A stretch of 64,000 nt of DNA, from NCBI GenBank assembly GCA_027214385.1, contig JAPVXR010000001.1:434001-498000 (forward strand), given 5' to 3'. Positions 1 through 64,000 of this stretch are shown piece after piece. Under the pieces are notes generated by a model, which was not told where the DNA came from, searched no databases, and was given only the letters and a program-made list of their open reading frames with translations. This DNA comes from Cryomorphaceae bacterium 1068. Its GTDB lineage: Bacteria; Bacteroidota; Bacteroidia; Flavobacteriales_D; Cryomorphaceae. Made by a program: the position numbers and the translations under genes. How positions within the stretch are numbered: the stretch's first letter is position 1; each line of letters opens with the position of its first letter.

Positions 1-425
1 TTTTCGATACCCATAAGTTCTTCCTTTTTGCTGAAGACTACTTGAAGTTGAAACACTTTTTGATCACAGGAGCTTTCGTATTGGTTCGTGGGAAGGTCAT
101 GCCCAAGAAATGGAGCAAGACAGGTGAGTTGGAATTTAAAATTACAGGAATCGAATTGCTAAATGAGCTCAGGGAGAAGCGCACCAAGAAAGTGCTGCTC
201 GAGGTTAGAGCTGAGGATATTTCCGAGGAGTTACTGAAAGGATTGGAGCCGCTAATGCACAAAAATGGAAACGGAGGCACCTGCGCTGTGGAGTTTCGTG
301 TGGTTGATCCTGTGCGAAAACTTTCCGTTCGTATGCCATCTCGATCTATGAGAATAGATTTATCCAATGATTCCATAAAGCAATTAGATACCATTCACGG
401 AGTCAGCTACAAGTTAAAGGCTTAA
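1..425 (+). CDS. dnaE: DNA polymerase III subunit alpha, C-terminal end (partial)
   Basis: The frame is open from the window edge and ends at a TAA at 423-425, giving about 140 C-terminal residues. The segment carries the FLITGAFVLVRGKV-type beta strand and a C-terminal domain of alternating strands and helices like the C-terminal (OB-fold and tail) region of bacterial replicative polymerase alpha subunits. The catalytic PHP and palm domains lie upstream, outside the window. A thioredoxin gene follows directly, an arrangement familiar to me from Flavobacteriia, which supports the call. What is visible is only the tail, so identity rests on family resemblance plus context. Confidence 0.8.
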   Translation, partial: FDTHKFFLFAEDYLKLKHFLITGAFVLVRGKVMPKKWSKTGELEFKITGIELLNELREKRTKKVLLEVRAEDISEELLKGLEPLMHKNGNGGTCAVEFRVVDPVRKLSVRMPSRSMRIDLSNDSIKQLDTIHGVSYKLKA

Positions 426-450
426 TTTTGTGCCCTATTTGAACAACGTC

Positions 451-477
451 GTTTAGTTGTCAAAGCGACAACGAAAC
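451..477. other. Inverted repeat between dnaE and trxA
   Basis: GTTGTC (456-461) and GACAAC (467-472) form a perfect 6-bp stem around an AAAGC loop. GTTT/AAAC (451-454, 474-477) extend it after one mismatch. There is no T-run on either side, so it is not a standard terminator. It lies just upstream of the likely trxA promoter and could be an operator or a weak attenuating hairpin. Confidence 0.4.
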
Positions 478-483
478 TTGAAA

Positions 484-491
484 TACTTTTG
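484..491 (+). promoter_or_regulatory. Probable trxA promoter -7 element
   Basis: TACTTTTG matches the Bacteroidota -7 consensus TAnnTTTG exactly and ends 18 bases before the trxA ATG, implying a leader of roughly a dozen bases. The nearest upstream TTG (457-459) is 24 bases away, longer than the usual 17-23, so the -33 element is doubtful. Confidence 0.45.
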
Positions 492-509
492 ATCTCAAAT
501 TATACTATC

Positions 510-827
510 ATGGCAGTTGAATTTACACAAGCAAACTTCGAAGAAATGGCACTTAAATCAGACAAACCGGTTTTGATCGATTTCTGGGCAGAATGGTGCG
601 GACCATGCAGAATGGTCGGACCTGTAGTCGAAGAGATTGCAAAAGAATACGATGGAAAAGCCGTTATCGGAAAAGTAAACGTGGATGAGAATCCTGAAAT
701 TTCGATGAAGTACGGAATCCGTAACATTCCTACGATCCTTTTCTTGAAGAATGGAGAAGTAGTTGATAAGAGTGTAGGAGCTGTTCCTAAGAACGTTCTG
801 ACTGAAAAGCTTGATAGCCAAATGTAA
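510..827 (+). CDS. trxA: Thioredoxin
   Basis: This 105-residue cytoplasmic dithiol-disulfide oxidoreductase carries the classical active site WCGPC at residues 29-33, the preceding DFWA strand and the cis-proline loop NIPT near residue 74. The length is that of canonical thioredoxin 1. I chose the ATG at 510 (MAVEFTQ) over an in-frame TTG at 489 because it gives the standard N-terminus and leaves room for the -7 element at 484-491. It lies downstream of dnaE and is followed by a structured repeat and a rho-independent terminator, so it is probably monocistronic or the last gene of the dnaE unit. Likely clients include ribonucleotide reductase, whose class II gene is in this window at 50683. 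Confidence 0.95.
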   Translation: MAVEFTQANFEEMALKSDKPVLIDFWAEWCGPCRMVGPVVEEIAKEYDGKAVIGKVNVDENPEISMKYGIRNIPTILFLKNGEVVDKSVGAVPKNVLTEKLDSQM

Positions 828-849
828 TCTGTGGCTGCCTGAATAATCC

Positions 850-937
850 GCTACCTGCGTTATTCTTGTTTTGTAATCAGTCATTGACATTTGTCAACTC
901 CCTGAATTCCAAAACTTCGAAAGCCTTGTTATCGAAT
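850..937 (+). repeat. Structured intergenic repeat downstream of trxA (copy 1)
   Basis: The centre is the palindrome TTGACA-TT-TGTCAA (884-897). Flanking arms, GTTTTG...CAG (868-880) and CTG...CCAAAAC (902-915), pair to give a long imperfect hairpin. Over the roughly 46 bases from TGCGTTA to GTCAACTCC it is nearly identical to an element after nrdJ (53271-53356), including changes on both sides of the stem that keep it paired. It sits between the trxA stop and the terminator, so it would be in the 3' untranslated region. No coding potential is evident. Confidence 0.7.
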
Positions 938-991
938 TTTCATTTCAGCCACATTATTTGTTGTTAGTTCAGGCTAACTTTAAAAGTAATT

Positions 992-1017
992 AAAAGCGCC
1001 CCTAAGGCGCTTTTTTT
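992..1017 (+). terminator. Rho-independent terminator after trxA
   Basis: AAAAGCGCC (992-1000) pairs with GGCGCTTTT across a CCTAA loop and is followed by a run of seven T. The A-rich left side means it could also act on the other strand. Confidence 0.85.
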
Positions 1018-1052
1018 GGTTTAGCACCGTTGGTTTTTCTAACTTCGACTTT

Positions 1053-1976
1053 ATGCCATTAAACATTGATCGCAATCGGTACCAAAACCTCACCAAGGTT
1101 GAATTCTTGGCCAAACAAGTGGTGGAGGGTTTCATTACCGGATTACATAAAAGTCCTTTTCACGGTTTCTCGGTAGAGTTTGCCGAACACCGTATATACA
1201 ATACAGGCGAGAGCACGCGACACATCGATTGGAAACTCGCAGCCAGAACAGAGAAGCTTTTCGTAAAACGCTACGAGGAGGAGACCAATTTACGCTGTCG
1301 GATTCTTCTTGATACTTCGGGATCCATGCGCTATCCCGAGCCAAAAGGCGACGATGAACACAGCAAGTTTACCTTTTCCGTTTATGCAGCCGCAGCTCTG
1401 ACTGAAATTATGCGTCGGCAACGAGATGCGGTAGGTTTTACCACCTTCGATGAAGGAGTGAATTTTCATTCACCGGCCAAGAGCACTACTGCACACCACA
1501 AATTTCTCTTCACCGAGATGGAGAAGATTATGGCGGATGAGGGAACAGGAGCTAAAACGTCTGCGGTTGACGCTTTTCACGAAGTCGCAGAGCGAATCCC
1601 GCGACGCTCCCTTGTGATTGTGTTCAGCGATATGTTCGACAATTCAGATCGTGAGGAAGAGCTGTTTTCAGCACTTCAGCATTTGAAGTTCAATAAACAT
1701 GAGGTGGTGCTTTTTCACGTTACAGACAAGAAGACCGAACTCGACTTCGATTTTGAAAACAGACCATATACCTTTATCGACACTGAAACAGGTGAGCAAG
1801 TGAAGGCGCACCCGAATGAGATACGGGAAACTTACCTCACGGAGATCAAAAAATTCCGAGAAGAGCTTAAAATTCGCTGTGGACAGTACGGTATTGATTT
1901 AGTTGAGGCCGATATTGCCGAAGGCTTTAATCAAATCTTGCTCAAGTTTTTGATTAAGAGGGGGAAAATGAAGTGA
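1053..1976 (+). CDS. DUF58 family protein (vWA-like)
   Basis: This 307-residue protein has the DUF58 signature, a segment around residues 37-77 with FxG, TGESTRHIDW and YEEE motifs, then a vWA-type MIDAS motif DTSGSM (D87, S89, S91) and a later strand ending VFSDMFDN near residue 190. There is no signal peptide or membrane segment. Family members usually pair with MoxR AAA+ ATPases and vWA membrane proteins in envelope-linked complexes. Here no moxR or other vWA gene is adjacent, so its partner must lie elsewhere. The start has a TAACTTCG element, one base off the -7 consensus, five bases upstream, hinting at a nearly leaderless transcript. The exact biochemical role is unknown. Confidence 0.88.
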   Translation: MPLNIDRNRYQNLTKVEFLAKQVVEGFITGLHKSPFHGFSVEFAEHRIYNTGESTRHIDWKLAARTEKLFVKRYEEETNLRCRILLDTSGSMRYPEPKGDDEHSKFTFSVYAAAALTEIMRRQRDAVGFTTFDEGVNFHSPAKSTTAHHKFLFTEMEKIMADEGTGAKTSAVDAFHEVAERIPRRSLVIVFSDMFDNSDREEELFSALQHLKFNKHEVVLFHVTDKKTELDFDFENRPYTFIDTETGEQVKAHPNEIRETYLTEIKKFREELKIRCGQYGIDLVEADIAEGFNQILLKFLIKRGKMK

Positions 1977-2020
1977 TTGCGAATCATTTCAAATCAAAGT
2001 TTTATTTTCCTCAAAATAGG

Positions 2021-2051
2021 TTTGTTCAATTAAGAAAATCATTTACTTTTG
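2021..2051 (+). promoter_or_regulatory. tRNA-Asp promoter (Bacteroidota sigma-A type)
   Basis: TTTG (2021-2024), 19 bases, then TACTTTTG (2044-2051) is a perfect match to the TTTG-N19-TAnnTTTG consensus. The predicted start is about seven bases downstream, near 2058, leaving a 5' leader of about 23 bases before the mature tRNA. Confidence 0.78.
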
Positions 2052-2080
2052 CCTCCGCTTCGAATGAGAAGCATATAAGA

Positions 2081-2154
2081 GGTCCGGTAGTTCAGTTGGT
2101 TAGAATGCCTGCCTGTCACGCAGGAGGTCGCGAGTTCGAGTCTCGTCCGGACCG
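2081..2154 (+). tRNA. tRNA-Asp (anticodon GTC)
   Basis: The 74-base sequence folds into a full cloverleaf. The acceptor is GGTCCGG/CCGGACC with G73 as discriminator. The D stem is GTTC/GAAT. The anticodon stem is CCTGC/GCAGG with loop CTGTCAC and anticodon GTC at 2115-2117. The T stem is GCGAG/CTCGT. CCA is not encoded. A G73 discriminator with a GTC anticodon fits aspartate identity. The gene is flanked by a strong promoter and a terminator, so it is transcribed alone. Confidence 0.97.
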
Positions 2155-2158
2155 CAAA

Positions 2159-2192
2159 CAAAGCCTTTCATCGCAAGATGGAAGGCTTTTTT
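2159..2192 (+). terminator. Terminator of tRNA-Asp
   Basis: AAGCCTTTCATC (2161-2172) pairs with GATGGAAGGCTT (2177-2188) around a GCAA tetraloop, with one T-G wobble, and runs into six T. Its T-run (2187-2192) is also the start of the inverted repeat that follows. Confidence 0.88.
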
Positions 2193-2243
2193 GCTTTTGG
2201 GATTAGGCCAAGCTTGCTTGAGCCTAATCCCAAAAGCAAAAAA
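2187..2243. repeat. 22-bp perfect inverted repeat with 13-base loop
   Basis: The arms 2187-2208 and 2222-2243 are exact reverse complements (T6-GCTTTTGGGATTAGGC and its mirror), separated by 13 bases. The right arm is also the first 22 bases of the 94-bp direct repeat copy 1. As RNA it would form a very stable hairpin next to the tRNA terminator. Confidence 0.9.
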
Positions 2244-2315
2244 GAACAAGCGCGCAGCGATTGGCTTTATTTGCGAAGCCCCCCTTGAGTCCGCCGACCA
2301 GAGGGAGGCAATCTC
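2222..2315. repeat. 94-bp exact direct repeat, copy 1
   Basis: Identical base for base to 2376-2469 (offset 154). The unit begins GCCTAATCCC, passes through an A-rich run and GCGCGCAGCG, and ends GAGGGAGGCAATCTC. Short frames that cross it translate into low-complexity peptide with no recognisable domain, so I treat the 2193-2484 gap as non-coding. It lies between tRNA-Asp and the convergent porP/sprF-type gene. Confidence 0.92.
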
Positions 2316-2363
2316 GTCTCTCAAATAGAAACAATTTTTCTTATTGCAACAAAAGTCAGTTGC

Positions 2364-2469
2364 CAAGCAAGCTTGGCCTAATCCCAAAAGCAAAAAAGAA
2401 CAAGCGCGCAGCGATTGGCTTTATTTGCGAAGCCCCCCTTGAGTCCGCCGACCAGAGGGAGGCAATCTC
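2364..2469. repeat. 94-bp direct repeat copy 2 with inverted copy of the upstream loop
   Basis: 2376-2469 is the second exact copy of the 94-bp unit. The 34 bases 2364-2397 are the exact reverse complement of 2187-2220, so the 13-base loop between the arms near the tRNA appears here in the opposite orientation. The 48 bases between the two copies (2316-2363) are unique and AT-rich. Confidence 0.9.
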
Positions 2470-2484
2470 ACTTTCGTGAAGTTG

Positions 2485-3495
2485 TCACCTCTTCCTTCCC
2501 CATTGATACACCAAGTTCAGCTCAAAGGCTCTGGCCGATGAACCAAAATCGGCCACATCGGAAATGTCGATGTCGTATGCCAAACCAAGGGTGTAGTTTC
2601 CCCATTCTACCAGACCTTTTACAATGACGGCTCGTGAGGGCTCATAAAAAGCCCCAATCATCATGGATGACTGATTGATCTCTTTAATAAACGTATTTCC
2701 GGATACCAAGACTTGCTTGAAGTATGCACCCGCTACAATTTTGGAGGAACCATTTTGGTAATGACCAAATACTGCAGGGACTACAGCCATCATTTCTTTG
2801 ATTCCAATTTGGGCATTGGCAAAACCTGTCACCCGCGCTCCAATTTCTTGTGTGAGCAACTGGGAATCGGAAAGTGAAACCCGGCCGAGGTGGTAAGCTG
2901 ACAGACCGGCTTGAAATAGTAGGGGTAATTTTTTGCTTCGGCCTATGGGCTTCTTTTGCATTTCATATACGACACCTGCCCCCAAATCCAGATGACTTTC
3001 GCTGTCTCCTGCAAAAGACTCCCCGCTTCCAATGCTTGGATCGTAGAATACTCCGTTGAATTGACTGGCCCATTTTCCATCAGCTGGATTTACGCTTCTT
3101 TGGTCAAATGACGTGGAGAGTCCTCCCGAGAGAGTCGAGTTTGCAGAAAGCTGAACGCGGTAAGCTACTTGTGCTTCTACGAGAAGGGTAGTTAATTCGG
3201 GATCTCCGGCCTTATCGCGCAGGAAGTTGATTCCCACACCTAAACCGTTTTTCTTTTTGGATCGGCTATTCTTGGTCAAGCGGGTGTCAAAACTCGCAGC
3301 TATGGTGTTGAACGGCTTCGCCACCGATCCCCATTGATTGCGGTAGTTAAGCCCGGCCCTGAAATCATTACCACTGCCTACTGCAGCTGGATTGATTAAA
3401 GTGGGCAAAAGATATTGCTGCGAAAACAGCGCGTCTTGAGCACTTAATTCCGCAGAAAATAACAATACCAATATGACGTATCTGAAACACCTCAA
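2485..3495 (-). CDS. PorP/SprF family type IX secretion membrane protein
   Basis: This is a 336-residue outer-membrane beta-barrel protein with an N-terminal signal peptide (cleavage near SAQ-DA, residue 20), followed by the family hallmark FSQQYLLPTLINPAAVG and GLNYRNQW. Members sit in the outer membrane and tether or help secrete a specific T9SS type B cargo encoded next to them. Here the large cargo gene at 3498-7115 ends two bases before this start, so they form one transcript with translational coupling. The only plausible start is a TTG at 3495; no in-frame ATG gives an intact signal peptide. Length is typical of the family. Confidence 0.88.
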   Translation of the reverse strand: MRCFRYVILVLLFSAELSAQDALFSQQYLLPTLINPAAVGSGNDFRAGLNYRNQWGSVAKPFNTIAASFDTRLTKNSRSKKKNGLGVGINFLRDKAGDPELTTLLVEAQVAYRVQLSANSTLSGGLSTSFDQRSVNPADGKWASQFNGVFYDPSIGSGESFAGDSESHLDLGAGVVYEMQKKPIGRSKKLPLLFQAGLSAYHLGRVSLSDSQLLTQEIGARVTGFANAQIGIKEMMAVVPAVFGHYQNGSSKIVAGAYFKQVLVSGNTFIKEINQSSMMIGAFYEPSRAVIVKGLVEWGNYTLGLAYDIDISDVADFGSSARAFELNLVYQWGRKR

Positions 3496-3497
3496 TA

Positions 3498-6400
3498 CTA
3501 TCTGAGAATCTGAATATTGCCAGACTCTTCAACGGGTTCACCTTCTTCAAGCACGGCTTTAAAAGTATAAATTAGGGCACCCGATACGGGCTCGCCATTG
3601 TGGGTGCCATCCCAACATGATTCCAATCGACTGGTAGCGAATACTTCTTCACCCCAGCGATTATACACGGCAAAGTCAACTTCCAGTATTCCATTTCCAA
3701 GTATGCACAGTTGGTCATTGAGCCCATCGTTATTTGGAGAAAATACGGTTGGAATGAATGTAGTCGGCGGTGGGATTTCTCGCTCCGCGAAGAGCGTATC
3801 TGAAGAGGTACAGCCAAGCTCGCTGGTTACTTGAACAACATAGGTTGTAGTGGCAGCAGGGTTCACAACAGGAGTGCTACAATCCGTGCAGCTCAGACCA
3901 TTCTCCGGAGTCCATAGGTAGGTTGGATTGTCTGGTTCGGGTGTATTAAAAACTTGGACGGTTTCAGATTGGAGAAACTCCAGAAAGAGTGAGTCGGGAC
4001 TTATGATAGTGGTGAAATCTCCAAATGAGCCAATTGTCAAGCTATTCTCGAAGGTGCAACCGTAGATGTTTGATGCTTCAATGGTGTAAGTGCCGGCCGA
4101 CAAGTCTAGAGCCTCGATAGTATTGACCGGAACGCCCCCTGACCATGTTAATTCATATTCGTCCAATGCATTTGGCGACAAAGAAAGAATGGCTGTACCG
4201 ATACTTTGACCGCAGCTATCAGGTGTAACGGCAATACTGTCTACAGGGTTAGCAGGGTCTGAAAGTCCGAATCCGGAATTGATCGTACATCCGTAAATAT
4301 TTTCCGCAGAGTATGGATAAAAACCAGCAGAAAGATTATCTCGGAAGAGCGTATCACTCGGGATATCTGTCCAAGAGAAAGCGGTAATAGTTTCGTCCAA
4401 AGGCTCTATCGTAATGGTTCCGTCGGCCAGTCCTACACAAGTAGGGTTAAACAAGTCGGCTTGGATGAACGGGGCAGGATAGATTGTAGTGACCTGCACT
4501 GAATCATCATCGGTGCATGCAAGGCCTGTTCCCGTTACATAATACCAGCCAATATTCTCGACCGTGGCACTATCCAGAGTGTAGGGTGATCCCGAAAATG
4601 AAATGGTGTCAGGTCCTATCCACTCATATGTGAGGGCGCTGTCGGCTGTGAATATCAATTCCTCTCCTTCGCAGATAGAATCGGTGACAGTCGCGGTAAT
4701 TTCAAATGGTTCTTCAACGATGATTCTTACCGATGAACAACTGGTGTAATTATCTATACTCTCCGCTCTAATGTAAAATGAAGAGGTGGTATCCGGTGCG
4801 AGCCAAATTTCATTCCCTTCTCCTATAAAATTGTCAGTACCTCCACACGTATCAGCATACCATACCCACATAGCTCCTTGTGCCAAGCACCCTCCGCCTA
4901 CACTTACTAAAATGCTATCGCCCAAGCAAATGGCTGGATCATAATGTCCTTGGCCAACTCCATATTGATTTCCTCCAACGCAAATGTCATAGGGCGGTGT
5001 GGATCGGTTTGTTGTAAATCTGGTAACAAATGCATCGGCAAGACCGCCCCCATATTCTGCTTGGTGGGCTTCTTCCTCTTCGCCATTAGCAAAGGAAATG
5101 GTTGAGTCTGACGCCGTCTCACCGGCAAAGAATATTGCGGAAACGCCGTATACATCCATCCCTTTTGCCGTTTCGTTCAATTCTCCGCCAAAGTACTTGC
5201 CCCAAAGTTTTGCTCCACTATTCATGTCATATCGTGTTAGAAAAGCGTCGTACTCGCCGCCCAGGGTAGTAGGGTCAGTGAATTCATCTTCGGGGAGATC
5301 AATGTTTTCTTCTGAAAGCGTATTTCCGAGTACGAATATGGATGTATCACCATCCAAGTCAATGGAGATGGCTTGATCATCCAATGGGCCCCCAACGTAA
5401 GTGAACCAGTCGTTGAATCCTTGATCGCTGAAACTTCCGATGAATCCATCCAGCCCACCTGACGGCATTGCCAAATCTGTGAAGGTCTCAATTCCATCTA
5501 TTTCTGAATCGGAATATCCGCTCAGAAAGAAGACCAATTCATCTTGCTTGGCGCAGATGTCTGTGATCATATCTTCACCCGCTCCACCAAAGTAGCTCGA
5601 CCACCAAACATTGTAGGTCGTGTCCATGCTGAAGATTACACCGTCTGAATTTCCTAACGGTACTGTGTTGGCTGCATCTGAAGTGGCTAATCCGGTAGAG
5701 CCATCCGTGTTGATGGCTACGAACAACTCAGGTATGGCATTGATCGCAAATCCAACTGCCGTTTCGTTGCCTGTTCCTCCGAGATACATACCGCGTTCTG
5801 CTTCTCCCGAAAAATTCAATTGCACCAAAAAGGCATCGGTTCCTCCACCATGGGGTTGAGGGACATTCAGGCTATTATCCTCCAAGAATGATGTGCTCGC
5901 CGTAGTCCCCAATGCGTGAATTGACCCATTGTTGAATGCTTCACATGCAACGACATTATCATCCATTGGGCCGCCTACATAGGTGTCCCAAATGATCGTT
6001 CCCAGACGGTCGAACTTTGCCACAAATCCGTCTTGATTTCCCGCTAATGAATCTTGAAAAGCTTCTCCTTGTGCAATAGAGTCGATAGAGTTGGTGCGCC
6101 CAACCAGATAAACGTGCTCGAAATTATCGACGCAGACTCCCAAACCTTCATCTTCGGAGCTTCCTCCATAGTAAGTGCTCCAGTGCCGAAGACCGTGCTG
6201 ATTGAATTTGAGAAGGTAGGCATCAGTGCCGCCACCCGCATAAGTATTTTGGTAACTCCCCTCAGAGGCTATCATCTCTAAACTCTCCGTAGTTCCTGCA
6301 ATGAATACGTTGCCAAGTGAATCAGCCACAATATCATTTGCCGTATCGTATAGGCTATCACCATGATATGTTGACCATTCGTAAACTACCTCGGGATCAA

Positions 6401-7115
6401 TGACCATCGTTTTGTTCTGATGATTGTCATCGCAAATCTCAAATCCCACAATGATTGAATGCTCTCCCTCTTCAATAATTCGGTACTCGACTTCAATTTG
6501 TTCTCCCGTTTCACTGAGCCAGCTGGCTGGAATATTTTCTTTAATCTCTTTTCCCGAAAGGATGAAAGTGATAGCTCCTGCCTCGGCTTCGTAGGCATCA
6601 AAGCCTTTGTAGCTCATCTGAATATCGCTGACTTGAGCTCCCTCTTTTAGAACAAAATCATATTTGAAATGCGCTCCACCGGAGTGGGCAACAATGTCAA
6701 TGTTGTCGTAAACGTTGTTGTAAATGAGTTCTTCGTATAGGCCGATTTTTTCGAATCGCTCATCTCCTTTGATCACGTTTAGCTCTTCGTCTGATCTGTT
6801 TCGAGCGAGCAACCGTACATCTGTGTTGGTACCAATGAAATCCATGTCCATGCGGTGAAAGAGTATCGATCCATCATCGACGCTTTTCTGGTAAGTATCA
6901 AAAGCAAGACCTGAGTTTTTGAATTGGACGTTCATCCCGTTGCGCGAAGACCAGAGGTATTGAACGGCGTCATTTGCCACTCCTGTAGTCGTACGGATTT
7001 GGCCCTCGTTTTTCACAAAGGCTTTGGGAGATGGTGTGGGATTACCTGCCCACGTCGTGCTGACTAAAAAAAAGAACAGTGTCGTGAATATCGTCTGTCT
7101 CATATCGGATTTCAT
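3498..7115 (-). CDS. SBBP-repeat protein with gliding-motility-type C-terminal domain (T9SS type B)
   Basis: The protein has 1205 residues. After a signal peptide come a DUF7948-type N-terminal domain (about 30-255, with KNEGQ and MNVQF motifs), a propeller region of repeated SBBP-like units (about 260-700, recurring WSTYYGGSSED-like and YVGGPMDD-like motifs), CHU-type Ig-like repeats rich in Cys (about 700-1110), and a C-terminal domain starting FSPNNDGLND with NRWGEEVF and CWDGT (about 1117-1205), the type B T9SS sorting domain. It should be exported across the outer membrane and held at the surface by the adjacent PorP/SprF protein. Two starts are possible; ATG at 7103 gives a cleaner signal peptide than ATG at 7115. 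Function beyond surface display or adhesion is not known. Confidence 0.87.
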   Translation of the reverse strand: MKSDMRQTIFTTLFFFLVSTTWAGNPTPSPKAFVKNEGQIRTTTGVANDAVQYLWSSRNGMNVQFKNSGLAFDTYQKSVDDGSILFHRMDMDFIGTNTDVRLLARNRSDEELNVIKGDERFEKIGLYEELIYNNVYDNIDIVAHSGGAHFKYDFVLKEGAQVSDIQMSYKGFDAYEAEAGAITFILSGKEIKENIPASWLSETGEQIEVEYRIIEEGEHSIIVGFEICDDNHQNKTMVIDPEVVYEWSTYHGDSLYDTANDIVADSLGNVFIAGTTESLEMIASEGSYQNTYAGGGTDAYLLKFNQHGLRHWSTYYGGSSEDEGLGVCVDNFEHVYLVGRTNSIDSIAQGEAFQDSLAGNQDGFVAKFDRLGTIIWDTYVGGPMDDNVVACEAFNNGSIHALGTTASTSFLEDNSLNVPQPHGGGTDAFLVQLNFSGEAERGMYLGGTGNETAVGFAINAIPELFVAINTDGSTGLATSDAANTVPLGNSDGVIFSMDTTYNVWWSSYFGGAGEDMITDICAKQDELVFFLSGYSDSEIDGIETFTDLAMPSGGLDGFIGSFSDQGFNDWFTYVGGPLDDQAISIDLDGDTSIFVLGNTLSEENIDLPEDEFTDPTTLGGEYDAFLTRYDMNSGAKLWGKYFGGELNETAKGMDVYGVSAIFFAGETASDSTISFANGEEEEAHQAEYGGGLADAFVTRFTTNRSTPPYDICVGGNQYGVGQGHYDPAICLGDSILVSVGGGCLAQGAMWVWYADTCGGTDNFIGEGNEIWLAPDTTSSFYIRAESIDNYTSCSSVRIIVEEPFEITATVTDSICEGEELIFTADSALTYEWIGPDTISFSGSPYTLDSATVENIGWYYVTGTGLACTDDDSVQVTTIYPAPFIQADLFNPTCVGLADGTITIEPLDETITAFSWTDIPSDTLFRDNLSAGFYPYSAENIYGCTINSGFGLSDPANPVDSIAVTPDSCGQSIGTAILSLSPNALDEYELTWSGGVPVNTIEALDLSAGTYTIEASNIYGCTFENSLTIGSFGDFTTIISPDSLFLEFLQSETVQVFNTPEPDNPTYLWTPENGLSCTDCSTPVVNPAATTTYVVQVTSELGCTSSDTLFAEREIPPPTTFIPTVFSPNNDGLNDQLCILGNGILEVDFAVYNRWGEEVFATSRLESCWDGTHNGEPVSGALIYTFKAVLEEGEPVEESGNIQILR

Positions 7116-7187
7116 TTGATTGAAACAAGATAAGGATTTCAGACCGTAGCTTGGAATAAGAATTTGGCAATAGTTAACAGGTTAAGC

Positions 7188-7925
7188 TTACTTGATAACT
7201 TCGAAAATATCCTGCGCAAAGATTTGATAGGTTTTTTCTTGTGCTTTAATGGCGATGGTTGACCCCGATATTCCAATCACCATTCCTCTCACTAAGGTAC
7301 TTTCATCAATTTTAAAACCGACCTGATCTCTCACGCTGAAATCAATTTCATCGGTGGTATATCCCTTTTTCATTTGGAATAGGAGATATTGCTTCATGTT
7401 TTCATAAATTTTTCCGTTTTGGTCGATCAGGGTTAAGTGGCCATTATTTGATTTTCTTAGAATGCTTACTCTGATTAATTTCCCGTTTAGCATAATTCCT
7501 AAAACCTCACTGTCGTCAAGGTTTGTAGTATACGCTAGCTCCAGGTTATTTTGAAAAAGTTTTTGGAGACTATCCGTTTCTAACTCTCCAAATTGAACAA
7601 TGTCGGCACTCACCGTGGCTTGGGTTGTTTGAACAATAAAGAAGAATGACCGCTTGAAATCTACGCTGAGATTTGCGTATGCTTGTCCTTTTCTAAGTGG
7701 AAAGCGGTTGTACATACTTCTCTTTGCATCAAGAACAAGCCCGGTGGGGTCAAGTCCCCCTATTCCGAGCACATGAGTCGTTTGTGCATTGCCAACTGCC
7801 ATTCCGATTAATTCAAAATCTTGCCCGTGCAGGCTGGCGCTGTCATTCATCATTCCTTGATGGAAGGCGCAGGAACTGATGCCAGTGGCTAGCACAGCTA
7901 AGGTGAATAGTTTTAGTGTTTTCAT
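7188..7925 (-). CDS. DUF6567-like lipoprotein, paralogue 3 of 3
   Basis: This 245-residue predicted lipoprotein has lipobox ISSC (C19). Residues about 20-120 share with its two upstream paralogues the motif series CAFHxGMM, GIGGLDPTGLVLDAK, GQAYANLSVD and TVSADIVQF. This matches my recollection of the Bacteroidota DUF6567 family, which I could not verify. The C-terminal half looks like two tandem small beta-barrel (KOW/Tudor-like) modules, each with a GxxxxVxxxxxxGxVxxI pattern. It lies 155 bases after paralogue 2 and 72 bases before the SBBP cargo gene, on the same strand. No enzymatic motif is seen. Function unknown; the likely location is an envelope membrane, facing the periplasm or surface. 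Confidence 0.72.
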   Translation of the reverse strand: MKTLKLFTLAVLATGISSCAFHQGMMNDSASLHGQDFELIGMAVGNAQTTHVLGIGGLDPTGLVLDAKRSMYNRFPLRKGQAYANLSVDFKRSFFFIVQTTQATVSADIVQFGELETDSLQKLFQNNLELAYTTNLDDSEVLGIMLNGKLIRVSILRKSNNGHLTLIDQNGKIYENMKQYLLFQMKKGYTTDEIDFSVRDQVGFKIDESTLVRGMVIGISGSTIAIKAQEKTYQIFAQDIFEVIK

Positions 7926-8080
7926 CGTCTTTTAAGAACTATTAATTGGTTAGTCATAGCGTTTCTTGGCTATACCTCGATGTTTCTTGATTTTGGTCTA
8001 AATAGCTTCCTGTTCAACAGTCATAACAGTAATAGATTTCTCATCTAGAATTTTGATAATCACAGCTTCAGAAACGCATT

Positions 8081-8902
8081 TTATTTTGGTTGAGGAGAGC
8101 GTAGTCGCGGCTCTACACTTGGACCAGAAGATCCTTTAGAATTTACTTCACTTTCGGCATCTTCCAAGAGTTCATTTGTCGCGTGGATGGAGCGCACTAA
8201 AAAAGTTGAATCTGTTTGTAAGAGTAAATACTTGTGGTTGATTCCGGAAACCGTGGCGGTAACATCATCTCCTTTATATTCTGCAGGTACAGATTGGCCA
8301 ACAAAGTAATCGACATCCTTGAATCGGACGTTCTGATCCTTCAAAAAGAATTTCCTCAATTTATATTTCTTCTCACCAAAAGCCGGAGAAGTAACCATCA
8401 CTTTTTTTCTTCCTAAGACTCTAACAATTCTTCCAACTTCATTCTTCTTGCTTTTTACTATTGCAACTTCATCATTCGCTTTTATCCAAATGCCTTCTTT
8501 CGAAAATATCTGTAGCCCCTTCTCATTGATTGGTGGCTCAAAGAAGTGCTGAAGAGAATCATTCTTCAGAGAGGGATCGGCTACAATATCTGCTGTAACG
8601 AAAATTTGATTCACGTTGACCAACAGAAAAGGAAACAGCCGCCGATCCACTACCAAATTAGCATAGGCTTGACCTTTTTCTAAAGGGTAGTTGGAGTAAA
8701 GGTTCTTCTTTGCATCGGTTACAAGGTATTTGTGATCCAGACCACCAATTCCAAAAATGTAAACTGCAGAGGCACGACCTTCCGCTTGAGCGATTATTTC
8801 TTGATCGAAATTATCCGGGAGATTTGCGGTCATCATTCCCGAATGGAAGGCGCAGGAATTCAAAAAAAGTAGACCAAATAAATAAGCGGCAACTCGTCTC
8901 AT
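8081..8902 (-). CDS. DUF6567-like lipoprotein, paralogue 2 of 3
   Basis: The protein has 273 residues and lipobox LNSC (C17), followed by the same AFHSGMM start as paralogue 3. The conserved N-terminal module has FGIGGLDHKYLVTDAK, YSNYPLEKGQAYANL and VTADIVADP. The C-terminal half carries repeated VGRIVRVLGRKKVMV- and VTATVSGINHKYLLL-type strands suggesting small beta barrels, then a low-complexity Ser/Pro tail ending RLRSPQPK. Its ATG is only three bases after the stop of paralogue 1, implying a shared transcript. It is the most diverged of the three, notably lacking the KRSF strand motif. Function unknown. Confidence 0.72.
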   Translation of the reverse strand: MRRVAAYLFGLLFLNSCAFHSGMMTANLPDNFDQEIIAQAEGRASAVYIFGIGGLDHKYLVTDAKKNLYSNYPLEKGQAYANLVVDRRLFPFLLVNVNQIFVTADIVADPSLKNDSLQHFFEPPINEKGLQIFSKEGIWIKANDEVAIVKSKKNEVGRIVRVLGRKKVMVTSPAFGEKKYKLRKFFLKDQNVRFKDVDYFVGQSVPAEYKGDDVTATVSGINHKYLLLQTDSTFLVRSIHATNELLEDAESEVNSKGSSGPSVEPRLRSPQPK

Positions 8903-8905
8903 AAC

Positions 8906-9676
8906 TTATTCTGTTTCGATTGGGTTTACATCTTCGGGTGGAAATTCGGTGATCTTATCTTCATTTTTTATTACCAGCATATTTTCATTCACACCAATAA
9001 TCATTCCCGTCTTAGATTCTCCGCGAACTTCCCATTTAACCTGCTCACCCACAGAATACCCATGTTCGAAATCATAAGTCAATTCATCAATGAGGTAGAT
9101 GCTTTTTACATCATAAATGAATTTGCTCGAATCGGTGGAAAGCAGCTCGTAGCGTTTCTTCCCGACTTGGTTTTCTAATTTCATCACTTTCAAGTCACCC
9201 ATCGTATAGACGCCCACCTGTTCACCAGGTTTCAAGTATTCGCTTGTGCTTCTTCCCGAGGGTTTGGCCATAGGCTCGGCACTTGGTCTGCCTGCTTGTT
9301 GTTTTGAAAAAATGTCTTCTTTTTTCTGAGATTCGGAAGGATTAAATTGAACCACATCTGCGCTCACCGTCACCATGGTAGTAACCACTATAAGGTAGAA
9401 CGAACGCTTGTAATCTACCGTTACGTTGGCATATATCTGACCTGCCTCCAGTGGGTAGTTTCTATACATTGCCGTTTTTGCTTCAAGGACCAGGGCATCG
9501 GGATTTAATCCGCCGATTCCGAAGACTTGTTTTGTTTGGGCTTGGCCAATGGCCAGATCCATTATTCGAAAGTTGTCATCGGTTACCGCCGCATTGCTCG
9601 AAGTGTTGCCGGTGTGAATGGCACAGGAGCTGAGAATTAAGGTTGCAAGGGAAAGGTTCAATAGTCTCCTCATCAT
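8906..9676 (-). CDS. DUF6567-like lipoprotein, paralogue 1 of 3
   Basis: The protein has 256 residues. The start is one of two adjacent ATG codons (9676 or 9673). Lipobox LSSC places the acylated Cys at residue 18, followed by AIHTGN. The N-terminal module has GQAQTKQVFGIGGLNPDALV, YRNYPLEAGQIYANV and VTVSADVVQFNPS. A linker (about 125-150, Lys/Ser/Pro-rich) leads to two small beta-barrel-like units, GEQVGVYTMGDLKVMKL and VGEQVKWEVRGESKTGMI. It is first in the run of three paralogues and probably the promoter-proximal gene; a TATTTTCG element (9696-9703, minus strand), one base off consensus, lies upstream. Function unknown. Confidence 0.73.
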   Translation of the reverse strand: MMRRLLNLSLATLILSSCAIHTGNTSSNAAVTDDNFRIMDLAIGQAQTKQVFGIGGLNPDALVLEAKTAMYRNYPLEAGQIYANVTVDYKRSFYLIVVTTMVTVSADVVQFNPSESQKKEDIFSKQQAGRPSAEPMAKPSGRSTSEYLKPGEQVGVYTMGDLKVMKLENQVGKKRYELLSTDSSKFIYDVKSIYLIDELTYDFEHGYSVGEQVKWEVRGESKTGMIIGVNENMLVIKNEDKITEFPPEDVNPIETE

Positions 9677-9714
9677 TTTTCTTGTTTCGTCCCTCCGAAA
9701 ATAGAAAAAATCTC

Positions 9715-9745
9715 AAAAAAAAAGGAGGATAGTTGACTATCCTCC
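9715..9745 (-). terminator. Terminator of the isocitrate dehydrogenase gene
   Basis: GGAGGATAG and CTATCCTCC (9724-9732, 9737-9745) form a perfect 9-bp stem with a 4-base loop. On the minus strand it is followed by nine T (A-run 9715-9723), so it ends transcription arriving from the gene at 9770-12007. Confidence 0.9.
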
Positions 9746-9769
9746 TGTATTCTCTATCCAAAATTGATC

Positions 9770-12007
<2,238 letters not shown>

Positions 12008-12061
12008 TTATCGTGTTTTTAAGTTCAATTCCGAGGGGTCAGTTTCGCCGATTTCGGGCTG

Positions 12062-12069
12062 CAAATGTA
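12062..12069 (-). promoter_or_regulatory. Probable icd promoter -7 element
   Basis: On the minus strand the sequence reads TACATTTG, an exact TAnnTTTG match, giving a leader of about 48 bases to the ATG at 12007. No clear TTTG lies 17-23 bases upstream of it, so only the -7 half is supported. Confidence 0.42.
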
Positions 12070-12197
12070 CAAAAGTCATTCATCAGTATTAGCCTTCGGA
12101 ATCGATGAAGTGTTCAAGTGCGCCTTATCAGACTTCTCAAGATAAGTTTCAGGACCTTCCTTATATTCACGAATTATAAAATCCACTATTGAGAATT

Positions 12198-15100
12198 ATG
12201 AAAAAAGCACTCCCGCTCATTTTGGGCTTGTTCCTAGCTATTGGCGTTTCAGCCCAGAAGAAAGATAAATCAGAAGAAGAGAAACCCCGATACGAAGCCT
12301 CGGCATACAGCGGGTTAAAATTTCGGAATATTGGTCCTGCTCTTACCTCGGGCCGAATCGCCGACATAGCAGTGAACCCTGACAAACCCCATGAGTTTTA
12401 TTTGGCGATCGCCTCAGGTGGTATTTGGAAAACAATTAATAACGGAACCACCTTCGAACCGATTTTTGATGGAGAAGGTTCTTATTCGACGGGGTGTATT
12501 ACGATGGCTCCTTCCAACTCGAGTGTTGTTTGGGTCGGGTCTGGTGAGAACAACAACCAGCGAAGTGTAGCCTACGGCGATGGAGTTTATAAAAGTACCG
12601 ATGGCGGTTTTTCTTGGAAAAATATGGGACTCAAAGAGTCGGAACACATTGGTATGATTGCCATTCACCCTGATGATGAAAACACTGTTTACGTCGCGGC
12701 TTACGGTCCGCTATGGAGTGCAGGAGGTGAGCGTGGTATTTACAAAACCACCGATGGCGGCGAAAACTGGGAGCTCATACTCGAGGTTTCAGAGCATACC
12801 GGTTTTAACGAAATACACATGGATCCGCGAGATCCTGATTTGCTTTATGCAACGGCACATCAGAGACGGCGTCACGTATTCACTTACATCGATGGTGGTC
12901 CTGAGTCGGCCATTTACAAAAGTACTGATGGGGGTGCTAACTGGAAAAAGCTTGAAAGTGGTTTGCCCAAGAACGACATGGGTAGAATCGGAATGGACAT
13001 TTCTCCTGCCAATCCTGATGTGGTTTATGCGATCATCAAAGCTACAGATAATGGCGGATTCTACCGCTCAATGGATCGCGGTGAGAGTTGGAAGAAAATG
13101 TCGGATTATCAGACTAGTGGAAACTACTACCAAGAGATTGTTTGCCATCCCTACGATGTGGACATCATTTACTCTATGAGCACTTGGTTGCATCATACCG
13201 AAGACGGCGGAAAGACTTTTAAAGAAACGGGTGAAAAGTACAAGCACGTGGATAACCACTGCATGTGGATCGATCCCGATCAGCCCGATCACTGGCGTGT
13301 TGGTTGCGATGGTGGTCTCTACGAAACTTGGAATGCAGCAGAAGACTGGTTGTACTATCCGAATCTTCCCATCACGCAGTTCTACAAAGTAGCCGTTGAC
13401 AATGCTGAGCCATTTTACAATGTATACGGTGGAACTCAGGACAACAATACCCAAGGTGGACCATCGCGGACGACTAGTCAGCACGGCATCATGAATTCTG
13501 ATTGGTTTATCACCAACGGTGGTGACGGATTTGAACCCGCCATTGACCCGACCAATCCCGACATCGTTTACGGTCAAGCCCAATACGGATGGTTAGTGCG
13601 CTATGACAAGAAAAGCGGAGAACGCGTGGCCATTCAGCCTCAGCCGGGCAAAGACGAAGCAGCTTACCGCTGGAATTGGGACGCACCGCTTCTAATCAGC
13701 CCGCACAATCCGAAGAGACTCTACTTCGCAGCCAATAAGGTTTTTAAAAGCGAAGACCGCGGCGATTCATGGGAAACAATTAGTCCTGATTTGACACAGC
13801 AACTCGATCGAAATACCTTCAAGGTGATGGACAAGGTATGGGGTCCCGATGCGGTTATGAAAAACAAATCGACGTCGATCTATGGAAATATCGTGGCTTT
13901 TGACGAGTCGCCGATTAAGGAAGGCTTGCTCTACGCAGGCACCGATGACGGGCTGATTCAAATTTCAGAGGATGGCGGTGATACGTGGACGAAGGTCGCG
14001 AGCGTCTCGGGAGTTCCTGACCGCACGTACGTCAATATGTTGAAGGCGTCTCTTTATGACGAAAATGTCGTTTATGCTGTTTTTAATAACCACAAGGAAG
14101 GAGACTTTAAGCCCTATGTTTACCGTAGCGACAACCGCGGAAAGTCATGGACGAGTATTACCTCCAATCTCCCTGAAAGAGGATCTACCTATGCGATCAT
14201 TCAAGATCACGTAGATGAAGACCTACTCTTTGTAGGTACGGAGTTTGGGGTGTTCTTTACCAATGACGGCGGAGCAAATTGGCTGCAAATCAAAGGTGGA
14301 ATTCCGACGATCGCTGCCCGTGATTTGGAAATTCAGCGACGGGAGAACGACCTGGTGGTCGCTTCATTCGGACGTAGCTTTTACGTACTCGATGACTACA
14401 CTCCATTGCGCGATTTATCAGATGAGGTAGTCGCGAAGGATGCGCATATCTATCCGATAAAAGACGCTCTGCTTTATGTCAAAGACAACCGAATGGGAGG
14501 AAGAGGAAAGGGCTCTCAGGGAGGTATGCTCTTCATTTCTGAGAATCCTGATTTTGGTGCAACGATCACCTACTATTTGGGTGAAGAAATCAAAACGCTC
14601 GAAGATCAGCGGAAAGAGAAAGAGAAGGAACTGAGAAACGAAAACCTCGACGAGGCGTATCCATCCTTGGATGAGTTGAGAAAAGAGGATCGAGAAGAAG
14701 CCCCATATCTGCTTTTTGTTATCAAAGACTCCTCAGGTGAACCCATTCGCAAAATGCGTGAATCAGTGAGTAAGGGAATGCACCGCCTTACTTGGAATTT
14801 ACGCCACACCACGACTTCGCCTATTAAGTTGAAAACAGGAAAGCTCGGTCGTTACTCGTCTCCCGACGAAGGGATGCTTGCGCTGCCCGGAACATACACC
14901 GTCGAGATGTACAAAAATATCAATGGCGAGTTTACCCAAATTCATGAGCCAGTGGCCTTTGAGGTCACTCCGCTCGACCGACAAACGCTGATGGCGCAAG
15001 ACCGAGAAGAGGTGTTGGCTTTTCAGGAAAAGGTAGCTGAGTTGCAACGCTCTATTTCAGGAACCAATAAGCTTTATGGCGAAAACAAGGAGAAACTTGA

Positions 15101-15473
15101 ATACATCGAAAAAGCGGTGGAGATGTATCCCGCAGTTCCTATGGCGATGATGGATGAAATTCGCCAATTGGAAGATGAACTCTACGAAATTCGATTGGCT
15201 ATTTACGGCGATCAAACGCGATCATCTCGCGATATAGAGACTGAGCCTAGCCTTAATGGAAGAGTAGGGTACGCGGCTTATTCCAGCTGGTGGAATACGG
15301 CAGAGCCTACCAAAACGGCCAAAGAGCAAATCACTATCGCCGAGGAGGAGTACGTGGAAATTCTCGAAAAAATGCGTGGTGTAGCCAGCTCAGTGGAAGC
15401 GATGGAAAAGAGGCTGGTTGAAATGAAAGTGCCATATACACCGGGAAGAGGAAGTGATTGGGGGGAAGAATAA
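12198..15473 (+). CDS. Secreted BNR/sortilin-like beta-propeller protein
   Basis: The protein has 1091 residues. A signal peptide ends near VSAQ-KK, residue 19, which is why I use the ATG at 12198 rather than a TTG nine bases earlier. The body is made of repeated BNR Asp-box motifs: STDGGFSW, TTDGGENW, STDGGANW, SMDRGESW, TEDGGKTF, SEDRGDSW, SEDGGDTW, SDNRGKSW and TNDGGANW. This is the double-propeller pattern of VPS10/xyloglucanase-like proteins often annotated as glycosyl hydrolase. About 300 C-terminal residues are charged and helical, with an Ig-like strand segment (PGTYTVEMYK). No sorting domain or catalytic pair was identified, so enzyme activity is uncertain; a periplasmic or outer-membrane scaffold or peptidase-associated role is equally possible. 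Confidence 0.83.
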   Translation: MKKALPLILGLFLAIGVSAQKKDKSEEEKPRYEASAYSGLKFRNIGPALTSGRIADIAVNPDKPHEFYLAIASGGIWKTINNGTTFEPIFDGEGSYSTGCITMAPSNSSVVWVGSGENNNQRSVAYGDGVYKSTDGGFSWKNMGLKESEHIGMIAIHPDDENTVYVAAYGPLWSAGGERGIYKTTDGGENWELILEVSEHTGFNEIHMDPRDPDLLYATAHQRRRHVFTYIDGGPESAIYKSTDGGANWKKLESGLPKNDMGRIGMDISPANPDVVYAIIKATDNGGFYRSMDRGESWKKMSDYQTSGNYYQEIVCHPYDVDIIYSMSTWLHHTEDGGKTFKETGEKYKHVDNHCMWIDPDQPDHWRVGCDGGLYETWNAAEDWLYYPNLPITQFYKVAVDNAEPFYNVYGGTQDNNTQGGPSRTTSQHGIMNSDWFITNGGDGFEPAIDPTNPDIVYGQAQYGWLVRYDKKSGERVAIQPQPGKDEAAYRWNWDAPLLISPHNPKRLYFAANKVFKSEDRGDSWETISPDLTQQLDRNTFKVMDKVWGPDAVMKNKSTSIYGNIVAFDESPIKEGLLYAGTDDGLIQISEDGGDTWTKVASVSGVPDRTYVNMLKASLYDENVVYAVFNNHKEGDFKPYVYRSDNRGKSWTSITSNLPERGSTYAIIQDHVDEDLLFVGTEFGVFFTNDGGANWLQIKGGIPTIAARDLEIQRRENDLVVASFGRSFYVLDDYTPLRDLSDEVVAKDAHIYPIKDALLYVKDNRMGGRGKGSQGGMLFISENPDFGATITYYLGEEIKTLEDQRKEKEKELRNENLDEAYPSLDELRKEDREEAPYLLFVIKDSSGEPIRKMRESVSKGMHRLTWNLRHTTTSPIKLKTGKLGRYSSPDEGMLALPGTYTVEMYKNINGEFTQIHEPVAFEVTPLDRQTLMAQDREEVLAFQEKVAELQRSISGTNKLYGENKEKLEYIEKAVEMYPAVPMAMMDEIRQLEDELYEIRLAIYGDQTRSSRDIETEPSLNGRVGYAAYSSWWNTAEPTKTAKEQITIAEEEYVEILEKMRGVASSVEAMEKRLVEMKVPYTPGRGSDWGEE

Positions 15474-15480
15474 TTATTTT

Positions 15481-15511
15481 AGCAGTTAGCAGTTAGCAGT
15501 TAGCAGTTAGC
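15481..15511. repeat. 7-bp tandem repeat AGCAGTT x4
   Basis: Four perfect AGCAGTT units followed by a partial AGC fill most of the 67-base gap between two co-directional genes. This is a typical slippage-prone microsatellite; copy number may vary between strains. Confidence 0.9.
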
Positions 15512-15540
15512 TGCATCTATCACCGTGTTGACGTATTTTT

Positions 15541-16767
15541 ATGATTCGAAAGGACTGGGATGCAATTGTTATTGGTGGGGGCGCAGCGGGTTTTTTCGCG
15601 GCAATCCAAGCGGCTGAGAACGGAGCCAAAGTGATCATTCTTGAAAAGACTACAAAGTTTTTGTCCAAGGTGAAGGTGAGCGGAGGCGGACGGTGCAACG
15701 TCACCCACGACTGTGATTATCCAAGCCAATTGGTGAAGTTCTACCCACGCGGCTTGAAGTCCTTGAAAAAATCCTTCAACAAATTTGACGTAAACGATAC
15801 CCGACAATGGTTTGAGTCGCGGGGAGTCAAGCTCAAAACCGAATCCGATGGTCGGGTTTTTCCGATTACGGATAATTCCCAAACCATCATCAATTGCCTG
15901 ATGAAGGAGGTCGAATCGAAAGGGATTGAAATCCGAACCAAGTCGGAAGTCACCGAATTAAAACCCCACGAAAATGGATTTAGTCTGGAGCTGAAAAGCG
16001 GTGAGTCCTTCAAGGCCGATAAGGTAATTGTCACGGTGGGCGGCTACCCGAAATCTGAGAGCTACCAATGGCTGCGCGATCTCAGTTTAAAAATCGTCGA
16101 ACCCGTTCCCTCGCTTTTTACCTTCAATGTTCCCGATTCGGATATGAAAGACTTGCAAGGACTCTCGGTGGATAACGGAATCGTATCTGTGCCAGGCAGC
16201 AAGTGGAAAGACGACGGGCCGATTCTTATCACCCATTGGGGTTTTAGCGCTCCTGCCGTGATCAAGCTGTCAGCTTGGGCCGCGATTGATTTACACTCCA
16301 GAAACTATCGATTTCCCATCCACATCAATTGGACGGGGCAAAGTGAGAACAGTGTGCGGTCAATCTTACAGGAAATGCGAAAAAATCATCCCACCAAACA
16401 GATTGCCAGCAATCCTCAGTTTGAGATTTCTAAACGGCTTTGGGAGCGTCTTTGCCAGAAGGCAGAGATTCCCGAATCGCTGAAATATGCCGATTTACCC
16501 GCCAAGACCATGAATCGGTTTATCGAAATCTTGGTGCGGTGCCCGTATCAGGTAGATGGAAAAACGACCTTCAAAGAAGAGTTTGTAACGGCAGGTGGTG
16601 TCGACTTGAGTGAAGTTGATCTAAGCACTTTCGAATCTAAGAAGCATTCCGGTCTTTTCTTCGCGGGAGAAGTACTCAATGCAGATGGCGTAACCGGCGG
16701 CTATAATTTTCAGCACGCTTGGACGAGTGGGTATTTGGCTGGTAAGACCGCAGGTGGTGCTAATTGA
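15541..16767 (+). CDS. BaiN/HI0933-like NAD(P)/FAD-dependent oxidoreductase
   Basis: The protein has 408 residues. It has an N-terminal FAD-binding Rossmann motif VIGGGAAG (residues 10-17), the family signature KVSGGGRCN near residue 50, a second dinucleotide strand VIVTVGGYP, and a C-terminal flavin motif FFAGEVLNADGVTGGYN followed by FQHAWTSGYLAG. These define the HI0933/YhiN/BaiN flavoprotein family, a cytoplasmic group with few characterised members and no agreed substrate. The start at 15541 follows the 7-bp tandem repeat directly. There is no operon partner: the upstream gene is 67 bases away and the downstream receptor 87 bases away. Confidence 0.9.
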   Translation: MIRKDWDAIVIGGGAAGFFAAIQAAENGAKVIILEKTTKFLSKVKVSGGGRCNVTHDCDYPSQLVKFYPRGLKSLKKSFNKFDVNDTRQWFESRGVKLKTESDGRVFPITDNSQTIINCLMKEVESKGIEIRTKSEVTELKPHENGFSLELKSGESFKADKVIVTVGGYPKSESYQWLRDLSLKIVEPVPSLFTFNVPDSDMKDLQGLSVDNGIVSVPGSKWKDDGPILITHWGFSAPAVIKLSAWAAIDLHSRNYRFPIHINWTGQSENSVRSILQEMRKNHPTKQIASNPQFEISKRLWERLCQKAEIPESLKYADLPAKTMNRFIEILVRCPYQVDGKTTFKEEFVTAGGVDLSEVDLSTFESKKHSGLFFAGEVLNADGVTGGYNFQHAWTSGYLAGKTAGGAN

Positions 16768-16854
16768 AAAACGTACTTTCGCCTGCCACAAGGCAAAACT
16801 AAACCGTTTACAGAATCTGCTCGAAAAAGCAAGATTAATCCTGACTACAAATTA

Positions 16855-19293
16855 ATGACCCAGACTGCTCATCGAATTCAAGGCCTTTTATTGTTCATTT
16901 TTTGCGCTTTAACTCTGACCGGCTTTTCTCAGAGTGAGATCAGAGGCAAGGTCGTGAATGATTCAGGTGAGGCATTGCTTTATGCCAATGTGGTTCTTTT
17001 TTCGGCTGCGGACACTGGTTTTATCAAAGGAGCAGTGACCAATCAAGACGGGGAGTTCAATTTTTCATCCGTGGTCGCTGGAAGTTACTTCTGCGAGGTG
17101 AGTATGGTAGGTTTCACCAAGAGCGGTATTGATGTGTTTACTGTCGATGCCACTTCGGGAGATGTTGATCTGGGTGAGATCGCATTGAGTGATAATCTGG
17201 AATTGAAAGAAGTAGAAATCGTCGCCCAAAAATCCATGATCGAAGTACGTCCCGACAAAATTGTGTTCAATGTAGCTACGACTCCCAGCGTTTCGGGTAT
17301 TGATGCTTTGGAATTATTGCGGAGATCTCCGGGAGTGAACGTAGATATGGACAACAATATCGCCTTGTTAGGCAAATCGGGCGTTCGGATTTTCATCAAT
17401 GGAAGGCCTACCAGGCTTTCGGGAAATGATCTGGCCAACCTTCTCCAAAACATGGGGTCTGACAATATTGAGGATATTGAGATTATTTCGAATCCATCCG
17501 CGAAGTACGAGGCGGAAGGTGATGCCGGGATCATCAACATTAACCTGAAGAAAAATGTCGCAACGGGTTTCAACGGAAGTGCGATAGCTTCCTTTACACA
17601 AGGAGACTATTTTAGGAACAATCAAAGCGTAAATCTCAATTACGGCGGTGAAAAGTTGAAGGCCAACCTCGGCGTTAGTCGAGTAGATAATGAAACGTAT
17701 GACAACTTTCGTGAAACAAGAATACAGAACGGCTATTCTTTTGAGCTCGCTTCAGATCAAATCAGGAATTTTGATGGTTATACCGTTACGACGGGATTGG
17801 AGTATACGATAGATGATAAGCACAGCCTTAGTTTCTCGGGGAATGCCATTCTTAATTCCAATAACGATGATCTCGAGAGTACCACATTCATTTCTCTGCT
17901 CGAAACGGGATCCTTGGACGAAATTCTGGAGTCACAGACTCTACTCGATCAAGAATCTTCGAACTACAACTTCAACTTAAACTACCATTGGAAACTGAGT
18001 TCCTCTTCCAAATTGTCGGCGGATATGAGCTTTGGGGATTTCAATTCGGAGGGAAGCACGTTTCAACCGAATACCTTTTTTGCTCCTGATGGCACAACAG
18101 TTATTGATGTTTCGGATAATGCTTTCGACTCTGATACGTACATCGATCTGTGGTCGGGAAAGGTCGATTATGAAAAGGATTGGGAGGGATGGAGCCTATC
18201 GGTCGGATCGAAATATGCAAGTATCATCACTGACAATCGTTTTGCTTTCTACAATGTGAATGACGGCGAACAGGTACTCGATCCTTCTCAAAGCAATGAC
18301 TTTACTTACGAAGAGAAAGTAGCCGCCCTTTACGCGATAGCCGATGTCAAGCTATCTCCCAAATTTAACCTCAGTGCAGGACTTCGAATGGAGAACACGG
18401 ATTCACGTGGAAGACTTGAAAGTGCCCAAGAAGTAGACAACAATGATGTAAAGAGAAACTACACGGACTTCTTTCCAAATGTAAGTCTTTCGTTCAGCGA
18501 TGATAAAGATCACGCTCTCAGCCTTAGCGTAGGTCGCAGAATCACTCGGCCGAATTACCAAAACTTAAATCCGTTTGAATCACCCCTAAGTGAGCTGAGT
18601 GCTTGGAAGGGAAACCCCTTTCTCAGCCCAAGTTATACCATGAACTACCAGCTTACCTACGCATTCAAAAAGAAGCTGACCATCACCAATTCGTACAGCG
18701 AAACAACGGACTTTTTTGCCACGATTGTTGAGATTACCGGCGATCAAAGCAACGTCCTTATCCCGCGCAATATGCAGAACACTACGCGCTATTCCATCTC
18801 TGCGAGTTACCCTTTCGAGGTAAATGCATTTTGGGAGTTTATCGCTTTTGCCGATGGAGGTTATAACACCTATGACGGCGATTTGGAAGGAACTATTATC
18901 GACTTGGAGATATTGACCTGGAGCTTCAGAATTCAAAACAGCATATCACTACCATGGGGAGTGAAAATGGACTTGACGTATATGCGATACAGCGACTGGA
19001 TCTGGCGTGGATCGGTCGATGTGGAGGGAAACCAGCGATTGGATTTCGGTTTTCGAAAGTCGTTTCTCGATGGCCAATTGGAGGTGCGAATTACGGGAAG
19101 TGATGTCTTTAGAACGGATAGTGATTACTTCTATCAGGGCGATTATGGCGGAATACAAACCGATGGAGCGAGATCCTTCGATAATCAACGTTTCGGAGCC
19201 GGAGCCACTTGGAACTTCGGGAATCAAAAGCTCAAAACCATGCGTCGATCAAGAGGGGCAATGGACGATGAGCTGAAGAGAATAAGCAACTAG
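16855..19293 (+). CDS. Outer-membrane beta-barrel family TonB-dependent receptor
   Basis: The protein has 812 residues with a signal peptide (to about FSQS, residue 27), a CarboxypepD_reg-like domain (about 28-110, IRGKVVNDSGEALLYANVVL), a TonB-type plug (about 120-230, VEIVAQKSMIEVRPDKIVFN and NPSAKYEAEGDAGIINI), and a C-terminal barrel of the outer-membrane beta-barrel family (PF14905 type), ending in a basic RRSRGAMDD tail. This family is widespread in Bacteroidota. The substrate is unknown and no SusD partner is adjacent, which argues against polysaccharide uptake. It could import a peptide, metal chelate or small molecule. Confidence 0.86.
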   Translation: MTQTAHRIQGLLLFIFCALTLTGFSQSEIRGKVVNDSGEALLYANVVLFSAADTGFIKGAVTNQDGEFNFSSVVAGSYFCEVSMVGFTKSGIDVFTVDATSGDVDLGEIALSDNLELKEVEIVAQKSMIEVRPDKIVFNVATTPSVSGIDALELLRRSPGVNVDMDNNIALLGKSGVRIFINGRPTRLSGNDLANLLQNMGSDNIEDIEIISNPSAKYEAEGDAGIININLKKNVATGFNGSAIASFTQGDYFRNNQSVNLNYGGEKLKANLGVSRVDNETYDNFRETRIQNGYSFELASDQIRNFDGYTVTTGLEYTIDDKHSLSFSGNAILNSNNDDLESTTFISLLETGSLDEILESQTLLDQESSNYNFNLNYHWKLSSSSKLSADMSFGDFNSEGSTFQPNTFFAPDGTTVIDVSDNAFDSDTYIDLWSGKVDYEKDWEGWSLSVGSKYASIITDNRFAFYNVNDGEQVLDPSQSNDFTYEEKVAALYAIADVKLSPKFNLSAGLRMENTDSRGRLESAQEVDNNDVKRNYTDFFPNVSLSFSDDKDHALSLSVGRRITRPNYQNLNPFESPLSELSAWKGNPFLSPSYTMNYQLTYAFKKKLTITNSYSETTDFFATIVEITGDQSNVLIPRNMQNTTRYSISASYPFEVNAFWEFIAFADGGYNTYDGDLEGTIIDLEILTWSFRIQNSISLPWGVKMDLTYMRYSDWIWRGSVDVEGNQRLDFGFRKSFLDGQLEVRITGSDVFRTDSDYFYQGDYGGIQTDGARSFDNQRFGAGATWNFGNQKLKTMRRSRGAMDDELKRISN

Positions 19294-19308
19294 ACGAATT
19301 GTCTTTCT

Positions 19309-20472
19309 TTATTCCTTTTTCAGAGCAGCAATCTCTTTGAGCTTTTGTTTGGCACCCTCATTTTTGGGATCTAGCTCCAGCGATTTGCGATAAGCCGCCG
19401 CTGACTTTTCAAACTGCTCATTTTTAAAATACCCTTCACCCAAACTATCAAAAAGGTCGGCGTTATGCGGCATAAGTTTCGTCCCAAATTTGAATATTTC
19501 TATCGCGCCTTTGGCATCACCCTTATCATCGAGCCATTCATAGCCAATGGTGTTCACCATCCAAGAAAACCCCATTTGCTCGAACTCTTCCTCATTGATG
19601 GATTCTTCTCCGATTAGCTCTTCTAAGTAAAAGGTAGGGTGATCGGAATTATTGTATTGCTCATAGTTTCTGTATCCAGGGGAATCTTGCGGAAAGAGCT
19701 CGGCTATCATTACCTGATGGTCACCTTCTTGGATTTTTTCATCCAGTGTGAATTCAACAAAATTGGTGTAATCGTGAAAAAGATAAACCCTTACCGTGAG
19801 TTCTTGCAAGTCGTATACCGTAGTGTATTGTGTAGAACCTTCAGGACTCATCATGTTTTTCATGACTTCGCCGGTGTAATCGATTGTAGCCTTCCCTTCA
19901 CTTTCAGAAAGGTATTTCATTCCATTTCTGAAATTAACCAGTTCTACTTCATCAGTAGATTCGATTTGAGAGTAGTAAAAATTTGAAAAGCACTGTTCTG
20001 GTTCAGATCCTAAGATCAGTTCTTCGCCTTCTACGATGAGGTAGTCACCGTTTTTATCGACAAAAACAATCATCCCCGTAGTTAAAAAGCTCAGATCGAT
20101 GGTCGCTAAGTATTCTTTAATTTCAGCAACATCATTCATGGTTTGCATGATCTCGCGAACAGCATCGCTTATGGAAATCGAGACTTTACCCTCCGCATTG
20201 TTGACGGCCAGATAGTCCATGGCAAATCCATCAAAAACGAGTCCCGCGCTGTTCATAGCTCCTTGGGCAAAATTGTTTAGCTGGCCCATGTACATCACAT
20301 CATAGTGACCTTTTTTACCTCCTTCAAACCAAAATTTCGAGTTTGGACTTATCCAGTCTTCATTGTTGCCAACAATGGTTTTTCCAGCCTTGGTGATTTT
20401 GAACATGCTGCAGGCGTGGCTGTAAAATGGGGTTGAAACGATAAGTGAAATCGCGACGAGAAGAGCTTTCAT
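19309..20472 (-). CDS. Exported Ntn-hydrolase-like protein with C-terminal TPR
   Basis: The protein has 387 residues. The signal peptide (residues 1-20, ending YSHA) is followed at once by Cys21 in CSMFKIT, so cleavage would leave the nucleophile Cys of a linear-amide (choloylglycine hydrolase/acyltransferase) Ntn-hydrolase at the new N-terminus. GNNEDW (35-40) and SAGLVFDGFAMDYL match that fold. The last 70 residues form two TPR-like repeats (DLFDSLGEGYFKNEQFEKSA, YRKSLELDPKNEGAK). It should hydrolyse a C-N amide bond in the periplasm or outside the cell. Substrate is not predictable. It stands alone, 150 bases after the nucleoside hydrolase on the same strand. Confidence 0.75.
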   Translation of the reverse strand: MKALLVAISLIVSTPFYSHACSMFKITKAGKTIVGNNEDWISPNSKFWFEGGKKGHYDVMYMGQLNNFAQGAMNSAGLVFDGFAMDYLAVNNAEGKVSISISDAVREIMQTMNDVAEIKEYLATIDLSFLTTGMIVFVDKNGDYLIVEGEELILGSEPEQCFSNFYYSQIESTDEVELVNFRNGMKYLSESEGKATIDYTGEVMKNMMSPEGSTQYTTVYDLQELTVRVYLFHDYTNFVEFTLDEKIQEGDHQVMIAELFPQDSPGYRNYEQYNNSDHPTFYLEELIGEESINEEEFEQMGFSWMVNTIGYEWLDDKGDAKGAIEIFKFGTKLMPHNADLFDSLGEGYFKNEQFEKSAAAYRKSLELDPKNEGAKQKLKEIAALKKE

Positions 20473-20622
20473 TTTTAACTTATAAAGTGAGCAAATGCGA
20501 ATCTCCTATTTCCGAGGCAGAATGAAAATGCATTTTCAAACTATTAACAAATCGAACGAGCGAATAGTCAGTTATTGAGTGCGCTCGAATAGTTCGCTCT
20601 TATAGATAGGGGAAAGTTGTGA

Positions 20623-21597
20623 CTACTCTTCCCACTTCAACGACTCGATCACAATCTCCTCAAAGCCCGGAAGGGTTCTGTAGGCAAAATCTACCTTCCA
20701 ATCGGAGGTGTATTCATAACCCGCCTCCAAGTAGTGCTTCTCATCTGAGCGCATTCGACCCATCGTCGCATCGTTCTTTCGATAATTGATTACAGTGGGC
20801 ATATCCTCATGAACAAGAAAATACTCAGGATGCGTTAAGTAGCCTAGAGGAGTGGTGTCGTATGGAATGAAACCAGGTATCCCGAACATGCCGCGTGCCC
20901 GCTCTTGCCATGGAACCATAAAGGCGTTAAGCCACTGGTCGTTTTTGCTTCCACTGGCTAAAAAGTCAGTATCGGTGCGGCTGAGCAGTAAATATTCGCT
21001 GCATTGAAAACCGCTTAATACGACTTTGATTCCCGCGTTCAGGACGACACGAAAAGCCTCCACATCTCTCTCGAAATTGTAATCGTGAACGGTGTTTTGC
21101 CTTAAGCCAGGTTGAAAGGCATAGCCCGTGGTGCGTCCCGCACAAAAGACAATCTCAGTAATTTGATCGGCCAATTCAGGGTGGTTCATTAGTACGGTCG
21201 CGACATTGGTGGCAGGTCCCAGAGCGAGTATGGCCATTTTTTCTTTTTTCAGGGCTTCCGCCAAAGCGTTCGATGCGTCCGTTTCCGTTCCCAAATCGTC
21301 GCAATCGGGTGAGCCTTTGTAAACGGGAATGTTTCTTTCGGGAGCGTATCTTTTCAGAATCTCCTCGGTGATTTCTTCGCCGTAATCCACCTCGGTGATA
21401 AGCGTGATTCCTGCAATTTCAATATTGTCTTGGGCCAAGGCCATAATCAGCGTTACGCCGTCGTCGATTTCTCGTGGTGCCCTTTCGGGGAGACCCATCA
21501 TGATGTCGGTATCAAACCAAATTCTCTTCGGAGTCTCTTGTGAAAATGCCGTTTGGCAAAAGGAAAAAGCAAAAAGTGCAAGTGCGAGTATTCTCAT
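20623..21597 (-). CDS. Periplasmic inosine/uridine-preferring nucleoside hydrolase family protein
   Basis: The protein has 324 residues. A signal peptide (to FSQ, residue 20) precedes WFDTD (27-31) and IDDG (44-47), the calcium-binding Asp cluster of the IUNH fold. The two halves, which are contiguous (DTDPGxDD) in typical members, are separated here by about a dozen residues. Later motifs ILALGPATNVATVL and the VHDYNFERDVEAFRVV segment also fit. It splits N-glycosidic bonds of nucleosides, here outside the cytoplasm. The start overlaps the stop of the kinase-like gene by the ATGA tetranucleotide, so the two are translationally coupled. Exact substrate is unknown. Confidence 0.85.
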   Translation of the reverse strand: MRILALALFAFSFCQTAFSQETPKRIWFDTDIMMGLPERAPREIDDGVTLIMALAQDNIEIAGITLITEVDYGEEITEEILKRYAPERNIPVYKGSPDCDDLGTETDASNALAEALKKEKMAILALGPATNVATVLMNHPELADQITEIVFCAGRTTGYAFQPGLRQNTVHDYNFERDVEAFRVVLNAGIKVVLSGFQCSEYLLLSRTDTDFLASGSKNDQWLNAFMVPWQERARGMFGIPGFIPYDTTPLGYLTHPEYFLVHEDMPTVINYRKNDATMGRMRSDEKHYLEAGYEYTSDWKVDFAYRTLPGFEEIVIESLKWEE

Positions 21598-22574
21598 AGG
21601 TTCAGTAAATTCAATGCTGTTTGAGTCAGTTCTTCCTTCTCTGAAATGGTGCGCGACAACGGCAGTTGTGCCACCCCAAAAAGGCGTCGCAAAATTTCAA
21701 TTCCGGCAAATTGATCGGCGCGGAGCTTATCGTAATCGCCATAGCGCCGCAAAATGGTGTTGATGCCTCTGTTGCTCATTCCGCAAAAAATCAAGTGGGC
21801 TTTGAAAACTCCCAGCTCAAACTCTACAGGACCCGAGAAGCAAAATTCAGGATCGATGATTTTCACCCCCTTCTCGGTATCGAGCCAACTGCCTGGAAAG
21901 AAATCGCCATGGAGCAGTGCGGGCCCTTTTACCGAAAGGTATATGTCGCCGAGTTCTGTTGCGGTTTTGCGCAGTTCTGGGTTATTCAAAACATACTTTT
22001 TTGCAAGTGCTTGAAGTCCTTTTTGAGTCTCGTCGAGGTTCAATCCACTTGTCGGATTAAAAGGTATGTCAAAAATATGTTGGTGGTTTAGTTCCCTCAT
22101 TTTGAAGTTTGATACAGCTGAGCTTTTTTGAGTCGAAGTGTGCAACAGCTGCAGAAACTCAACCAAATGATGCGTGAGGCGTGGAGGAAATTTGAGATCG
22201 GGTGAGTAGTATTTGGAATAGTCACCTTGTCGGCCCAAGTCTTCTATCACTTGAATGTGATTTTCGCCATCATAAAAAATCGCTCTAGGCAAATAGTGCG
22301 CTATTTTCTTAATTGACTTTGCCTCTGTGAAAAAGGTGTACTCCATCTCGGCTCGTTCTACCGGCGCAGCTATCGAGGGGTATTTCTGTACGAACGGATT
22401 GGCCTGTTTGACAATCAGGCTTCTCTCACTTAAATCAGCGCGCAAGGTCAGGTTCATATTTCCTTCTCCTGCCGTTGCCAAGTGAGTGATTTTTTCTTCG
22501 GTTTTGATCACCTCATTTTTCTTGAGGTAACTCTCTAAACTCGAGAGGTCTGTTACTTTGAGTTCAAATTTCAT
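21594..22574 (-). CDS. Methylthioribose-kinase-like (APH superfamily) phosphotransferase
   Basis: The protein has 326 residues, cytoplasmic. The fold is an aminoglycoside-phosphotransferase/choline-kinase-type kinase: glycine-rich loop GEGNMN (36-41), ATP-site lysine in LIVKQ (K56), Brenner motif HGDFFPGSW with catalytic D224, and metal-binding DPE (241-243). GEGNMNL, KQANPFVQKYP and APVERAE segments are those of S-methyl-5-thioribose kinases (MtnK) rather than antibiotic kinases. The gene lies 34 bases after a TonB-dependent receptor and overlaps a nucleoside hydrolase, suggesting the sugar released from an imported (methylthio)nucleoside is phosphorylated here. MtnK identity is an inference. 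Confidence 0.78.
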   Translation of the reverse strand: MKFELKVTDLSSLESYLKKNEVIKTEEKITHLATAGEGNMNLTLRADLSERSLIVKQANPFVQKYPSIAAPVERAEMEYTFFTEAKSIKKIAHYLPRAIFYDGENHIQVIEDLGRQGDYSKYYSPDLKFPPRLTHHLVEFLQLLHTSTQKSSAVSNFKMRELNHQHIFDIPFNPTSGLNLDETQKGLQALAKKYVLNNPELRKTATELGDIYLSVKGPALLHGDFFPGSWLDTEKGVKIIDPEFCFSGPVEFELGVFKAHLIFCGMSNRGINTILRRYGDYDKLRADQFAGIEILRRLFGVAQLPLSRTISEKEELTQTALNLLNL

Positions 22575-22608
22575 AGCTCTAAATCTGCTCTAAAAATAAC
22601 TCAATTTT

Positions 22609-25600
22609 TTAAAAGATGTATCGCGCTCCGAACTGGAATTGACGTGGCGGAGAAGCAGAATTCAATCGGTAGTTGTATGAGTCTGGAGGGCCTACTTGGG
22701 CTTGGTTACTCACCGATCGCGTCGTATTGTAGCCCGACCAGTTTTGAGCATTGAACAAATTGAATACATCTGCGCTAAATTCAATTCCTTGATTGTCTTT
22801 CCCAAAGCTCCAGAGGTATTTTACCGAAATGTCGAAGGTAGCAGCCCAAGGCAATCTGTCCGTATTTTCATCGACGCCAGGCCATCGGTCGGCAGGTAGA
22901 CCGAAGTTTTCTCCGTCTCCGTTTAGATCTCCTGTGAATCTTTGGTTTCCATCGTCATCAAAATAATAGAAAATCGTCGCATCAGCCACTCGTGTTACCG
23001 GCTGACCGCTTTGAATCAAAGCTGTTGGCGAAATGGATAATCCTTTGATAGGTTGATAAATCGTAACCGCACTCAATACATGGCGACGGTCATTCTCATC
23101 CCAGGTGTACTCTGCATCAAAATCGTTATTATCTTGAGCTCTGGTATTGATACTGCTGGTATTGCTTTTGGTCCAGCTCAAGGTGTAAAGCAATCGAAAT
23201 CCGAGTTTACCATCGTTCACTTCTTTTTGGAGCATAAAGTTCAACGCGGTGTATTCTGCACGGCCATCACCTGTAGTCATAAAAACGTTTCTGGTTCCGC
23301 CTCTGAGCGTATCGCCTTGAACCACGCTATAGAAACCGGCATCATCGCTGAATACGGCGACGGGTCGGCTGGCATCTGCTTCGTCTCTTGATCTGGCTAC
23401 GACATCGTCAGGGTCGATTCCCTCTTCAAAAAGATAAGGAGAGGCTACATTGAGATTCCTCACGACGTATAGATTTTCCGTACGCGTGTGTACCGCGTCA
23501 AATTTGAAGAGCGTCTCGTTATCGGGTTTGTATTGGTAACCAATAGAGAATTGATGACTGTATGGATTGTCCCAACCGTTTGGGTTGAGAATGCGTGTGT
23601 TGTTTCTAAATATACCTTCGCGCTCATCGCTGAGGTCTTCCGCGGTTGGCCCTTGCAAGTAGTCCACATCAGGAGCCGTGGCTTGGAGATTTCCTTCAAA
23701 GGTAATCCGATCTAAATCGGCATCGGCATCCAGTATTCCGAGTCTTTGAAGCTCGGCGAGCTGCGCTTTGAAATCGCTCGAGTTATTGCTGAACTGCAGC
23801 GCATCGCTGTAAACGGAGTACTTTATTTTATCGTAGAAGATCCCATAACCACCTCGGATCACACTGTTCTCAGTCAATTGAAAATTCAAACTGAATCTGG
23901 GGGCGATATTGTCCCAATCTCCCTCTGTTCCTCCTGATTTGGATAGATTGTCATAATCCCATCTCAATCCAATATTTGCCGTAAGGCGATTGTTGATGGA
24001 CCATCTGTCTTCGATGTAAGCGCTAGTCACATTTTGAGTTCTTCCGAGTGATCTCGGCCGCAACTCCACATCGTATTGAAACACGGATGCATCAGACGGA
24101 ACATCGTTTACATTCAAATCTGCACCCACGCCGCTATTGCGAATTTCGGCGAGTTGCTCTTCGTTCAAATCAACCAGGTAACTCCCGTTGGGATTCCCAC
24201 CTCCTGTCAAGTTGAAATCGGAAGTGATGAATTCAACACCTGCCTTGATATAGTGATTTCCTGCATCGTAAAACCACTTGTTTTGGAATTGGTGCGTGTA
24301 TTCTTTGTCGTCGAATATGGAACCTGCCTGACCAATAACTGCTATGGTCTGCTGCATAGGATCTCTTAGTGTCACAGAGGGGTTTTCGGGATTCACAGGC
24401 TGCCGATAATTCCAGCGGAAATAGCTGTGTAAGTAGTTTACCTCGGTGCTCAATCGGCTATTGATTACTCCGGTGTTTTTAAAGGCAATGAGGTACGTAT
24501 CGTTGTCCTGAGCCGAGGCTGCCGACGGAAAGGTTACTCCGCCTTCCAGTCCACCACCTTGACGGTCTATGTAGATTCTTCCTACCTGTCCGCGAAGTGA
24601 GGATCGCCATTTGTTGGACCAACTGTGGTCTATTTTCCCGCTTATGAATGTGAAATAGTTGTTTCCACGAACCGTCTCGTTTACGTCGAGTTCGGGTGAA
24701 TTCAAGAGATTGTCTTTGATGTCAATCGTTTGCTCTGCATTGATGTAAAGGAATGTCTTGTTCTTCTTGATGGGTGCACCAACTGAGAACCCGAATTGGT
24801 GGCGCTGGAAACCATCTTTCACCAAGTTCCCCGAAAGGTCGCGCTGAGCAAAATCAGAGGGTGAGTCAATCACCGATCCTGGGCGAGTCAAGTAAAATGC
24901 TTCACCCGTTACCTCATTTGTTCCTGAGCGACTCAGCACATTGACAATTCCATTGCTCGAATTTCCCCACTCTGCAGAGTAGTTATTGGTTAGAACGGTC
25001 ACGTTTTCTACAAATCCAACGGGCGTGTTAATCTTCATGTTTCCCAGAAACCGCTCGTTATTGTCCATTCCATCTACGAGGTAATTGGTAAAGATTCCAT
25101 TCAACCCGTTGATGCTGATATTTGGCCCTTCAGCGTATCCCAAAACAGCTTGGGTCACATTCGGTAAGCGGTACAAGCCCCTCGTCACATCGCGACCCTC
25201 GATGGGCATTTTCATAAACTCTTCTTTCTTGAGCTGACCTGAGACAGTAGCATCTTGCCGATTCATTTTGGCCATAGGCGAACTTGTTATCAAGACTTCT
25301 CCTAAGCTGGCCGACATGCGGTCGGGTACTTGCATCAAATACTTTTTGCCACCGTCTACGCTTAGTTCGGGTGAGGCGGTATACTGGTATTTGTTATTGT
25401 CTTCTACAAAAACGCGGTACTTAGCAGTGGCTTCCAAGTTTTGGAAAACCACCTCTCCCTTTTTATCGGTAAAATCGGAAATGATGTCTTTGGGGCCCAC
25501 AAGAAATACCTCCATGCTATCTATTGGCGTGGATTGAGTCAATGATTTAAGGGTGATCGTGAGGGTTTGCGCTTGCGCAAAAAAAGGCAGTAAGGCCAAG

Positions 25601-25626
25601 GCACAAAGTGTGTATAGCTTTTTCAT
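22609..25626 (-). CDS. TonB-dependent receptor (Oar-like)
   Basis: The protein has 1005 residues: signal peptide (to FAQAQ, residue 20), a carboxypeptidase regulatory-like Ig domain (about 21-105, ITLKSLTQSTPIDSMEVFL), a TonB plug (about 120-240, with GRDVTRGLYRLPNVTQAV, VDGMDNNERFLGN and NNYSAEWGNSSNGIVNVLSR) and a 22-strand-type barrel with the C-terminal aromatic pattern FQFGARYIF. The plug motif ISINGLNGIFTNYLVDG is characteristic of Oar/CirA-like receptors. It lies 34 bases upstream of the kinase and nucleoside-hydrolase genes on the same strand and probably shares their transcript, pointing to a nucleoside-related ligand by inference only. No SusD partner is present. Confidence 0.9.
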   Translation of the reverse strand: MKKLYTLCALALLPFFAQAQTLTITLKSLTQSTPIDSMEVFLVGPKDIISDFTDKKGEVVFQNLEATAKYRVFVEDNNKYQYTASPELSVDGGKKYLMQVPDRMSASLGEVLITSSPMAKMNRQDATVSGQLKKEEFMKMPIEGRDVTRGLYRLPNVTQAVLGYAEGPNISINGLNGIFTNYLVDGMDNNERFLGNMKINTPVGFVENVTVLTNNYSAEWGNSSNGIVNVLSRSGTNEVTGEAFYLTRPGSVIDSPSDFAQRDLSGNLVKDGFQRHQFGFSVGAPIKKNKTFLYINAEQTIDIKDNLLNSPELDVNETVRGNNYFTFISGKIDHSWSNKWRSSLRGQVGRIYIDRQGGGLEGGVTFPSAASAQDNDTYLIAFKNTGVINSRLSTEVNYLHSYFRWNYRQPVNPENPSVTLRDPMQQTIAVIGQAGSIFDDKEYTHQFQNKWFYDAGNHYIKAGVEFITSDFNLTGGGNPNGSYLVDLNEEQLAEIRNSGVGADLNVNDVPSDASVFQYDVELRPRSLGRTQNVTSAYIEDRWSINNRLTANIGLRWDYDNLSKSGGTEGDWDNIAPRFSLNFQLTENSVIRGGYGIFYDKIKYSVYSDALQFSNNSSDFKAQLAELQRLGILDADADLDRITFEGNLQATAPDVDYLQGPTAEDLSDEREGIFRNNTRILNPNGWDNPYSHQFSIGYQYKPDNETLFKFDAVHTRTENLYVVRNLNVASPYLFEEGIDPDDVVARSRDEADASRPVAVFSDDAGFYSVVQGDTLRGGTRNVFMTTGDGRAEYTALNFMLQKEVNDGKLGFRLLYTLSWTKSNTSSINTRAQDNNDFDAEYTWDENDRRHVLSAVTIYQPIKGLSISPTALIQSGQPVTRVADATIFYYFDDDGNQRFTGDLNGDGENFGLPADRWPGVDENTDRLPWAATFDISVKYLWSFGKDNQGIEFSADVFNLFNAQNWSGYNTTRSVSNQAQVGPPDSYNYRLNSASPPRQFQFGARYIF

Positions 25627-25670
25627 TAGAAAAGGATAAGTTTAAAAACGGGTGAACGGGGAATAGATAC

Positions 25671-26363
25671 TTATGAGGCCAGTCGGAGGGGTGGAGCTCG
25701 ATCAGAAATTTTAAATTCACTCAAGCGGAGGTTGATCGCAGGAGTGTAATTTCTACCCGTCGAAGGAACGGCAAGTATTCCTTTTATCTCCTTTCGGAAA
25801 AGAGTTTTTTTAGAATCAGATGAGAAGGAGCGGAGCCACCTTTTCAGCGATTTCTCATCGTCTACATCGATGAGGGTCGGGAGCTCCTCATATTTCCCCA
25901 GGAGGCTGCCGAGTCTTGCGTGAGTCTCTCCCGGAACCTTGAGAGCTCGGCAAAATGCCGTTTCTTTAAAATCCTTTTCTCGAATACCGATGAGGTAGTT
26001 TCCTCCATCGAGGGAAGGTCCCAAAACGGGATTTCCATCGGCAAGCTCATTTGCTGCTTGAATCAGAGTCTTCGCATCAAGATCAGGAGTGTCGTTTCCA
26101 ACGGCAATGACATTTTGATAGCCTTTGGCGAAGGCCTCCGAAAAAGCGTGAGCGAGTCTTTCAGCCAGGTTTTCACCTTCTTGATTCGCTTCGTTTGAGA
26201 GAAGTATTGTCAGTCCTGTCGCTCTAATGGTGCTAAGCGTGTGGCGACTGAGTCGGTCGATTAACCGACCATGGACATCTCTTTCAGAAAAGCGGTTTCG
26301 CTTATAATCTTCGCCGGCGCTGCGGGCGAAATAGATGATAGCGGTTTTAGACGGGTGAAGCAT
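25671..26363 (-). CDS. DUF2064/TIGR04282 family glycosyltransferase-like protein
   Basis: The protein has 230 residues, cytoplasmic. The Rossmann-like nucleotidyl/glycosyltransferase core is seen in VIAVGNDTPDL (metal-binding Asp), GNPVLGPSLDGGNYLIGI and TLIDVDDEKSLKRW. These are the diagnostic motifs of the DUF2064 (TIGR04282) family, sometimes linked to arsenosugar or other small-glycoside synthesis. A basic C-terminal extension after residue 185 is not typical. It ends 44 bases before the TonB-dependent receptor, so it may share that transcript. No arsenic or sugar genes are nearby, so the role here is open. Confidence 0.82.
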   Translation of the reverse strand: MLHPSKTAIIYFARSAGEDYKRNRFSERDVHGRLIDRLSRHTLSTIRATGLTILLSNEANQEGENLAERLAHAFSEAFAKGYQNVIAVGNDTPDLDAKTLIQAANELADGNPVLGPSLDGGNYLIGIREKDFKETAFCRALKVPGETHARLGSLLGKYEELPTLIDVDDEKSLKRWLRSFSSDSKKTLFRKEIKGILAVPSTGRNYTPAINLRLSEFKISDRAPPLRLAS

Positions 26364-26501
26364 ATTTTAATCGATTCAAATCACCTACGTGTGAAAATGA
26401 CGATCAGATTTGAAGGGTGCAATATGAATATTAAAAATGAACTTAATTCTCGATGGAAGATCATTTACAGTGTTATGTCGCCAGTGCGGCAAGTAGGTGG
26501 T

Positions 26502-27683
26502 CTAATTGCCTCCTTTAATGAAAGTTTTGGATACCTCGCTACCATCTTTCCAATGAAATCGAGCAACGTAACCACCTGACAAAAGAGCGATTAAACGCTC
26601 TCGGAGATAGTATTGTTCGGTTATCAAAGAGGTGCTGATCAGTTTTCCGTGGCTATCGTAGAGCTCCATACTTATTGGTGATTCCCCTGTCCATGAAAAG
26701 AAGACCACATCAGTGGCAGGGTTTGGGTACACACGTATGGTTTGGCCCTTCGCTGGATTTTCAAAGCGGTACATATTGTCTAGGCGCACATCTTGCGACG
26801 TAATTCCTACTCCCAGAAATGCTGAATGGCCAATGGAAAAAGCGAAGGCCCCTTTTAACGGCACAGAAGGAATTGGTGCGGTTTCGGTCCATTGGTCATT
26901 AAATGCATCGTATTCAAATACTTGATTAAGGTATTCCAAATTTACGTTTTGACCTGCCGCTATGTAGCCTTTTCCACTAAAACTGAATTCAATGGCGTAA
27001 TATCGATTCGCACCGGGGAAATCACCTTTTTGAAGCCATTGGTTAGTCGCAGGATTAAATTGCCACCAGTCATTGGCAAAAGATTCGTCTTGTAGTCGAC
27101 CGAGTCCTACATAGCCAAAACTGCCTGAACTCATACCGATGGATTCGAATCGACGTCCTCCCGGAAAATCGTTGAGCTGAGTCCATACATCTCGTTCAGG
27201 ATCGTACTCCCAGAAATCTTCAAAATAGTCGTCTCCGTTTCTTCCGGTACCGACGTATGCCTTTCCGGCAATGGAGAACGCAATGGGCGAGGATCGAGGC
27301 TCTCCGGGAAAAGGGGCTTTTTCCGTCCAAGTATCCGTTTCCGGATGATAAGCCCAAAGCTCGTTGAGGTACCCTGATTGTCCGAATCCACAGACGACAT
27401 AGCCGGTGTCAGCTACTGTAAAACGACCACAATACTGACGTGGCTCAGATGGAAGTGAAGCCACTGGGCTCCAAGAGTCTAAATTGGGATCGTAAGCATA
27501 AAAATCGTTGGTGAGAACGAATCCTTCTGCAAACCCTGTTCCCGCATACCCTTTGCCATTTATGGAAAAAGCGATTCCATCATCTCTCGACAAGCCAGGG
27601 AACGGACTGATTTCAGCCCAGCTTTGGCAGAAAGTCGAATAGCAAAATATTGAGAAAACGATTAAAATGGCTAGGCGCAGCAT
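26502..27683 (-). CDS. Kelch-repeat secreted protein with T9SS type A sorting domain
   Basis: The protein has 393 residues. After a signal peptide (to about FCQ, residue 19) come six kelch motifs of about 48 residues with the repeating core GKGYAGTG...ND-YDP--D-W---A-LP---R (for example KAYVGTG, FGYVGLG, KGYIAAG), forming one beta-propeller of the galactose-oxidase type. The last 80 residues, starting VYPNPATDVVFF and ending SKTFIKGG, are a type A T9SS sorting domain. It is a secreted or surface protein. No metal or catalytic site is apparent, so binding or adhesion is likelier than catalysis. Confidence 0.87.
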   Translation of the reverse strand: MLRLAILIVFSIFCYSTFCQSWAEISPFPGLSRDDGIAFSINGKGYAGTGFAEGFVLTNDFYAYDPNLDSWSPVASLPSEPRQYCGRFTVADTGYVVCGFGQSGYLNELWAYHPETDTWTEKAPFPGEPRSSPIAFSIAGKAYVGTGRNGDDYFEDFWEYDPERDVWTQLNDFPGGRRFESIGMSSGSFGYVGLGRLQDESFANDWWQFNPATNQWLQKGDFPGANRYYAIEFSFSGKGYIAAGQNVNLEYLNQVFEYDAFNDQWTETAPIPSVPLKGAFAFSIGHSAFLGVGITSQDVRLDNMYRFENPAKGQTIRVYPNPATDVVFFSWTGESPISMELYDSHGKLISTSLITEQYYLRERLIALLSGGYVARFHWKDGSEVSKTFIKGGN

Positions 27684-27827
27684 CCCGCAATTAACGAATC
27701 AAAACACAAATTCTTATCGAAGCAAAGCCTCGTTCCTGATGAAGCTTTACTGCTGTTAATTAGAATAGTCTAGTAGAACTCTATTTCGTTTTACTATCAG
27801 AGGCCTTATTCCTATTTTAACCAGAGA

Positions 27828-28577
27828 TTAGAAGTATTTGTTTTTTGCATACTCTAAATCTTGGAATGGAAACCAAGTGATGGAGAAGTAAAAGACGCTG
27901 GCGTTGAAGTTTTCATATGGCTTGACTACAACATCACTGTCTGTTCCATCGATCCGAACGGTTTCAGAAAAATTAGGGTCAAAGAAATCAGTTAAATAGT
28001 ACTTCGCTTTAAGCGAAAAACCCTCTGGTAGCTGAACTCCTACAAAAACGGCTTGTTGAAAATCTTCCGTGCGATCAGAGAACCAATCAGTTCGTTTTCT
28101 TAGCTTATCTCCACCGTCAAACTCCTTTTCCTTGTAGTGAAAAGGAAACTCGATTTCATAACCAGCGAATAAAAACAAAGGATTTTCCTGATCTAGCCTT
28201 CCGGCTTTAAAACCTAAGGGTATACCCAAATTATAGGTGCGGAATTTCTTTCGATCAATGTCTTCATCTTCAAGATCGATTTGATCGGCTTTCACAATGA
28301 AACCGACATTTCTAAATCCCAAACCAAGGTTTAAGCCAAAATGGTCGCTTACATCGTAGTTGTAGTGCCACGCCATGTTGAATACGGGAGACCAACGCAT
28401 GTTTTGCTCTACATCAACCCCATCCGGTGTATCAAACTCAGCGAATGAAAAGATCATTTCTCCTTCGAATGAGACATAGCTTTTATTGGAACTGTAATCG
28501 TTTGATGCATCTTGTGCTGAGGCACTTGTTGCGAGGCCAAATAAGGCGGCGATAATAAAGCGTCGGAATGCTTTCAT
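27828..28577 (-). CDS. Outer-membrane beta-barrel protein
   Basis: The protein has 249 residues with a signal peptide (to SASA, residue 21) and a series of alternating amphipathic strands (WHYNYDVSDHFGLNLGLGFR, SLKAKYYLTDFF, NASVFYFSITWFPF) like the OmpA-type 8-strand porin-like OMPs. A polar loop with many Asp, Glu and Lys lies about 100-160. It starts two bases after the stop of a small membrane-protein gene (28580-28768), so the two are co-transcribed. Ligand or role unknown. Confidence 0.72.
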   Translation of the reverse strand: MKAFRRFIIAALFGLATSASAQDASNDYSSNKSYVSFEGEMIFSFAEFDTPDGVDVEQNMRWSPVFNMAWHYNYDVSDHFGLNLGLGFRNVGFIVKADQIDLEDEDIDRKKFRTYNLGIPLGFKAGRLDQENPLFLFAGYEIEFPFHYKEKEFDGGDKLRKRTDWFSDRTEDFQQAVFVGVQLPEGFSLKAKYYLTDFFDPNFSETVRIDGTDSDVVVKPYENFNASVFYFSITWFPFQDLEYAKNKYF

Positions 28578-28579
28578 AA

Positions 28580-28768
28580 TTAGGTAATTCTATTGAGGCC
28601 GAAAATAATAAAATAGATGATTATCATGGCTATAAAGAGTAGCCAAATTTTCTTGTAATGCGGTTTTAGGCGGTTCAAATCTTTGCGGTAAGCAAGCGCC
28701 ATGGCGGTAACGAATGCCACAACAAAAATCCCTGCGAAAACCCAATGGCCTGGTGTGATGTTTTCCAT
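28580..28768 (-). CDS. Small two-helix membrane protein
   Basis: The protein has 62 residues. There are two hydrophobic helices, about 9-27 (WVFAGIFVVAFVTAMALAY) and 42-60 (WLLFIAMIIIYFIIFGL), joined by a basic loop (RKDLNRLKPHYKK), predicting an inner-membrane hairpin with the loop inside. I use the ATG at 28768 because frames starting further upstream add an unrelated N-terminus and run into the start of the divergent gene at 28828. Coupled to the downstream OMP. No family recognised. Confidence 0.6.
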   Translation of the reverse strand: MENITPGHWVFAGIFVVAFVTAMALAYRKDLNRLKPHYKKIWLLFIAMIIIYFIIFGLNRIT

Positions 28769-28827
28769 ATGACTTAATTGGACAAAAATAGATTTAAATT
28801 GTTCGGCGGAAGCCCTAATTTCGACGC

Positions 28828-29340
28828 ATGGAAGAAACTTGGCATAATGAAGTAGTTCCAATCAATGAGCTGCCGGTGATCGAGGAAGTGTCATTTCAAA
28901 AGCATCCTGTTCGTTACATGACTTACAGAAGACTGTTGGCAGTAATCTTTTGGAGCTTCCCCATAATTGGGTTGACTATACCGGCTATAATCGCGCCCGG
29001 TATTTGGCTCGCCTTTATCGGCGGCGGATTGGCTTTTTTGATTCTTTTAAGTTTTATTGCCATACCCATCGGCTATAGAAAGAGGTCATATGCGCTCCGC
29101 GAAAGAGATTTGACTTATAAAAAAGGGTGGATTTTTTCCTCGATGATTACCATTCCTTTTAACCGAATTCAACACACAGAGATTTCACGCGGACCCATCG
29201 AGAGAAAATTTGAACTCAGTACACTTAAAATTTACACGGCAGGAGGAAGTACTTCTGACTTGTCTATTCCGGGACTTGAGGCTGATGAGGCCGAACAACT
29301 CAAAGAATTTGTAGCAAAGAAAGCCGCAATTTATGAGTGA
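28828..29340 (+). CDS. PH-domain membrane protein, YdbS-like
   Basis: The protein has 170 residues. Two membrane helices (about 34-56 and 59-80, IFWSFPIIGLTIPAIIAPGI and LAFIGGGLAFLILLSFIAI) are followed by a bacterial PH (bPH2/DUF304) domain with YALRERDLTYKKGWIF, IPFNRIQHTEISRGPIERKF and TLKIYTAGGSTSDLSIPG. It pairs with the larger paralogue downstream, whose start overlaps this stop by eight bases, as in ydbS-ydbT pairs. The pair sits in the inner membrane; its molecular role is poorly known. The only promoter-like sequence is TAATTTCG four bases before the ATG. Confidence 0.84.
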   Translation: MEETWHNEVVPINELPVIEEVSFQKHPVRYMTYRRLLAVIFWSFPIIGLTIPAIIAPGIWLAFIGGGLAFLILLSFIAIPIGYRKRSYALRERDLTYKKGWIFSSMITIPFNRIQHTEISRGPIERKFELSTLKIYTAGGSTSDLSIPGLEADEAEQLKEFVAKKAAIYE

Positions 29341-30865
29341 AGAAAATAAGGATTGGGATATCCACGAGCCGACCCGTCAAAGTTACCTTGGAGTGATTGT
29401 ATACCTGCTCAGGAATTTACGCGCTTTAGGGACTCTATTGATTTCGCTTGTTGCTGTTGCAGCAGCTGCTCCCATGTTTTGGACTATTATGGGCATTGCG
29501 ATAATTCCGCTCCTCATCTTATTTGCACTATTCGCCTATTGGCAATACCGCAACTTCACGTTTCATGTAGAAGGAGATAATCTCATTATTCACAAAGGAG
29601 TACTGGTTAAAGACAGAAAGTCCGTTCCCATCGAGAGAATCCAATCCATTCAAGTCACCAAAAACGTGATTCAACGACTTTTGGGCTTGGTGGCTCTCAA
29701 AGTCGATACGGCGGGATCTCGTGGAAATGAGCTTGAAATTCCAGCATTAGAAAGAGACCGTGCCGACGCTTTACGCGATTTGCTTTATCAAAAGAAAGAG
29801 GCGCTTCTCATCACTAATACTAGTGAGACTGACGAAGTAACTGAGGTAGATCAGGCGGAAGCACCAAAAGCTAAGTTGCCCGAAGATGAAGGAAGAGTAT
29901 TGGTCAAGTTGGGGCTATTCGATCTCTTGAAAGTAGGCCTTACCGAGAACCACCTGAAGACAGGTTTCATCGCGTTGGCATTCGTGTTTGGTTATGCTAG
30001 TCAGTATCAGGAACTGTTACAAGAATACATTGAAGGCTATGTCGACACTTACGCCTCTCAAGTTACGGATGCAGGAATAGCCGTTGTGATCAGCTTTTTG
30101 ATTTTTTACGCTATTGTATCGGTGCTTATAAGTTTAGTCAGAACGCTCTTGCGGTTTTTTGATTTGAAGGCCGTTTTAAAGAGTGAAGCTCTTGAAATAT
30201 CTACGGGTCTCCTGCAGCGAAACGAGTACCGCATTCCGAAAAACAAAATACAATACATTCAATGGGAGACGAACCCATTGAGAAAGCTTGCAGGTTACGA
30301 ATCTGCTACCATCAAGCCGTCTAATTCAGTGGGGGAGGTAGCCAATAAACAATCCATTGAAATTCCCGCTTTACGGATAGAAGAAAGCAATTACCTGGCA
30401 ACGGGAGTCTTCCCGGGAGCTCAAAAACCCGATGAGCATATTGATGGAGATCCATGGGCCTATGCTCGTTTGCACGCTATAATCGGTGCAATAATTTTCG
30501 CTCCACTCGCTGGAATCCTTTATTGGCAGTACTCCTATCCTGGTATCGCTATCTTACTTTTGGTCGGAATGTTTGCAGCCTATGGTTACCGATACGGTAA
30601 AACGGTTCGCGTCCATTTTGATGAAAAGCATGTCTATATTCTCCGAGGCTGGTTGTTTCCCAAACGAGTAATTCTTCCTTCATACAAGACTCAGTCGCTA
30701 CAGCTCACACAGAATATTATCTTGAAGAGAAGAAAGCTCTGTCACCTCACTTTTTTTACTGCTGCAGGAAGCAAAACCGTTCGATTTCTGAATGAGCGTG
30801 AGGCTCTAGAAGTATATAACTCTTTGATATATGCAGTGGAGAAATACGAGGGTAGCTGGATGTAG
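29333..30865 (+). CDS. PH-domain membrane protein, YdbT-like
   Basis: The protein has 510 residues. Three bPH2 domains alternate with membrane-helix pairs. The first domain lies near residues 72-155 (FTFHVEGDNLIIHKGVLVKD, IPIERIQSIQ-like), the second about 275-355 (SEALEISTGLLQRNEYRIPK) and the third about 425-505 (VHFDEKHVYILRGWLFPKR). Hydrophobic pairs are seen at about 33-70, 205-265 and 385-420. This matches YdbT (DUF304 x3). Translation is coupled to the YdbS-like gene by an eight-base overlap. Function unproven; Bacillus homologues have been linked to stress and antimicrobial-peptide responses. A 55-base gap separates it from the next gene. Confidence 0.85.
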   Translation: MSEENKDWDIHEPTRQSYLGVIVYLLRNLRALGTLLISLVAVAAAAPMFWTIMGIAIIPLLILFALFAYWQYRNFTFHVEGDNLIIHKGVLVKDRKSVPIERIQSIQVTKNVIQRLLGLVALKVDTAGSRGNELEIPALERDRADALRDLLYQKKEALLITNTSETDEVTEVDQAEAPKAKLPEDEGRVLVKLGLFDLLKVGLTENHLKTGFIALAFVFGYASQYQELLQEYIEGYVDTYASQVTDAGIAVVISFLIFYAIVSVLISLVRTLLRFFDLKAVLKSEALEISTGLLQRNEYRIPKNKIQYIQWETNPLRKLAGYESATIKPSNSVGEVANKQSIEIPALRIEESNYLATGVFPGAQKPDEHIDGDPWAYARLHAIIGAIIFAPLAGILYWQYSYPGIAILLLVGMFAAYGYRYGKTVRVHFDEKHVYILRGWLFPKRVILPSYKTQSLQLTQNIILKRRKLCHLTFFTAAGSKTVRFLNEREALEVYNSLIYAVEKYEGSWM

Positions 30866-30891
30866 TGATACGTGTAATTTTTCGAATTACT

Positions 30892-30899
30892 TATATTCG
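30892..30899 (+). promoter_or_regulatory. Possible promoter -7 element for the gene at 30920
   Basis: TATATTCG differs from TAnnTTTG at one position and lies 20 bases before the ATG. GTAATT-TTTCG-AATTAC, a small inverted repeat, lies just upstream. No TTTG is seen at the -33 distance. Confidence 0.35.
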
Positions 30900-30919
30900 T
30901 TGCAACCAATCATCCGACA

Positions 30920-32410
30920 ATGAAAACTACACTAACCCTCGTAGGTGCTTTTTTCTGTACCTTCTTCGCTTCCGCTCAAATGGAAAATGCTGCTTTTACC
31001 GAAACCGGTAGAGGTGCTTCGTTCGCTTTCGCAACTGATTATCATGCGCTGGGTATCAACCCTGCCAACCTTGCCTTTGGAAATCCATATAACAAAAAGT
31101 ACACTCTTGGCCTGGGACAAACAGGTCTGTCTTTTTATAGCGAGGCATTCACTAAGGAACAATTGTGGGATGGGATAACCGATGTAGACGGGAGTTTGAC
31201 TGCCGCTGAAAAGCAACAGGCAGGAATTGATTTTGCCGATTCTGACTATTCTGTAAATCTGTATACCACCATTTTCGGGTTTGCGGTGAATACGGAAAAC
31301 GCAGGATATTTTGCAGTAAGTGTAAACTTCCGTACCTCTTTCTACTCCACTTTCAATGATGTGGGTGCGAGTCAATTGTTTACCGGATATATTGATCCGT
31401 ACTTTGACCAGTGGGAAGTGCAAAATGAAGATGGTACAACGTCAATTATTCCCAATGGCGGTGCAGAATCAGACCGGCTTGATGACGTTCTCTTGGGTAT
31501 TGCAAGTAATCCACAATTCGCGAGTGACTTGTACCGAGATTCAAGATTGAAGTCAATGGCATTTACTGAATTGAACTTTGGCTATGGACGCAATGTATAC
31601 GAGAATGACGATATTTCTATCAATGCGGGGGTAGGAGTAAAGTACTTACAAGGTCTCTTCGTTGTAGATTTGAATCTAGAGGGAGGCCAAGTTCAAGATG
31701 CTTTCATCGCAGCATCTCCCGCGTTGGATATAGATCTTGGTGATGGCGAGGACAACCCCTCATTTCAAGAGGGTTCAGGTTATTCTCCCGTTGGTGATGG
31801 TTTTGGATTTGATATTGGTGTGAATGCGGAAATAAGTGATCAGTTTAGAGTTTCTGCTTCCATTACTGATATTGGGTCGATAAACTTTGATGGCAACGTA
31901 TACAGCTCGGCCGATACGATCGTTTTCGATATTGAAACTCAAGGAATCGACAGCTATAATGTCTTCGGAAATTACGATTCTTTCGCTGGTGATGATGGTG
32001 TATTTGATTGGAAGGGGCAGCGCGAACAAAAGGTAAATCTACCTACCCAGTTTCGGGCAGGGTTTGGCTATTTTCATGATGAAAAACTCAGAGTAGGTTT
32101 GGATTTCGCTTTTCCTTTAAATGAAGAACCCGGAAATATTGAGAAAATGGCATTTGCTTTTGGAGCGGAATACCTCGTGGCCTCTTCAGTGAGCTTGTCG
32201 GCGGGAATTGGTGCAGGAGACAACTTTGGATTCAGAGTTCCGTTTGGAGTGAATTTCGTCATTAATGAAGGAAGCTGGGAACTAGGCGTAGCATCGAGAG
32301 ATGTGATGTACTTCTTCCGTGATGATCGTCCCAATTTATCTTTTGTAATGGGACTACTTCGTTTCCGTTTTGGAGATATGGAGCAGGAGAACCCTTCAAG
32401 GATGTACTAG
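30920..32410 (+). CDS. DUF5723-like outer-membrane protein
   Basis: The protein has 496 residues with a signal peptide (to FASAQ, residue 20) and many amphipathic strands typical of an outer-membrane barrel. The N-terminal segment includes a LGINPANLAFGN motif (an NPA(N) signature shared with Bacteroidota OMPs of the PorV/FadL-like and DUF5723 group), and the C-terminus ends with alternating strands, SFVMGLLRFRFGDM. My DUF5723 assignment is from recollection of the architecture. It is a single-gene unit between the PH-domain pair and a convergent transglutaminase gene. Confidence 0.68.
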   Translation: MKTTLTLVGAFFCTFFASAQMENAAFTETGRGASFAFATDYHALGINPANLAFGNPYNKKYTLGLGQTGLSFYSEAFTKEQLWDGITDVDGSLTAAEKQQAGIDFADSDYSVNLYTTIFGFAVNTENAGYFAVSVNFRTSFYSTFNDVGASQLFTGYIDPYFDQWEVQNEDGTTSIIPNGGAESDRLDDVLLGIASNPQFASDLYRDSRLKSMAFTELNFGYGRNVYENDDISINAGVGVKYLQGLFVVDLNLEGGQVQDAFIAASPALDIDLGDGEDNPSFQEGSGYSPVGDGFGFDIGVNAEISDQFRVSASITDIGSINFDGNVYSSADTIVFDIETQGIDSYNVFGNYDSFAGDDGVFDWKGQREQKVNLPTQFRAGFGYFHDEKLRVGLDFAFPLNEEPGNIEKMAFAFGAEYLVASSVSLSAGIGAGDNFGFRVPFGVNFVINEGSWELGVASRDVMYFFRDDRPNLSFVMGLLRFRFGDMEQENPSRMY

Positions 32411-32519
32411 TTTAGTTTGTGCTAAATCCGAGTGCCCTGTATCTGAGTGACAAAGTGGTGTGACCTCTTTTTATACCTGACTTTCCTTAACGGTTCGTTT
32501 TTGGAATAGCTTTCAGGAC

Positions 32520-34448
32520 TTAAAGATTTTTAGGAAAGGTGAGTGTAAGCGGCAATTCTTGTATGATTCCTTGCATGTCCCGACAAACTTGATTGAACTC
32601 TGTATTTTTAATCTCATTCGTTTTCGCTCGGTAAGTGTAGGAAAGTACTAGTTCAGTCATGTCTTTCATCTTTTCTGAATACAGGTAGTTAAATGCCGAA
32701 TTATCTACAGTTTTTACGTCCAGAGGTATGATCAGAGGCAGAGGAAGTTTTACACTGGTAATCTGTTTGAAATTTACAGGGTAGGGGACATATACAGGAT
32801 AGTTTTTGTACTCACAGTTCATACTGCTCACGTAGTCGTAAAGGCTTAAAGGCTCGTAATGCATCTGGTAAAACTCTTTACCCTCCTGTTCTATTGTTTT
32901 AAAAATCGATTGAGTTTCATAGACTTCGGTAATCTCGATAATATTGGCATTGAGATCATCAGAGATATTCAGCTTCTCTTTTTCAAATACATCGTAAAGC
33001 ACACCATAGACCGCTCTAAACTCCTTCGATAATTCACGTGTAGAAAAGACATCGAGATACATGCGCATATAGTCTGCGTTCATTCCGCTCAAAGTCGATT
33101 TTACGGTAAGCATTCCGGCATTTTCGAAATCAACAATTTCAAAGGATTCTTCTATCAACATCGACGATTCATTGTCTTGTCCTTCCATCTCACTCAGTTC
33201 GGTACCTGTTTTCACCAAAAGCCCTAAACCGTAGTCAAAAGTTGCTCTCTTACCCAGGCTACCTCCTTGAAATGATACGGTAGGATCGATATAGTAATCT
33301 TCATAATCATAAGAAAAATAGGTGATAACATGATCGAAGATTTGGGCACCGGGTGCTAGGTCTCCAAGCCTGTGCTGCATCGTGGAATTTACTAGATACG
33401 GGTAGGCCTCTATATCCATCTCCTTTAAAAGGGAAACCAAGAGCAGCGTCTTGTCTTTGCAATCACCATAGCGCTGTTCGATGGTTTGGGCGGGTTGAAA
33501 TGGTTTAATTGATCCTATCCCTGATTCTATCCCCATGTATCGAATCTCATTTTGAACCCATCTGATGATGGCATCTATCTTCTCTTCTTCCTTGTCTATT
33601 CCTGCTGTGATCTGCTCAAATAAGGTTGAGATGGCCAATTTACTTTCATTTTCCAGTTCAAAAATTTTCACGGCCCAATTGCTTACTGAGCTCATTTCGG
33701 GGAAAGCTGATACGAAAAAGTAAGGAAAAGCTATGTGCCAAGGTGGAGTAGATTCCTCAAATTCGAATGATTCTAAATTTGTTCTCACCAACTCTAGTTC
33801 TTCTATTTTTCCATTCTTATTCCACGTCGGCAAATCCTCCATATTCAATGCTGAAATGAAATACTCACTTTTCGGATCTTTTATTAAGCGAAGTCGGTAA
33901 TAGTCAATAGGGTTTATAGATGCCAGAGCATAACTGCGGTAACTGTGACCTTCGAATATGGGATTCTCTCCTTTGATAGTGTAGGCATACTCTATGATAT
34001 CCCCCTTTCTTATGTCTTCTAAGATATCGTGTGCCGTTACCGCACCGGTATAAATTCCTTGACTTAGGTTGTCTTCTCTGGAAAGAAAATCCAATGTCAG
34101 GTCTGAAGTTCGATCGATAATTTGATCGTCCCGAATTATTCGGAAATAGTGAAAATCGAGCTCATTGTAAATGGTATCAATCGTTATGCTAATTTCAGAC
34201 GACCATGACACGCCTGTTTCAGTAAGTACGTGTGTTCTCGTGAAGAAATAGTCGTCTTTTGTAATCAGGTTAGTCTGGTAGTCAATCACCGATGTATAAG
34301 CACCACCAATCACATCATTCTTGGTTGTTTTTGAGGTAATTTCCGGGATCTCGTCTTTTACCCATTCGGGTATTTCGGTGAAAGCAATTTTCTGTCCCGA
34401 TGTAATTACGCTTAGCAAAAGAAAAAAGCACAAAGCAATATGTTTCAT
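32520..34448 (-). CDS. Exported DUF3857/transglutaminase-like protein
   Basis: The protein has 642 residues: signal peptide (to TSG, residue 18), DUF3857 domain (about 45-220), then a transglutaminase-like cysteine protease fold with the complete triad RYGDCKDKT (C330), FDHVITY (H373) and YIDPT (D388), and a C-terminal DUF2569/DUF3858-like beta domain (about 430-600). The family is common and secreted in Bacteroidota; the reaction in vivo is unknown. It stands alone, transcribed from a well-formed promoter (34470-34501) with a leader of about 15 bases. No neighbour suggests a substrate. Confidence 0.87.
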   Translation of the reverse strand: MKHIALCFFLLLSVITSGQKIAFTEIPEWVKDEIPEITSKTTKNDVIGGAYTSVIDYQTNLITKDDYFFTRTHVLTETGVSWSSEISITIDTIYNELDFHYFRIIRDDQIIDRTSDLTLDFLSREDNLSQGIYTGAVTAHDILEDIRKGDIIEYAYTIKGENPIFEGHSYRSYALASINPIDYYRLRLIKDPKSEYFISALNMEDLPTWNKNGKIEELELVRTNLESFEFEESTPPWHIAFPYFFVSAFPEMSSVSNWAVKIFELENESKLAISTLFEQITAGIDKEEEKIDAIIRWVQNEIRYMGIESGIGSIKPFQPAQTIEQRYGDCKDKTLLLVSLLKEMDIEAYPYLVNSTMQHRLGDLAPGAQIFDHVITYFSYDYEDYYIDPTVSFQGGSLGKRATFDYGLGLLVKTGTELSEMEGQDNESSMLIEESFEIVDFENAGMLTVKSTLSGMNADYMRMYLDVFSTRELSKEFRAVYGVLYDVFEKEKLNISDDLNANIIEITEVYETQSIFKTIEQEGKEFYQMHYEPLSLYDYVSSMNCEYKNYPVYVPYPVNFKQITSVKLPLPLIIPLDVKTVDNSAFNYLYSEKMKDMTELVLSYTYRAKTNEIKNTEFNQVCRDMQGIIQELPLTLTFPKNL

Positions 34449-34469
34449 AGACTAATGGAAATAAGAACA

Positions 34470-34501
34470 CAAGTATAATCCATTTAAAATTTCAGGGCAA
34501 A
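34470..34501 (-). promoter_or_regulatory. Promoter of the DUF3857 gene
   Basis: On the minus strand, TTTG (34498-34501), 20 bases, then TATACTTG (34470-34477), one base from the TAnnTTTG consensus. The predicted start is about 15 bases before the ATG at 34448. Confidence 0.62.
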
Positions 34502-34612
34502 AAACGGAAACCAAAGTGCCTATCAGAGCGGTAGCATATGTGCGTCTTTAGGTTTCTGAAAATGATCTTTATTTTCGGTAAACTTAAGTTTTAGCTTATC
34601 TTCATCAGAATT

Positions 34613-34945
34613 ATGGAAGCTGAATTTCACAAAGATTTTCTTACTTATCTTCTCTTATTCGCCACCCACGCTGATTTTAATTTTGATGAAGAGGAAAGAG
34701 AATATATTCTTTCTAAGGTGGATGAATCGACCTTCAACCGGGTGAATCGCATTTTCGAAAAGCACAACGACATCCAGCGAATTGATCGAATTCGCTATTA
34801 TATGGAAAAGGGAAACTATTCTCAAGCCGATGCGGCGACCCTCACTTCAGAAGTTTTAAAACTGTTCAAGGCCGATGGAGATTACTCCACCTTAGAGCAG
34901 AATTTGATGATCGGGTTGAAGCGGATATTGAAAAGTTACTCTTGA
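34613..34945 (+). CDS. TerB-like small helical protein
   Basis: The protein has 110 residues, all-helical, acidic, with no signal peptide. The pattern of short helices with an acidic FDEEEREYIL segment and a FKADGDYSTLEQNLMIGL turn resembles the Asp-containing metal-binding helical fold of TerB/TerB-like proteins seen in Bacteroidota, but similarity is weak. It overlaps the convergent serine-hydrolase gene by ten bases. No ter genes or operon partner are present, so a tellurite role should not be assumed. Confidence 0.55.
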   Translation: MEAEFHKDFLTYLLLFATHADFNFDEEEREYILSKVDESTFNRVNRIFEKHNDIQRIDRIRYYMEKGNYSQADAATLTSEVLKLFKADGDYSTLEQNLMIGLKRILKSYS

Positions 34946-36051
34946 ATTTGCTGTCCATAGCTCTCAGACAATTTCGAGATAAACCCTGACCAGCCGACAC
35001 CGGCAGTTTTCTTCCCCAATCGCACTGCTACGATGTTCTTATCAGGACTTACAAATATGTATTGCCCCAAAATTCCATTGGCGTAGAATTCATTCTTTTC
35101 AGGAAAAAGCCACCATTGGTATTGATAATAGTCGGCACTCCCATTAGAACTGTCAACTTTTGTGGATTGGGCTACCCAATCTGCGGGTACGATTTGGGTT
35201 CCGTTCCAATTGCCTTTGTTCAAATAAAGTCGCCCGATTTTTGCGAAATCACGAGCACGCATGTTAAGGCAGCAAAACCCCTTCTCCAAGCCATCCTTTT
35301 TATCCAAACTCCAAGAAGCATCGAACTCCATACCAAGAGGTTTCCAGATTTTTTCCTCGAAATAGGCGCTTACCGCTTTTTCTCCGAGGGCACGAGAAAG
35401 AATGAGTGTGAGTATTTGGGTGTCTCCACTTACATAATTGAATTCCGCACCTGGTTCGTTTTCCAACTTTGCATGCGTTACCAGCCTTTCCAGGTTGCTA
35501 CCGTAGTAGTAATTGGCTGCTTCACCGAATGGGTTGGCATAGCTCTCGTTAAACTTCAGGCCCGAAGTCATCTGAAGCAAGTGCTCGATTGTGACCTTGT
35601 CAAACCCTGCCTCCTTCAACTCGGGAATGTATTGGGTAACCGGTTCATCCACGCCGCTTATGATGCCTTCTTCAATAGCAATTCCATAAAGAATCGAAAC
35701 CACCGATTTCGCCACTGAGAAAGATGTTACGATAGATTCTTCATCGTAGCCATTGAGGTAGTCTTCGATCAGAATGGTGTCGTTTCGAATCAGTAGAAAA
35801 GCAACTGATTTATACTCTTCCAGAAAATCTCTCCATGCCATCGATTCGCCGTCGGCAGTTATAGTCTTAGGAGGTTTCAAAGAATCACCGTAAGAAAATG
35901 TCCAGGTATCTGAAGGTGCTTGGATAGGTCGGTTTGCGAATTTCTTATAATCCTTGATGTCAGCAAAGTTGTAAATGATCATTCTACCTGCAGTGCACGA
36001 AGCAAGGATAATAAGCAGTGCTGAAAAAAGGAAGAGAAGACGTCTATTCAT
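34936..36051 (-). CDS. Serine hydrolase (class C beta-lactamase/PBP-like), lipoprotein
   Basis: The protein has 371 residues if started at the ATG at 36051 (an ATG at 36060 would add three residues). The hydrophobic N-terminus ends with lipobox ILASC (C19). The class C catalytic motif SVAK places Ser112 and Lys115 correctly. The tyrosine motif appears as YVSG where YxN is usual, and GKKTAGVGW near the C-terminus is a variant of the KTG box. It is probably an envelope lipoprotein with peptidase, esterase or transpeptidase activity, not a resistance enzyme. It ends inside the convergent TerB-like gene and starts 108 bases from a divergent gene. Confidence 0.84.
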   Translation of the reverse strand: MNRRLLFLFSALLIILASCTAGRMIIYNFADIKDYKKFANRPIQAPSDTWTFSYGDSLKPPKTITADGESMAWRDFLEEYKSVAFLLIRNDTILIEDYLNGYDEESIVTSFSVAKSVVSILYGIAIEEGIISGVDEPVTQYIPELKEAGFDKVTIEHLLQMTSGLKFNESYANPFGEAANYYYGSNLERLVTHAKLENEPGAEFNYVSGDTQILTLILSRALGEKAVSAYFEEKIWKPLGMEFDASWSLDKKDGLEKGFCCLNMRARDFAKIGRLYLNKGNWNGTQIVPADWVAQSTKVDSSNGSADYYQYQWWLFPEKNEFYANGILGQYIFVSPDKNIVAVRLGKKTAGVGWSGFISKLSESYGQQIQE

Positions 36052-36129
36052 AGGGACCAATGTATAAACTTCCGCAGAAAAGAATTTACTCCGATTTCCA
36101 AAGAAAGTCTAGGTTCTCAGCAAGGTTGC

Positions 36130-36137
36130 TACATTTG
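36130..36137 (+). promoter_or_regulatory. Promoter -7 element for the gene at 36159
   Basis: TACATTTG is an exact TAnnTTTG match, ending 21 bases before the ATG at 36159, giving a leader of about 15 bases. It supports that start over an upstream in-frame ATG at 36060. No clear -33 element. Confidence 0.5.
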
Positions 36138-36158
36138 ACTCCCACTAATCATCAGCTC

Positions 36159-37232
36159 ATGAAAACATCTCTACTCCTCCTTTCTCTGACCATTTCCTTT
36201 TTATCATTTTCGCAGGCTCTTCAAAACATTGAGAGTGTGGAGTACGACCATGAGAACAGCCGATTTTTGGTGTCGAATTCCAATTCGATAATTGCGATGG
36301 ATCAACCTACCCTTGAATTGTCCTTCTTTGGTGATGGTGCTGCAGGATTTGGAATGGAGGTGATGAACAATACCCTCTTTGCCATCAGTAATGGAATAAA
36401 AGGGTACGATTTATCAACGGAAGAAGAGGTGATGAGCTTGAGCATTCCAGGTTCAGGCTTTTTGAATGGGATGGCCAGTGATGGTGTAAATCGACTTTGG
36501 GTCACTGACTTTTCCAATGGCAGAATTTACGAGATTGACGTGACCGATCTCGATAACCCGACTTCAGAAATGGTAGTGGCGAATACGGGTAGCACCCCCA
36601 ATGGTATCGTTTATGACGAGACCAATGATCGTCTCGTTTTTGTGAATTGGGGAGGAAGTGCCGATATCAAAGCTGTAAATCTTCAAACGTATCAAGTAAG
36701 TACCTTGACCGGAACATCTCTTGGGAATTGCGATGGAATCGACAACGACGCAGCCGATAATTACTTTGTGAGTTCGTGGAGCCCTTTGCGGATCTCTAAG
36801 TTCAATTCCGACTTTTCAGGAACGCCCGAAACGATCGAAGCACCGGGAATTTCTAATCCTGCCGACATCTGTTACGCCAAAGAAATCGATACTCTCGCTA
36901 TTCCAAATAGTGGTAATAATACAGTGACGTTTGTAGGTTTTGAAAACCCTCTCTCAGTCCGAGATCGAAGTGATGATCGCTTTCAATTCGGTACTATCGG
37001 GAACCCCATCACCAATCAGTCCTATTTTCAATTCACAACTACCACTCATACTCAGGTCGCTCTTTCCATTCTCGATGAATCTGGAAAAACGGTGGTAACC
37101 CTTATAGAGGGGATGCGAAGTCCCGGGGAGTACAAAGTTTTGTTGAATGGAGTCGAGCTCGCCACGGGTATTTACTTTGCGCAGCTTCGTATTGGGAATG
37201 ATTCCAGTACCAAGAAGATTATTGTGCCTTAG
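36159..37232 (+). CDS. Secreted beta-propeller protein with T9SS type A sorting domain
   Basis: The protein has 357 residues. A signal peptide (MKTSLLLLSLTISFLSFSQA) appears only if translation starts at 36159, consistent with the promoter at 36130. The body holds SMP-30/YVTN-type propeller blades (for example RLWVTDFSNGRIYEIDV, DRLVFVNWGGSADIKAVNL, DIDTLAIPN-like). The last 80 residues, with the FQFTTTTHTQVALSILDESG and GIYFAQLRIGNDSSTKKIIV pattern, form a type A T9SS sorting domain. It is predicted to be secreted. No catalytic residues are evident. Confidence 0.82.
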   Translation: MKTSLLLLSLTISFLSFSQALQNIESVEYDHENSRFLVSNSNSIIAMDQPTLELSFFGDGAAGFGMEVMNNTLFAISNGIKGYDLSTEEEVMSLSIPGSGFLNGMASDGVNRLWVTDFSNGRIYEIDVTDLDNPTSEMVVANTGSTPNGIVYDETNDRLVFVNWGGSADIKAVNLQTYQVSTLTGTSLGNCDGIDNDAADNYFVSSWSPLRISKFNSDFSGTPETIEAPGISNPADICYAKEIDTLAIPNSGNNTVTFVGFENPLSVRDRSDDRFQFGTIGNPITNQSYFQFTTTTHTQVALSILDESGKTVVTLIEGMRSPGEYKVLLNGVELATGIYFAQLRIGNDSSTKKIIVP

Positions 37233-37240
37233 TTAAGCAC

Positions 37241-37831
37241 TCAAGGCACTATCCGCATTTTACGAAAAGTCAAATTAATTCTCCCTTCAGTCACCTTCTT
37301 GCTTTTGCGCAAAGTGTGCAACCAATGCTCTTGAGTGGGTGGTTTCATCAGCAAGAGACTTCCGTCATTCAAAAAAACTGAGCTAGTATCCTTGCTCCTT
37401 CTATGTTTAAAAGAGAATTTTCGTTCAGCGCCAAGGCTCACTGAGGCAATACATGCATTGGGGTCCAGTTCGGGTTCGTCATCGCTGTGCCAACCCATAT
37501 AGTCTTCGCCATTGTGGTAAAAGTTGAGTAGACAGGAGTTGAAGGTTTCTCCCGATATTTTCTCAACTTCTGCTTTGATTTCCGCGAGGGTCTTCGACCA
37601 AGGCAAGGCTTTACGACTTACTTGCGAATAGGTGTACTCAAACGGCCGATCGCCATACCAAGCCGTAAGTCGGCGCATGGTGATTCGCTTGCCGAACATG
37701 ACCACTTCGTCTTGTTTCCAGTCGACTTCTTTGGCCAATGCCCGAAACAGCTGCTCCGTTTCCGAGCTCAACCAATTCTCAAAAAGGTGGACGACTCCGT
37801 CTGCGGGAAGAAGGTTTTCGGAATGATTCAT
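37241..37831 (-). CDS. alkB: AlkB-like alpha-ketoglutarate-dependent dioxygenase
   Basis: The protein has 196 residues. It has the nucleotide-repair AlkB fold: MGKRITMRRLTAWYG-like nucleotide-recognition lid (about 45-62), LNFYHNGEDYMGWHSDDE with iron ligands H115 and D117, third iron ligand H172 in HWLHT, and 2-oxoglutarate-binding R184 and R190 in GRINLTFR. Length and motifs resemble the short ALKBH2/AlkB2-like bacterial group that oxidatively demethylates 1-methyladenine and 3-methylcytosine in DNA or RNA. It stands alone, without Ada-type regulator; its stop lies nine bases from the convergent T9SS gene. Damage-repair role is inferred from family knowledge. Confidence 0.93.
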   Translation of the reverse strand: MNHSENLLPADGVVHLFENWLSSETEQLFRALAKEVDWKQDEVVMFGKRITMRRLTAWYGDRPFEYTYSQVSRKALPWSKTLAEIKAEVEKISGETFNSCLLNFYHNGEDYMGWHSDDEPELDPNACIASVSLGAERKFSFKHRRSKDTSSVFLNDGSLLLMKPPTQEHWLHTLRKSKKVTEGRINLTFRKMRIVP

Positions 37832-37932
37832 GGTGCTCTTAACAACTACATAGCTCTTCGGTTTAGCAATGCGACTTGAGTCACTCCGGGTATGATAGAT
37901 CGGCCTTAACTTTACTCCAAACTACTATCGCC

Positions 37933-39528
37933 ATGCACGCTAGACTTCTTTCTTTGCTTTTTGTCTTTTGGACATCTCTGCTCTTCGGGCAGACCTTGCT
38001 CGAAGTTCACTTGGAACCACTTGAGATTTCGGGTTTAGGTGGTGTTCAGTCCTACGCGGTTGGAACGCACGAAGGAGATTGGCTCATCATCGGTGGTCGA
38101 CTTGACGGCCTGCACCGACGTCAGCCGTGGGCTTCTTTTGATGAGGCGGGAAACAATAACCAACTCATCGTGGTAAACCCTGAAGAAGGCGAATCTTGGT
38201 CAGCTCCGATCAGCAGTTTGGAGACCAACCTTAGAGAACAACTCAGCTCCACAAATCTTGAGTTTTATCAGCAAGGAGATTACCTCTACGTCATCGGAGG
38301 TTATGGCTTTAGTCCTTCCAATGATGACCATATTACCCATCCACGGCTGACTGCCGTTGATGTGCCTGCCGTAATCAGCGCTGTTAAGTCAGGCGGCGAT
38401 CTGCAAGATCACTTCCGTCAAGTGGAGGATGAGGTATTTGCGGTAACGGGCGGTTACCTGGATTATATAAATGGAACCTATTACTTAGTTGGCGGTCAGC
38501 GGTTCGATGGGGCCTATAACCCTATGAATAATCCCACTTTCGTACAAGAATACACCAACTCCATTCGTAGATTTACCTTGGTCGATGACGGTGAAAATCT
38601 AGAGATCACGCATCTGGAAGAGTGGTACGATGCAGCAAATCTTCACCGAAGGGATTACAACGTCGTTTCCCAAATTATGCCTGATGGCTCTTTTGGGTTG
38701 ACGGCATTTTCGGGCGTCTTTAATTCAGACGACTTGCCTTGGCTGAACTCTATAGATATTTCGGAAGATGGCTATACCGTTAACAACGATTTCACTCAAT
38801 ATTACAATCACTACCACTGCGCGCATATTCCGCTATACAGCGACGCTACCAATGAAATGCACACCGTTTTCTTCGGCGGAATGGCGCAGTACTATGAGGT
38901 AGATGGCGGTTTGATTCAGGACGACAATGTTCCTTTTGTGCGCACAATTGCTCAGGTTACCCGATCGGCCGATGGCAGCATGGCCGAGTACAAACTTGAC
39001 AGTGAAATGCCCGACCTGCTGGGGGCGAGTGCGGAGTTTATTGCACTGGATGATTTGCCCATTCTTGAGAATAGAGTCATCGACTTGGATGCCTTGGAGG
39101 GAGATTCGATTTTGTTGGGATACATCTACGGAGGAATCAGAAGCACCGATCGTAATATTTTCTGGATCAACAACGGAACCCAAAGCGAGGCTAGCTCAGA
39201 AATATTGGCGGTTTATTTGGTGTTCGAAACCTTGTCGACGGGCGACGCGAATGAAAAAAAAAGTGATGGTTTAGCCTTAACGGTTTATCCGAATCCATCA
39301 ACCGGAGATTTCACGTTTCGATTTAATCTGAAGGAATTAACTCCTGTCGAAATCGAATTAATCGACGAAACGGGGAAGCAAGTTTTCTCAAAAGTCTACT
39401 CTAGAGAGCAATGGACGGTCGGAGAAAATCTTCTTTCTGTCGACTTGGATTTACCTCCGGGAAATTACACGGTTCGCTTTATGGCGGGCGAACAGACCAG
39501 TAGCCAAAAAATCATTTTATTAGACTAA
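37933..39528 (+). CDS. Kelch-like secreted protein with T9SS type A sorting domain
   Basis: The protein has 531 residues. The start at 37933 gives a signal peptide (MHARLLSLLFVFWTSLLFGQ); a TAACTTTA sequence (37907-37914), one base off the -7 consensus, precedes it. The N-terminal 430 residues contain kelch-like GG motifs (LIIGGRLDG, YVIGGYGFSP, YLVGGQRFDG, VFFGGMAQYY), spaced unlike the regular kelch gene at 26502. A linker rich in Ser/Lys precedes a type A T9SS sorting domain (LTVYPNPSTGDFTFRF ... SSQKIIL). Secreted; molecular role unknown. Confidence 0.8.
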   Translation: MHARLLSLLFVFWTSLLFGQTLLEVHLEPLEISGLGGVQSYAVGTHEGDWLIIGGRLDGLHRRQPWASFDEAGNNNQLIVVNPEEGESWSAPISSLETNLREQLSSTNLEFYQQGDYLYVIGGYGFSPSNDDHITHPRLTAVDVPAVISAVKSGGDLQDHFRQVEDEVFAVTGGYLDYINGTYYLVGGQRFDGAYNPMNNPTFVQEYTNSIRRFTLVDDGENLEITHLEEWYDAANLHRRDYNVVSQIMPDGSFGLTAFSGVFNSDDLPWLNSIDISEDGYTVNNDFTQYYNHYHCAHIPLYSDATNEMHTVFFGGMAQYYEVDGGLIQDDNVPFVRTIAQVTRSADGSMAEYKLDSEMPDLLGASAEFIALDDLPILENRVIDLDALEGDSILLGYIYGGIRSTDRNIFWINNGTQSEASSEILAVYLVFETLSTGDANEKKSDGLALTVYPNPSTGDFTFRFNLKELTPVEIELIDETGKQVFSKVYSREQWTVGENLLSVDLDLPPGNYTVRFMAGEQTSSQKIILLD

Positions 39529-39818
39529 ACGATTTCTCCTTCTCGTTTCAATACTACAGGATCGAGGTAAAGTGGTCCGCCCGGTAGAATAGAGGCTAAA
39601 GCCAAAAGTGCGAAGCTTGAAAATTTCCACTTGCGCTCAAAACCATTTAGTAAAGCTGAGCCCACATAGCCCAAAAACAAGACTCCGTGAGCCATTCCCA
39701 CATAAGTTACCGCTTGCGGTATGTCGGCCATGTACTTCAGTGGCATGGCCACAAAAAAGAGCAGAAGAGAAGAGATTCCCTCCGCTTTTCCAATTAAGAT
39801 AAATTGTTTCAGATTCAT
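39525..39818 (-). CDS. DUF3817 family membrane protein
   Basis: The protein has 97 residues with three or four hydrophobic segments (about 8-28, 35-60 and 66-88), as in DUF3817 (YdzA-like) proteins, including GKAEGISSLLLF, YVGMAHGVLFLGY and GPLYLD. I use the ATG at 39818, one base after the TolC stop, which puts it in the efflux operon. Its stop overlaps the convergent T9SS gene by four bases. Family members are small integral membrane proteins of unknown function; a role in efflux is suggested only by position. Confidence 0.72.
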   Translation of the reverse strand: MNLKQFILIGKAEGISSLLLFFVAMPLKYMADIPQAVTYVGMAHGVLFLGYVGSALLNGFERKWKFSSFALLALASILPGGPLYLDPVVLKREGEIV

Positions 39819-39819
39819 A

Positions 39820-41127
39820 TTATTCCAGTAATGCTCCTGCTTCAAACAAGAGAGCTAGCTCGGCTACTTTTGTAATTATTCTTTGTCGAACGATGGCTGT
39901 TTGAGCATCATTCATATTCAACTGTGCGTTTCTCAATTCGATACCCGTAATCTGACCTGTAGCAAAGGCATCTTCACTTCGCTCGAAGTTGGTTTGCGCC
40001 ACTTCGAGGTTTCGTTCGCTGATGTCGAGGAGTTCCAGATTAGTGAGGTAGGTGTCGTAGGCATTATTGACCAATTGCACGACTTCGTTCTCCGATCTTT
40101 TCGCTTCAACCTCAGCTATATCGCGGTTGAGTTTTGCATTGGCAATATTCCGTTGTACTCGATTTCCATCAAAAATATTGAACCGAAATGTCAGACCCGC
40201 GTTCCACCCAAGGTTCTCTTGGGTATTTAAGAAGTTGGCTTCAAAGTCGCTGTATTGGTATTGGTAAGCCGCATTGGCGGCCAATGTAGGCCAAATGTCG
40301 GATTGGGCTACGTCCAGGTTTTCTTCGGCCGTAAGTAGTCCATTGCGCGAACGTAAGTAAATGGTATTGGCTTCGAGTGCTCTTTTCAGGAGAGTTTCTT
40401 TATCCAGAAAAGCCGAAAATTCATAGTCACTGCCTAAAGCCAATGTCGTATCTGCAGGAATGCCCATGCTTACAAACAATGTTCTCAGGCTTTTGATGTA
40501 TTCCAAATCTTTCTGAGCCAATTCAATACTGTCTCTCCTCAGATCTACTTCGGCATTTAATACTTGAAGCTTGTTGGTGTTACCATATTCATACCCTTGT
40601 TCGGCGCGTTCCAATCGCTTTTGTGATAGCTCAATGGTTTCTTCCAGAATCTCTGCCTCTTCCTTCAGCCGAAGTGATTCTAGGAATCGTGTAGAAACCT
40701 GAAGGGTTGTGCTCTCCATCGAAAGCCGTTGTCGCAATCTCCCGTCTTCGCTCAATGTTTCAAGCTGATTCAGGAAGTGCACGCGTCGGCCACCATTAAA
40801 AAGGACATATTCCAAATTGGCACTGGCACCATATCCAATTGTCGTTGCTCCATTTCCCTCGATAGGCCGCTGCTCAGGATTGGCGAAAGTGACTTCAGTA
40901 TTTTGACTACTATATGAACCATTGGCCAATAGGAAAACTGATGGCATGAATCCCGCATTTCCGAGCTCGGCATTGTTTTGATCAATCTCGTACGAATAGC
41001 TCGCTACTTGAATGTCGTAATTGTTTTCCAAAGCGATGGCAATGGCTTGATTCAAGTCGATTTCCTGAGCCGAGATCGATTGCACCATCAGTATTAGTAC
41101 AAGGAAAAGTTGTATACCTATTCTCAT
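39820..41127 (-). CDS. TolC family outer-membrane efflux protein
   Basis: The protein has 435 residues. It has a signal peptide (MRIGIQLFLVLILMVQSISA), two repeats of long coiled-coil helices separated by beta strands, and the conserved IDLNQAIAIALENN start and NNAYDTYLTNLE/NRVQRNIANAKL helices of TolC-like channels. The ATG at 41127 overlaps the pump stop (ATGA), so it is translated from the pump transcript. It forms the outer-membrane exit duct for the RND pump. Confidence 0.92.
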   Translation of the reverse strand: MRIGIQLFLVLILMVQSISAQEIDLNQAIAIALENNYDIQVASYSYEIDQNNAELGNAGFMPSVFLLANGSYSSQNTEVTFANPEQRPIEGNGATTIGYGASANLEYVLFNGGRRVHFLNQLETLSEDGRLRQRLSMESTTLQVSTRFLESLRLKEEAEILEETIELSQKRLERAEQGYEYGNTNKLQVLNAEVDLRRDSIELAQKDLEYIKSLRTLFVSMGIPADTTLALGSDYEFSAFLDKETLLKRALEANTIYLRSRNGLLTAEENLDVAQSDIWPTLAANAAYQYQYSDFEANFLNTQENLGWNAGLTFRFNIFDGNRVQRNIANAKLNRDIAEVEAKRSENEVVQLVNNAYDTYLTNLELLDISERNLEVAQTNFERSEDAFATGQITGIELRNAQLNMNDAQTAIVRQRIITKVAELALLFEAGALLE

Positions 41128-44100
41128 GATTCGCTGAAAGTTATTTTTTCTTGATTCGCTCTCTTCACCGCTTGTTCCATCGACTCCCGTGAGGGTTTTT
41201 CTCCTACCCAAAGCCATTTTGCCAATACTTTAACTCGATTGGTGAGTGTAAGTGTAATTGGCAAAAAGATGATGATGAGAAGAGAACCAACGATCATCCC
41301 GTAAGCAATCGAAATGGCCATTGGGATGAGGAATTGCGCTTGGAAACTTTTCTCAAAAATCAGTGGTCCAAGTCCCGCTGAAGTGGTAATGGTAGTCAGG
41401 AAGATGGGTCTAAAACGAGAGAGAGTCGTTTTCTTCAGAGCATCGTTGAACTTGATTCCCTCTCCCAAGTAGCCATTGAAGGCATTGATATAAACGAGGC
41501 CGTCATTGAGTAATACCCCTATCAAAGCAATTAATCCCAAGAAGCTAAGAATACTCATGGGTTGGTCGTGGATGTAATGCCCCCAAGCCGCTCCGATCAA
41601 TCCGAACGGGATCAGCATCAGTAAGGCGAAAGATTGGCTGTAAGAACGGAAGCTAATAATGAGCAAGGCCAAAATCAAAATCAAGATCACAGGGCCAACT
41701 GTCGCAATTGATTTTTGAAGCTTTGCCGTGTCCCTTTGCTGCCCTTCCATGCTCACATCAATGCCCGGGTATTTTGCCAAAATAGGAGGAAGGAGCTCTG
41801 ATTGAACTCTGCCCAAGAGCTGCACCACATTGGTTTCCAGCGAGGCTATTTCTCCCTCGAGCGTGATCTCTCTTCTTCCATCGCGGTGGTTGATGGCGAT
41901 CAATCCGTTTTGGCGCTCCAAAGTGGCAATATCCTTCACCGCAACCAGCTGCCCATTCGGTGCGCGCACTTGCATGTTTTCAAGCTGGTCAAGACTTTGT
42001 CGGTCTTCACGTGCATAGCGCACCCAAACTTTTGTTTCGTCATCACCGCGTTGCAGGCGTTGAGCCTCATAACCGAAGAAACCACTTCTGATCTGGCTAA
42101 TCAAACCGAGCTCGGTGAAGCCCATTGCACGCCCTGCATCATTCAATGATACGTTTAGCTCAGGCTGATCTACCTTATCGTTGGTGATCAAATCTTTTGC
42201 CTCACCTGTTGCCATAATGGCCACTTTGAGTTCATCAATGGCTGCTCTTAAGTTATTGTAGTCATTTCCTGCCAGTGAAATATTGATCGGCTTTCCAAAA
42301 GGACTTTGCGTAGCATAGCTCAACTTTTCCGCTCTGGGAATAGGTCCAACAATTCTTCGCAGATCATTCGATATATCGAAGCTCCTGATATTTCGTTCTT
42401 CCGATCCGACTAAATAAATAGTGGCCAGGGCTTCATTGCTTTGTGGCCCATATCGTACCTCGTAGTCCGTAAAAAGCTCTTTGCCTACATCTTCTCGATC
42501 AGCGTATTCTTTGTTCAGTCTGATCACCCTTTCCATGATGTAATCCATGGTTTCTACGGTCACTCTTTCTGATGTTCCTGAAGGCAGTTCCAAGGTCACA
42601 TTGACCGTGTTCTGTTCGATATTCGGGAAGAAAACACCTTGTATTAATCCACCTTTGAAGGCTCCGATGGTAAGGATAAATGCTGCAGTTACAACCAAGG
42701 ACGTGAAAAGCTTATGGTGAATTGTGAAGTTCATGATGGGTTGGAAAACCACATCCCGAAACCTGATCAATAGTTGCTCAACCTGTTCTTTTATTTTGTT
42801 TGGATGAGCCTCATCTGAAAGGTCTTTAATGTGTGCCAAGTGAGCCGGAAGAAAGAGTAATACCTCGATCAAAGAGAAGCCCAATGCCGCGATAACGACG
42901 ATGGCTACGTCACCGAAAAATTCTCCTAAACGACCTTCTATGAAAAGGAAGAAGGCAAAGGCCACACAAGTGGTAAGGATGGCCGAGAGAACCGACGGAA
43001 ACACTTCTGCAGTTCCATCAATTACCGACTGAAGTCTGCTCTTACCCCGTTCATAATGCTGGAAGATGTTTTCTCCCACGACGATTCCGTCGTCCACCAA
43101 AATACCGATCACCAAGATCATCCCGAAAAGGGACAGTACGTTAATGGTGATCCCAACCAAGTTGGCGATAATAAACATCCCCAAGAAAGAAATCGGGATA
43201 CCTACGGCAACCCAAAAAGCCAGTCTGATTCTCAAAAAGAGCGCGAGAAGAATAAAGACTAAAACCGCCCCTAGAATTCCATTTTCCTGAAGCAGAGTAA
43301 TTCGTTCCTTGAGTGTGACTGTTCCATCTTGGATCAAAACCAACTCTACGGCACCACCTCGTTTGTTAAAATCCATCAGGTATTGATCCACGGCATCTGC
43401 CGCATCCAGAATGTTTTCTTCGTTCAATGTATTTACCGTGATGGTAATGGCTTGTTGCCCATTGAAAAAAGCAGCATTCGTGGTTTCGGCTCGATCTTCA
43501 CGAAGATCTGCCACATCCCGTAGTTCCACTCGACGCCCGTCGGGCAATACTTTTATCGTGAGATCCAGAAGCTCATCTGCTGAGTATTCTTTGTGATCAG
43601 AGCGAATGATTGTTTCGGTGTCGGCCATGATTCGTCCTCCTGTCACCTCAATGTTTTGCTGACCGATAGCGTTGGCAATGTCCTGAAAGCTCAATCCAAA
43701 GGAGCGAAGGTCGTTCTCGCGCACCGCCACTTCTACCTCCTCTTCAGAGTATCCATAAACGCTCACTTGAGAGATGTTTGGCAAAGAGCGCAATTCATCT
43801 TCTACAAGATCAGCGGTTTCTTCCAAGGTGTTTATGTCAACATCACCTACCAATGCCAATTTAGAAGTGAAGTTGACCACCTCCTGGACAAAAACCACAA
43901 TTTGCTCCATTCCTTCCGGAAAATTCGAAATTTGATCCACGGCATTCTTGACATCCTGCAATACCAAATCAGCGTTGGCTTTGGTCTCAATCTCGACAAG
44001 AATATTTGCGGCGTTTTCGCTACTGGTAGAAGTCACACGGTCTATGCCCGTTACTCCTTTCAGGTTCTCCTCTATTTTTAGGGTGATTCCCTCTTCAATT

Positions 44101-44276
44101 TCACTTGGAGAAGCTCCGGGATAGATGGCGTTGATTTGGATAAATTTTTCCTTTTGAGCTGGAAAAAACGAGGTGTTCATTCGCTTCGCCGAGATCACTC
44201 CGCCAATGATCACGAGGAACATGGCCAAGTAAACCAGCAATTGATTTTGAACACAAAATGCGATGATCTTTTTCAT
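41124..44276 (-). CDS. RND efflux pump permease (HAE1/AcrB-like)
   Basis: The protein has 1050 residues, the length of RND pumps. It starts with a membrane helix (LVYLAMFLVIIGGVISAK), then the porter motif YPGASPSEIEEGIT, and has two repeats of six helices with the TM4 acidic pair GILVDDGIVVGENIF and the second-half equivalent LIGVLLNDGLVYINAF. The second periplasmic domain carries ANGEQ/QREDR-like sequence of proton-driven pumps. It exchanges protons for drugs, dyes or metabolites in the inner membrane. Both borders overlap neighbours by four bases (adaptor and TolC), marking a tripartite operon. Substrate unknown. Confidence 0.95.
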   Translation of the reverse strand: MKKIIAFCVQNQLLVYLAMFLVIIGGVISAKRMNTSFFPAQKEKFIQINAIYPGASPSEIEEGITLKIEENLKGVTGIDRVTSTSSENAANILVEIETKANADLVLQDVKNAVDQISNFPEGMEQIVVFVQEVVNFTSKLALVGDVDINTLEETADLVEDELRSLPNISQVSVYGYSEEEVEVAVRENDLRSFGLSFQDIANAIGQQNIEVTGGRIMADTETIIRSDHKEYSADELLDLTIKVLPDGRRVELRDVADLREDRAETTNAAFFNGQQAITITVNTLNEENILDAADAVDQYLMDFNKRGGAVELVLIQDGTVTLKERITLLQENGILGAVLVFILLALFLRIRLAFWVAVGIPISFLGMFIIANLVGITINVLSLFGMILVIGILVDDGIVVGENIFQHYERGKSRLQSVIDGTAEVFPSVLSAILTTCVAFAFFLFIEGRLGEFFGDVAIVVIAALGFSLIEVLLFLPAHLAHIKDLSDEAHPNKIKEQVEQLLIRFRDVVFQPIMNFTIHHKLFTSLVVTAAFILTIGAFKGGLIQGVFFPNIEQNTVNVTLELPSGTSERVTVETMDYIMERVIRLNKEYADREDVGKELFTDYEVRYGPQSNEALATIYLVGSEERNIRSFDISNDLRRIVGPIPRAEKLSYATQSPFGKPINISLAGNDYNNLRAAIDELKVAIMATGEAKDLITNDKVDQPELNVSLNDAGRAMGFTELGLISQIRSGFFGYEAQRLQRGDDETKVWVRYAREDRQSLDQLENMQVRAPNGQLVAVKDIATLERQNGLIAINHRDGRREITLEGEIASLETNVVQLLGRVQSELLPPILAKYPGIDVSMEGQQRDTAKLQKSIATVGPVILILILALLIISFRSYSQSFALLMLIPFGLIGAAWGHYIHDQPMSILSFLGLIALIGVLLNDGLVYINAFNGYLGEGIKFNDALKKTTLSRFRPIFLTTITTSAGLGPLIFEKSFQAQFLIPMAISIAYGMIVGSLLIIIFLPITLTLTNRVKVLAKWLWVGEKPSRESMEQAVKRANQEKITFSES

Positions 44277-45391
44277 TCAGCCAGATTTACGGGTGCTACT
44301 TTCGATCCATTCAATGCTTCGTTATGCTTGTCAATTACCACGTCTACCGAACCCTTGAGGCCAGAAATGATCGCTTGCTCGCCATTTTTATAGGCGACCT
44401 CTACTTTTTGGAGTGTAGCAATAGAATCCTTGATTAGGTAGATTTGGTCTTCCCCGACCAATGCCTCCAAAGGAATGGCAATGGCTTCTTCGACTTCACC
44501 TGCAGGAATTTGTCCTTTCAAATAAATCCCACTCTTCGCTTCGGGGTCTGTAATGGCAGCGTAGACCTTCACCTGCTGCGTTTGGGGATCTACCGAATCA
44601 TTGATTCGAACCACCTTCGCTTGGTATTCCTTCCCCGTGTTGATGTCGGCCATGGTAAAGGTCGTCCCCACTTTCATGTAATCCACCTCGGTGTAGCTCA
44701 CACCCGCTTCGATTTCGTACTGCCCCGAGCTAATGATCGTTCCCAAGGGCTGACCCGTTCGTACCAATGATGATTCGTCCAATTCAACTTTCGTCAAAGA
44801 CCCGCGAAACGGAGCGCGAATGGTGTGTTTGTCAAAGCGCGTTTCCATTTCGGCAACACTGTAGTATTCTGAAAATACTTTTCGACCGCTCAGGAATAGC
44901 TTTAGCTTCTTGTCTTCAACCTCAGGGAGTGGTGGCAGCTTTTTATCGGTGTCAATTTCAAAAAGGTATTCTTCCCATTCTGAGGCAGCATCGACAAAAT
45001 CGAGTTTTAGATCGGGAATAACAGAGGCCAGCAAACTTTGAAAATTGCTGCGCTTGGCGCTGAGGCTGCTTTGCAGTTCATCGCTATTGATGCGCAACAA
45101 GACTTCGCCTTGACCAAAACTCACCCCTTCTTTAAACGGCTTCGAACCAAAAGTCGCTCTTCCGCCTACTTCGGCATAAAGCATCACCGATTGCTTAGGA
45201 ATCAACCTTCCGGTAATCGGGATAGTGCGCACAATGGTGTTTGGAGTCATCTTTTTGAGTTGAACAGCAGTGAGCATCTGAAACTCTTTGGGCTTTTCTG
45301 CTCCTTCCTTTGTCAGCATTCCGGAAAGGAGGAAGGCGAGCGCTAGAATAGCGACTCCGGCGAGGACGATAATGATTTGTCTTTTATTCAT
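44273..45391 (-). CDS. RND efflux periplasmic adaptor (HlyD/AcrA-like)
   Basis: The protein has 372 residues. An N-terminal membrane anchor (QIIIVLAGVAILALAFLLSG) leads to a lipoyl-like domain (VEVGGRATFGS-like, with GEVLLRINSDE), a short helical hairpin (about 105-170), a second lipoyl half (TIRAPFRGSLTKVELDESS) and a beta-barrel (GTTFTMADINTGKEYQAKV). This is the membrane fusion protein between pump and TolC. Its start overlaps the TetR stop by eight bases and its stop overlaps the pump start by four, so the four genes are one transcript. Confidence 0.92.
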   Translation of the reverse strand: MNKRQIIIVLAGVAILALAFLLSGMLTKEGAEKPKEFQMLTAVQLKKMTPNTIVRTIPITGRLIPKQSVMLYAEVGGRATFGSKPFKEGVSFGQGEVLLRINSDELQSSLSAKRSNFQSLLASVIPDLKLDFVDAASEWEEYLFEIDTDKKLPPLPEVEDKKLKLFLSGRKVFSEYYSVAEMETRFDKHTIRAPFRGSLTKVELDESSLVRTGQPLGTIISSGQYEIEAGVSYTEVDYMKVGTTFTMADINTGKEYQAKVVRINDSVDPQTQQVKVYAAITDPEAKSGIYLKGQIPAGEVEEAIAIPLEALVGEDQIYLIKDSIATLQKVEVAYKNGEQAIISGLKGSVDVVIDKHNEALNGSKVAPVNLAE

Positions 45392-45992
45392 TGGGTTGAA
45401 TGGAATTTATAAATCTTGTCATGGCTTCTGCCAATGCTTCTTCGGGAGTTTTCAAGCCAAAAAACTGACTCTTGGCGAGGTCAGCGGGAAGCTCGGTGGC
45501 AAAAAATGTATAGCCCTTTATCAGGGAAATGAAGTTTGTTACCAAGTCGAGGCACTCGTCTTCTCTTCTTGAAATCTCTTGGATCAGGGAAGTCACGATT
45601 TCTCGGGTTTGGCACATTCCGGAAAAAACAGTCTCTCGAAACCAGGCAGGATTGTCGGTAGTGAACATTAAGGAATGCAGGGCCGCGTGCTCCGTTGCAA
45701 AGCGAAAACGGGCTTTCGCCATTGCCAGCAGTTTTTCTTCGGGATTATCTTGGCTCATCCTTGCCTCCATCAAGGAAGCACTCAACGTTTCAAATCCATT
45801 TTTTAAAATGGTTTGAATCAGATGATCCTTGTTGTCAAAAAACTGATAGAGCACGGGAGGCTTGTAATCCAAACGTGCCGCGATGGCACGTACGGTTACC
45901 TTTTTCCAGCCTTCTTCCTTAGCCAAATTCAGGGCTTCGGAGATTATGCCTTCTCGGGTTGCAGACTCTCGTTGGGTGATTGTCGGTTTCAA
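45384..45992 (-). CDS. TetR/AcrR family regulator
   Basis: The protein has 202 residues. The N-terminal HTH is clear (KVTVRAIAARLDYKPPVLYQFFDNKDHLI, about residues 31-60), followed by a helical ligand-binding domain of TetR type. The only in-frame start is TTG at 45992. It is first in the efflux operon and the palindrome at 46013-46029, 21 bases upstream of that TTG, is its best operator candidate, so it probably represses its own operon until an effector binds. Effector unknown. Confidence 0.88.
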   Translation of the reverse strand: MKPTITQRESATREGIISEALNLAKEEGWKKVTVRAIAARLDYKPPVLYQFFDNKDHLIQTILKNGFETLSASLMEARMSQDNPEEKLLAMAKARFRFATEHAALHSLMFTTDNPAWFRETVFSGMCQTREIVTSLIQEISRREDECLDLVTNFISLIKGYTFFATELPADLAKSQFFGLKTPEEALAEAMTRFINSIQPNE

Positions 45993-46000
45993 TTCGGGTA

Positions 46001-46029
46001 CAAAAGTGGGGAATCTAACTTAGTTAGAT
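46001..46029 (-). promoter_or_regulatory. Operator palindrome and -7-like element of the efflux operon
   Basis: ATCTAAC-TTA-GTTAGAT (46013-46029) is a perfect 7+7 palindrome around a 3-base centre, a typical TetR-class operator. On the minus strand CACTTTTG (46001-46008), one base off TAnnTTTG, follows it, so a repressor there would cover the promoter. No other copy is seen nearby. Confidence 0.62.
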
Positions 46030-46126
46030 GGTGAATTGTTCAAGTTTTTGAAATTATTTTTAGTTACCAATTTTGAGAAAACCATGTCAGGTATATCACT
46101 TCTAAAAATATCGTCACCTTTGGACA

Positions 46127-46894
46127 ATGGAAAATTCAATGCTAGCTGTCTTAATTGATGGTGACAACATACCCTCAGCCCACGTAAAAGAAATGATGGA
46201 AGAGATTGCCAAATACGGTAATCCGACTATCAAGCGCATATATGGCGACTGGACCAATCCCCGCCTTTCGAAATGGAAGAATTTACTTCTTGAAAACGCG
46301 ATTACGCCCATTCAGCAATACGGCTACACCAAGGGGAAAAACGCTACTGATTCGGCGATGATCATCGATGCGATGGACATTCTCTACTCGGGAAAGGTGA
46401 GTGGTTTTTGCATTGTATCCAGCGATAGCGACTTTACTAGGCTTGCTACCCGACTCAGAGAAGCAGGAATGCTCGTACTGGGAATGGGGGAGAAGAAAAC
46501 ACCCGAGCCTTTTATTGTGGCTTGCGACAAGTTTATCTATGTGGAGATATTGAAGTCTCGATCAGATGACAAGAAAGAAACCAAGCCTTCCGAAGAAGAT
46601 GATAATACGAGCGGCGTTGATAAAATTACCGCTCGAGATATTCGATTGATCCGTTCATCCATATCTGATCTTTCCGACGATGACGGATGGGCTTTTTTAG
46701 GTGATGTAGGAAGTTTGATTCAGAAAAAACAGCCCAATTTTGATTCTCGGAATTATGGTTTTCAGAAGCTTACGCCTTTAATTGACTCAATCGGTGAGTT
46801 CGAGATTGAGCAAAGACAGGGTAATCGTGGTTCAAATAAGTTGATTTACGTCCGTAATAAAGTGAAGAGGAAAGCTCCCGGTCGGAAGAGGTGA
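46127..46894 (+). CDS. NYN domain/OST-HTH (LOTUS) protein
   Basis: The protein has 255 residues. The NYN (LabA/DUF88) PIN-like nuclease domain (about 5-145) has the acidic set DGDN (D11, D13), TDSAM (D75), D81 and SSDSDF (D100, D102), matching the metal-binding site of NYN nucleases. A charged linker (about 150-160) leads to an OST-HTH/LOTUS domain (about 163-240), a predicted RNA-binding winged helix. The C-terminal tail is basic (KRKAPGRKR). It should be a cytoplasmic RNA-processing or decay protein. It stands alone between the divergent efflux operon and sdhC, with CACCTTTG (one base off -7 consensus) four bases before the ATG. Confidence 0.87.
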   Translation: MENSMLAVLIDGDNIPSAHVKEMMEEIAKYGNPTIKRIYGDWTNPRLSKWKNLLLENAITPIQQYGYTKGKNATDSAMIIDAMDILYSGKVSGFCIVSSDSDFTRLATRLREAGMLVLGMGEKKTPEPFIVACDKFIYVEILKSRSDDKKETKPSEEDDNTSGVDKITARDIRLIRSSISDLSDDDGWAFLGDVGSLIQKKQPNFDSRNYGFQKLTPLIDSIGEFEIEQRQGNRGSNKLIYVRNKVKRKAPGRKR

Positions 46895-46942
46895 TTTTCG
46901 TCAGTTTTAGGTCATCCTGTGGGGGCACATGATATTTTTCGA

Positions 46943-46971
46943 TTAGCTTTAACGAGCTAAGAATAGATTTG
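46943..46971 (+). promoter_or_regulatory. sdh operon -7 element with adjacent palindrome
   Basis: TAGATTTG (46964-46971) is an exact -7 match, seven bases before the sdhC ATG, so the transcript would be leaderless or nearly so. Just upstream, TTAGCT-TTAACG-AGCTAA (46943-46960) is an 18-base palindrome-like inverted repeat in the -33 region, a candidate operator. Confidence 0.55.
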
Positions 46972-46978
46972 TGGTAGA

Positions 46979-47641
46979 ATGAACCCCCTTATAACTAGGA
47001 AAGTTTGGATTGCGTTAACAGGCCTTTTTCTTTGCCTGTTTTTGATCGTTCACCTTTCGGCAAATCTGATCCTACTTCTTCCCGAGAGTCTATCACAAGG
47101 CATGTACAATGCCTATTCTACCTTCTTACGCGAGAACCCTTTGGTGGCAATAATCGCTTACTTGCTCTATGCTTCCATTATCCTGCACGTGGTCTTTACG
47201 GCCATCGTCACCATTCGAAATCGAAAGTCGAAACCGACGAAATACGAAGTGAATAAGCCGGCAGCGAACAGCTCATGGGCATCGCAAAATATGGGATGGC
47301 TGGGTATTTTGATTCTACTCTTTATCGTGATTCATTTGGTCAACTTTTGGTCGCGAATCAAACTTGGACTCGGCGAACCTGTGGCTCTCGATGTGGATGG
47401 ATATTTAGACGTTTATTCGGTGACCTACACGCTTTTTCAGAATCCTTTTTACGCGGCGTTTTATGCAATCACGGCTATTCCGCTGGGCTTTCACCTCCAC
47501 CACGGTTTGAAAAGTGCTTTCAAATCGTTGGGCTTTCATTCCATTAAGGGATTGAACATTCTATCGAAAGTAGCGCTGGTTTATGCATTGATCATGACGG
47601 CAGGATTTGCCTTAATCCCTATAATCGTGTATTTGAGATGA
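46979..47641 (+). CDS. sdhC: Succinate dehydrogenase/fumarate reductase cytochrome b subunit
   Basis: The protein has 220 residues with five membrane helices and candidate haem-ligand histidines in FLIVHLS, SIILHVV, IVIHLVN and FHLHHG, the arrangement of the di-haem cytochrome b558 subunit used in Bacillus and Bacteroidota-type complexes. It anchors SdhAB and passes electrons to menaquinone. The ATG follows the -7 box by seven bases. The stop overlaps the sdhA start (ATGA). Together with sdhA and sdhB this is the single-anchor, three-subunit form. Confidence 0.94.
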
Positions 47642-49548
47642 GTCTGAATTCCAAAATACCCGAAGGTCCATTGGAACAGAAATGGCAGCGCTACCAAATG
47701 GATAGCAAGCTGATCAATCCCGCAAACAAAAAGAAGCTGAAGGTTTTAGTCGTAGGTTCGGGATTGGCAGGAGCAGGCGCTGCGGCTTCATTGGCCGAAC
47801 TTGGTTACGAAGTGACTTGTTTTTGCTATCAGGACTCTGCCCGACGCGCCCATTCAGTAGCCGCACAAGGAGGTGTAAATGCCGCCAAGAATTACCAACA
47901 CGATGGCGACAGTGTTTGGAGGATGTTTTACGATACGCTTAAGGGAGGCGACTTCCGTTCGCGTGAGGCCAATGTCTACCGATTAGCAGAGCTTTCGGCT
48001 CCACTGATCGATCACTTTGTGCAGCAAGGTGTTCCATTTGCCAGGGAATATGGCGGCGTCCTTTCCAATCGAAGTTTCGGCGGAGTTCAGGTGCAGCGCA
48101 CGTTTTATGCCCGTGGTCAAACAGGTCAGCAATTGCTGATGGCAGCCTACTCACAACTTTACAAGAATATCAATGCGGGGAAAGTCACCATGCTTCCTCG
48201 CCATGAAATAATGGACTTGGTGCTGATCGATGGTCGAGCCAGAGGAGTGATCGCTCGCGAACTCACTACGGGAGAGCTTAAGCGATTTTCGGGAGATGCG
48301 GTCATATTCGCCACGGGTGGATATTCCCGCGTTTTCCGCTTGTCAACTTTGGCCATTGGTTGCAACGGAAGTGCCATTTGGAAGGCACACAAGAAAGGAG
48401 CCTTTTTTGCCGCTCCGAGCTTCACACAAATTCACCCTACCGCTCTTCCCCAAGCCAGCGACGCTCAGTCAAAACTGACTCTGATGTCTGAGAGTTTGAG
48501 AAACGATGGCCGCATTTGGGTTCCATCGAAGCAAGGAGATCAGCGACCAGCCAACCAAATTTCAGAAGAAGAGCGCGATTACTACCTCGAACGACGGTAT
48601 CCGAGTTTTGGGAACCTCGCACCTCGCGATATCTCTTCGCGAGCAGCCAAGGAGCGAATTGACGCGGGCCACGGAGTCGGAACCTTGAAGAATGCCGTTT
48701 ACCTTGATTTCAAGCATGCCATCGAACGACTTGGATTGGATGTTATTCGCGATCGCTACGGTAACCTCTTCGATATGTACCGAAAGATCACGGGAATAGA
48801 TGCCTACAAAGAACCCATGCTGATCTCTCCCGCGGCGCATTTTTCGATGGGCGGTCTTTGGGTGGATTATGAATTAATGACGACCATTCCTGGTTTGTAC
48901 GCTTTAGGCGAATGCAATTTCTCCGATCACGGTGCCAATCGCCTTGGGGCAAATTCCTTGCTCCAGGCGAGCATCGACGGCTACTTTATATTGCCGAATA
49001 CACTCAATAATTACTTGGCAGATCATCTGGCCGACCCATCACTATCTACAGATCACCCCGCTTTCGCGGAAAGCGAAAAAGAGGTCGCGGAGTATTTGGA
49101 CAAACTCATGTCGATAAATGGAGAAAAAACCGTTGATGACTTCCACCGTGAGTTGGGACGTATCATGTGGGATGAATGTGCGATGAGTCGATCTGAAGCT
49201 GGATTGAAAAAGGCCTTGAAGCAAATTGATGAAATCAAATCGGAGTTTTGGGAAAATGTCTGTGTGACGGGAACTTCGACGGAGCATAACGGCGAGTTGG
49301 AAAAGGCGTATCGTATGGCAGACTTCATCGAGCTGGCCAAATTGATGTGCATCGATGCCCTTCAACGCGAAGAATCCTGCGGCGCTCATTTTCGCGAGGA
49401 GTTCCAAACTGAAGAAGGGGAGGCTCTTCGTCGCGATGAAGAATACACCTACGTTTCTGCTTGGGAATATGCGCAAGGGGAATTCAAACTCCACAAAGAG
49501 GAGCTGGAATTTGAGAAAGTGAAACCAACCGTAAGAAGCTACAAATGA
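47638..49548 (+). CDS. sdhA: Succinate dehydrogenase/fumarate reductase flavoprotein subunit
   Basis: The protein has 636 residues. FAD-binding GSGLAGAG (40-47), covalent-FAD site [15 protein letters not shown] (H72) and the later motifs [18 protein letters not shown] and RLGANSLLQ are all present. It oxidises succinate to fumarate in the TCA cycle on the cytoplasmic face of the membrane, or the reverse. Borders overlap sdhC and sdhB by four bases each, giving tight coupling. The sequence style (longer N-terminus, [13 protein letters not shown]) matches the menaquinone-linked type. Confidence 0.97.
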
Positions 49549-50309
49549 GAGTGACGTTTAAAATATGGAGGCAAGACGGTCCTGATTCTGAAGGTAAGTT
49601 GGTAGAATACCCGGTGGAAGGGCTTACTGAAGAGATGTCTTTCCTTGAAGCATTGGATTACCTCAACGAAGAGCTCGTTCGCCGAAAGGAGAAAACCATT
49701 TCTTATGAGTACGATTGCCGTGAAGGAATTTGTGGACAGTGCGGCGTGTTCATTAACGGTCGTCCTCATGGTCCACACGATCATATTACTACTTGTCAAT
49801 TGCATATGCGTAGCTTCAAGGATGGTGATACGATAACCGTTGAACCATTTCGAGCGAAAGCATTTCCTGTCATCAAAGACCTTATGGTCGATCGATCGGC
49901 CTTTGATCGAATTATTGAGAAGGGTGCATACATTTCTGCAAAAACGGGAACCGCTCCCGAGGCCAATGCCATACCGATTGCGAAGGATATTTCTGACAAA
50001 GCGATGGATCATGCCGCTTGCATTGGATGCGGAGCTTGCGTAGCTACTTGTAAAAATGCCTCGGCGGCATTATTTACTTCCGCAAAGATCAACCACCTCA
50101 ACACCCTTCCTCAAGGAAAGGCTGAGAAAACCAAGCGAACTTTGGAAATGACGGCCCAAATGGCTGTCGAAGGATTTGGAAACTGTTCGTTCACGGGCGC
50201 TTGCTCGGTGGAATGTCCTGTGGAGATTTCGGTGGCTTCAATTGCTGAGATGAATTCTTCATTCTTTAAATCGAAGCTAGTCGATTTTTTGGATAGCAAG
50301 CCAAGTTAG
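49545..50309 (+). CDS. sdhB: Succinate dehydrogenase/fumarate reductase iron-sulfur subunit
   Basis: The protein has 254 residues. All cluster ligands are visible: [2Fe-2S] C58, C63, C66 and C84; [4Fe-4S]/[3Fe-4S] groups C159, C162, C165, C169 and C214, C220, C224. It carries electrons from SdhA to the cytochrome b. It is the last gene of sdhCAB. A weak hairpin (CTCAC/GTGAG at 50431-50446) followed by six T might end the transcript; no strong terminator is seen. Confidence 0.96.
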
Positions 50310-50682
50310 TCGATACCGCCGGATGAATGTGTCCTGCGATTGTCTAAATGGATCATCTGCGTAAATACGGATTTAGCGTGACCTTATCTTAACTCAAAAG
50401 GGGAGCTTCATAGTAAGAAAAAGCATCACCCTCACCGGTTCGTGAGCATTGTTTTTTAACGGTAATATGACAGTTTCTAACATTGTGATTTAGCTCAAAA
50501 TCTGCTGTCAAAAGCTTTCAACAACCCATCCGATCGCAACCCGTTATTCCATCGAAGGTAACGGCGATATCAACAATTCTTTGTGCATGCTTTTATTGGG
50601 ATTACTCCTTTTTCGATAGACGAAAAATGAATTCCTCGTGTACCTTTAAAGTCCGTTTTTAAAAATTCTATAATCCCGAAAA
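50310..50682. other. Intergenic region upstream of nrdJ
   Basis: No gene is supported here. Visible features are the weak hairpin near 50431 with a T-run, an inverted repeat CCGTTA-N12-TAACGG (50541-50564), and TACCTTTA (50641-50648), one base off the -7 consensus and 35 bases before the nrdJ start. I looked for an adenosylcobalamin riboswitch, expected for some B12-dependent enzymes, and for NrdR boxes, and saw neither. Confidence 0.5.
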
Positions 50683-53250
50683 ATGAGCACAAAAACCTTG
50701 GAAACCCCCGTAATTACTGAAGAGAAGAAAGTTGGCCATACGTATGATGAAGCCCTGAAGGCCGCTACTGAGTATTTTGACGGCGATGAACTGGCCGCTG
50801 GTGTTTGGCTCAATAAGTACGCACTTAAAGACTCTTACGGACACATTTTCGAGCAGAATCCTGACGACATGCACAGACGTATGGCGAAGGAAATTGCCCG
50901 TATCGAAAACAAGTATCCAAGTCCACTTTCGGAGGATGAGGTTTTTGACCTTTTGGCAAAATTCAAGTACATCGTTCCTCAAGGTGGACCGATGACGGGA
51001 ATTGGAAACAAACACCAAGTGGCCTCTTTATCCAATTGCTTTGTAATTGGAAATGACGGCAAAAGTGACTCATACGGAGGGATTATGAAAACGGATGAAG
51101 AGCAAGTGCAGCTCATGAAGCGTCGCGGTGGAGTAGGGCACGACCTTTCGGGAATTCGTCCTACGGGATCACCGGTAAAAAATTCAGCGCTTACTTCAAC
51201 GGGAGTTGTTCCTTTTATGGAGCGCTATAGCAATTCTACTCGCGAGGTGGCACAAGACGGACGCCGCGGAGCATTGATGTTGAGTATCTCAATCAAGCAC
51301 CCCGATGCGGAACGTTTTATAGACGCGAAGATGGACGGAACCAAGGTCACGGGAGCAAACGTTTCTGTTCGTATCGACGATGAATTCATGAAAGCGGTAA
51401 AGTCAGGCGGAACTTATAAGCAACAATACCCAATTGATTCAGACATTCCGACTCACGTCAATGAAGTGGATGCCAAGCGAATTTGGGAGAAGATTATTCA
51501 CAATGCATGGGCTTCCGCCGAACCAGGAATCCTGTTTTGGGACACGATCACCAAAGAGTCCATCCCTGATTGTTATTCTGATCTCGGATTCAAAACGACT
51601 TCTACCAATCCTTGTGGCGAGATTCCATTGTGTCCTTATGATTCTTGTCGCCTATTGGCAATCAATCTTTATAGCTACGTAGAGAATCCATTTACGCCAG
51701 AGGCGAGTTTTGATTTTGAAAAATTTGAAGCTCATGGTCGATTGGCACAGCGTATCGCTGACGATATCATCGACTTGGAAATGGAGAAGATCGACGCGAT
51801 TATCGCCAAGATCGATGCCGACCCTGAAAGTGAAGAGATCAAGCTTACCGAGAAAAACCTGTGGTTGAAAATTCAAGAGAAGTGTATCCAAGGTCGCCGA
51901 ACGGGGATTGGAATCACTGCAGAGGGTGATATGCTGGCTGCATTGGGTATCAAATACGGTTCAGAAGAATCTATTTCCTTCTCGGAAAAAGTGCACAAGT
52001 CTCTCGCAGTATCTGTTTACAGCGGTTCTGTGAGCTTGGCTAAAGACCGTGGAAGCTTCCCGATTTTTGATTGGAAAAGAGAAGTGGAGAATCCGTTTAT
52101 CCAGCGTTTGGCTGAAGCTGATCCTCAGCTGATTAAGGACATGAAGAAGCACGGTCGACGAAACATCGCTTCTTTGACCATTGCGCCAACGGGGACAACG
52201 AGTATGATGACTCAGACGAGTTCTGGAATTGAGCCCGTATTTATGGTCTCGTACAAGCGTCGCAAAAAGATTAACCCCAACGATCAAAACACTCGCACCG
52301 ACTTTGTGGATCAAGTAGGAGACCACTGGCAAGAGTTTGCGGTGTTCCACCACAAATTTGCCGATTGGCTCAAAGCCAAAGGCCATGACGTGAAGGAAGT
52401 TCAAAACTGGAGCGATGAAGAATTGAACAAGCTCATCGCTGAGTCACCCTATCACGGCGCTACAGCAAACGATGTGGATTGGGTAAACAAGGTACACCTT
52501 CAGGGAAAAGTTCAGCAATGGGTTGATCACTCGATTTCTGTGACGGTAAATATCCCCAACGAGACCACGGAAGAAATGGTAGCCAGCATTTACGAAACCG
52601 GCTGGGAAAGTGGTTGCAAAGGAATCACCGTTTACCGCGACGGTTCGCGCTCGGGTGTACTTATCTCCGACACTCCTGAAACCAAAGAAATCGTATCAGA
52701 GAATCCTGCTCCTGCGAGACCGAAATCTCTGGAGGCAGATGTCGTACGCTTCAACAACGATTCGGAGAAATGGCTGGCAGTTGTCGGTATTTTGAACGGT
52801 CGACCTTACGAGATTTTCACGGGTCACGCCGAAGAGTCTTTTCACCTGCCAAAAGCCGTTGACGCGGGATTTGTCATCAAAAGCAAAGACGAAGAAACGG
52901 GCAAAAGTCGCTACGACTTTCGCTACCAAGACAAGGACGGATATTTTGTAACTATCGAAGGACTTTCGCGCTCATTTGACCCTGAGTTCTGGAATTACGC
53001 CAAGCTCATCAGCGGAGTACTCCGTCACGGTATGCCCATCGCTGATGTGGTGCACATGGTGGAAAATCTCCACCTCAACGACGAGACATTGAACACTTGG
53101 AAGAACGGAGTCATCCGAGCGCTCAAGCAATACGTTCCTTCGGGCACGGTAGCCGAAGGAGTCGAGTGTTCAGAGTGTGGACAGGAGTCACTCGTTTACG
53201 AAGAAGGATGTTTGAATTGCAAAAACTGCGGGCACAGCAAATGCGGTTAG
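50683..53250 (+). CDS. nrdJ: Adenosylcobalamin-dependent (class II) ribonucleotide reductase
   Basis: The protein has 855 residues. It reduces ribonucleotides to deoxyribonucleotides with a B12 radical. Seen in order are VASLSNCFVIG (active-site C119), GGVGHDLSGIRPTGSPV, TSTNPCGEIPLCPYDSC, APTGTTSMMTQTSSGIEP and GCKGITVYRDGSR, all class II/NrdJ motifs, then a C-terminal region ending in a Cys-rich CSECGQES...CLNCKNCGHSKCG segment that may act as a zinc ribbon and mobile redox tail. Thioredoxin is the usual reductant. No nrdR or other reductase genes lie nearby. A structured repeat and a terminator follow. Confidence 0.97.
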   Translation: MSTKTLETPVITEEKKVGHTYDEALKAATEYFDGDELAAGVWLNKYALKDSYGHIFEQNPDDMHRRMAKEIARIENKYPSPLSEDEVFDLLAKFKYIVPQGGPMTGIGNKHQVASLSNCFVIGNDGKSDSYGGIMKTDEEQVQLMKRRGGVGHDLSGIRPTGSPVKNSALTSTGVVPFMERYSNSTREVAQDGRRGALMLSISIKHPDAERFIDAKMDGTKVTGANVSVRIDDEFMKAVKSGGTYKQQYPIDSDIPTHVNEVDAKRIWEKIIHNAWASAEPGILFWDTITKESIPDCYSDLGFKTTSTNPCGEIPLCPYDSCRLLAINLYSYVENPFTPEASFDFEKFEAHGRLAQRIADDIIDLEMEKIDAIIAKIDADPESEEIKLTEKNLWLKIQEKCIQGRRTGIGITAEGDMLAALGIKYGSEESISFSEKVHKSLAVSVYSGSVSLAKDRGSFPIFDWKREVENPFIQRLAEADPQLIKDMKKHGRRNIASLTIAPTGTTSMMTQTSSGIEPVFMVSYKRRKKINPNDQNTRTDFVDQVGDHWQEFAVFHHKFADWLKAKGHDVKEVQNWSDEELNKLIAESPYHGATANDVDWVNKVHLQGKVQQWVDHSISVTVNIPNETTEEMVASIYETGWESGCKGITVYRDGSRSGVLISDTPETKEIVSENPAPARPKSLEADVVRFNNDSEKWLAVVGILNGRPYEIFTGHAEESFHLPKAVDAGFVIKSKDEETGKSRYDFRYQDKDGYFVTIEGLSRSFDPEFWNYAKLISGVLRHGMPIADVVHMVENLHLNDETLNTWKNGVIRALKQYVPSGTVAEGVECSECGQESLVYEEGCLNCKNCGHSKCG

Positions 53251-53270
53251 TGTCCGACATGAAAGCTCAT

Positions 53271-53356
53271 TAGCTGCGTTACTCTTATTTTGCGAACAGT
53301 CATTGACTTTATGTCAACTCCTTGGTTCCCCAAATTGCGCCTGCCTTGCTACCGAA
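53271..53356 (+). repeat. Structured intergenic repeat downstream of nrdJ (copy 2)
   Basis: The centre is TTGAC-TTTAT-GTCAA (53303-53317), with flanking arms TTTTGCGAACAG and TTGGTTCCCCAAA that pair imperfectly. TGCGTTA...GTCAACTCC is shared with 850-937 except for a few changes. At GAAC/GTTC the stem differs from copy 1 on both sides and stays paired. It lies between the nrdJ stop and its terminator, the same position as copy 1. Confidence 0.7.
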
Positions 53357-53403
53357 CTTACTTGATCGAACACTAGTTTGACCTATTAACAAAAGATAGA
53401 CTT

Positions 53404-53427
53404 AAAAGCCCGCTTGCGGGCTTTTTT
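53404..53427 (+). terminator. Rho-independent terminator after nrdJ
   Basis: AAAAGCCCG (53404-53412), loop CTTG, CGGGCTTTT (53417-53425) and further T. A-run before the stem allows action on both strands. Confidence 0.88.
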
Positions 53428-53442
53428 CATTTTCTAGATTTG
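53414..53442 (+). promoter_or_regulatory. Promoter for the gene at 53474
   Basis: CTTG (TTG at 53414-53416), 18 bases, TAGATTTG (53435-53442), an exact -7 match. It overlaps the nrdJ terminator. The predicted start near 53449 leaves about 25 bases to the ATG at 53474 and makes the upstream in-frame ATG at 53447 unlikely. Confidence 0.58.
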
Positions 53443-53473
53443 AACTATGCAGATAAATGTCTGTTCTTTTATT

Positions 53474-54052
53474 ATGAAATCAACCATTCTCACTTCCGTC
53501 TTTCTGCTTGTTTCGTTTTTGGCTTTCGGCCAATCCCTAACTGAATCTTGGGAGGCCGAGCAGAACTACCGTCAAACGGGAATGATGGTTCTGGGAAGCT
53601 GGGCTGTGGCCAATATCGCCTCTGGTTTGGTGATGCGTTCCAACACCACCGGAGTTGATTCACGCTTTTGGGAAATGAACGCCATTTGGAATGGAGTCAA
53701 CTTGGCTATTGCGGGTTTTGGGTATTTCAGTGCGGCAAAGCTAGGGACTGACGGTACTGCGCTGGAACTCCTCCAAGAGCAGATGGGGATCGACAAGACA
53801 CTTCTTTTCAATGCGGGCCTCGACTTAGGATACATTGCCGCGGGAGCTTGGATGATAGAGCGCTCAAAGAACGTTTCCAAAAACCCCGACCTCTGGAAAG
53901 GGTATGGCCGCTCGATTATGTTTCAAGGGGCCTTTCTTTTTGCTTTTGATGTGGCGATGGTCTTGATTCATAAGAAGGTGGTGATAGGTGAGAATATGAT
54001 TTTGAGCCTTAATGCAGCTCCAGGAGGAGTAGGAGCCATTCTCCAATTTTAA
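53474..54052 (+). CDS. Conserved membrane protein of unknown function (DUF6992-like)
   Basis: The protein has 192 residues. A signal peptide (MKSTILTSVFLLVSFLAFGQ) precedes four or so hydrophobic helices (about 35-55, 70-90, 110-135 and 150-170). Motifs include TGMMVLGSWAVANIASG, WEMNAIWNGVNLAIAGFGY and NAGLDLGYIAAGAWM, which recall the small Bacteroidota family DUF6992; this identification is from memory. The start at 53474 fits both the signal peptide and the promoter. It lies between nrdJ and the convergent hutI; no functional link is evident. Confidence 0.6.
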   Translation: MKSTILTSVFLLVSFLAFGQSLTESWEAEQNYRQTGMMVLGSWAVANIASGLVMRSNTTGVDSRFWEMNAIWNGVNLAIAGFGYFSAAKLGTDGTALELLQEQMGIDKTLLFNAGLDLGYIAAGAWMIERSKNVSKNPDLWKGYGRSIMFQGAFLFAFDVAMVLIHKKVVIGENMILSLNAAPGGVGAILQF

Positions 54053-54056
54053 CAGG

Positions 54057-55313
54057 CTAATCGAAATTTTTAAGAATTTCTCCCTCCAATATCACCCCAT
54101 CAATCGCAGGCTCTCCAAAACTATAAGCCAAATAACTCAAATGCTCGCAAGGTTCTGTGATCATTACATTGGCCGATTTTCCTTGGGTGATTGTTCCATG
54201 TGTGTCCGATATTTCCATGGCAGCGGCGCCATTGATCGTCGCTGCATTGATAGCCTCGGCCGGAGTCATTTTCATTTTGATACATCCCAAAGAAACGGCC
54301 ATAGCCATGTTGCTCGAAGGGGCCGAGCCAGGATTAAAATCGGTGGCGAGAGCCACGATAGCATTGTTATCAATCAATTCGCGAACTGGCGTGTAGGGAA
54401 TGCTCAGGAACAAACTGCAAAGCGGAAGTGCCGTAGCAATGGTATTTGAATTTGCCAAAGCGGCGGTATCGCCTCTGCCCAATACTTCGAGGTGGTCAAC
54501 CGAAACTACACCCGCTTTCACCAATTCGGGTATGGCGCCGAACGCATTGAACTGATTGACATGGATCTTGCTCTTCATTCCGCGCTGTGATGCAGCTTCC
54601 ACAATGGCCAGCGTTTCAGCCGTGGTGAAGTAGCCTTTCTCGCAAAAGACATCGGCGTAATCGGCCAATCCTTGTTTGGCAATTTCGGGAATCATCTCTT
54701 TTATAATGAGGTCGACGTATCCCTCGCGATTGTCTTTAAACTCAGGTGGCAGAGCGTGCGCGCCCAAGAATGTCGACTTGATCATCATCCCCGATTCTTC
54801 GCGGAGGCGACGAATGACGCGCAGCATTTTTAATTCTGACTCGGTGTCAAGTCCGTAGCCGCTTTTGATTTCGATGGCACTCGTTCCCGAAAGCTGAGCC
54901 TTTTTCAAACGCACCATCGCTCTTTCGAAAAGCTCGTCTTCGCTTATCTCTCGGAGCTTTCGCGAAGAGTTGAGAATTCCGCCACCTCGGGCTGCAACTT
55001 CTTCGTAAGTCAATCCTTTGATGCGGTCTTCGAATTCCAATTCGCGCGAAGCGGCAAAAACCAAGTGCGCATGCGAATCACAAAACGAAGGCAGCACGAA
55101 TCGACCTTCCGCATCGACCACCTCTAAATCTCTCCAGTCGGTTATACCACCCCAGTCTTCCATCTTTCCGTACATCCCAATCTTTCCATCTTCAATTGCC
55201 AAAAAGGCGTTTTCTAAAACAGGAAGTTCGTCCATCTGATGTCCGCGCAAAAAAGCGGGTGCCTCTTCATAGTGACCGACAAGTCCTTTGATGTTTTTGA
55301 TGAGAATTTTCAT
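54057..55313 (-). CDS. hutI: Imidazolonepropionase
   Basis: The protein has 418 residues. It opens 4-imidazolone-5-propanoate to N-formimino-L-glutamate in histidine breakdown. The amidohydrolase metal motif SHAHLVFAASRELEF, KGLTYEEVAARGGGILNS, IEIKSGYGLDTESE, STFLGAHALPPEF and ALATDFNPGSAPSSNM are HutI signatures. The ATG at 55313 (MKILIKNIKG) gives the standard N-terminus; an ATG at 55346 would add 11 residues. No hutU or hutH gene is adjacent. Transcribed convergently with the gene ending at 54052. Confidence 0.95.
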   Translation of the reverse strand: MKILIKNIKGLVGHYEEAPAFLRGHQMDELPVLENAFLAIEDGKIGMYGKMEDWGGITDWRDLEVVDAEGRFVLPSFCDSHAHLVFAASRELEFEDRIKGLTYEEVAARGGGILNSSRKLREISEDELFERAMVRLKKAQLSGTSAIEIKSGYGLDTESELKMLRVIRRLREESGMMIKSTFLGAHALPPEFKDNREGYVDLIIKEMIPEIAKQGLADYADVFCEKGYFTTAETLAIVEAASQRGMKSKIHVNQFNAFGAIPELVKAGVVSVDHLEVLGRGDTAALANSNTIATALPLCSLFLSIPYTPVRELIDNNAIVALATDFNPGSAPSSNMAMAVSLGCIKMKMTPAEAINAATINGAAAMEISDTHGTITQGKSANVMITEPCEHLSYLAYSFGEPAIDGVILEGEILKNFD

Positions 55314-55412
55314 GACTCCAAGTTTGTGACAAAGAAAACCATTCAAATAGTTAACAAAGAATCAAACTTCGTAAATAGTACTTCTGATACCTGAAGTTAA
55401 AGGTTGTACTTC

Positions 55413-55420
55413 TATACTTG
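55413..55420 (+). promoter_or_regulatory. Probable tyrA promoter -7 element
   Basis: TATACTTG is one base off the consensus and ends 18 bases before the tyrA ATG, implying a leader of about a dozen bases. No -33 TTTG at the proper distance. Confidence 0.38.
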
Positions 55421-55438
55421 TAAATCGAAAATAGAAAT

Positions 55439-56290
55439 ATGAACGTATATATAGTGGGTACGGGATTAATCGGAGGCAGCTTTGCCCTGGATATTCAAGA
55501 TGCTTATGCTGAGGCAAAAATCTATGGAGTCGATCATAATCCTGCGCATTTGGCTGAAGCCAAAAACCTGAATGTCATTCATGAAGAAGCCACAATTGAC
55601 GATCTCTCAAAGGCCGATGTTGTATTTATTACTGTCCCGGTAGATGTAAGCTTGGATTTAATTCCCAAAGTACTCGATGTCATTCACGACGATGCTGTAG
55701 TCATTGATGCTGGATCTACGAAGCAAGGGATTTGCTCAGCCGTGGCGGGCCATCCGAAGAGGCGTAATTTCTTGGCGGCACACCCTATTGCGGGAACTGA
55801 ATTTTCGGGGCCAAAGGCCGCCTTGAAGGATTTGTACAGGGAAAAGACCAACATCATTTGTGAGGTGGAAAAAACAGCTTTCAAACTACAAGAAAGGGCC
55901 TTAGAGATCTTTAAAAAGATAGGTATGCGCATTCGCTACATGGATCCTTTCGCTCACGATCGACACATAGCATACGTTTCCCATTTGTCACACATCAGTT
56001 CATTCATGCTGGGAAAGACGGTAATTGAGAAAGAAAAAAACGAAAGGGATATTTTCGATATGGCGGGGAGTGGTTTTGAATCTACTGTACGATTGGCAAA
56101 AAGTTCCCCTGCCATGTGGGCGCCAATATTTGAGCAAAACAAAGCCAATGTGATCGAGACGCTCGAAGAATACATTCGGAATTTGGAACGATTCAAACAG
56201 TTGATGCAAGAAGACGATTTTGAAGCAATCTACAGCGAAATGCAAAGTGCGAATCATATCAGGAGCATTCTAAATGGGATGAATGCATAA
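55439..56290 (+). CDS. tyrA: Prephenate dehydrogenase
   Basis: The protein has 283 residues. It has an N-terminal NAD(P) Rossmann motif VGTGLIGGSFAL (residues 6-17), then VFITVPVDVS, DAGSTKQGI, AAHPIAGTEFSGP and the helical domain segment AYVSHLSHISSF that define prephenate dehydrogenases without a fused chorismate mutase. It makes 4-hydroxyphenylpyruvate for tyrosine synthesis. It lies 90 bases before aroC, the enzyme two steps earlier in the pathway. The two may be co-regulated, though aroC has its own -7 element. Confidence 0.93.
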   Translation: MNVYIVGTGLIGGSFALDIQDAYAEAKIYGVDHNPAHLAEAKNLNVIHEEATIDDLSKADVVFITVPVDVSLDLIPKVLDVIHDDAVVIDAGSTKQGICSAVAGHPKRRNFLAAHPIAGTEFSGPKAALKDLYREKTNIICEVEKTAFKLQERALEIFKKIGMRIRYMDPFAHDRHIAYVSHLSHISSFMLGKTVIEKEKNERDIFDMAGSGFESTVRLAKSSPAMWAPIFEQNKANVIETLEEYIRNLERFKQLMQEDDFEAIYSEMQSANHIRSILNGMNA

Positions 56291-56367
56291 AAGCGAAAGC
56301 CTAAAAAGGCGAGTAAATTCTTCTCAATCCTCCATTGAAATCTATACTTCTCCGCACGAAAGATTTC

Positions 56368-56375
56368 TATCTTTG
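56368..56375 (+). promoter_or_regulatory. aroC promoter -7 element, near-leaderless
   Basis: TATCTTTG is an exact TAnnTTTG match five bases before the aroC ATG, so the transcript would start at or very near the start codon. No -33 TTTG at 17-23 bases. Confidence 0.45.
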
Positions 56376-56380
56376 GCCGC

Positions 56381-57457
56381 ATGGCGGGAAATAGCTTAGG
56401 TACCCTTTTTAAGCTCACCACCTTCGGCGAATCGCATGGCGAGGCGATCGGAGGAATTGTAGACGGATGTCCCGCGGGTCTCTCGCTCGATATGGATGCC
56501 ATCCAAAAAGAACTGGATCGTCGGAAGCCCGGTCAAAGCGATTTGACTACCCAACGAAAAGAGTCGGATACCGTTAAATTCCTTTCGGGAATTTTCGAAG
56601 GAACAACTACGGGCACTCCAATTGCATTCATTATTCCCAATGCCGATCAACGATCAAAAGACTACGGAAACCTCAAAGATGTCTTTCGTCCGTCGCACGC
56701 CGATTACGTTTATGAGGCCAAATACGGCATTAGAGATCATCGCGGTGGTGGGCGATCATCTGCTCGTGAAACGGCTTGCCGAGTGGCGGCAGGAGCTATT
56801 GCCAAGCAATTCTTACAAGCAGAAGGGATTGAAATTAATTCTTATGTGAGCGCTATTGGACAAGTTGAAGTTGATAAGCCGCACACAGAGCTGGATTTGA
56901 CTGCCGTCGAAAATGAAGTTCGTTGTCCTGATCCACATTCGGCGAAAGCCATGAGAACGGCCATAGAAACAGCCCGCGATGAGGGCGATACCCTTGGGGG
57001 GATAGTTACCGGACTAGCTCTGGGCGTTCCTGCAGGATTGGGCGAACCCGTATTCGATAAGCTCCACGCCGATTTAGGCAAGGCCATGCTCAGCATCAAT
57101 GCTGTAAAAGGCTTTGACATAGGAAGCGGATTTGAGGCCGCCAAAATGAAAGGAAGCGATCACAACGACGGTTTCGAAATAGTGGACGGCAAGCCACATA
57201 CTCAAACCAATCATAGTGGAGGCGTTCAAGGCGGTATCTCAAATGGAATGGATATAGTTTTTCGAGTGGCGTTTAAACCCGTGGCCTCCATTGGAAAGAA
57301 ACAACAAACCATTACCCGAGAAGGGAAAGAAACTGAATTGGAAATAAAAGGAAGGCACGATCCATGTGTAGTGCCCAGAGCGGTGCCCATTGTCGAAGCT
57401 ATGACTGCACTCATCTTGGCCGATCACCTTCTCAGAAACCGCACGATACGATTATGA
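56381..57457 (+). CDS. aroC: Chorismate synthase
   Basis: The protein has 358 residues, cytoplasmic. FMN-dependent conversion of EPSP to chorismate. Family motifs are [58 protein letters not shown] and [24 protein letters not shown]. Start ATG at 56381 gives [10 protein letters not shown]. It feeds the neighbouring TyrA reaction. The stop overlaps the transporter start (ATGA). Confidence 0.97.
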
Positions 57458-58866
57458 CCAAACTCGCACTTCATTGGAAAATCATCATAGGATTGGTGCT
57501 CGGAATTATCTGGGCATTTTTGGCGAGTTACCTTGGGTGGAATGAATTTACCAAAAATTGGATTGATCCATTCGGGGTAATTTTTATCCGAATGCTCAAG
57601 TTTATAGCTGTTCCGTTAGTCCTGTTTTCCATCATGTCGGGAATCGCAGGACTCAAGGATGTTTCGAAGCTAGGAAGACTCGGAGCCAAAACCTTGGGAT
57701 TGTACCTTATTACGACGGTTACCGCAATTGGTATTGGTCTTTTGCTGGTAAACGTCATCCAGCCGGGAAGTTTTGTCGATGAAGAATCTCGGATTAAAAA
57801 TCGGATTGCTTATGAAACTTGGGCTGTTTCGAATGAGATCGAAATCAAAGACGGCAAGTACTTTTCGGGAGATCCAGCCTACGCTGATTATCTCACGGAG
57901 GAGGCTCAGATGTTAGCCGACCAGGAAAGTCTTGCAAAAGCCCAAGAAAAGCTCAAGACCGCTGATGATTCAAAGGAAGATGGCCCTCTAAAGTTCTTGG
58001 TGGACATGGTTCCCGAGAATATCATTCTCTCCATTTCCGACAATGGATTAATGCTCCAAGTCATCTTCTTTGCCATTTTCTTTGGTCTTTGTCTGGCAAT
58101 TGTTCCCGAAGAAAAAGTGAGCGTCTTGAAGGCCTTTGTGGAAGGAACCAATGAGGTCTTCCTTAAAATGGTAGACATTGTCATGCAAGCCGCACCTTTC
58201 TTTGTTTTTGCCTTGATGGCAGGTGTGCTTTCCACCATGGCCGATACGCCTGCTCAAGTATTCGAAATATTCAAAGGACTCGGAAGTTATTCCATCACGG
58301 TGGCGGTTGGGTTGGCCTTTATGATTTTTGTTTTCTATCCGCTTATCGCGAAAACGGTGGTTAAACCGTTGACCTACCGTGGGTTTTTCAAACGAATTGC
58401 ACCCGCTCAGTTCCTCGCTTTTTCTACGAGTTCCAGTGCCGCAACACTTCCTGTTACCATGGAATGTGTAGAGGAGAACATTGGCGTTTCCAGAAGCATT
58501 ACCGGCTTTGTGCTTCCCATTGGGGCGACCGTCAATATGGACGGGACAAGTCTTTATCAGGCGGTTGCCGTTATCTTTTTGGCTCAGTTACACTATGTTG
58601 ATCTTAGCCTTGGACAGCAATTAACAATTGTTCTCACTGCCACTTTGGCTTCTATTGGATCGGCTGCAGTTCCTAGTGCGGGCCTTGTGATGCTTATTAT
58701 CGTACTCCAAAGTGTCGGGTTGAATCCATTGTGGATCGCAATAATTTTCCCCGTTGACCGTATCTTAGACATGTGTCGTACCGTAGTAAATGTAACGGGA
58801 GATGCAACTGTTTCAACCGTGATTGCGAAATCTGAAAACGAACTAAATTACCGAGAGGACATATGA
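57454..58866 (+). CDS. Dicarboxylate/amino-acid:cation symporter (DAACS/GltP family)
   Basis: The protein has 470 residues. It has the eight-helix DAACS fold, with SIMSGIAGL, the HP1 motif [12 protein letters not shown] and the cation-site NMDGTSLYQ, and transports glutamate, aspartate or C4-dicarboxylates with Na+ or H+. An insertion of about 60 polar residues between early helices (about 100-175, [15 protein letters not shown]-like with many Asp, Glu, Lys) is longer than in GltPh-like proteins. The ATG at 57454 overlaps the aroC stop, so the transporter is coupled to aroC. The downstream asmA overlaps it in turn. Confidence 0.93.
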
Positions 58867-61709
58867 AAAAAGCGCTGAAAATTATTGCCATCATTGTCGT
58901 GGCTATCTTTCTGCTCCTGCTGATTCTTCCTTTTGTCTTTAAAGGGAAAATCGTTGATCTGGTAAAACAGCAAGCCAACGAGAATCTCCGCGCGAAAGTC
59001 GAGTTTAACGATGTAAGGCTTTCGCTTATTCGCAATTTCCCGAACCTGGCCGTTGGGATTGAAGAATTGAGTGTTGTCGGTATCGAAGATTTCGAAGGCG
59101 ACACTTTGGCCAGCATTGGAAATATTGGACTCGTGATGGATGTGATGAGCGTCATTAGTGGAGATCAAATCGTGGTGAAAAGCATCAACCTCGAGAGGCC
59201 TTATTTCATGGTGAAGGTATTGGAAGACGGTACTGCCAATTACGACATCGCCATTGCCTCTGATGATTCTTCAGCCGAGGAAGAAGAGGTTGTCACTGAA
59301 GAGAGTGCCCCGCTCAACTTGTCGATAAAAGAATACAGTATTTCAGATGGGGTAATTATCTACGATGACGCCACCTTGCCTATGCGCTTGGTCATCGACG
59401 ATTTGGATCATACCGGCAATGGAGATTTTGCTCAGGATATTTTTACGCTTAAGACCGAAACGCATATTCAGGCTTTCACCGTTGATTATGACGGCATCAA
59501 GTATGCGAATGCGCTCAAAGCTGATTTGATTGCCGATTTGGCCATGAACCTTGAAGAAATGCGGTTTGAGTTTATGGAAAACGAACTCGACGTGAATGCC
59601 TTGGTTCTTAAGTTTGATGGTTTTGTGGCCATGCCGACTGACGACATCGATATGGATATCACCTTTGCCACAGAAACGGCAGAGCTTACAGCTATTATGA
59701 GTTTGATTCCTGCATATTACACCCAAGATTTAGAAGGTGTAAGTGCTTCGGGATCGGTCTTGTTGGATGGTTATGTTCGCGGAACCTACAACGAGCAGAA
59801 CATGCCTGCTTTTATGGCCGAGCTTAAAGTTGATAATGGATCGGTGCAATATCCCGATTTGCCAAAGAGCATTCAAAACATCGCCATTGACGCGAAGGTA
59901 GAAAGCCCCGAAGGAAATGATCTGGATAAAATAGCGGTGGACGTTCCCAAGTTTCACATGGAAATTGGGAAAACAGCTGCTAAGCCTAATACAATCGATG
60001 CATACCTCTTTTTGCGCAATCCGATGAGTGATCCGAACATTCGCACGAAAGTGGACGCCGATCTCGATTTGGGCAGCTTTAGCGACGTGGTTCCTATGGA
60101 AGAAGAATTTGAGATGGCAGGTATTCTTTCGGCCCACTTCAAATTGGATGGAAATCTTAGCGCTATCGAGAACCAGCGGTTCAATGATTTTGATGCTTCA
60201 GGGGCTGCGGCAATGAATGATTTCATTTATCGAGATGCAGAGGTAGATGTGGCATTGCCGATTGCTAAAATGGATTTTACTCCACAAAGATTGAATGTCG
60301 AAACGGTGAAGTTGATTTACGAAGGCATCAATATGGAGATGGATGGCTACATCAGCAATTATGTGGCTTACGCTCTTCAGGACACTACGCTCCAAGGAGT
60401 ATTCAATTTCGGTGCTGACAAGATTGACGTCAATAAATTCATGACATCAGAAGAAGGAGAGGAAACAGTAACGGCTGAAGAGTCAACTGGTGAAGAAGTT
60501 GAGACAGCTTCAAGCGATAGCGCTTCTGGAGTCGTTCCAATTCCTGATAATCTGGACTTGGTCTTGAATGCCACTATCGGAGAAATTACTTACGACGATC
60601 TTGTTCTTTCGGATATCAAAGGAAAAATCACCTTGCGAAATGAGAGGGCTGAGTTGGAGAAATTAGTTGCTAAGGGGCTTGGAGGAACCATGGGTATTAG
60701 CGGTAGCTATTCGACTCAAGACCTGGATAAACCCTCATATGACTTTGCATATGACCTAAACTCAATTGAGATTGACCAAGCTTTTAATACGTTCAACACT
60801 GTTCAAAAGATTGCCCCGATTGCGAAGCACGCGAAAGGTAAGGTGAGCTCTGATTTGAAGGTTGAAGGAATTCTCGATCAGAATATGGAGCCCATTTATG
60901 AAACCATGCAAGGACGTGGCTCTTTAGTGAGTGATGAGGTGGTTTTAAAAGGTGGCGATTTCCTTGAAAAGCTTTCGACTACTATGAAAGCGCCTGGTTT
61001 GAAAGAACAACGCATTCAAGACTTAGATGCAACTTTTGTAATTGAAGACGGAAAAGTTACCACTTCGCCTTTCGATGTAAAAATCGATGCAATGACGGCC
61101 AATGTGAGCGGTTGGGTAAGCTTTGATGAAAAGATCGACTACCTCATGAAGATGAAAATTCCACGTGAAGAGTTAGGAGGTGAATTCAACAAAATGGCTG
61201 AAGGGCTCTTAGGTCAAGCCAATGCTTTTCTCGGTGGGAACATGTCTTTGGGTGAATACATCAATATGGACGTAACGATCGAGGGAGATCTTTATGATCC
61301 TTCAATCAAACCTGCCTTTGCAGGCATGGAGGGCGAAAGTTCTGTTAAAGAGCAAGCTACTGAAGCCATCAAAGAAGAGGTGGATAAGCAGATCGATAAT
61401 GCCAAGGAAGAGCTTGCTAAGGAGGCGGATAAAATATTGGCCGATGCGCAAAAGCAAGCCGATAAATTGGTGAGAGAGGCTGAAAAAGCTGCGGATGACC
61501 TTCGTAAGGAAGCAGATAAGCAAGCGGATAAGTTGATCAAGGATGCGAAGAATCCGATTGCGAAAGCTGGTGCAAAAATAGGAGCCGATCAGTTGAGGAA
61601 GCAAGCGGACACGCAAGGTGATAAATTGGTAGCGGAAGCCCAAAAGCAAGCTGATAAGATTATGGCTGACGCCAGAAAACAAGCAGATAAGATCAATAAC
61701 GGAGAGTAA
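58863..61709 (+). CDS. AsmA family protein
   Basis: The protein has 948 residues. A single N-terminal membrane anchor (IIAIIVVAIFLLLLILPFVFK) is followed by the AsmA N-terminal domain (AKVEFNDVRLSLIRNFPNLAV and SINLERPYFMVKVLEDGTANYDI), a long repeating beta-groove core (about 120-780) and the AsmA_2 C-terminal region. The family forms inter-membrane lipid-transfer bridges of the RBG type. A distinctive tail (about 850-948) is a charged coiled coil of repeated KQADKL/KEADK-like heptads. Start overlaps the symporter stop (ATGA). Confidence 0.85.
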   Translation: MKKALKIIAIIVVAIFLLLLILPFVFKGKIVDLVKQQANENLRAKVEFNDVRLSLIRNFPNLAVGIEELSVVGIEDFEGDTLASIGNIGLVMDVMSVISGDQIVVKSINLERPYFMVKVLEDGTANYDIAIASDDSSAEEEEVVTEESAPLNLSIKEYSISDGVIIYDDATLPMRLVIDDLDHTGNGDFAQDIFTLKTETHIQAFTVDYDGIKYANALKADLIADLAMNLEEMRFEFMENELDVNALVLKFDGFVAMPTDDIDMDITFATETAELTAIMSLIPAYYTQDLEGVSASGSVLLDGYVRGTYNEQNMPAFMAELKVDNGSVQYPDLPKSIQNIAIDAKVESPEGNDLDKIAVDVPKFHMEIGKTAAKPNTIDAYLFLRNPMSDPNIRTKVDADLDLGSFSDVVPMEEEFEMAGILSAHFKLDGNLSAIENQRFNDFDASGAAAMNDFIYRDAEVDVALPIAKMDFTPQRLNVETVKLIYEGINMEMDGYISNYVAYALQDTTLQGVFNFGADKIDVNKFMTSEEGEETVTAEESTGEEVETASSDSASGVVPIPDNLDLVLNATIGEITYDDLVLSDIKGKITLRNERAELEKLVAKGLGGTMGISGSYSTQDLDKPSYDFAYDLNSIEIDQAFNTFNTVQKIAPIAKHAKGKVSSDLKVEGILDQNMEPIYETMQGRGSLVSDEVVLKGGDFLEKLSTTMKAPGLKEQRIQDLDATFVIEDGKVTTSPFDVKIDAMTANVSGWVSFDEKIDYLMKMKIPREELGGEFNKMAEGLLGQANAFLGGNMSLGEYINMDVTIEGDLYDPSIKPAFAGMEGESSVKEQATEAIKEEVDKQIDNAKEELAKEADKILADAQKQADKLVREAEKAADDLRKEADKQADKLIKDAKNPIAKAGAKIGADQLRKQADTQGDKLVAEAQKQADKIMADARKQADKINNGE

Positions 61710-61714
61710 GTTCC

Positions 61715-63748
61715 ATGATTTTTAAAGCAATAAAATATCTAAGTCTAAGCGTGACCTTCTTGATAGGTTTTGCGTTGCAGGCACAGAATTGCGGTCCATC
61801 TTCGTCGAAAAAAGCCCAAAAGCTTTTAGATGAAGCGATGAACAGTTCGCGGCTGGACCTCGGTGAGCGAATTGATGTTTTCCGAAAATCACTTGATGCA
61901 GACCCTGAATGCATCGAATGTCTTTTTGGAAAAGCCCGAGCGGAATATGGCTTAGCCATGGAGCAAAATACGGGGTATGATCGTTCCTACAACGATTTTG
62001 TAGAAGTGATCACTTCCTGTCCGAACTACCACGCAGATGCTTATTATTACGCTGGAATCATTGCATATGCAAACCAAGACTACGAGAATGCTCAGAAGTA
62101 TTTTGAAGGCTTTTTGACTTTCGATAAGGAGGCTGGGAAAACGTCGCGTGATCACGAAGCAAAAGAAGGGGATATTGCATCTGTATTGCCCGAAGTACGT
62201 TTCTACAATGAATTTTATTCCAATCCGGTGGACTACGATCCGAGAAGGCTGGCAAATGTGAATACAGCAGCAGGAGAGTACTTGCCTATGTTATCGCCCG
62301 ATAACCAGCTGATATTTTTCACTCGGAAATCTAAGGAAAAAGCAAAAGGCGACTTGTACGCGACAGAGGTGGAGCGATTCATGATGGCTGAACAAATCGA
62401 TGGTGCCAGTGAATACGACAATGCTGAATCTCTTCCTGCTCCTTTCAATGTCGGAGATAATTATGGAGGAGTGACCCTCTCTCTGGACAATCGCGAGATG
62501 TTCATTACAGTGTGCAAGCCTGTTTCTTCCAGCTATAAAAACTGCGATCTCTATGTTTCGAGATATGAACGAGAAACGAATGATGCGGGTAAGGTCCTTT
62601 ACAATTGGACCGGGCTGGAAAATTTAGGTGAGAATGTGAATACTTCAGATGGCTGGGAGGCGCAGCCCACCTTGTCGGCAGATGGAAATACGCTTTATTT
62701 CGCCACCATAAGAGAGACGACCACGCCTGATAAAGACGGAAATCCAACTATTGATATTTTCTACACGGAGCGTTCTGCGACTGGCGAGTGGTCTCTTGCC
62801 AAACCTATTGGCGATGACATCAATACTGATGGAAACGACAAGAGCCCTGTTCTCCATGCTGATAGCCGAACGATGTACTTTGCCAGCAATGGTCACCTCG
62901 GAGCAGGCGGCTACGATATATTTTACAGCAAGCAAGAAGATGATGGCGGTTGGACGAGGCCAAAGAACATTGGTTACCCCGTAAACTCTCCCCAAGATGA
63001 GCACGGCTTGGTTGTGAGCACCGACGGAAAAATTGCGCTTTTTGCATCGTCGAATGTCGCTTCAGCTAAAGGACTGGATATATATGCATTTGACGTTCCG
63101 AAGGAAGCCAGACCTGAGAAGGTGCTGATTTTAAAAGGTGATGTAAAGAATGAACAAGGTGAGTTGGTGACCGATGCGAAGATTGAAATCAAATATGCCG
63201 AGACCAAAGAAGTGAAGGAGGTTAAAGTTGACGATATAGACGGGACTTACGCCGCAGTTGTCAATCTTAGAAAAGACGAAGATGTCGTAGTGAGCGTAAA
63301 AAGCGATACAGAAGATCTAGCCTTTAATACCCGCGTATTCACTTTAGCCGATACGGCGGAAACGGTGCGTGATTTGGAAATGAAGGTCGAGAAGCTGGTT
63401 TCAGGAAAGACATATCGAATGAACGATATCCGCTTCGCAACGGGTTCTTCTGAAATCGATGAGGCATCAAAATCTGTACTCAGTGAATTTGCCGATTACT
63501 TAAACGATAATCCAACTTATCAAGTTGATATATTCGGACATACCGATGATGTAGGAGATGCAGAAGCCAATCTAGCTCTTAGTGCTGATCGGGCGTTTGA
63601 AGTGTTTGGATACTTGCAAGAATCAGGTGTGAACCCCGACAAGATGAATTTTAAAGGGTTTGGTGAATCAAAGCCATTGGTTCCGAATAATTCTGATGCA
63701 GACCGTGCTATAAATCGACGGACCGAGTTCAAGATTGTAAAGCGTTAA
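61715..63748 (+). CDS. PD40/WD40-like protein with OmpA domain
   Basis: The protein has 677 residues. Signal peptide (to FALQAQ, residue 23), a TPR-rich N-terminal part (about 30-150), PD40 (WD40-like) beta-propeller repeats (about 180-420, motifs YLPMLSPDNQLIFFTRKS, PTLSADGNTLYFAT, PVLHADSRTMYFAS), a carboxypeptidase-like Ig domain (about 470-550, LKGDVKNEQGELVTDAK), and a C-terminal OmpA-like peptidoglycan-binding domain (about 565-677, HTDDVGDAEANLALSADRA). This is the OmpA family architecture common in gliding and T9SS Bacteroidota; it links outer membrane and cell wall. Transcribed five bases after AsmA. Confidence 0.9.
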   Translation: MIFKAIKYLSLSVTFLIGFALQAQNCGPSSSKKAQKLLDEAMNSSRLDLGERIDVFRKSLDADPECIECLFGKARAEYGLAMEQNTGYDRSYNDFVEVITSCPNYHADAYYYAGIIAYANQDYENAQKYFEGFLTFDKEAGKTSRDHEAKEGDIASVLPEVRFYNEFYSNPVDYDPRRLANVNTAAGEYLPMLSPDNQLIFFTRKSKEKAKGDLYATEVERFMMAEQIDGASEYDNAESLPAPFNVGDNYGGVTLSLDNREMFITVCKPVSSSYKNCDLYVSRYERETNDAGKVLYNWTGLENLGENVNTSDGWEAQPTLSADGNTLYFATIRETTTPDKDGNPTIDIFYTERSATGEWSLAKPIGDDINTDGNDKSPVLHADSRTMYFASNGHLGAGGYDIFYSKQEDDGGWTRPKNIGYPVNSPQDEHGLVVSTDGKIALFASSNVASAKGLDIYAFDVPKEARPEKVLILKGDVKNEQGELVTDAKIEIKYAETKEVKEVKVDDIDGTYAAVVNLRKDEDVVVSVKSDTEDLAFNTRVFTLADTAETVRDLEMKVEKLVSGKTYRMNDIRFATGSSEIDEASKSVLSEFADYLNDNPTYQVDIFGHTDDVGDAEANLALSADRAFEVFGYLQESGVNPDKMNFKGFGESKPLVPNNSDADRAINRRTEFKIVKR

Positions 63749-63749
63749 C

Positions 63750-63757
63750 TATCTTTG
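63750..63757 (+). promoter_or_regulatory. Promoter -7 element for the gene at 63775
   Basis: TATCTTTG is an exact match lying one base after the OmpA-protein stop, 17 bases before the next ATG. Transcript leader would be about 10 bases. Confidence 0.48.
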
Positions 63758-63774
63758 CGGCAAAATATTAAACC

Positions 63775-64000
63775 ATGAAAAGACTACTTTTAGCATTAGC
63801 ACTACTCGGATTTTACGCTTGTAGCGAAACAGTTGAGAACACAGAAGCTAAAACTCCAGAAGTTGAAACGGTTGCACAGACCATTTCTATGAATTATTAC
63901 GGTGATACCATCGAAACGTCTGGAGCCTTGACACCTGAAGCTTTTTTAACAGCAATGGAAGGTAAGGATTCACTTTACACGACTCTTCAAGCTACCATCA
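63775..64000 (+). CDS. DUF4920-like lipoprotein (partial)
   Basis: The first 75 residues are visible and the frame runs off the window end. The N-terminus (MKRLLLALALLGFYAC) ends in a lipobox-like GFYAC (Cys16). A Glu/Thr/Val-rich linker leads to YYGDTIETSGALTPEAFLTA and MEGKDS, resembling the start of the DUF4920 domain, which continues outside the window. Function unknown. It probably has its own promoter at 63750-63757. Confidence 0.6.
   Translation, partial: MKRLLLALALLGFYACSETVENTEAKTPEVETVAQTISMNYYGDTIETSGALTPEAFLTAMEGKDSLYTTLQATI

Follow-up and report, generated by a model that had tools for sequence, protein, structure and literature searches.

A mobile hairpin repeat behind trxA and nrdJ in a Cryomorphaceae bacterium and its strand-specific core

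Two similar structured elements lie behind trxA and nrdJ in the stretch of Cryomorphaceae bacterium 1068 analysed here (64,000 nucleotides; the window), raising the question of whether they form part of a switch shared by thioredoxin and ribonucleotide reductase or whether a dispersed repeat has landed behind both genes. The initial annotation placed the related elements at 850–937 and 53271–53356. Both were recovered by two covariance models: R1, trained on these two copies among others, gave 122.9 bits for the trxA copy and 115.6 bits for the nrdJ copy (E <= 1e-27, window search), and R2, a cross-phylum core model built from 18 training sequences including the nrdJ copy, found exactly two sites in the window, at 856–928 (55.5 bits) and 53275–53348 (62.1 bits), both on the minus strand. 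The locations were right, but the extents were too short: the two copies, which belong to a single structured repeat family, occupy 830–953 and 53249–53374 of the minus strand, about 20 bases more on each side.

Architecture of the repeat and its structured strand

The first copy, a long imperfect hairpin with outer stem TGTGGCTG/CAGCCACA (R1 match, folds, strand comparison and covariation), follows trxA (510–827, plus strand; TAA stop at 825–827), a gene recognized by its sequence and by orthologues that are 84–94% identical in all seven other family genomes. An intrinsic terminator-like hairpin of trxA (992–1014, both strands scored) is separate from the repeat and lies 3′ of it. The second copy, with outer stem AGTGTTCGA/TCGGACACT (R1 match and covariation), follows the 3′ part of the class II ribonucleotide reductase gene nrdJ (52348–53250, plus strand, assigned by sequence), the TAG stop codon of which (53248–53250) overlaps the edge of the repeat; a terminator-like hairpin of nrdJ (53404–53425, plus strand) follows on the 3′ side. 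The coordinates thus agree, for both genes, with the initial description of an element between stop codon and terminator. The possibility that the repeat is itself an intrinsic terminator was rejected, since the terminators are distinct and located 3′ of both copies; that of trxA is also found in relatives without the repeat. A sigma-70 scan, whose consensus does not cover Bacteroidota promoters, gave no promoter-like site near either window copy.

Read on the minus strand, the repeat consists of an outer stem, two conserved flanking sequences (CAAGGC and, opposite it, AACGCA), an inner stem, the sequence GGAG-TTGAC-loop-GTCAA-TGAC and the complementary arms. When eight copies from strain 1068 are aligned, 18 of the 40 modelled pairs have changed on both sides, compared with a mean of 5.6 in shuffled controls, none of 500 of which reached 18; 93% of the alignment cells are paired, a value likewise reached by 0 of 500 shuffles. 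The outer stem (for example TGTGGCTG/CAGCCACA) varies between copies, yet its pairing is kept. The earlier observation that the stems differ on both sides and stay paired therefore holds and extends, and compensatory changes persist when more copies are compared.

The alifold consensus energy of nine copies is −27.9 kcal/mol for the minus strand versus −13.2 kcal/mol for the plus strand, and the unmatched cells, read on the minus strand, comprise 30 G·T versus 4 A·C. Both the lower energy and the excess of G·T identify the minus strand as the structured one, which is therefore antisense to the trxA and nrdJ mRNAs. A hidden short minus-strand peptide (GGAG followed by an ATG in the hairpin) is not favoured: among 44 copies frame 1 is open in 37, frame 3 in 29 and frame 2 never, and in proteobacterial copies the candidate frame, judged by eye, stops after a few codons.

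Inverted ends, target duplications and contacts with stop codons

The repeat is not limited to trxA and nrdJ. An R1 search of the 4.32 Mb genome, in which 150 of about 500 candidates were scored, gave at least 15 copies, including a tandem pair (L014/L017). Besides trxA and nrdJ, the hosts assigned by family search include the genes for Omp85, YggS, an SBP_bac_5 peptide-binding protein, a DUF1573 protein, queA, sucC, nrdA, an imelysin, an HTH repressor and an ECF sigma factor. Seven of the eight family genomes carry the repeat, with 5–58 copies in six relatives and none in G001. Short repeats of other kinds lie within the loops of some copies (L026/L011, L063, L068, L060), among them a TGAGCCTGTCGAAG motif in the present genome and GCCCGTACCGTTCGGGCGGG in G005.

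In sister genera, represented by Cryomorpha ignava and metagenome-assembled genomes, intact copies measure about 150 bp; their inverted ends read GWGTCTGTCCATAAAGTCC, and a 6-bp target, TANNTA, is duplicated on insertion. In the younger copies of these genera the left end reads (TANNTA)G[AT]GTCTGTCCATAAAGTCC and the right end CAGCCACTTGAGTGTATTGACAGACTC(TANNTA), also read as ...GACAGAC[AT]C, so that intact copies are bounded by the terminal inverted repeats GWGTCTGTCC...GGACAGACWC. Duplications flank both sides in L048 (TAGATAG), L038 (TACGTAG) and L047 (TAAATAG) and, in further copies from relatives, L053 (TACTTA), L081 (TATTTA) and L076 (TAACTA); head-to-tail copies occur at L035, L047 and L052. 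The inverted repeats have decayed in the genome of strain 1068, and because the right ends in particular are decayed there, target duplications are unreadable in its copies, including both in the window. Four loci in G003 (L041, L047, L061, L067) have ends of the same kind around a different inner hairpin, GCGTTACGCCTGCC...CTCATTTACATCAGTAGAC...GGCTTGC.

An insertion sequence of 1635 bp with matching ends (left GAGTCTGTCCATACAGTC, right TTTATTGACAAACTC) is present at G006:C195:4627-6261 (L303), as a single copy read at a contig end. It encodes a transposase of 450 residues that matches the ISNCY family NF033593 (377 bits, cut-off 325, NCBIfam) and the DDE domain PF01609 (Pfam); judging from these ends, it is the likely source of the transposase for the repeat. 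ISNCY groups related to ISDol1 generate target duplications of 6–7 bp. A search of the genome of strain 1068 gave no match to PF01609, and its copies therefore look like fossils. The second reading offered by the initial annotation, a dispersed repeat family, is thus borne out by copies behind unrelated genes, by tens of copies in sister genera and by the inverted ends, target duplications and matching transposase element.

These findings lead us to propose, with considerable confidence, that the two window elements represent old copies of a stop-codon-landing miniature inverted-repeat transposable element (MITE) with an imperfect hairpin, mobilized by a DDE transposase, and that they share no switch. 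The MITE would be a short non-autonomous transposon of about 125–150 bp in all, carrying an imperfect hairpin of about 125 nt and probably mobilized in trans by an ISNCY-family (IS4/IS5-like DDE) transposase, as the matching ends indicate. In the present genome the transposase has apparently been lost and the copies appear to be decaying, presumably without a regulatory role at trxA or nrdJ.

Stop codons are abutted by 62 of 110 copies in relatives (47 sense ORFs at the left end and 15 at the right end), with genes called from a simple ORF chain rather than a trained gene finder, so that some contacts involve short or spurious ORFs. Only 5% of TANNTA sites outside genes touch a stop codon, and the explanation of the contacts by target chemistry alone was rejected on this comparison; target choice or retention must therefore contribute beyond TANNTA. 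The register of the contacts agrees with the target sequence: either the stop codon begins with the first TA of TANNTA, or it is made of the target TA plus the first G of the element. Since the preferred target contains TA(A/G) and the element starts with G, insertion into a stop codon would keep or recreate it (TAA or TA|G); the host gene would survive and the copy would come to lie in the 3′ untranslated region before the native terminator.

In the youngest third of copies, 9 contacts are at the left end and 8 at the right, against 21 and 2 in the oldest third (Fisher p 0.009), which suggests no orientation preference at insertion, followed either by selection for one orientation or by a left end that is preserved better than the right. 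At two gene ends a copy is found in two species: behind queA (L022/L173, different genera) and behind a DUF1573 gene (L019/L051, same genus). Pairing is kept in both despite divergence, with 6 double-sided changes between the queA copies and 8 between the DUF1573 copies. The queA copies are likely to be related by common descent, since the agreement extends into the bases that follow the element, although two separate insertions at a hot spot are possible. The double-sided changes may stem from selection on the structure or from palindrome correction, and retained copies with kept pairing could imply a function at the level of the host.

A repeat kept because it works in host genes generally, for example as a stabilizer of mRNA 3′ ends or as an insulator against antisense transcription, would account both for old copies lying mostly in one orientation when young ones do not, as if retained, and for the pairing maintained at the apparently orthologous queA and DUF1573 sites. 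However, of the two strands, the one present in the mRNA forms the weaker fold, and the native terminators lie 3′ of the element and are present without it. The right ends decay, moreover, making right-end contacts harder to detect in old copies, and arm-on-arm palindrome correction during replication can give double-sided changes without selection. We regard a general host function as unlikely.

A core module in several phyla

The central part of the repeat, a core of about 72 nt (CAAGGCGC..GGAGTTKAC-loop-GTMAATGA..GWGCAACGCA), extends well beyond the family. A pattern search of the genomes of 84,980 species gave 81 stretches with the inner motif, in Bacteroidota (Cryomorpha, Paludibacter, Brumimicrobium, Bacteroidales), Proteobacteria (Gallionella, Nitrosomonadales, Pseudomonas, Coxiellaceae and others), Nitrospira, Oligoflexia/Bdellovibrio and a few Clostridia metagenome-assembled genomes, for which a binning error is possible. 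R2 matches 31 of 296 Bacteroidota genomes but just 4 of 140 genera, counts that the search filter makes lower bounds; such a patchy pattern is that expected of a mobile part. In three Nitrospira genomes (L141, L148, L152) a long coding frame apparently encloses the core motif, whose location is the same in all three.

Among 18 core representatives read on the minus strand, CAAGGC, GGAGTT, AATGA and AACGCA are near-invariant, and the letters of the stems vary with pairing kept. Of 11 pairs tested in these representatives, five show double-sided changes (0 of 500 shuffles), and at one position A-C/G-T pairs are swapped for tandem G·A. The mean folding energy of the core is −24.5 for the minus strand versus −18.8 for the plus strand.

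Could the double-sided changes have arisen purely from palindrome correction by template switching, leaving the structure functionless in RNA and DNA alike? Correction toward perfect palindromes is a known fate of long imperfect hairpins, and the outer arms differ freely between copies. The unpaired letters of the core (CAAGGC, GGA/GA, AACGCA) are nonetheless kept across phyla, and the predominance of G·T over A·C noted above (30 versus 4) is not what the perfecting of a palindrome would leave, making this explanation quite improbable.

The ends around the core differ. Those of Cryomorphaceae, GWGTCTGTCC with TANNTA, recur in closely similar form in Paludibacter and a lake Proteobacterium, and Gallionella copies have CAGGGTGTTGAAAAACT ends with YTAR-like duplications. 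Within the Bacteroidota family f18, many genomes from the genera g53 and g58 (L335–L353) have a core variant with a TGTAC/GTACA stem and GGGCACCTCTA-type ends, in up to 15 copies per genome.

At the Rfam 15 gathering score, neither the window nor 16 loci with the core gave any family other than tRNA, and the element stretches themselves gave only weak, chance-level Rfam matches. No description of the repeat or the core was found in the open-licence literature, where the only hits were primer coincidences; a Pseudomonas copy had no match in E. coli, plasmid and phage collections, nor did the core pattern occur in viral contigs.

We favour the view that the core is a strand-specific hairpin serving the mobile element. 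To our knowledge, the double-strand DDE reaction has no need for such a module; for this reason, and because the core is absent from the insertion sequence, it probably does something extra, and may act for the element as single-stranded DNA or as RNA of the minus strand. A further step would be to see in it a transferable part: a one-strand hairpin of about 72 nt with fixed unpaired letters that occurs across phyla in MITEs of unrelated transposon families, is bound by a host factor present in all these phyla, and either promotes the movement of small transposons or makes them tolerable at stop codons. The MITEs in question would be those with differing ends (GWGTCTGTCC/TANNTA, CAGGGTGTTGAAAAA with a YTAR target, GGGCACCTCTA and others), and we put the idea forward tentatively, as possible rather than probable. 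The differently ended elements may be unrelated transposons or one drifting family.

Empty sites, the regulon question and known systems

The reading with which the initial annotation began, a 3′ untranslated RNA element acting with trxA and nrdJ, finds little to sustain it. The repeat is absent behind trxA in all seven other family genomes, including G004 of the same genus; there the stop codon is followed by a terminator within about 25–45 bases, with no repeat in between. Only G003, among the other genomes of the eight compared, has an nrdJ orthologue, and no repeat follows it. These empty sites identify the window copies as lineage-specific insertions, and a trx/nrd regulon is therefore not supported.

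Co-regulation of thioredoxin and ribonucleotide reductase through stability, processing, or redox or nucleotide sensing would have drawn on the position of both copies between stop codon and terminator and on L024 (G000:C2:154545-154669), another copy in strain 1068, which follows nrdA, the gene for the class I ribonucleotide reductase large subunit. With trxA, nrdJ and nrdA, three of the 15 hosts fall in a set of about eight such genes, for which the chance is 3e-6 at face value; but the first two hosts prompted the question and the size of the set was guessed, and one further such host among 13 corresponds to p ~0.03. The tally of host genes proposed at the outset thus yields mostly unrelated hosts, with these three left as an oddity. 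The genomes sampled are drafts, with host contexts taken from short loci, and in relatives, where hosts were judged by eye from C-termini, no trx or ribonucleotide reductase gene was recognized among the 47 left-end-abutting ORFs. As the structured strand is also antisense to the mRNA, we consider such co-regulation very improbable.

The repeat can hardly be a REP element of the kind mobilized by RAYT (Y1 tyrosine) transposases: GGAG just 5′ of the hairpin recalls the tagged hairpins of REPs, a Y1_Tnp gene is present in 16 of 20 core-carrying genomes and the ends of GTAG REPs are known to supply TAG stop codons (PMC3733652), but mobilization by RAYT was rejected because the genome of strain 1068 has no Y1_Tnp, the core motif is found at none of 30 Y1_Tnp loci examined elsewhere (flanks of about 1.5 kb, contig ends permitting) and inverted ends and target duplications, both present in the Cryomorphaceae copies, are not features of REPs. 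What the two do have in common is that they are extragenic hairpins near gene 3′ ends, with stop-supplying ends and GGAG beside the hairpin (PMC3733652, PMC2817692); the present repeat is longer, and no RAYT gene lies beside any copy.

The closest likeness is to MITEs of DDE insertion sequences (ISNCY, NF033593), which are likewise short, geneless and dispersed, share inverted ends with an insertion sequence, duplicate their target and insert in tandem. In contrast to these, the present repeat has an inner hairpin module that is missing from the insertion sequence and recurs with the same key letters under other ends in other phyla. Integron attC sites lie just after the stop codon of a gene and fold on the strand antisense to it. 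The repeat resembles them in both respects, but the core boxes RYYYAAC/GTTRRRY were not seen in its ends, inspected by eye, and its copies are dispersed among chromosomal housekeeping genes rather than forming a cassette array. Enterobacterial ERIC/IRU repeats are imperfect palindromes. They resemble the present repeat, by description, as intergenic, mobile, MITE-like elements of about the same length (RU-1, 127 bp; PMC2759123), whereas the TANNTA target, the stop-codon preference and the Bacteroidota hosts set the repeat apart.

The tempting trxA/nrdJ regulon is thereby removed, and the case illustrates how a mobile hairpin can mimic a regulon by landing on stop codons before terminators and by showing true covariation. 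Of wider interest is the core, a hairpin structured on a single strand and keeping its unpaired letters, which recurs across distant phyla under different ends and lacks an Rfam entry. Were it a functional part that unrelated MITEs have in common, this would suggest that one factor acts on all of them and would account for the presence of repeats of this kind at gene ends.

Follow-up and report, generated by a model that had tools for sequence, protein, structure and literature searches.

A four-gene operon of Cryomorphaceae bacterium 1068 pairing a methylthioribose kinase-like protein with a nucleoside hydrolase, and its probable role in riboside salvage

Introduction

The window, the whole 64,000-nucleotide stretch of Cryomorphaceae bacterium 1068 DNA analysed here, contains an operon of four genes coding for a divergent DUF2064 protein, a TonB-dependent receptor, a methylthioribose kinase (MTRK)-like kinase and a nucleoside hydrolase. 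We consider that the operon probably serves riboside salvage, in which a riboside would be imported, its sugar released and the sugar activated. The gene families, their order and linkage, and the motifs and location signals they carry are observed directly in the operon and are described in the following sections, together with the loci of relatives in which the same combination recurs.

Organization of the operon

Table 1. Features of the operon, in window positions
Feature	Position	Strand	Description
DUF2064 gene, first of four	25671..26363	-	divergent CofC/GT-A-like protein, 230 aa, PF09837 73 bits
R-A-P-P codons (residues 222-225, DUF2064 C-terminus)	25689..25700	-	predicted disordered tail
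TonB-dependent outer-membrane receptor gene	22609..25626	-	1005 aa, plug + OMP_b-brl_4 barrel
MTRK-like kinase gene	21594..22574	-	326 aa, GEGNMN/HGD/DPEF/RR kept, W-loop Trp absent
Nucleoside hydrolase gene	20623..21597	-	PF01156, N-terminal signal peptide by hydropathy

A preliminary description of this DNA had proposed that receptor, kinase and hydrolase form a salvage unit for an imported nucleoside, possibly methylthioadenosine. All three reading frames are open where it had placed them, and the sequence contains both the 34-base gap between receptor and kinase and the ATGA in which the hydrolase start overlaps the kinase stop. The identities it had assigned also hold: the receptor matches PF25183 (OMP_b-brl_4) at 194 bits, the best NCBIfam match of the kinase is the MTRK family, and the hydrolase reaches 95.6 bits against PF01156 (cut-off 34.2). 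The DUF2064 gene, which had been omitted, is co-directional with the trio and precedes the receptor gene by 44 bases.

Promoter- and terminator-like sites in the window show no excess over shuffles, and Rfam at gathering scores returns a tRNA only. No SusD gene occurs among the scanned genes neighbouring the operon, while SusC and SusD are present in some relatives. A function of the operon as a defence system was considered and dropped, the DUF2064 protein, kinase and hydrolase all being without a PADLOC match.

The kinase

The kinase matches PF01636 (APH) at 25.3 bits (cut-off 23.2) and the MTRK family TIGR01767 at 117.9 bits, short of the required 275. Against the latter, six other kinases of the window type score 112-134 bits and four of a second type 56-87 (L155, L156, L158 and L168, with L151 and L167 left out); the second type was separated from the first by these scores together with the lack of a match at E 1e-40. 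The motifs listed for MTRK in PMC2194712 are a GXGNXN G-loop, an HGD loop, IDXEF and twin arginines with E or K three residues upstream, and the window kinase carries each of them as GEGNMN, HGD, IDPEF and E293-R296-R297. In an alignment of 82 kinases, the window's included, D224, D241, E243, F244, E293, R296 and R297 are invariant (82/82) and correspond to catalytic and sugar-binding residues of MTRK (PMC2194712). Because the kinases were sought with two peptide patterns, the alignment columns inside those patterns are biased, and kinases with late start codons have a gap where the G-loop begins.

The structure model (pLDDT 89.9) retrieves MTRKs at the top of a fold search, with Z scores of 29.8-33.0. 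Fold, G-loop, HGD, IDXEF and twin arginines are thus common to the window kinase, MTRK (MtnK) and DrdK, whereas the window kinase is 71 residues shorter than the Bacillus subtilis MTRK and differs from MTRKs in its linkage to a hydrolase. It differs further at the wall facing the 5-substituent: position 68, aligned to the W-loop Trp (a cap over the 5-methylthio group, semi-conserved in MTRKs), is I, V or L in every one of the 82 sequences, and its sugar is therefore probably not 5-methylthioribose. The residue aligned to the other MTRK cap, L345, stays hydrophobic (L, I or V) throughout. Judged by sequence, the kinase forms its own branch within the MTRK fold, one in which the predicted catalytic and ribose-binding residues are retained.

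Linkage in relatives

The 82 kinases comprise that of the window, that of one relative (G004, L005) and those of 80 loci ranked best among 400 that the two peptide patterns retrieved; one locus was left out as a copy of another (L004 of L046), and ORF calls and gene labels in the neighbourhood comparisons are mechanical. A ribosyl hydrolase gene, from more than one family, directly adjoins the kinase gene in 60 loci and is not adjoining in 22, 20 of these having none in the DNA examined, including 5 that lie at contig ends. Only 14 of the 82 loci, window counted, share the window's receptor-kinase-hydrolase arrangement, and 15 have a tailed DUF2064 gene, which is absent from all kinase-ARH loci examined. 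Like the 22 loci without an adjoining hydrolase, these low counts speak against riboside salvage, although many contigs are short. On a tree of 81 kinases the hydrolase label changes at least 15 times, with at least four changes required by the ARH placements, so that the pairing of kinase and hydrolase appears to outlast any particular hydrolase. The 18 receptors that adjoin both kinase and hydrolase are confined to two groups of the receptor tree. A 111-aa AhpD-like gene was also among the neighbourhood genes compared.

Closer to the window, three of the eight genomes of the family, its own included, carry the kinase, in each case next to genes for a nucleoside hydrolase and a receptor of TonB or SusC type, the two relatives differing from the window in receptor type and gene order. 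Across 60 genomes of the order, the window-type hydrolase occurs in two and the kinase in three, the two genes co-occurring; in the third kinase genome the hydrolase is truncated at a contig end. Linkage in close relatives, which the preliminary description had made a point to check, is thereby borne out, and the trio is a recurring combination. In some relatives ABC importer genes adjoin the operon, and in a related operon type an MTAP-like phosphorylase is paired with the second MTRK-like kinase. If both of these enzymes yielded a sugar 1-phosphate, they would be redundant, which also counts against riboside salvage.

The hydrolase

The canonical nucleoside hydrolase motif is DTDPGxDD. In the 27 hydrolases aligned, D29, D31, D45 and D46 are present in 26, the remaining row being gapped there, and D247 and N174 in all; the conserved aspartates we take to be metal- and substrate-site residues. 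The window enzyme shares the PF01156 domain and this Asp set with RihA, RihB and RihC, in contrast to which it has a longer DTD-to-DD loop and an export signal. Its scores against RihA, RihB, RihC and UriH (66, 53, 40 and 35 bits) all miss the cut-offs of 382-459.

The signal peptide already noticed in the preliminary description is seen as a strongly hydrophobic N-terminus by simple hydropathy rather than by a trained predictor. By the same kind of call (hydropathy of about 2 or more over the first residues, plus inspection by eye), none of seven ABC-linked hydrolases carries a signal peptide and 20 of 23 without an ABC importer do (Fisher p = 6e-5, shared ancestry ignored), L032 being scored as signal-bearing via an in-frame upstream extension and L019, L027 and L030 as lacking one.

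The DUF2064 protein

The first gene of the operon encodes a protein homologous across its mid-domain to the arsenosugar glycosyltransferase family TIGR04282, from which it differs in lacking the KTRL motif and having a RAPP-type tail; its 80 bits miss the TIGR04282 cut-off of 134, and its profile matches PDB 3CGX. Among 65 DUF2064 sequences, the 52 without KTRL are all tailed and the 13 with KTRL all tailless, none having both or neither, although the 52 were themselves sorted by tail presence and KTRL absence, contain repeats of one gene (L144 = L080, L145 = L106) and include three that lack the N-terminus (L173, L103, L007). The structure model has a mean pLDDT of 78.5, falling below 50 at residues 202-230, the disordered tail. 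Third codon positions in the tail-coding region differ among relatives, and this variation argues that selection acts on the tail protein; for the same reason, and with Rfam finding a tRNA only, a regulatory RNA behind the conserved 3′ end of the gene was rejected. The tailed protein is, on sequence grounds, a non-canonical relative of nucleotidyl- and glycosyltransferases with a predicted exposed C-terminal motif, and the tail may bind a partner.

Alternative explanations

The combination invites comparison with Rus of Bacteroides, which has a SusC/D receptor, a nucleoside hydrolase and ribokinases. Both systems belong to Bacteroidota and combine sugar kinase and nucleoside hydrolase genes within one operon, whereas the window has an OMP_b-brl_4 TonB receptor without the SusC/SusD pair, an MTRK-like kinase instead of a ribokinase of the PfkB type and, as first gene, the one for the tailed DUF2064 protein, and some of its relatives, unlike Rus, an extra ABC importer. 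In Bacteroides thetaiotaomicron the locus, BT2803-2809, serves ribose scavenging in a scheme that includes nucleosides, free ribose being carried to the cytoplasm and phosphorylated (PMC12596196). The statement in the preliminary description that TonB-linked nucleoside salvage is undescribed was thus too strong. Plain scavenging of ribose or nucleosides after the manner of Rus, with the kinase replacing ribokinase, would follow the same course, from uptake through release of the sugar to its phosphorylation (PMC12596196), and suits a genome whose best ribokinase candidate reaches 68.9 bits against a curated cut-off of 299.65. We regard it as possible but would not expect it: the MTRK relative DrdK accepts 5-deoxyribose and methylthioribose, not ribose (PMC6079011), the hydrophobic residue at the L345 cap persists in 82/82 kinases, and the MTAP-like partner of related operons belongs to a class for 5′-substituted nucleosides. 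Salvage of methylthioadenosine, as the preliminary description had it, or of 5′-deoxyadenosine fits both the MTRK-like kinase and that same partner, yet appears improbable given the missing W-loop Trp, the kinase score of 118 bits where 275 are required, and MtnA. A search for the latter, which had been suggested as a check, gives no match in the window's genome, the same search being positive in 9 of 14 control genomes, and MtnA is missing from 47 of 52 kinase carriers; the usual recycling of methylthioribose is therefore unlikely, and the usual methylthioadenosine route is not supported. Highly improbable, in our view, is a kinase acting on something other than a sugar, as PsiK does on a tryptamine, with the hydrolase linkage reflecting some other shared pathway. 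PsiK lies near the true MTRKs in its match to the kinase model (Z 29.7) and the W-loop is indeed unlike that of MTRK, but the twin arginines, which are lost in this MTRK-fold kinase of a non-sugar substrate (PMC11808438), are invariant here (82/82), and the gene most often next to the kinase encodes a ribosyl hydrolase, not always of the same family.

Since the tailed DUF2064 protein is also found in ArsS operons of other Bacteroidota, an organoarsenical riboside is a live but unproven substrate, and would be a special case of riboside salvage. What enters would then be an arsenosugar or the corresponding nucleoside (5-deoxy-5-dimethylarsinoyl ribosides). From it the hydrolase would free the arseno-ribose, of which the kinase, with its altered 5-substituent wall, would form the 1-phosphate; we rate this as rather unlikely. 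Arsenosugars are the chief arsenic form in seaweeds (PMC5478658), and in their pathway a radical SAM enzyme adenosylates arsenic (PMC12159101). Several neighbourhoods speak for it. Of nine surveyed genomes with both ArsS and the tailed DUF2064 gene, eight have the two no more than about 10 kb apart, and in the window's order two genomes have them side by side; where scanned, ArsS and ArsM in tail-linked loci pass curated cut-offs. SusC-SusD-SSF-phosphoesterase genes are common to ArsS operons and to Pedobacter L063, where they immediately precede a window-type operon. Flavobacteriaceae such as L062 have a kinase-ARH pair near TIGR04282, PNP, AsSugarArsM and TIGR04283 genes, with an opposite-strand GH32 gene intervening, and in the Acidobacteria MAG L027 kinase and hydrolase follow genes that group by clustering with TIGR04282 and TIGR04283 proteins. 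Against this, the window genome has no ArsS (TIGR04167) at E 1e-60 and a best ArsM (NF038099) score of 23.9 of 400 bits, and thus no ArsS-ArsM biosynthesis cluster. ArsS occurs in 4/16 kinase genomes versus 151/379 (p = 0.30) and in 9/33 tail genomes versus 146/362 (p = 0.19; both Fisher, ancestry ignored). Kinase and ArsS never meet in the 32 surveyed tail loci, which were picked by profile matches, nearly all full length, so that tail presence was favoured (G573, whose match ends before the tail, was left out); and the eight linked cases all fall within one family (f17). The TonB receptor of the ArsM operons L148/L150 is distant from the window type, and a proposal that it is of that type was dropped at 98 bits in a stricter test. 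A general role for the kinase in arsenosugar biosynthesis was likewise rejected, since 37 of 52 carriers lack AsSugarArsM and ArsS is not enriched; above cut-off, AsSugarArsM is found in 15/52 kinase carriers versus 7/60 window relatives, of differing lineages. In its fullest form, equally doubtful to us, the operon would be the uptake and salvage counterpart of arsenosugar biosynthesis: arseno-ribosides would be imported by TonB/SusC receptors and an ABC importer, with the tailed DUF2064 protein as marker, a ribosyl hydrolase or MTAP-like phosphorylase would free the arsenic-bearing sugar, and the new MTRK-like branch would phosphorylate 5-deoxy-5-dimethylarsinoyl-ribose. A targeted search of open-licence literature found no paper on bacterial arsenosugar uptake or recycling of such kind.

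Proposed route and significance

For riboside salvage, the reading we prefer, we infer from the operon a substrate, a direction of flow and all enzymatic steps. The TonB receptor would pass a nucleoside-like ribofuranoside, probably altered at its 5′-carbon, through the outer membrane. In the window version the exported hydrolase would act in the periplasm, where it would cleave the glycosidic bond, the sugar so released would enter the cytosol via a permease encoded outside the operon, and the kinase would phosphorylate its anomeric oxygen to give an α-sugar 1-phosphate; hydrolase before kinase, the order given in the preliminary description, is the likely one. Two points weigh against this route: no sugar permease is adjacent to the operon in the window, and, MtnA being absent, no enzyme consuming the sugar 1-phosphate was identified. 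The entry route that had been called unseen is indeed missing beside the window operon, but some relatives show one in the form of an ABC importer, and there the intact riboside would be imported and cleaved in the cytosol. The idea of a salvage unit is thus supported in its recurring trio and reaction order, but not in its methylthioadenosine route, and its novelty was overstated.

The linkage to a hydrolase neighbour marks an uncharacterised branch of MTRK-like kinases and yields a short list of candidate substrates, while the association of signal peptides with the lack of an ABC importer hints at how a single salvage step shifts between periplasm and cytosol. Should the arsenic reading be true, the operon would represent a bacterial route for the uptake and recycling of arsenosugars.

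Layout of the operon and its relatives

The receptor, kinase and hydrolase genes that the preliminary description grouped as a salvage unit form a real trio, as shown by their coordinates, spacing and Pfam and NCBIfam family matches: all three are present and co-directional. A fourth operon gene, encoding a DUF2064 protein, had been overlooked. Gaps of 44 bases (DUF2064/receptor) and 34 bases (receptor/kinase) separate the first three genes, while the kinase and hydrolase genes overlap by four bases, ATGA. The protein encoded downstream of the hydrolase, only weakly acyltransferase-like and carrying a TPR stretch at its C-terminus, is not seen in the conserved unit.

Genes of the operon in the window, with the gene lying downstream of it
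Gene	Position	Strand	Family	Transcription order
DUF2064	26363-25671	-	PF09837	first
TonB receptor	25626-22609	-	PF25183 plus plug	second
MTRK-like kinase	22574-21594	-	PF01636; best NCBIfam match TIGR01767	third
Nucleoside hydrolase	21597-20623	-	PF01156	fourth
C45-acyltransferase-like	19309-20472	-	35 bits, 85 required	

Across 82 kinases (the window's, that of locus L005 of a relative and, from named genomes, the best 80 of 400 relatives), a ribosyl hydrolase gene directly adjoins the kinase gene in 60 loci and is more distant in 2; no hydrolase was found in the fetched DNA of 20, five of which lie at contig ends. The 60 neighbours comprise 35 nucleoside hydrolases (27 on the same strand as the kinase, 8 opposite) and 25 ADP-ribosylglycohydrolases (ARHs; 24 and 1, respectively). 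The partner label switches at least 15 times along the kinase tree, and the ARH placements require at least four changes on its starred branches. The receptor-kinase-hydrolase order of the window occurs in 14 of the 82 loci, preceded by a DUF2064 gene in the window and ten others; as this order is rarer than the kinase-hydrolase pairing, the core consists of these two genes, to which the receptor is one among several additions. In four Eudoraea loci, the genes after the kinase and an ARH are uxaC, a mannonate-oxidoreductase-like gene and uxuA (assigned by family scan for L059 and by clustering for L060, L061 and L075).

Proposed import route

The receptor is of the window type, SusC/SusD or both, depending on the locus. 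ABC importer genes, for an NF008633 binding protein, permeases and an ATPase, are additionally present in three survey genomes and in loci of Cryomorpha, Portibacter, Psychroflexus and Pedobacter. Judged by eye and hydropathy, hydrolases with a complete N-terminus appear mostly to be of export type, whether Sec-type (the window's), Tat-like (starting MQRRTF) or, among ARHs, lipoprotein-type. The signal peptide is missing in all seven loci with the importer and present in 20 of 23 without ABC genes (Fisher p = 6e-5, shared ancestry ignored), and for this reason we read the sequences as two probable layouts of one pathway. In one, the riboside would be cut outside and the free sugar then imported; in the other, it would be imported whole and cut inside.

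The kinase and its probable substrate

The kinase is patchily distributed (3/60 relatives, 3/399 genomes of the order, 16/395 of the phylum). It scores 118 bits against the methylthioribose kinase (MTRK) family TIGR01767, whose cut-off is 275, and can be aligned with Bacillus subtilis MTRK along most of its length. All 82 kinases keep D224, the catalytic HGD aspartate, D241 and E243 of the DXE motif, F244 next to it, and a twin Arg with a Glu three residues upstream; the corresponding residues of MTRK are described as contacting sugar O1, Mg and O2/O3 (PMC2194712). The W-loop Trp that caps the 5-methylthio group in MTRK is replaced by I, V or L in 82/82 kinases, aligned through 2OLC. The best structural matches of the predicted model (pLDDT 89.9) are MTRKs (Z 29.8-33.0). 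PsiK, which is no sugar kinase, follows closely at Z 29.7 and could suggest that the present kinase is not one either, but the twin Arg, reported as lost in PsiK (PMC11808438), is kept in the kinases compared here. We infer that the substrate is probably a ribofuranose whose 5-position differs from that of methylthioribose.

The search for mtnA proposed in the preliminary description came out negative: MtnA was not found in the window's genome, nor in 47 of 52 kinase carriers searched, which makes methionine salvage an unlikely normal destination of the kinase product. No ribokinase scored over the cut-off in the window's genome.

The tailed DUF2064 protein

The window's DUF2064 protein is one of a subfamily that lacks the TIGR04282 motif KTRL and has the signature [RKH][GA][PS]P a few residues before its C-terminus. 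Among 65 DUF2064 sequences, 52/52 without KTRL bear this tail and 13/13 with KTRL do not; the 52 include repeats and a few with their N-terminus missing, and a tail-favouring profile supplied most of them. Because its third codon positions vary and disorder is predicted, the tail looks like a protein-binding motif. Among 395 genomes of the phylum, the tailed protein occurs in 7/16 kinase genomes versus 26/379 others (p = 1e-4), and six of the seven genomes with both carry them in one co-directional locus. In G627, the kinase lies on contig 16, about 2 kb from an untailed TIGR04282-like match and far from that genome's tailed operon.

A TonB or SusC receptor lies downstream in 28 of the 32 surveyed tail loci. 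Eight have ArsS, five the window-type kinase and six a second MTRK-like kinase, which in five of the six comes with an MTAP-like phosphorylase. Operons of L151, L155, L156, L158 and L167 combine tailed DUF2064, a window-type receptor, this phosphorylase and the second kinase, with an ABC importer in four; phosphorylase and kinase, which should yield the same product, are adjacent. In the full-length second kinases (L155, L156, L158), MGD replaces HGD, and RA or RT replaces RR. Another repeated neighbour of the tailed gene is rSAM186, a radical SAM protein that falls in no named family (L145, L170, L171, L172, L173, L105, L063); six of these seven loci also have a window-type receptor.

A possible link to arsenosugars

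ArsS, the arsenosugar radical SAM enzyme, is above cut-off in 155/395 genomes of the phylum, so arsenosugar-type genes look common there. The boldest reading of the operon, arsenosugar salvage, draws on linkage. In 8/9 surveyed genomes having both, tailed DUF2064 and ArsS are no more than about 10 kb apart; all eight come from a single family, and six of these loci also hold AhpD-like, ArsM, rhodanese and PNP genes (families scanned at L148). L109 and L111 add two cases in the window's order. The SusC-SusD-SSF-phosphoesterase module of three ArsS-linked loci directly precedes a window-type operon in Pedobacter L063 (SusC 60-61% identical), an AsSugarArsM cluster lies near the kinase-ARH pair in Flavobacteriaceae such as L062, and an Acidobacteria MAG has TIGR04282- and TIGR04283-like genes followed by kinase and hydrolase. 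However, ArsS genomes show no enrichment of the kinase or of the tail, kinase and ArsS co-occur in 0 of the 32 tail loci, ArsM operons have a different receptor type, and ArsS and ArsM are both absent from the window's genome. Weighing the linkage against these four points, we consider arsenosugar salvage unlikely, though well above negligible.

Relation to ribose scavenging in Bacteroides

The Bacteroides ribose utilisation locus, Rus, includes a receptor and a nucleoside hydrolase. The window's system may work in a like manner; it differs from Rus in its receptor family, in having an MTRK-like kinase and in its tailed DUF2064 protein. TonB-linked scavenging of ribose and nucleosides is already known, as reported for Rus (PMC12596196), and what is new is a predicted variant with these three components.
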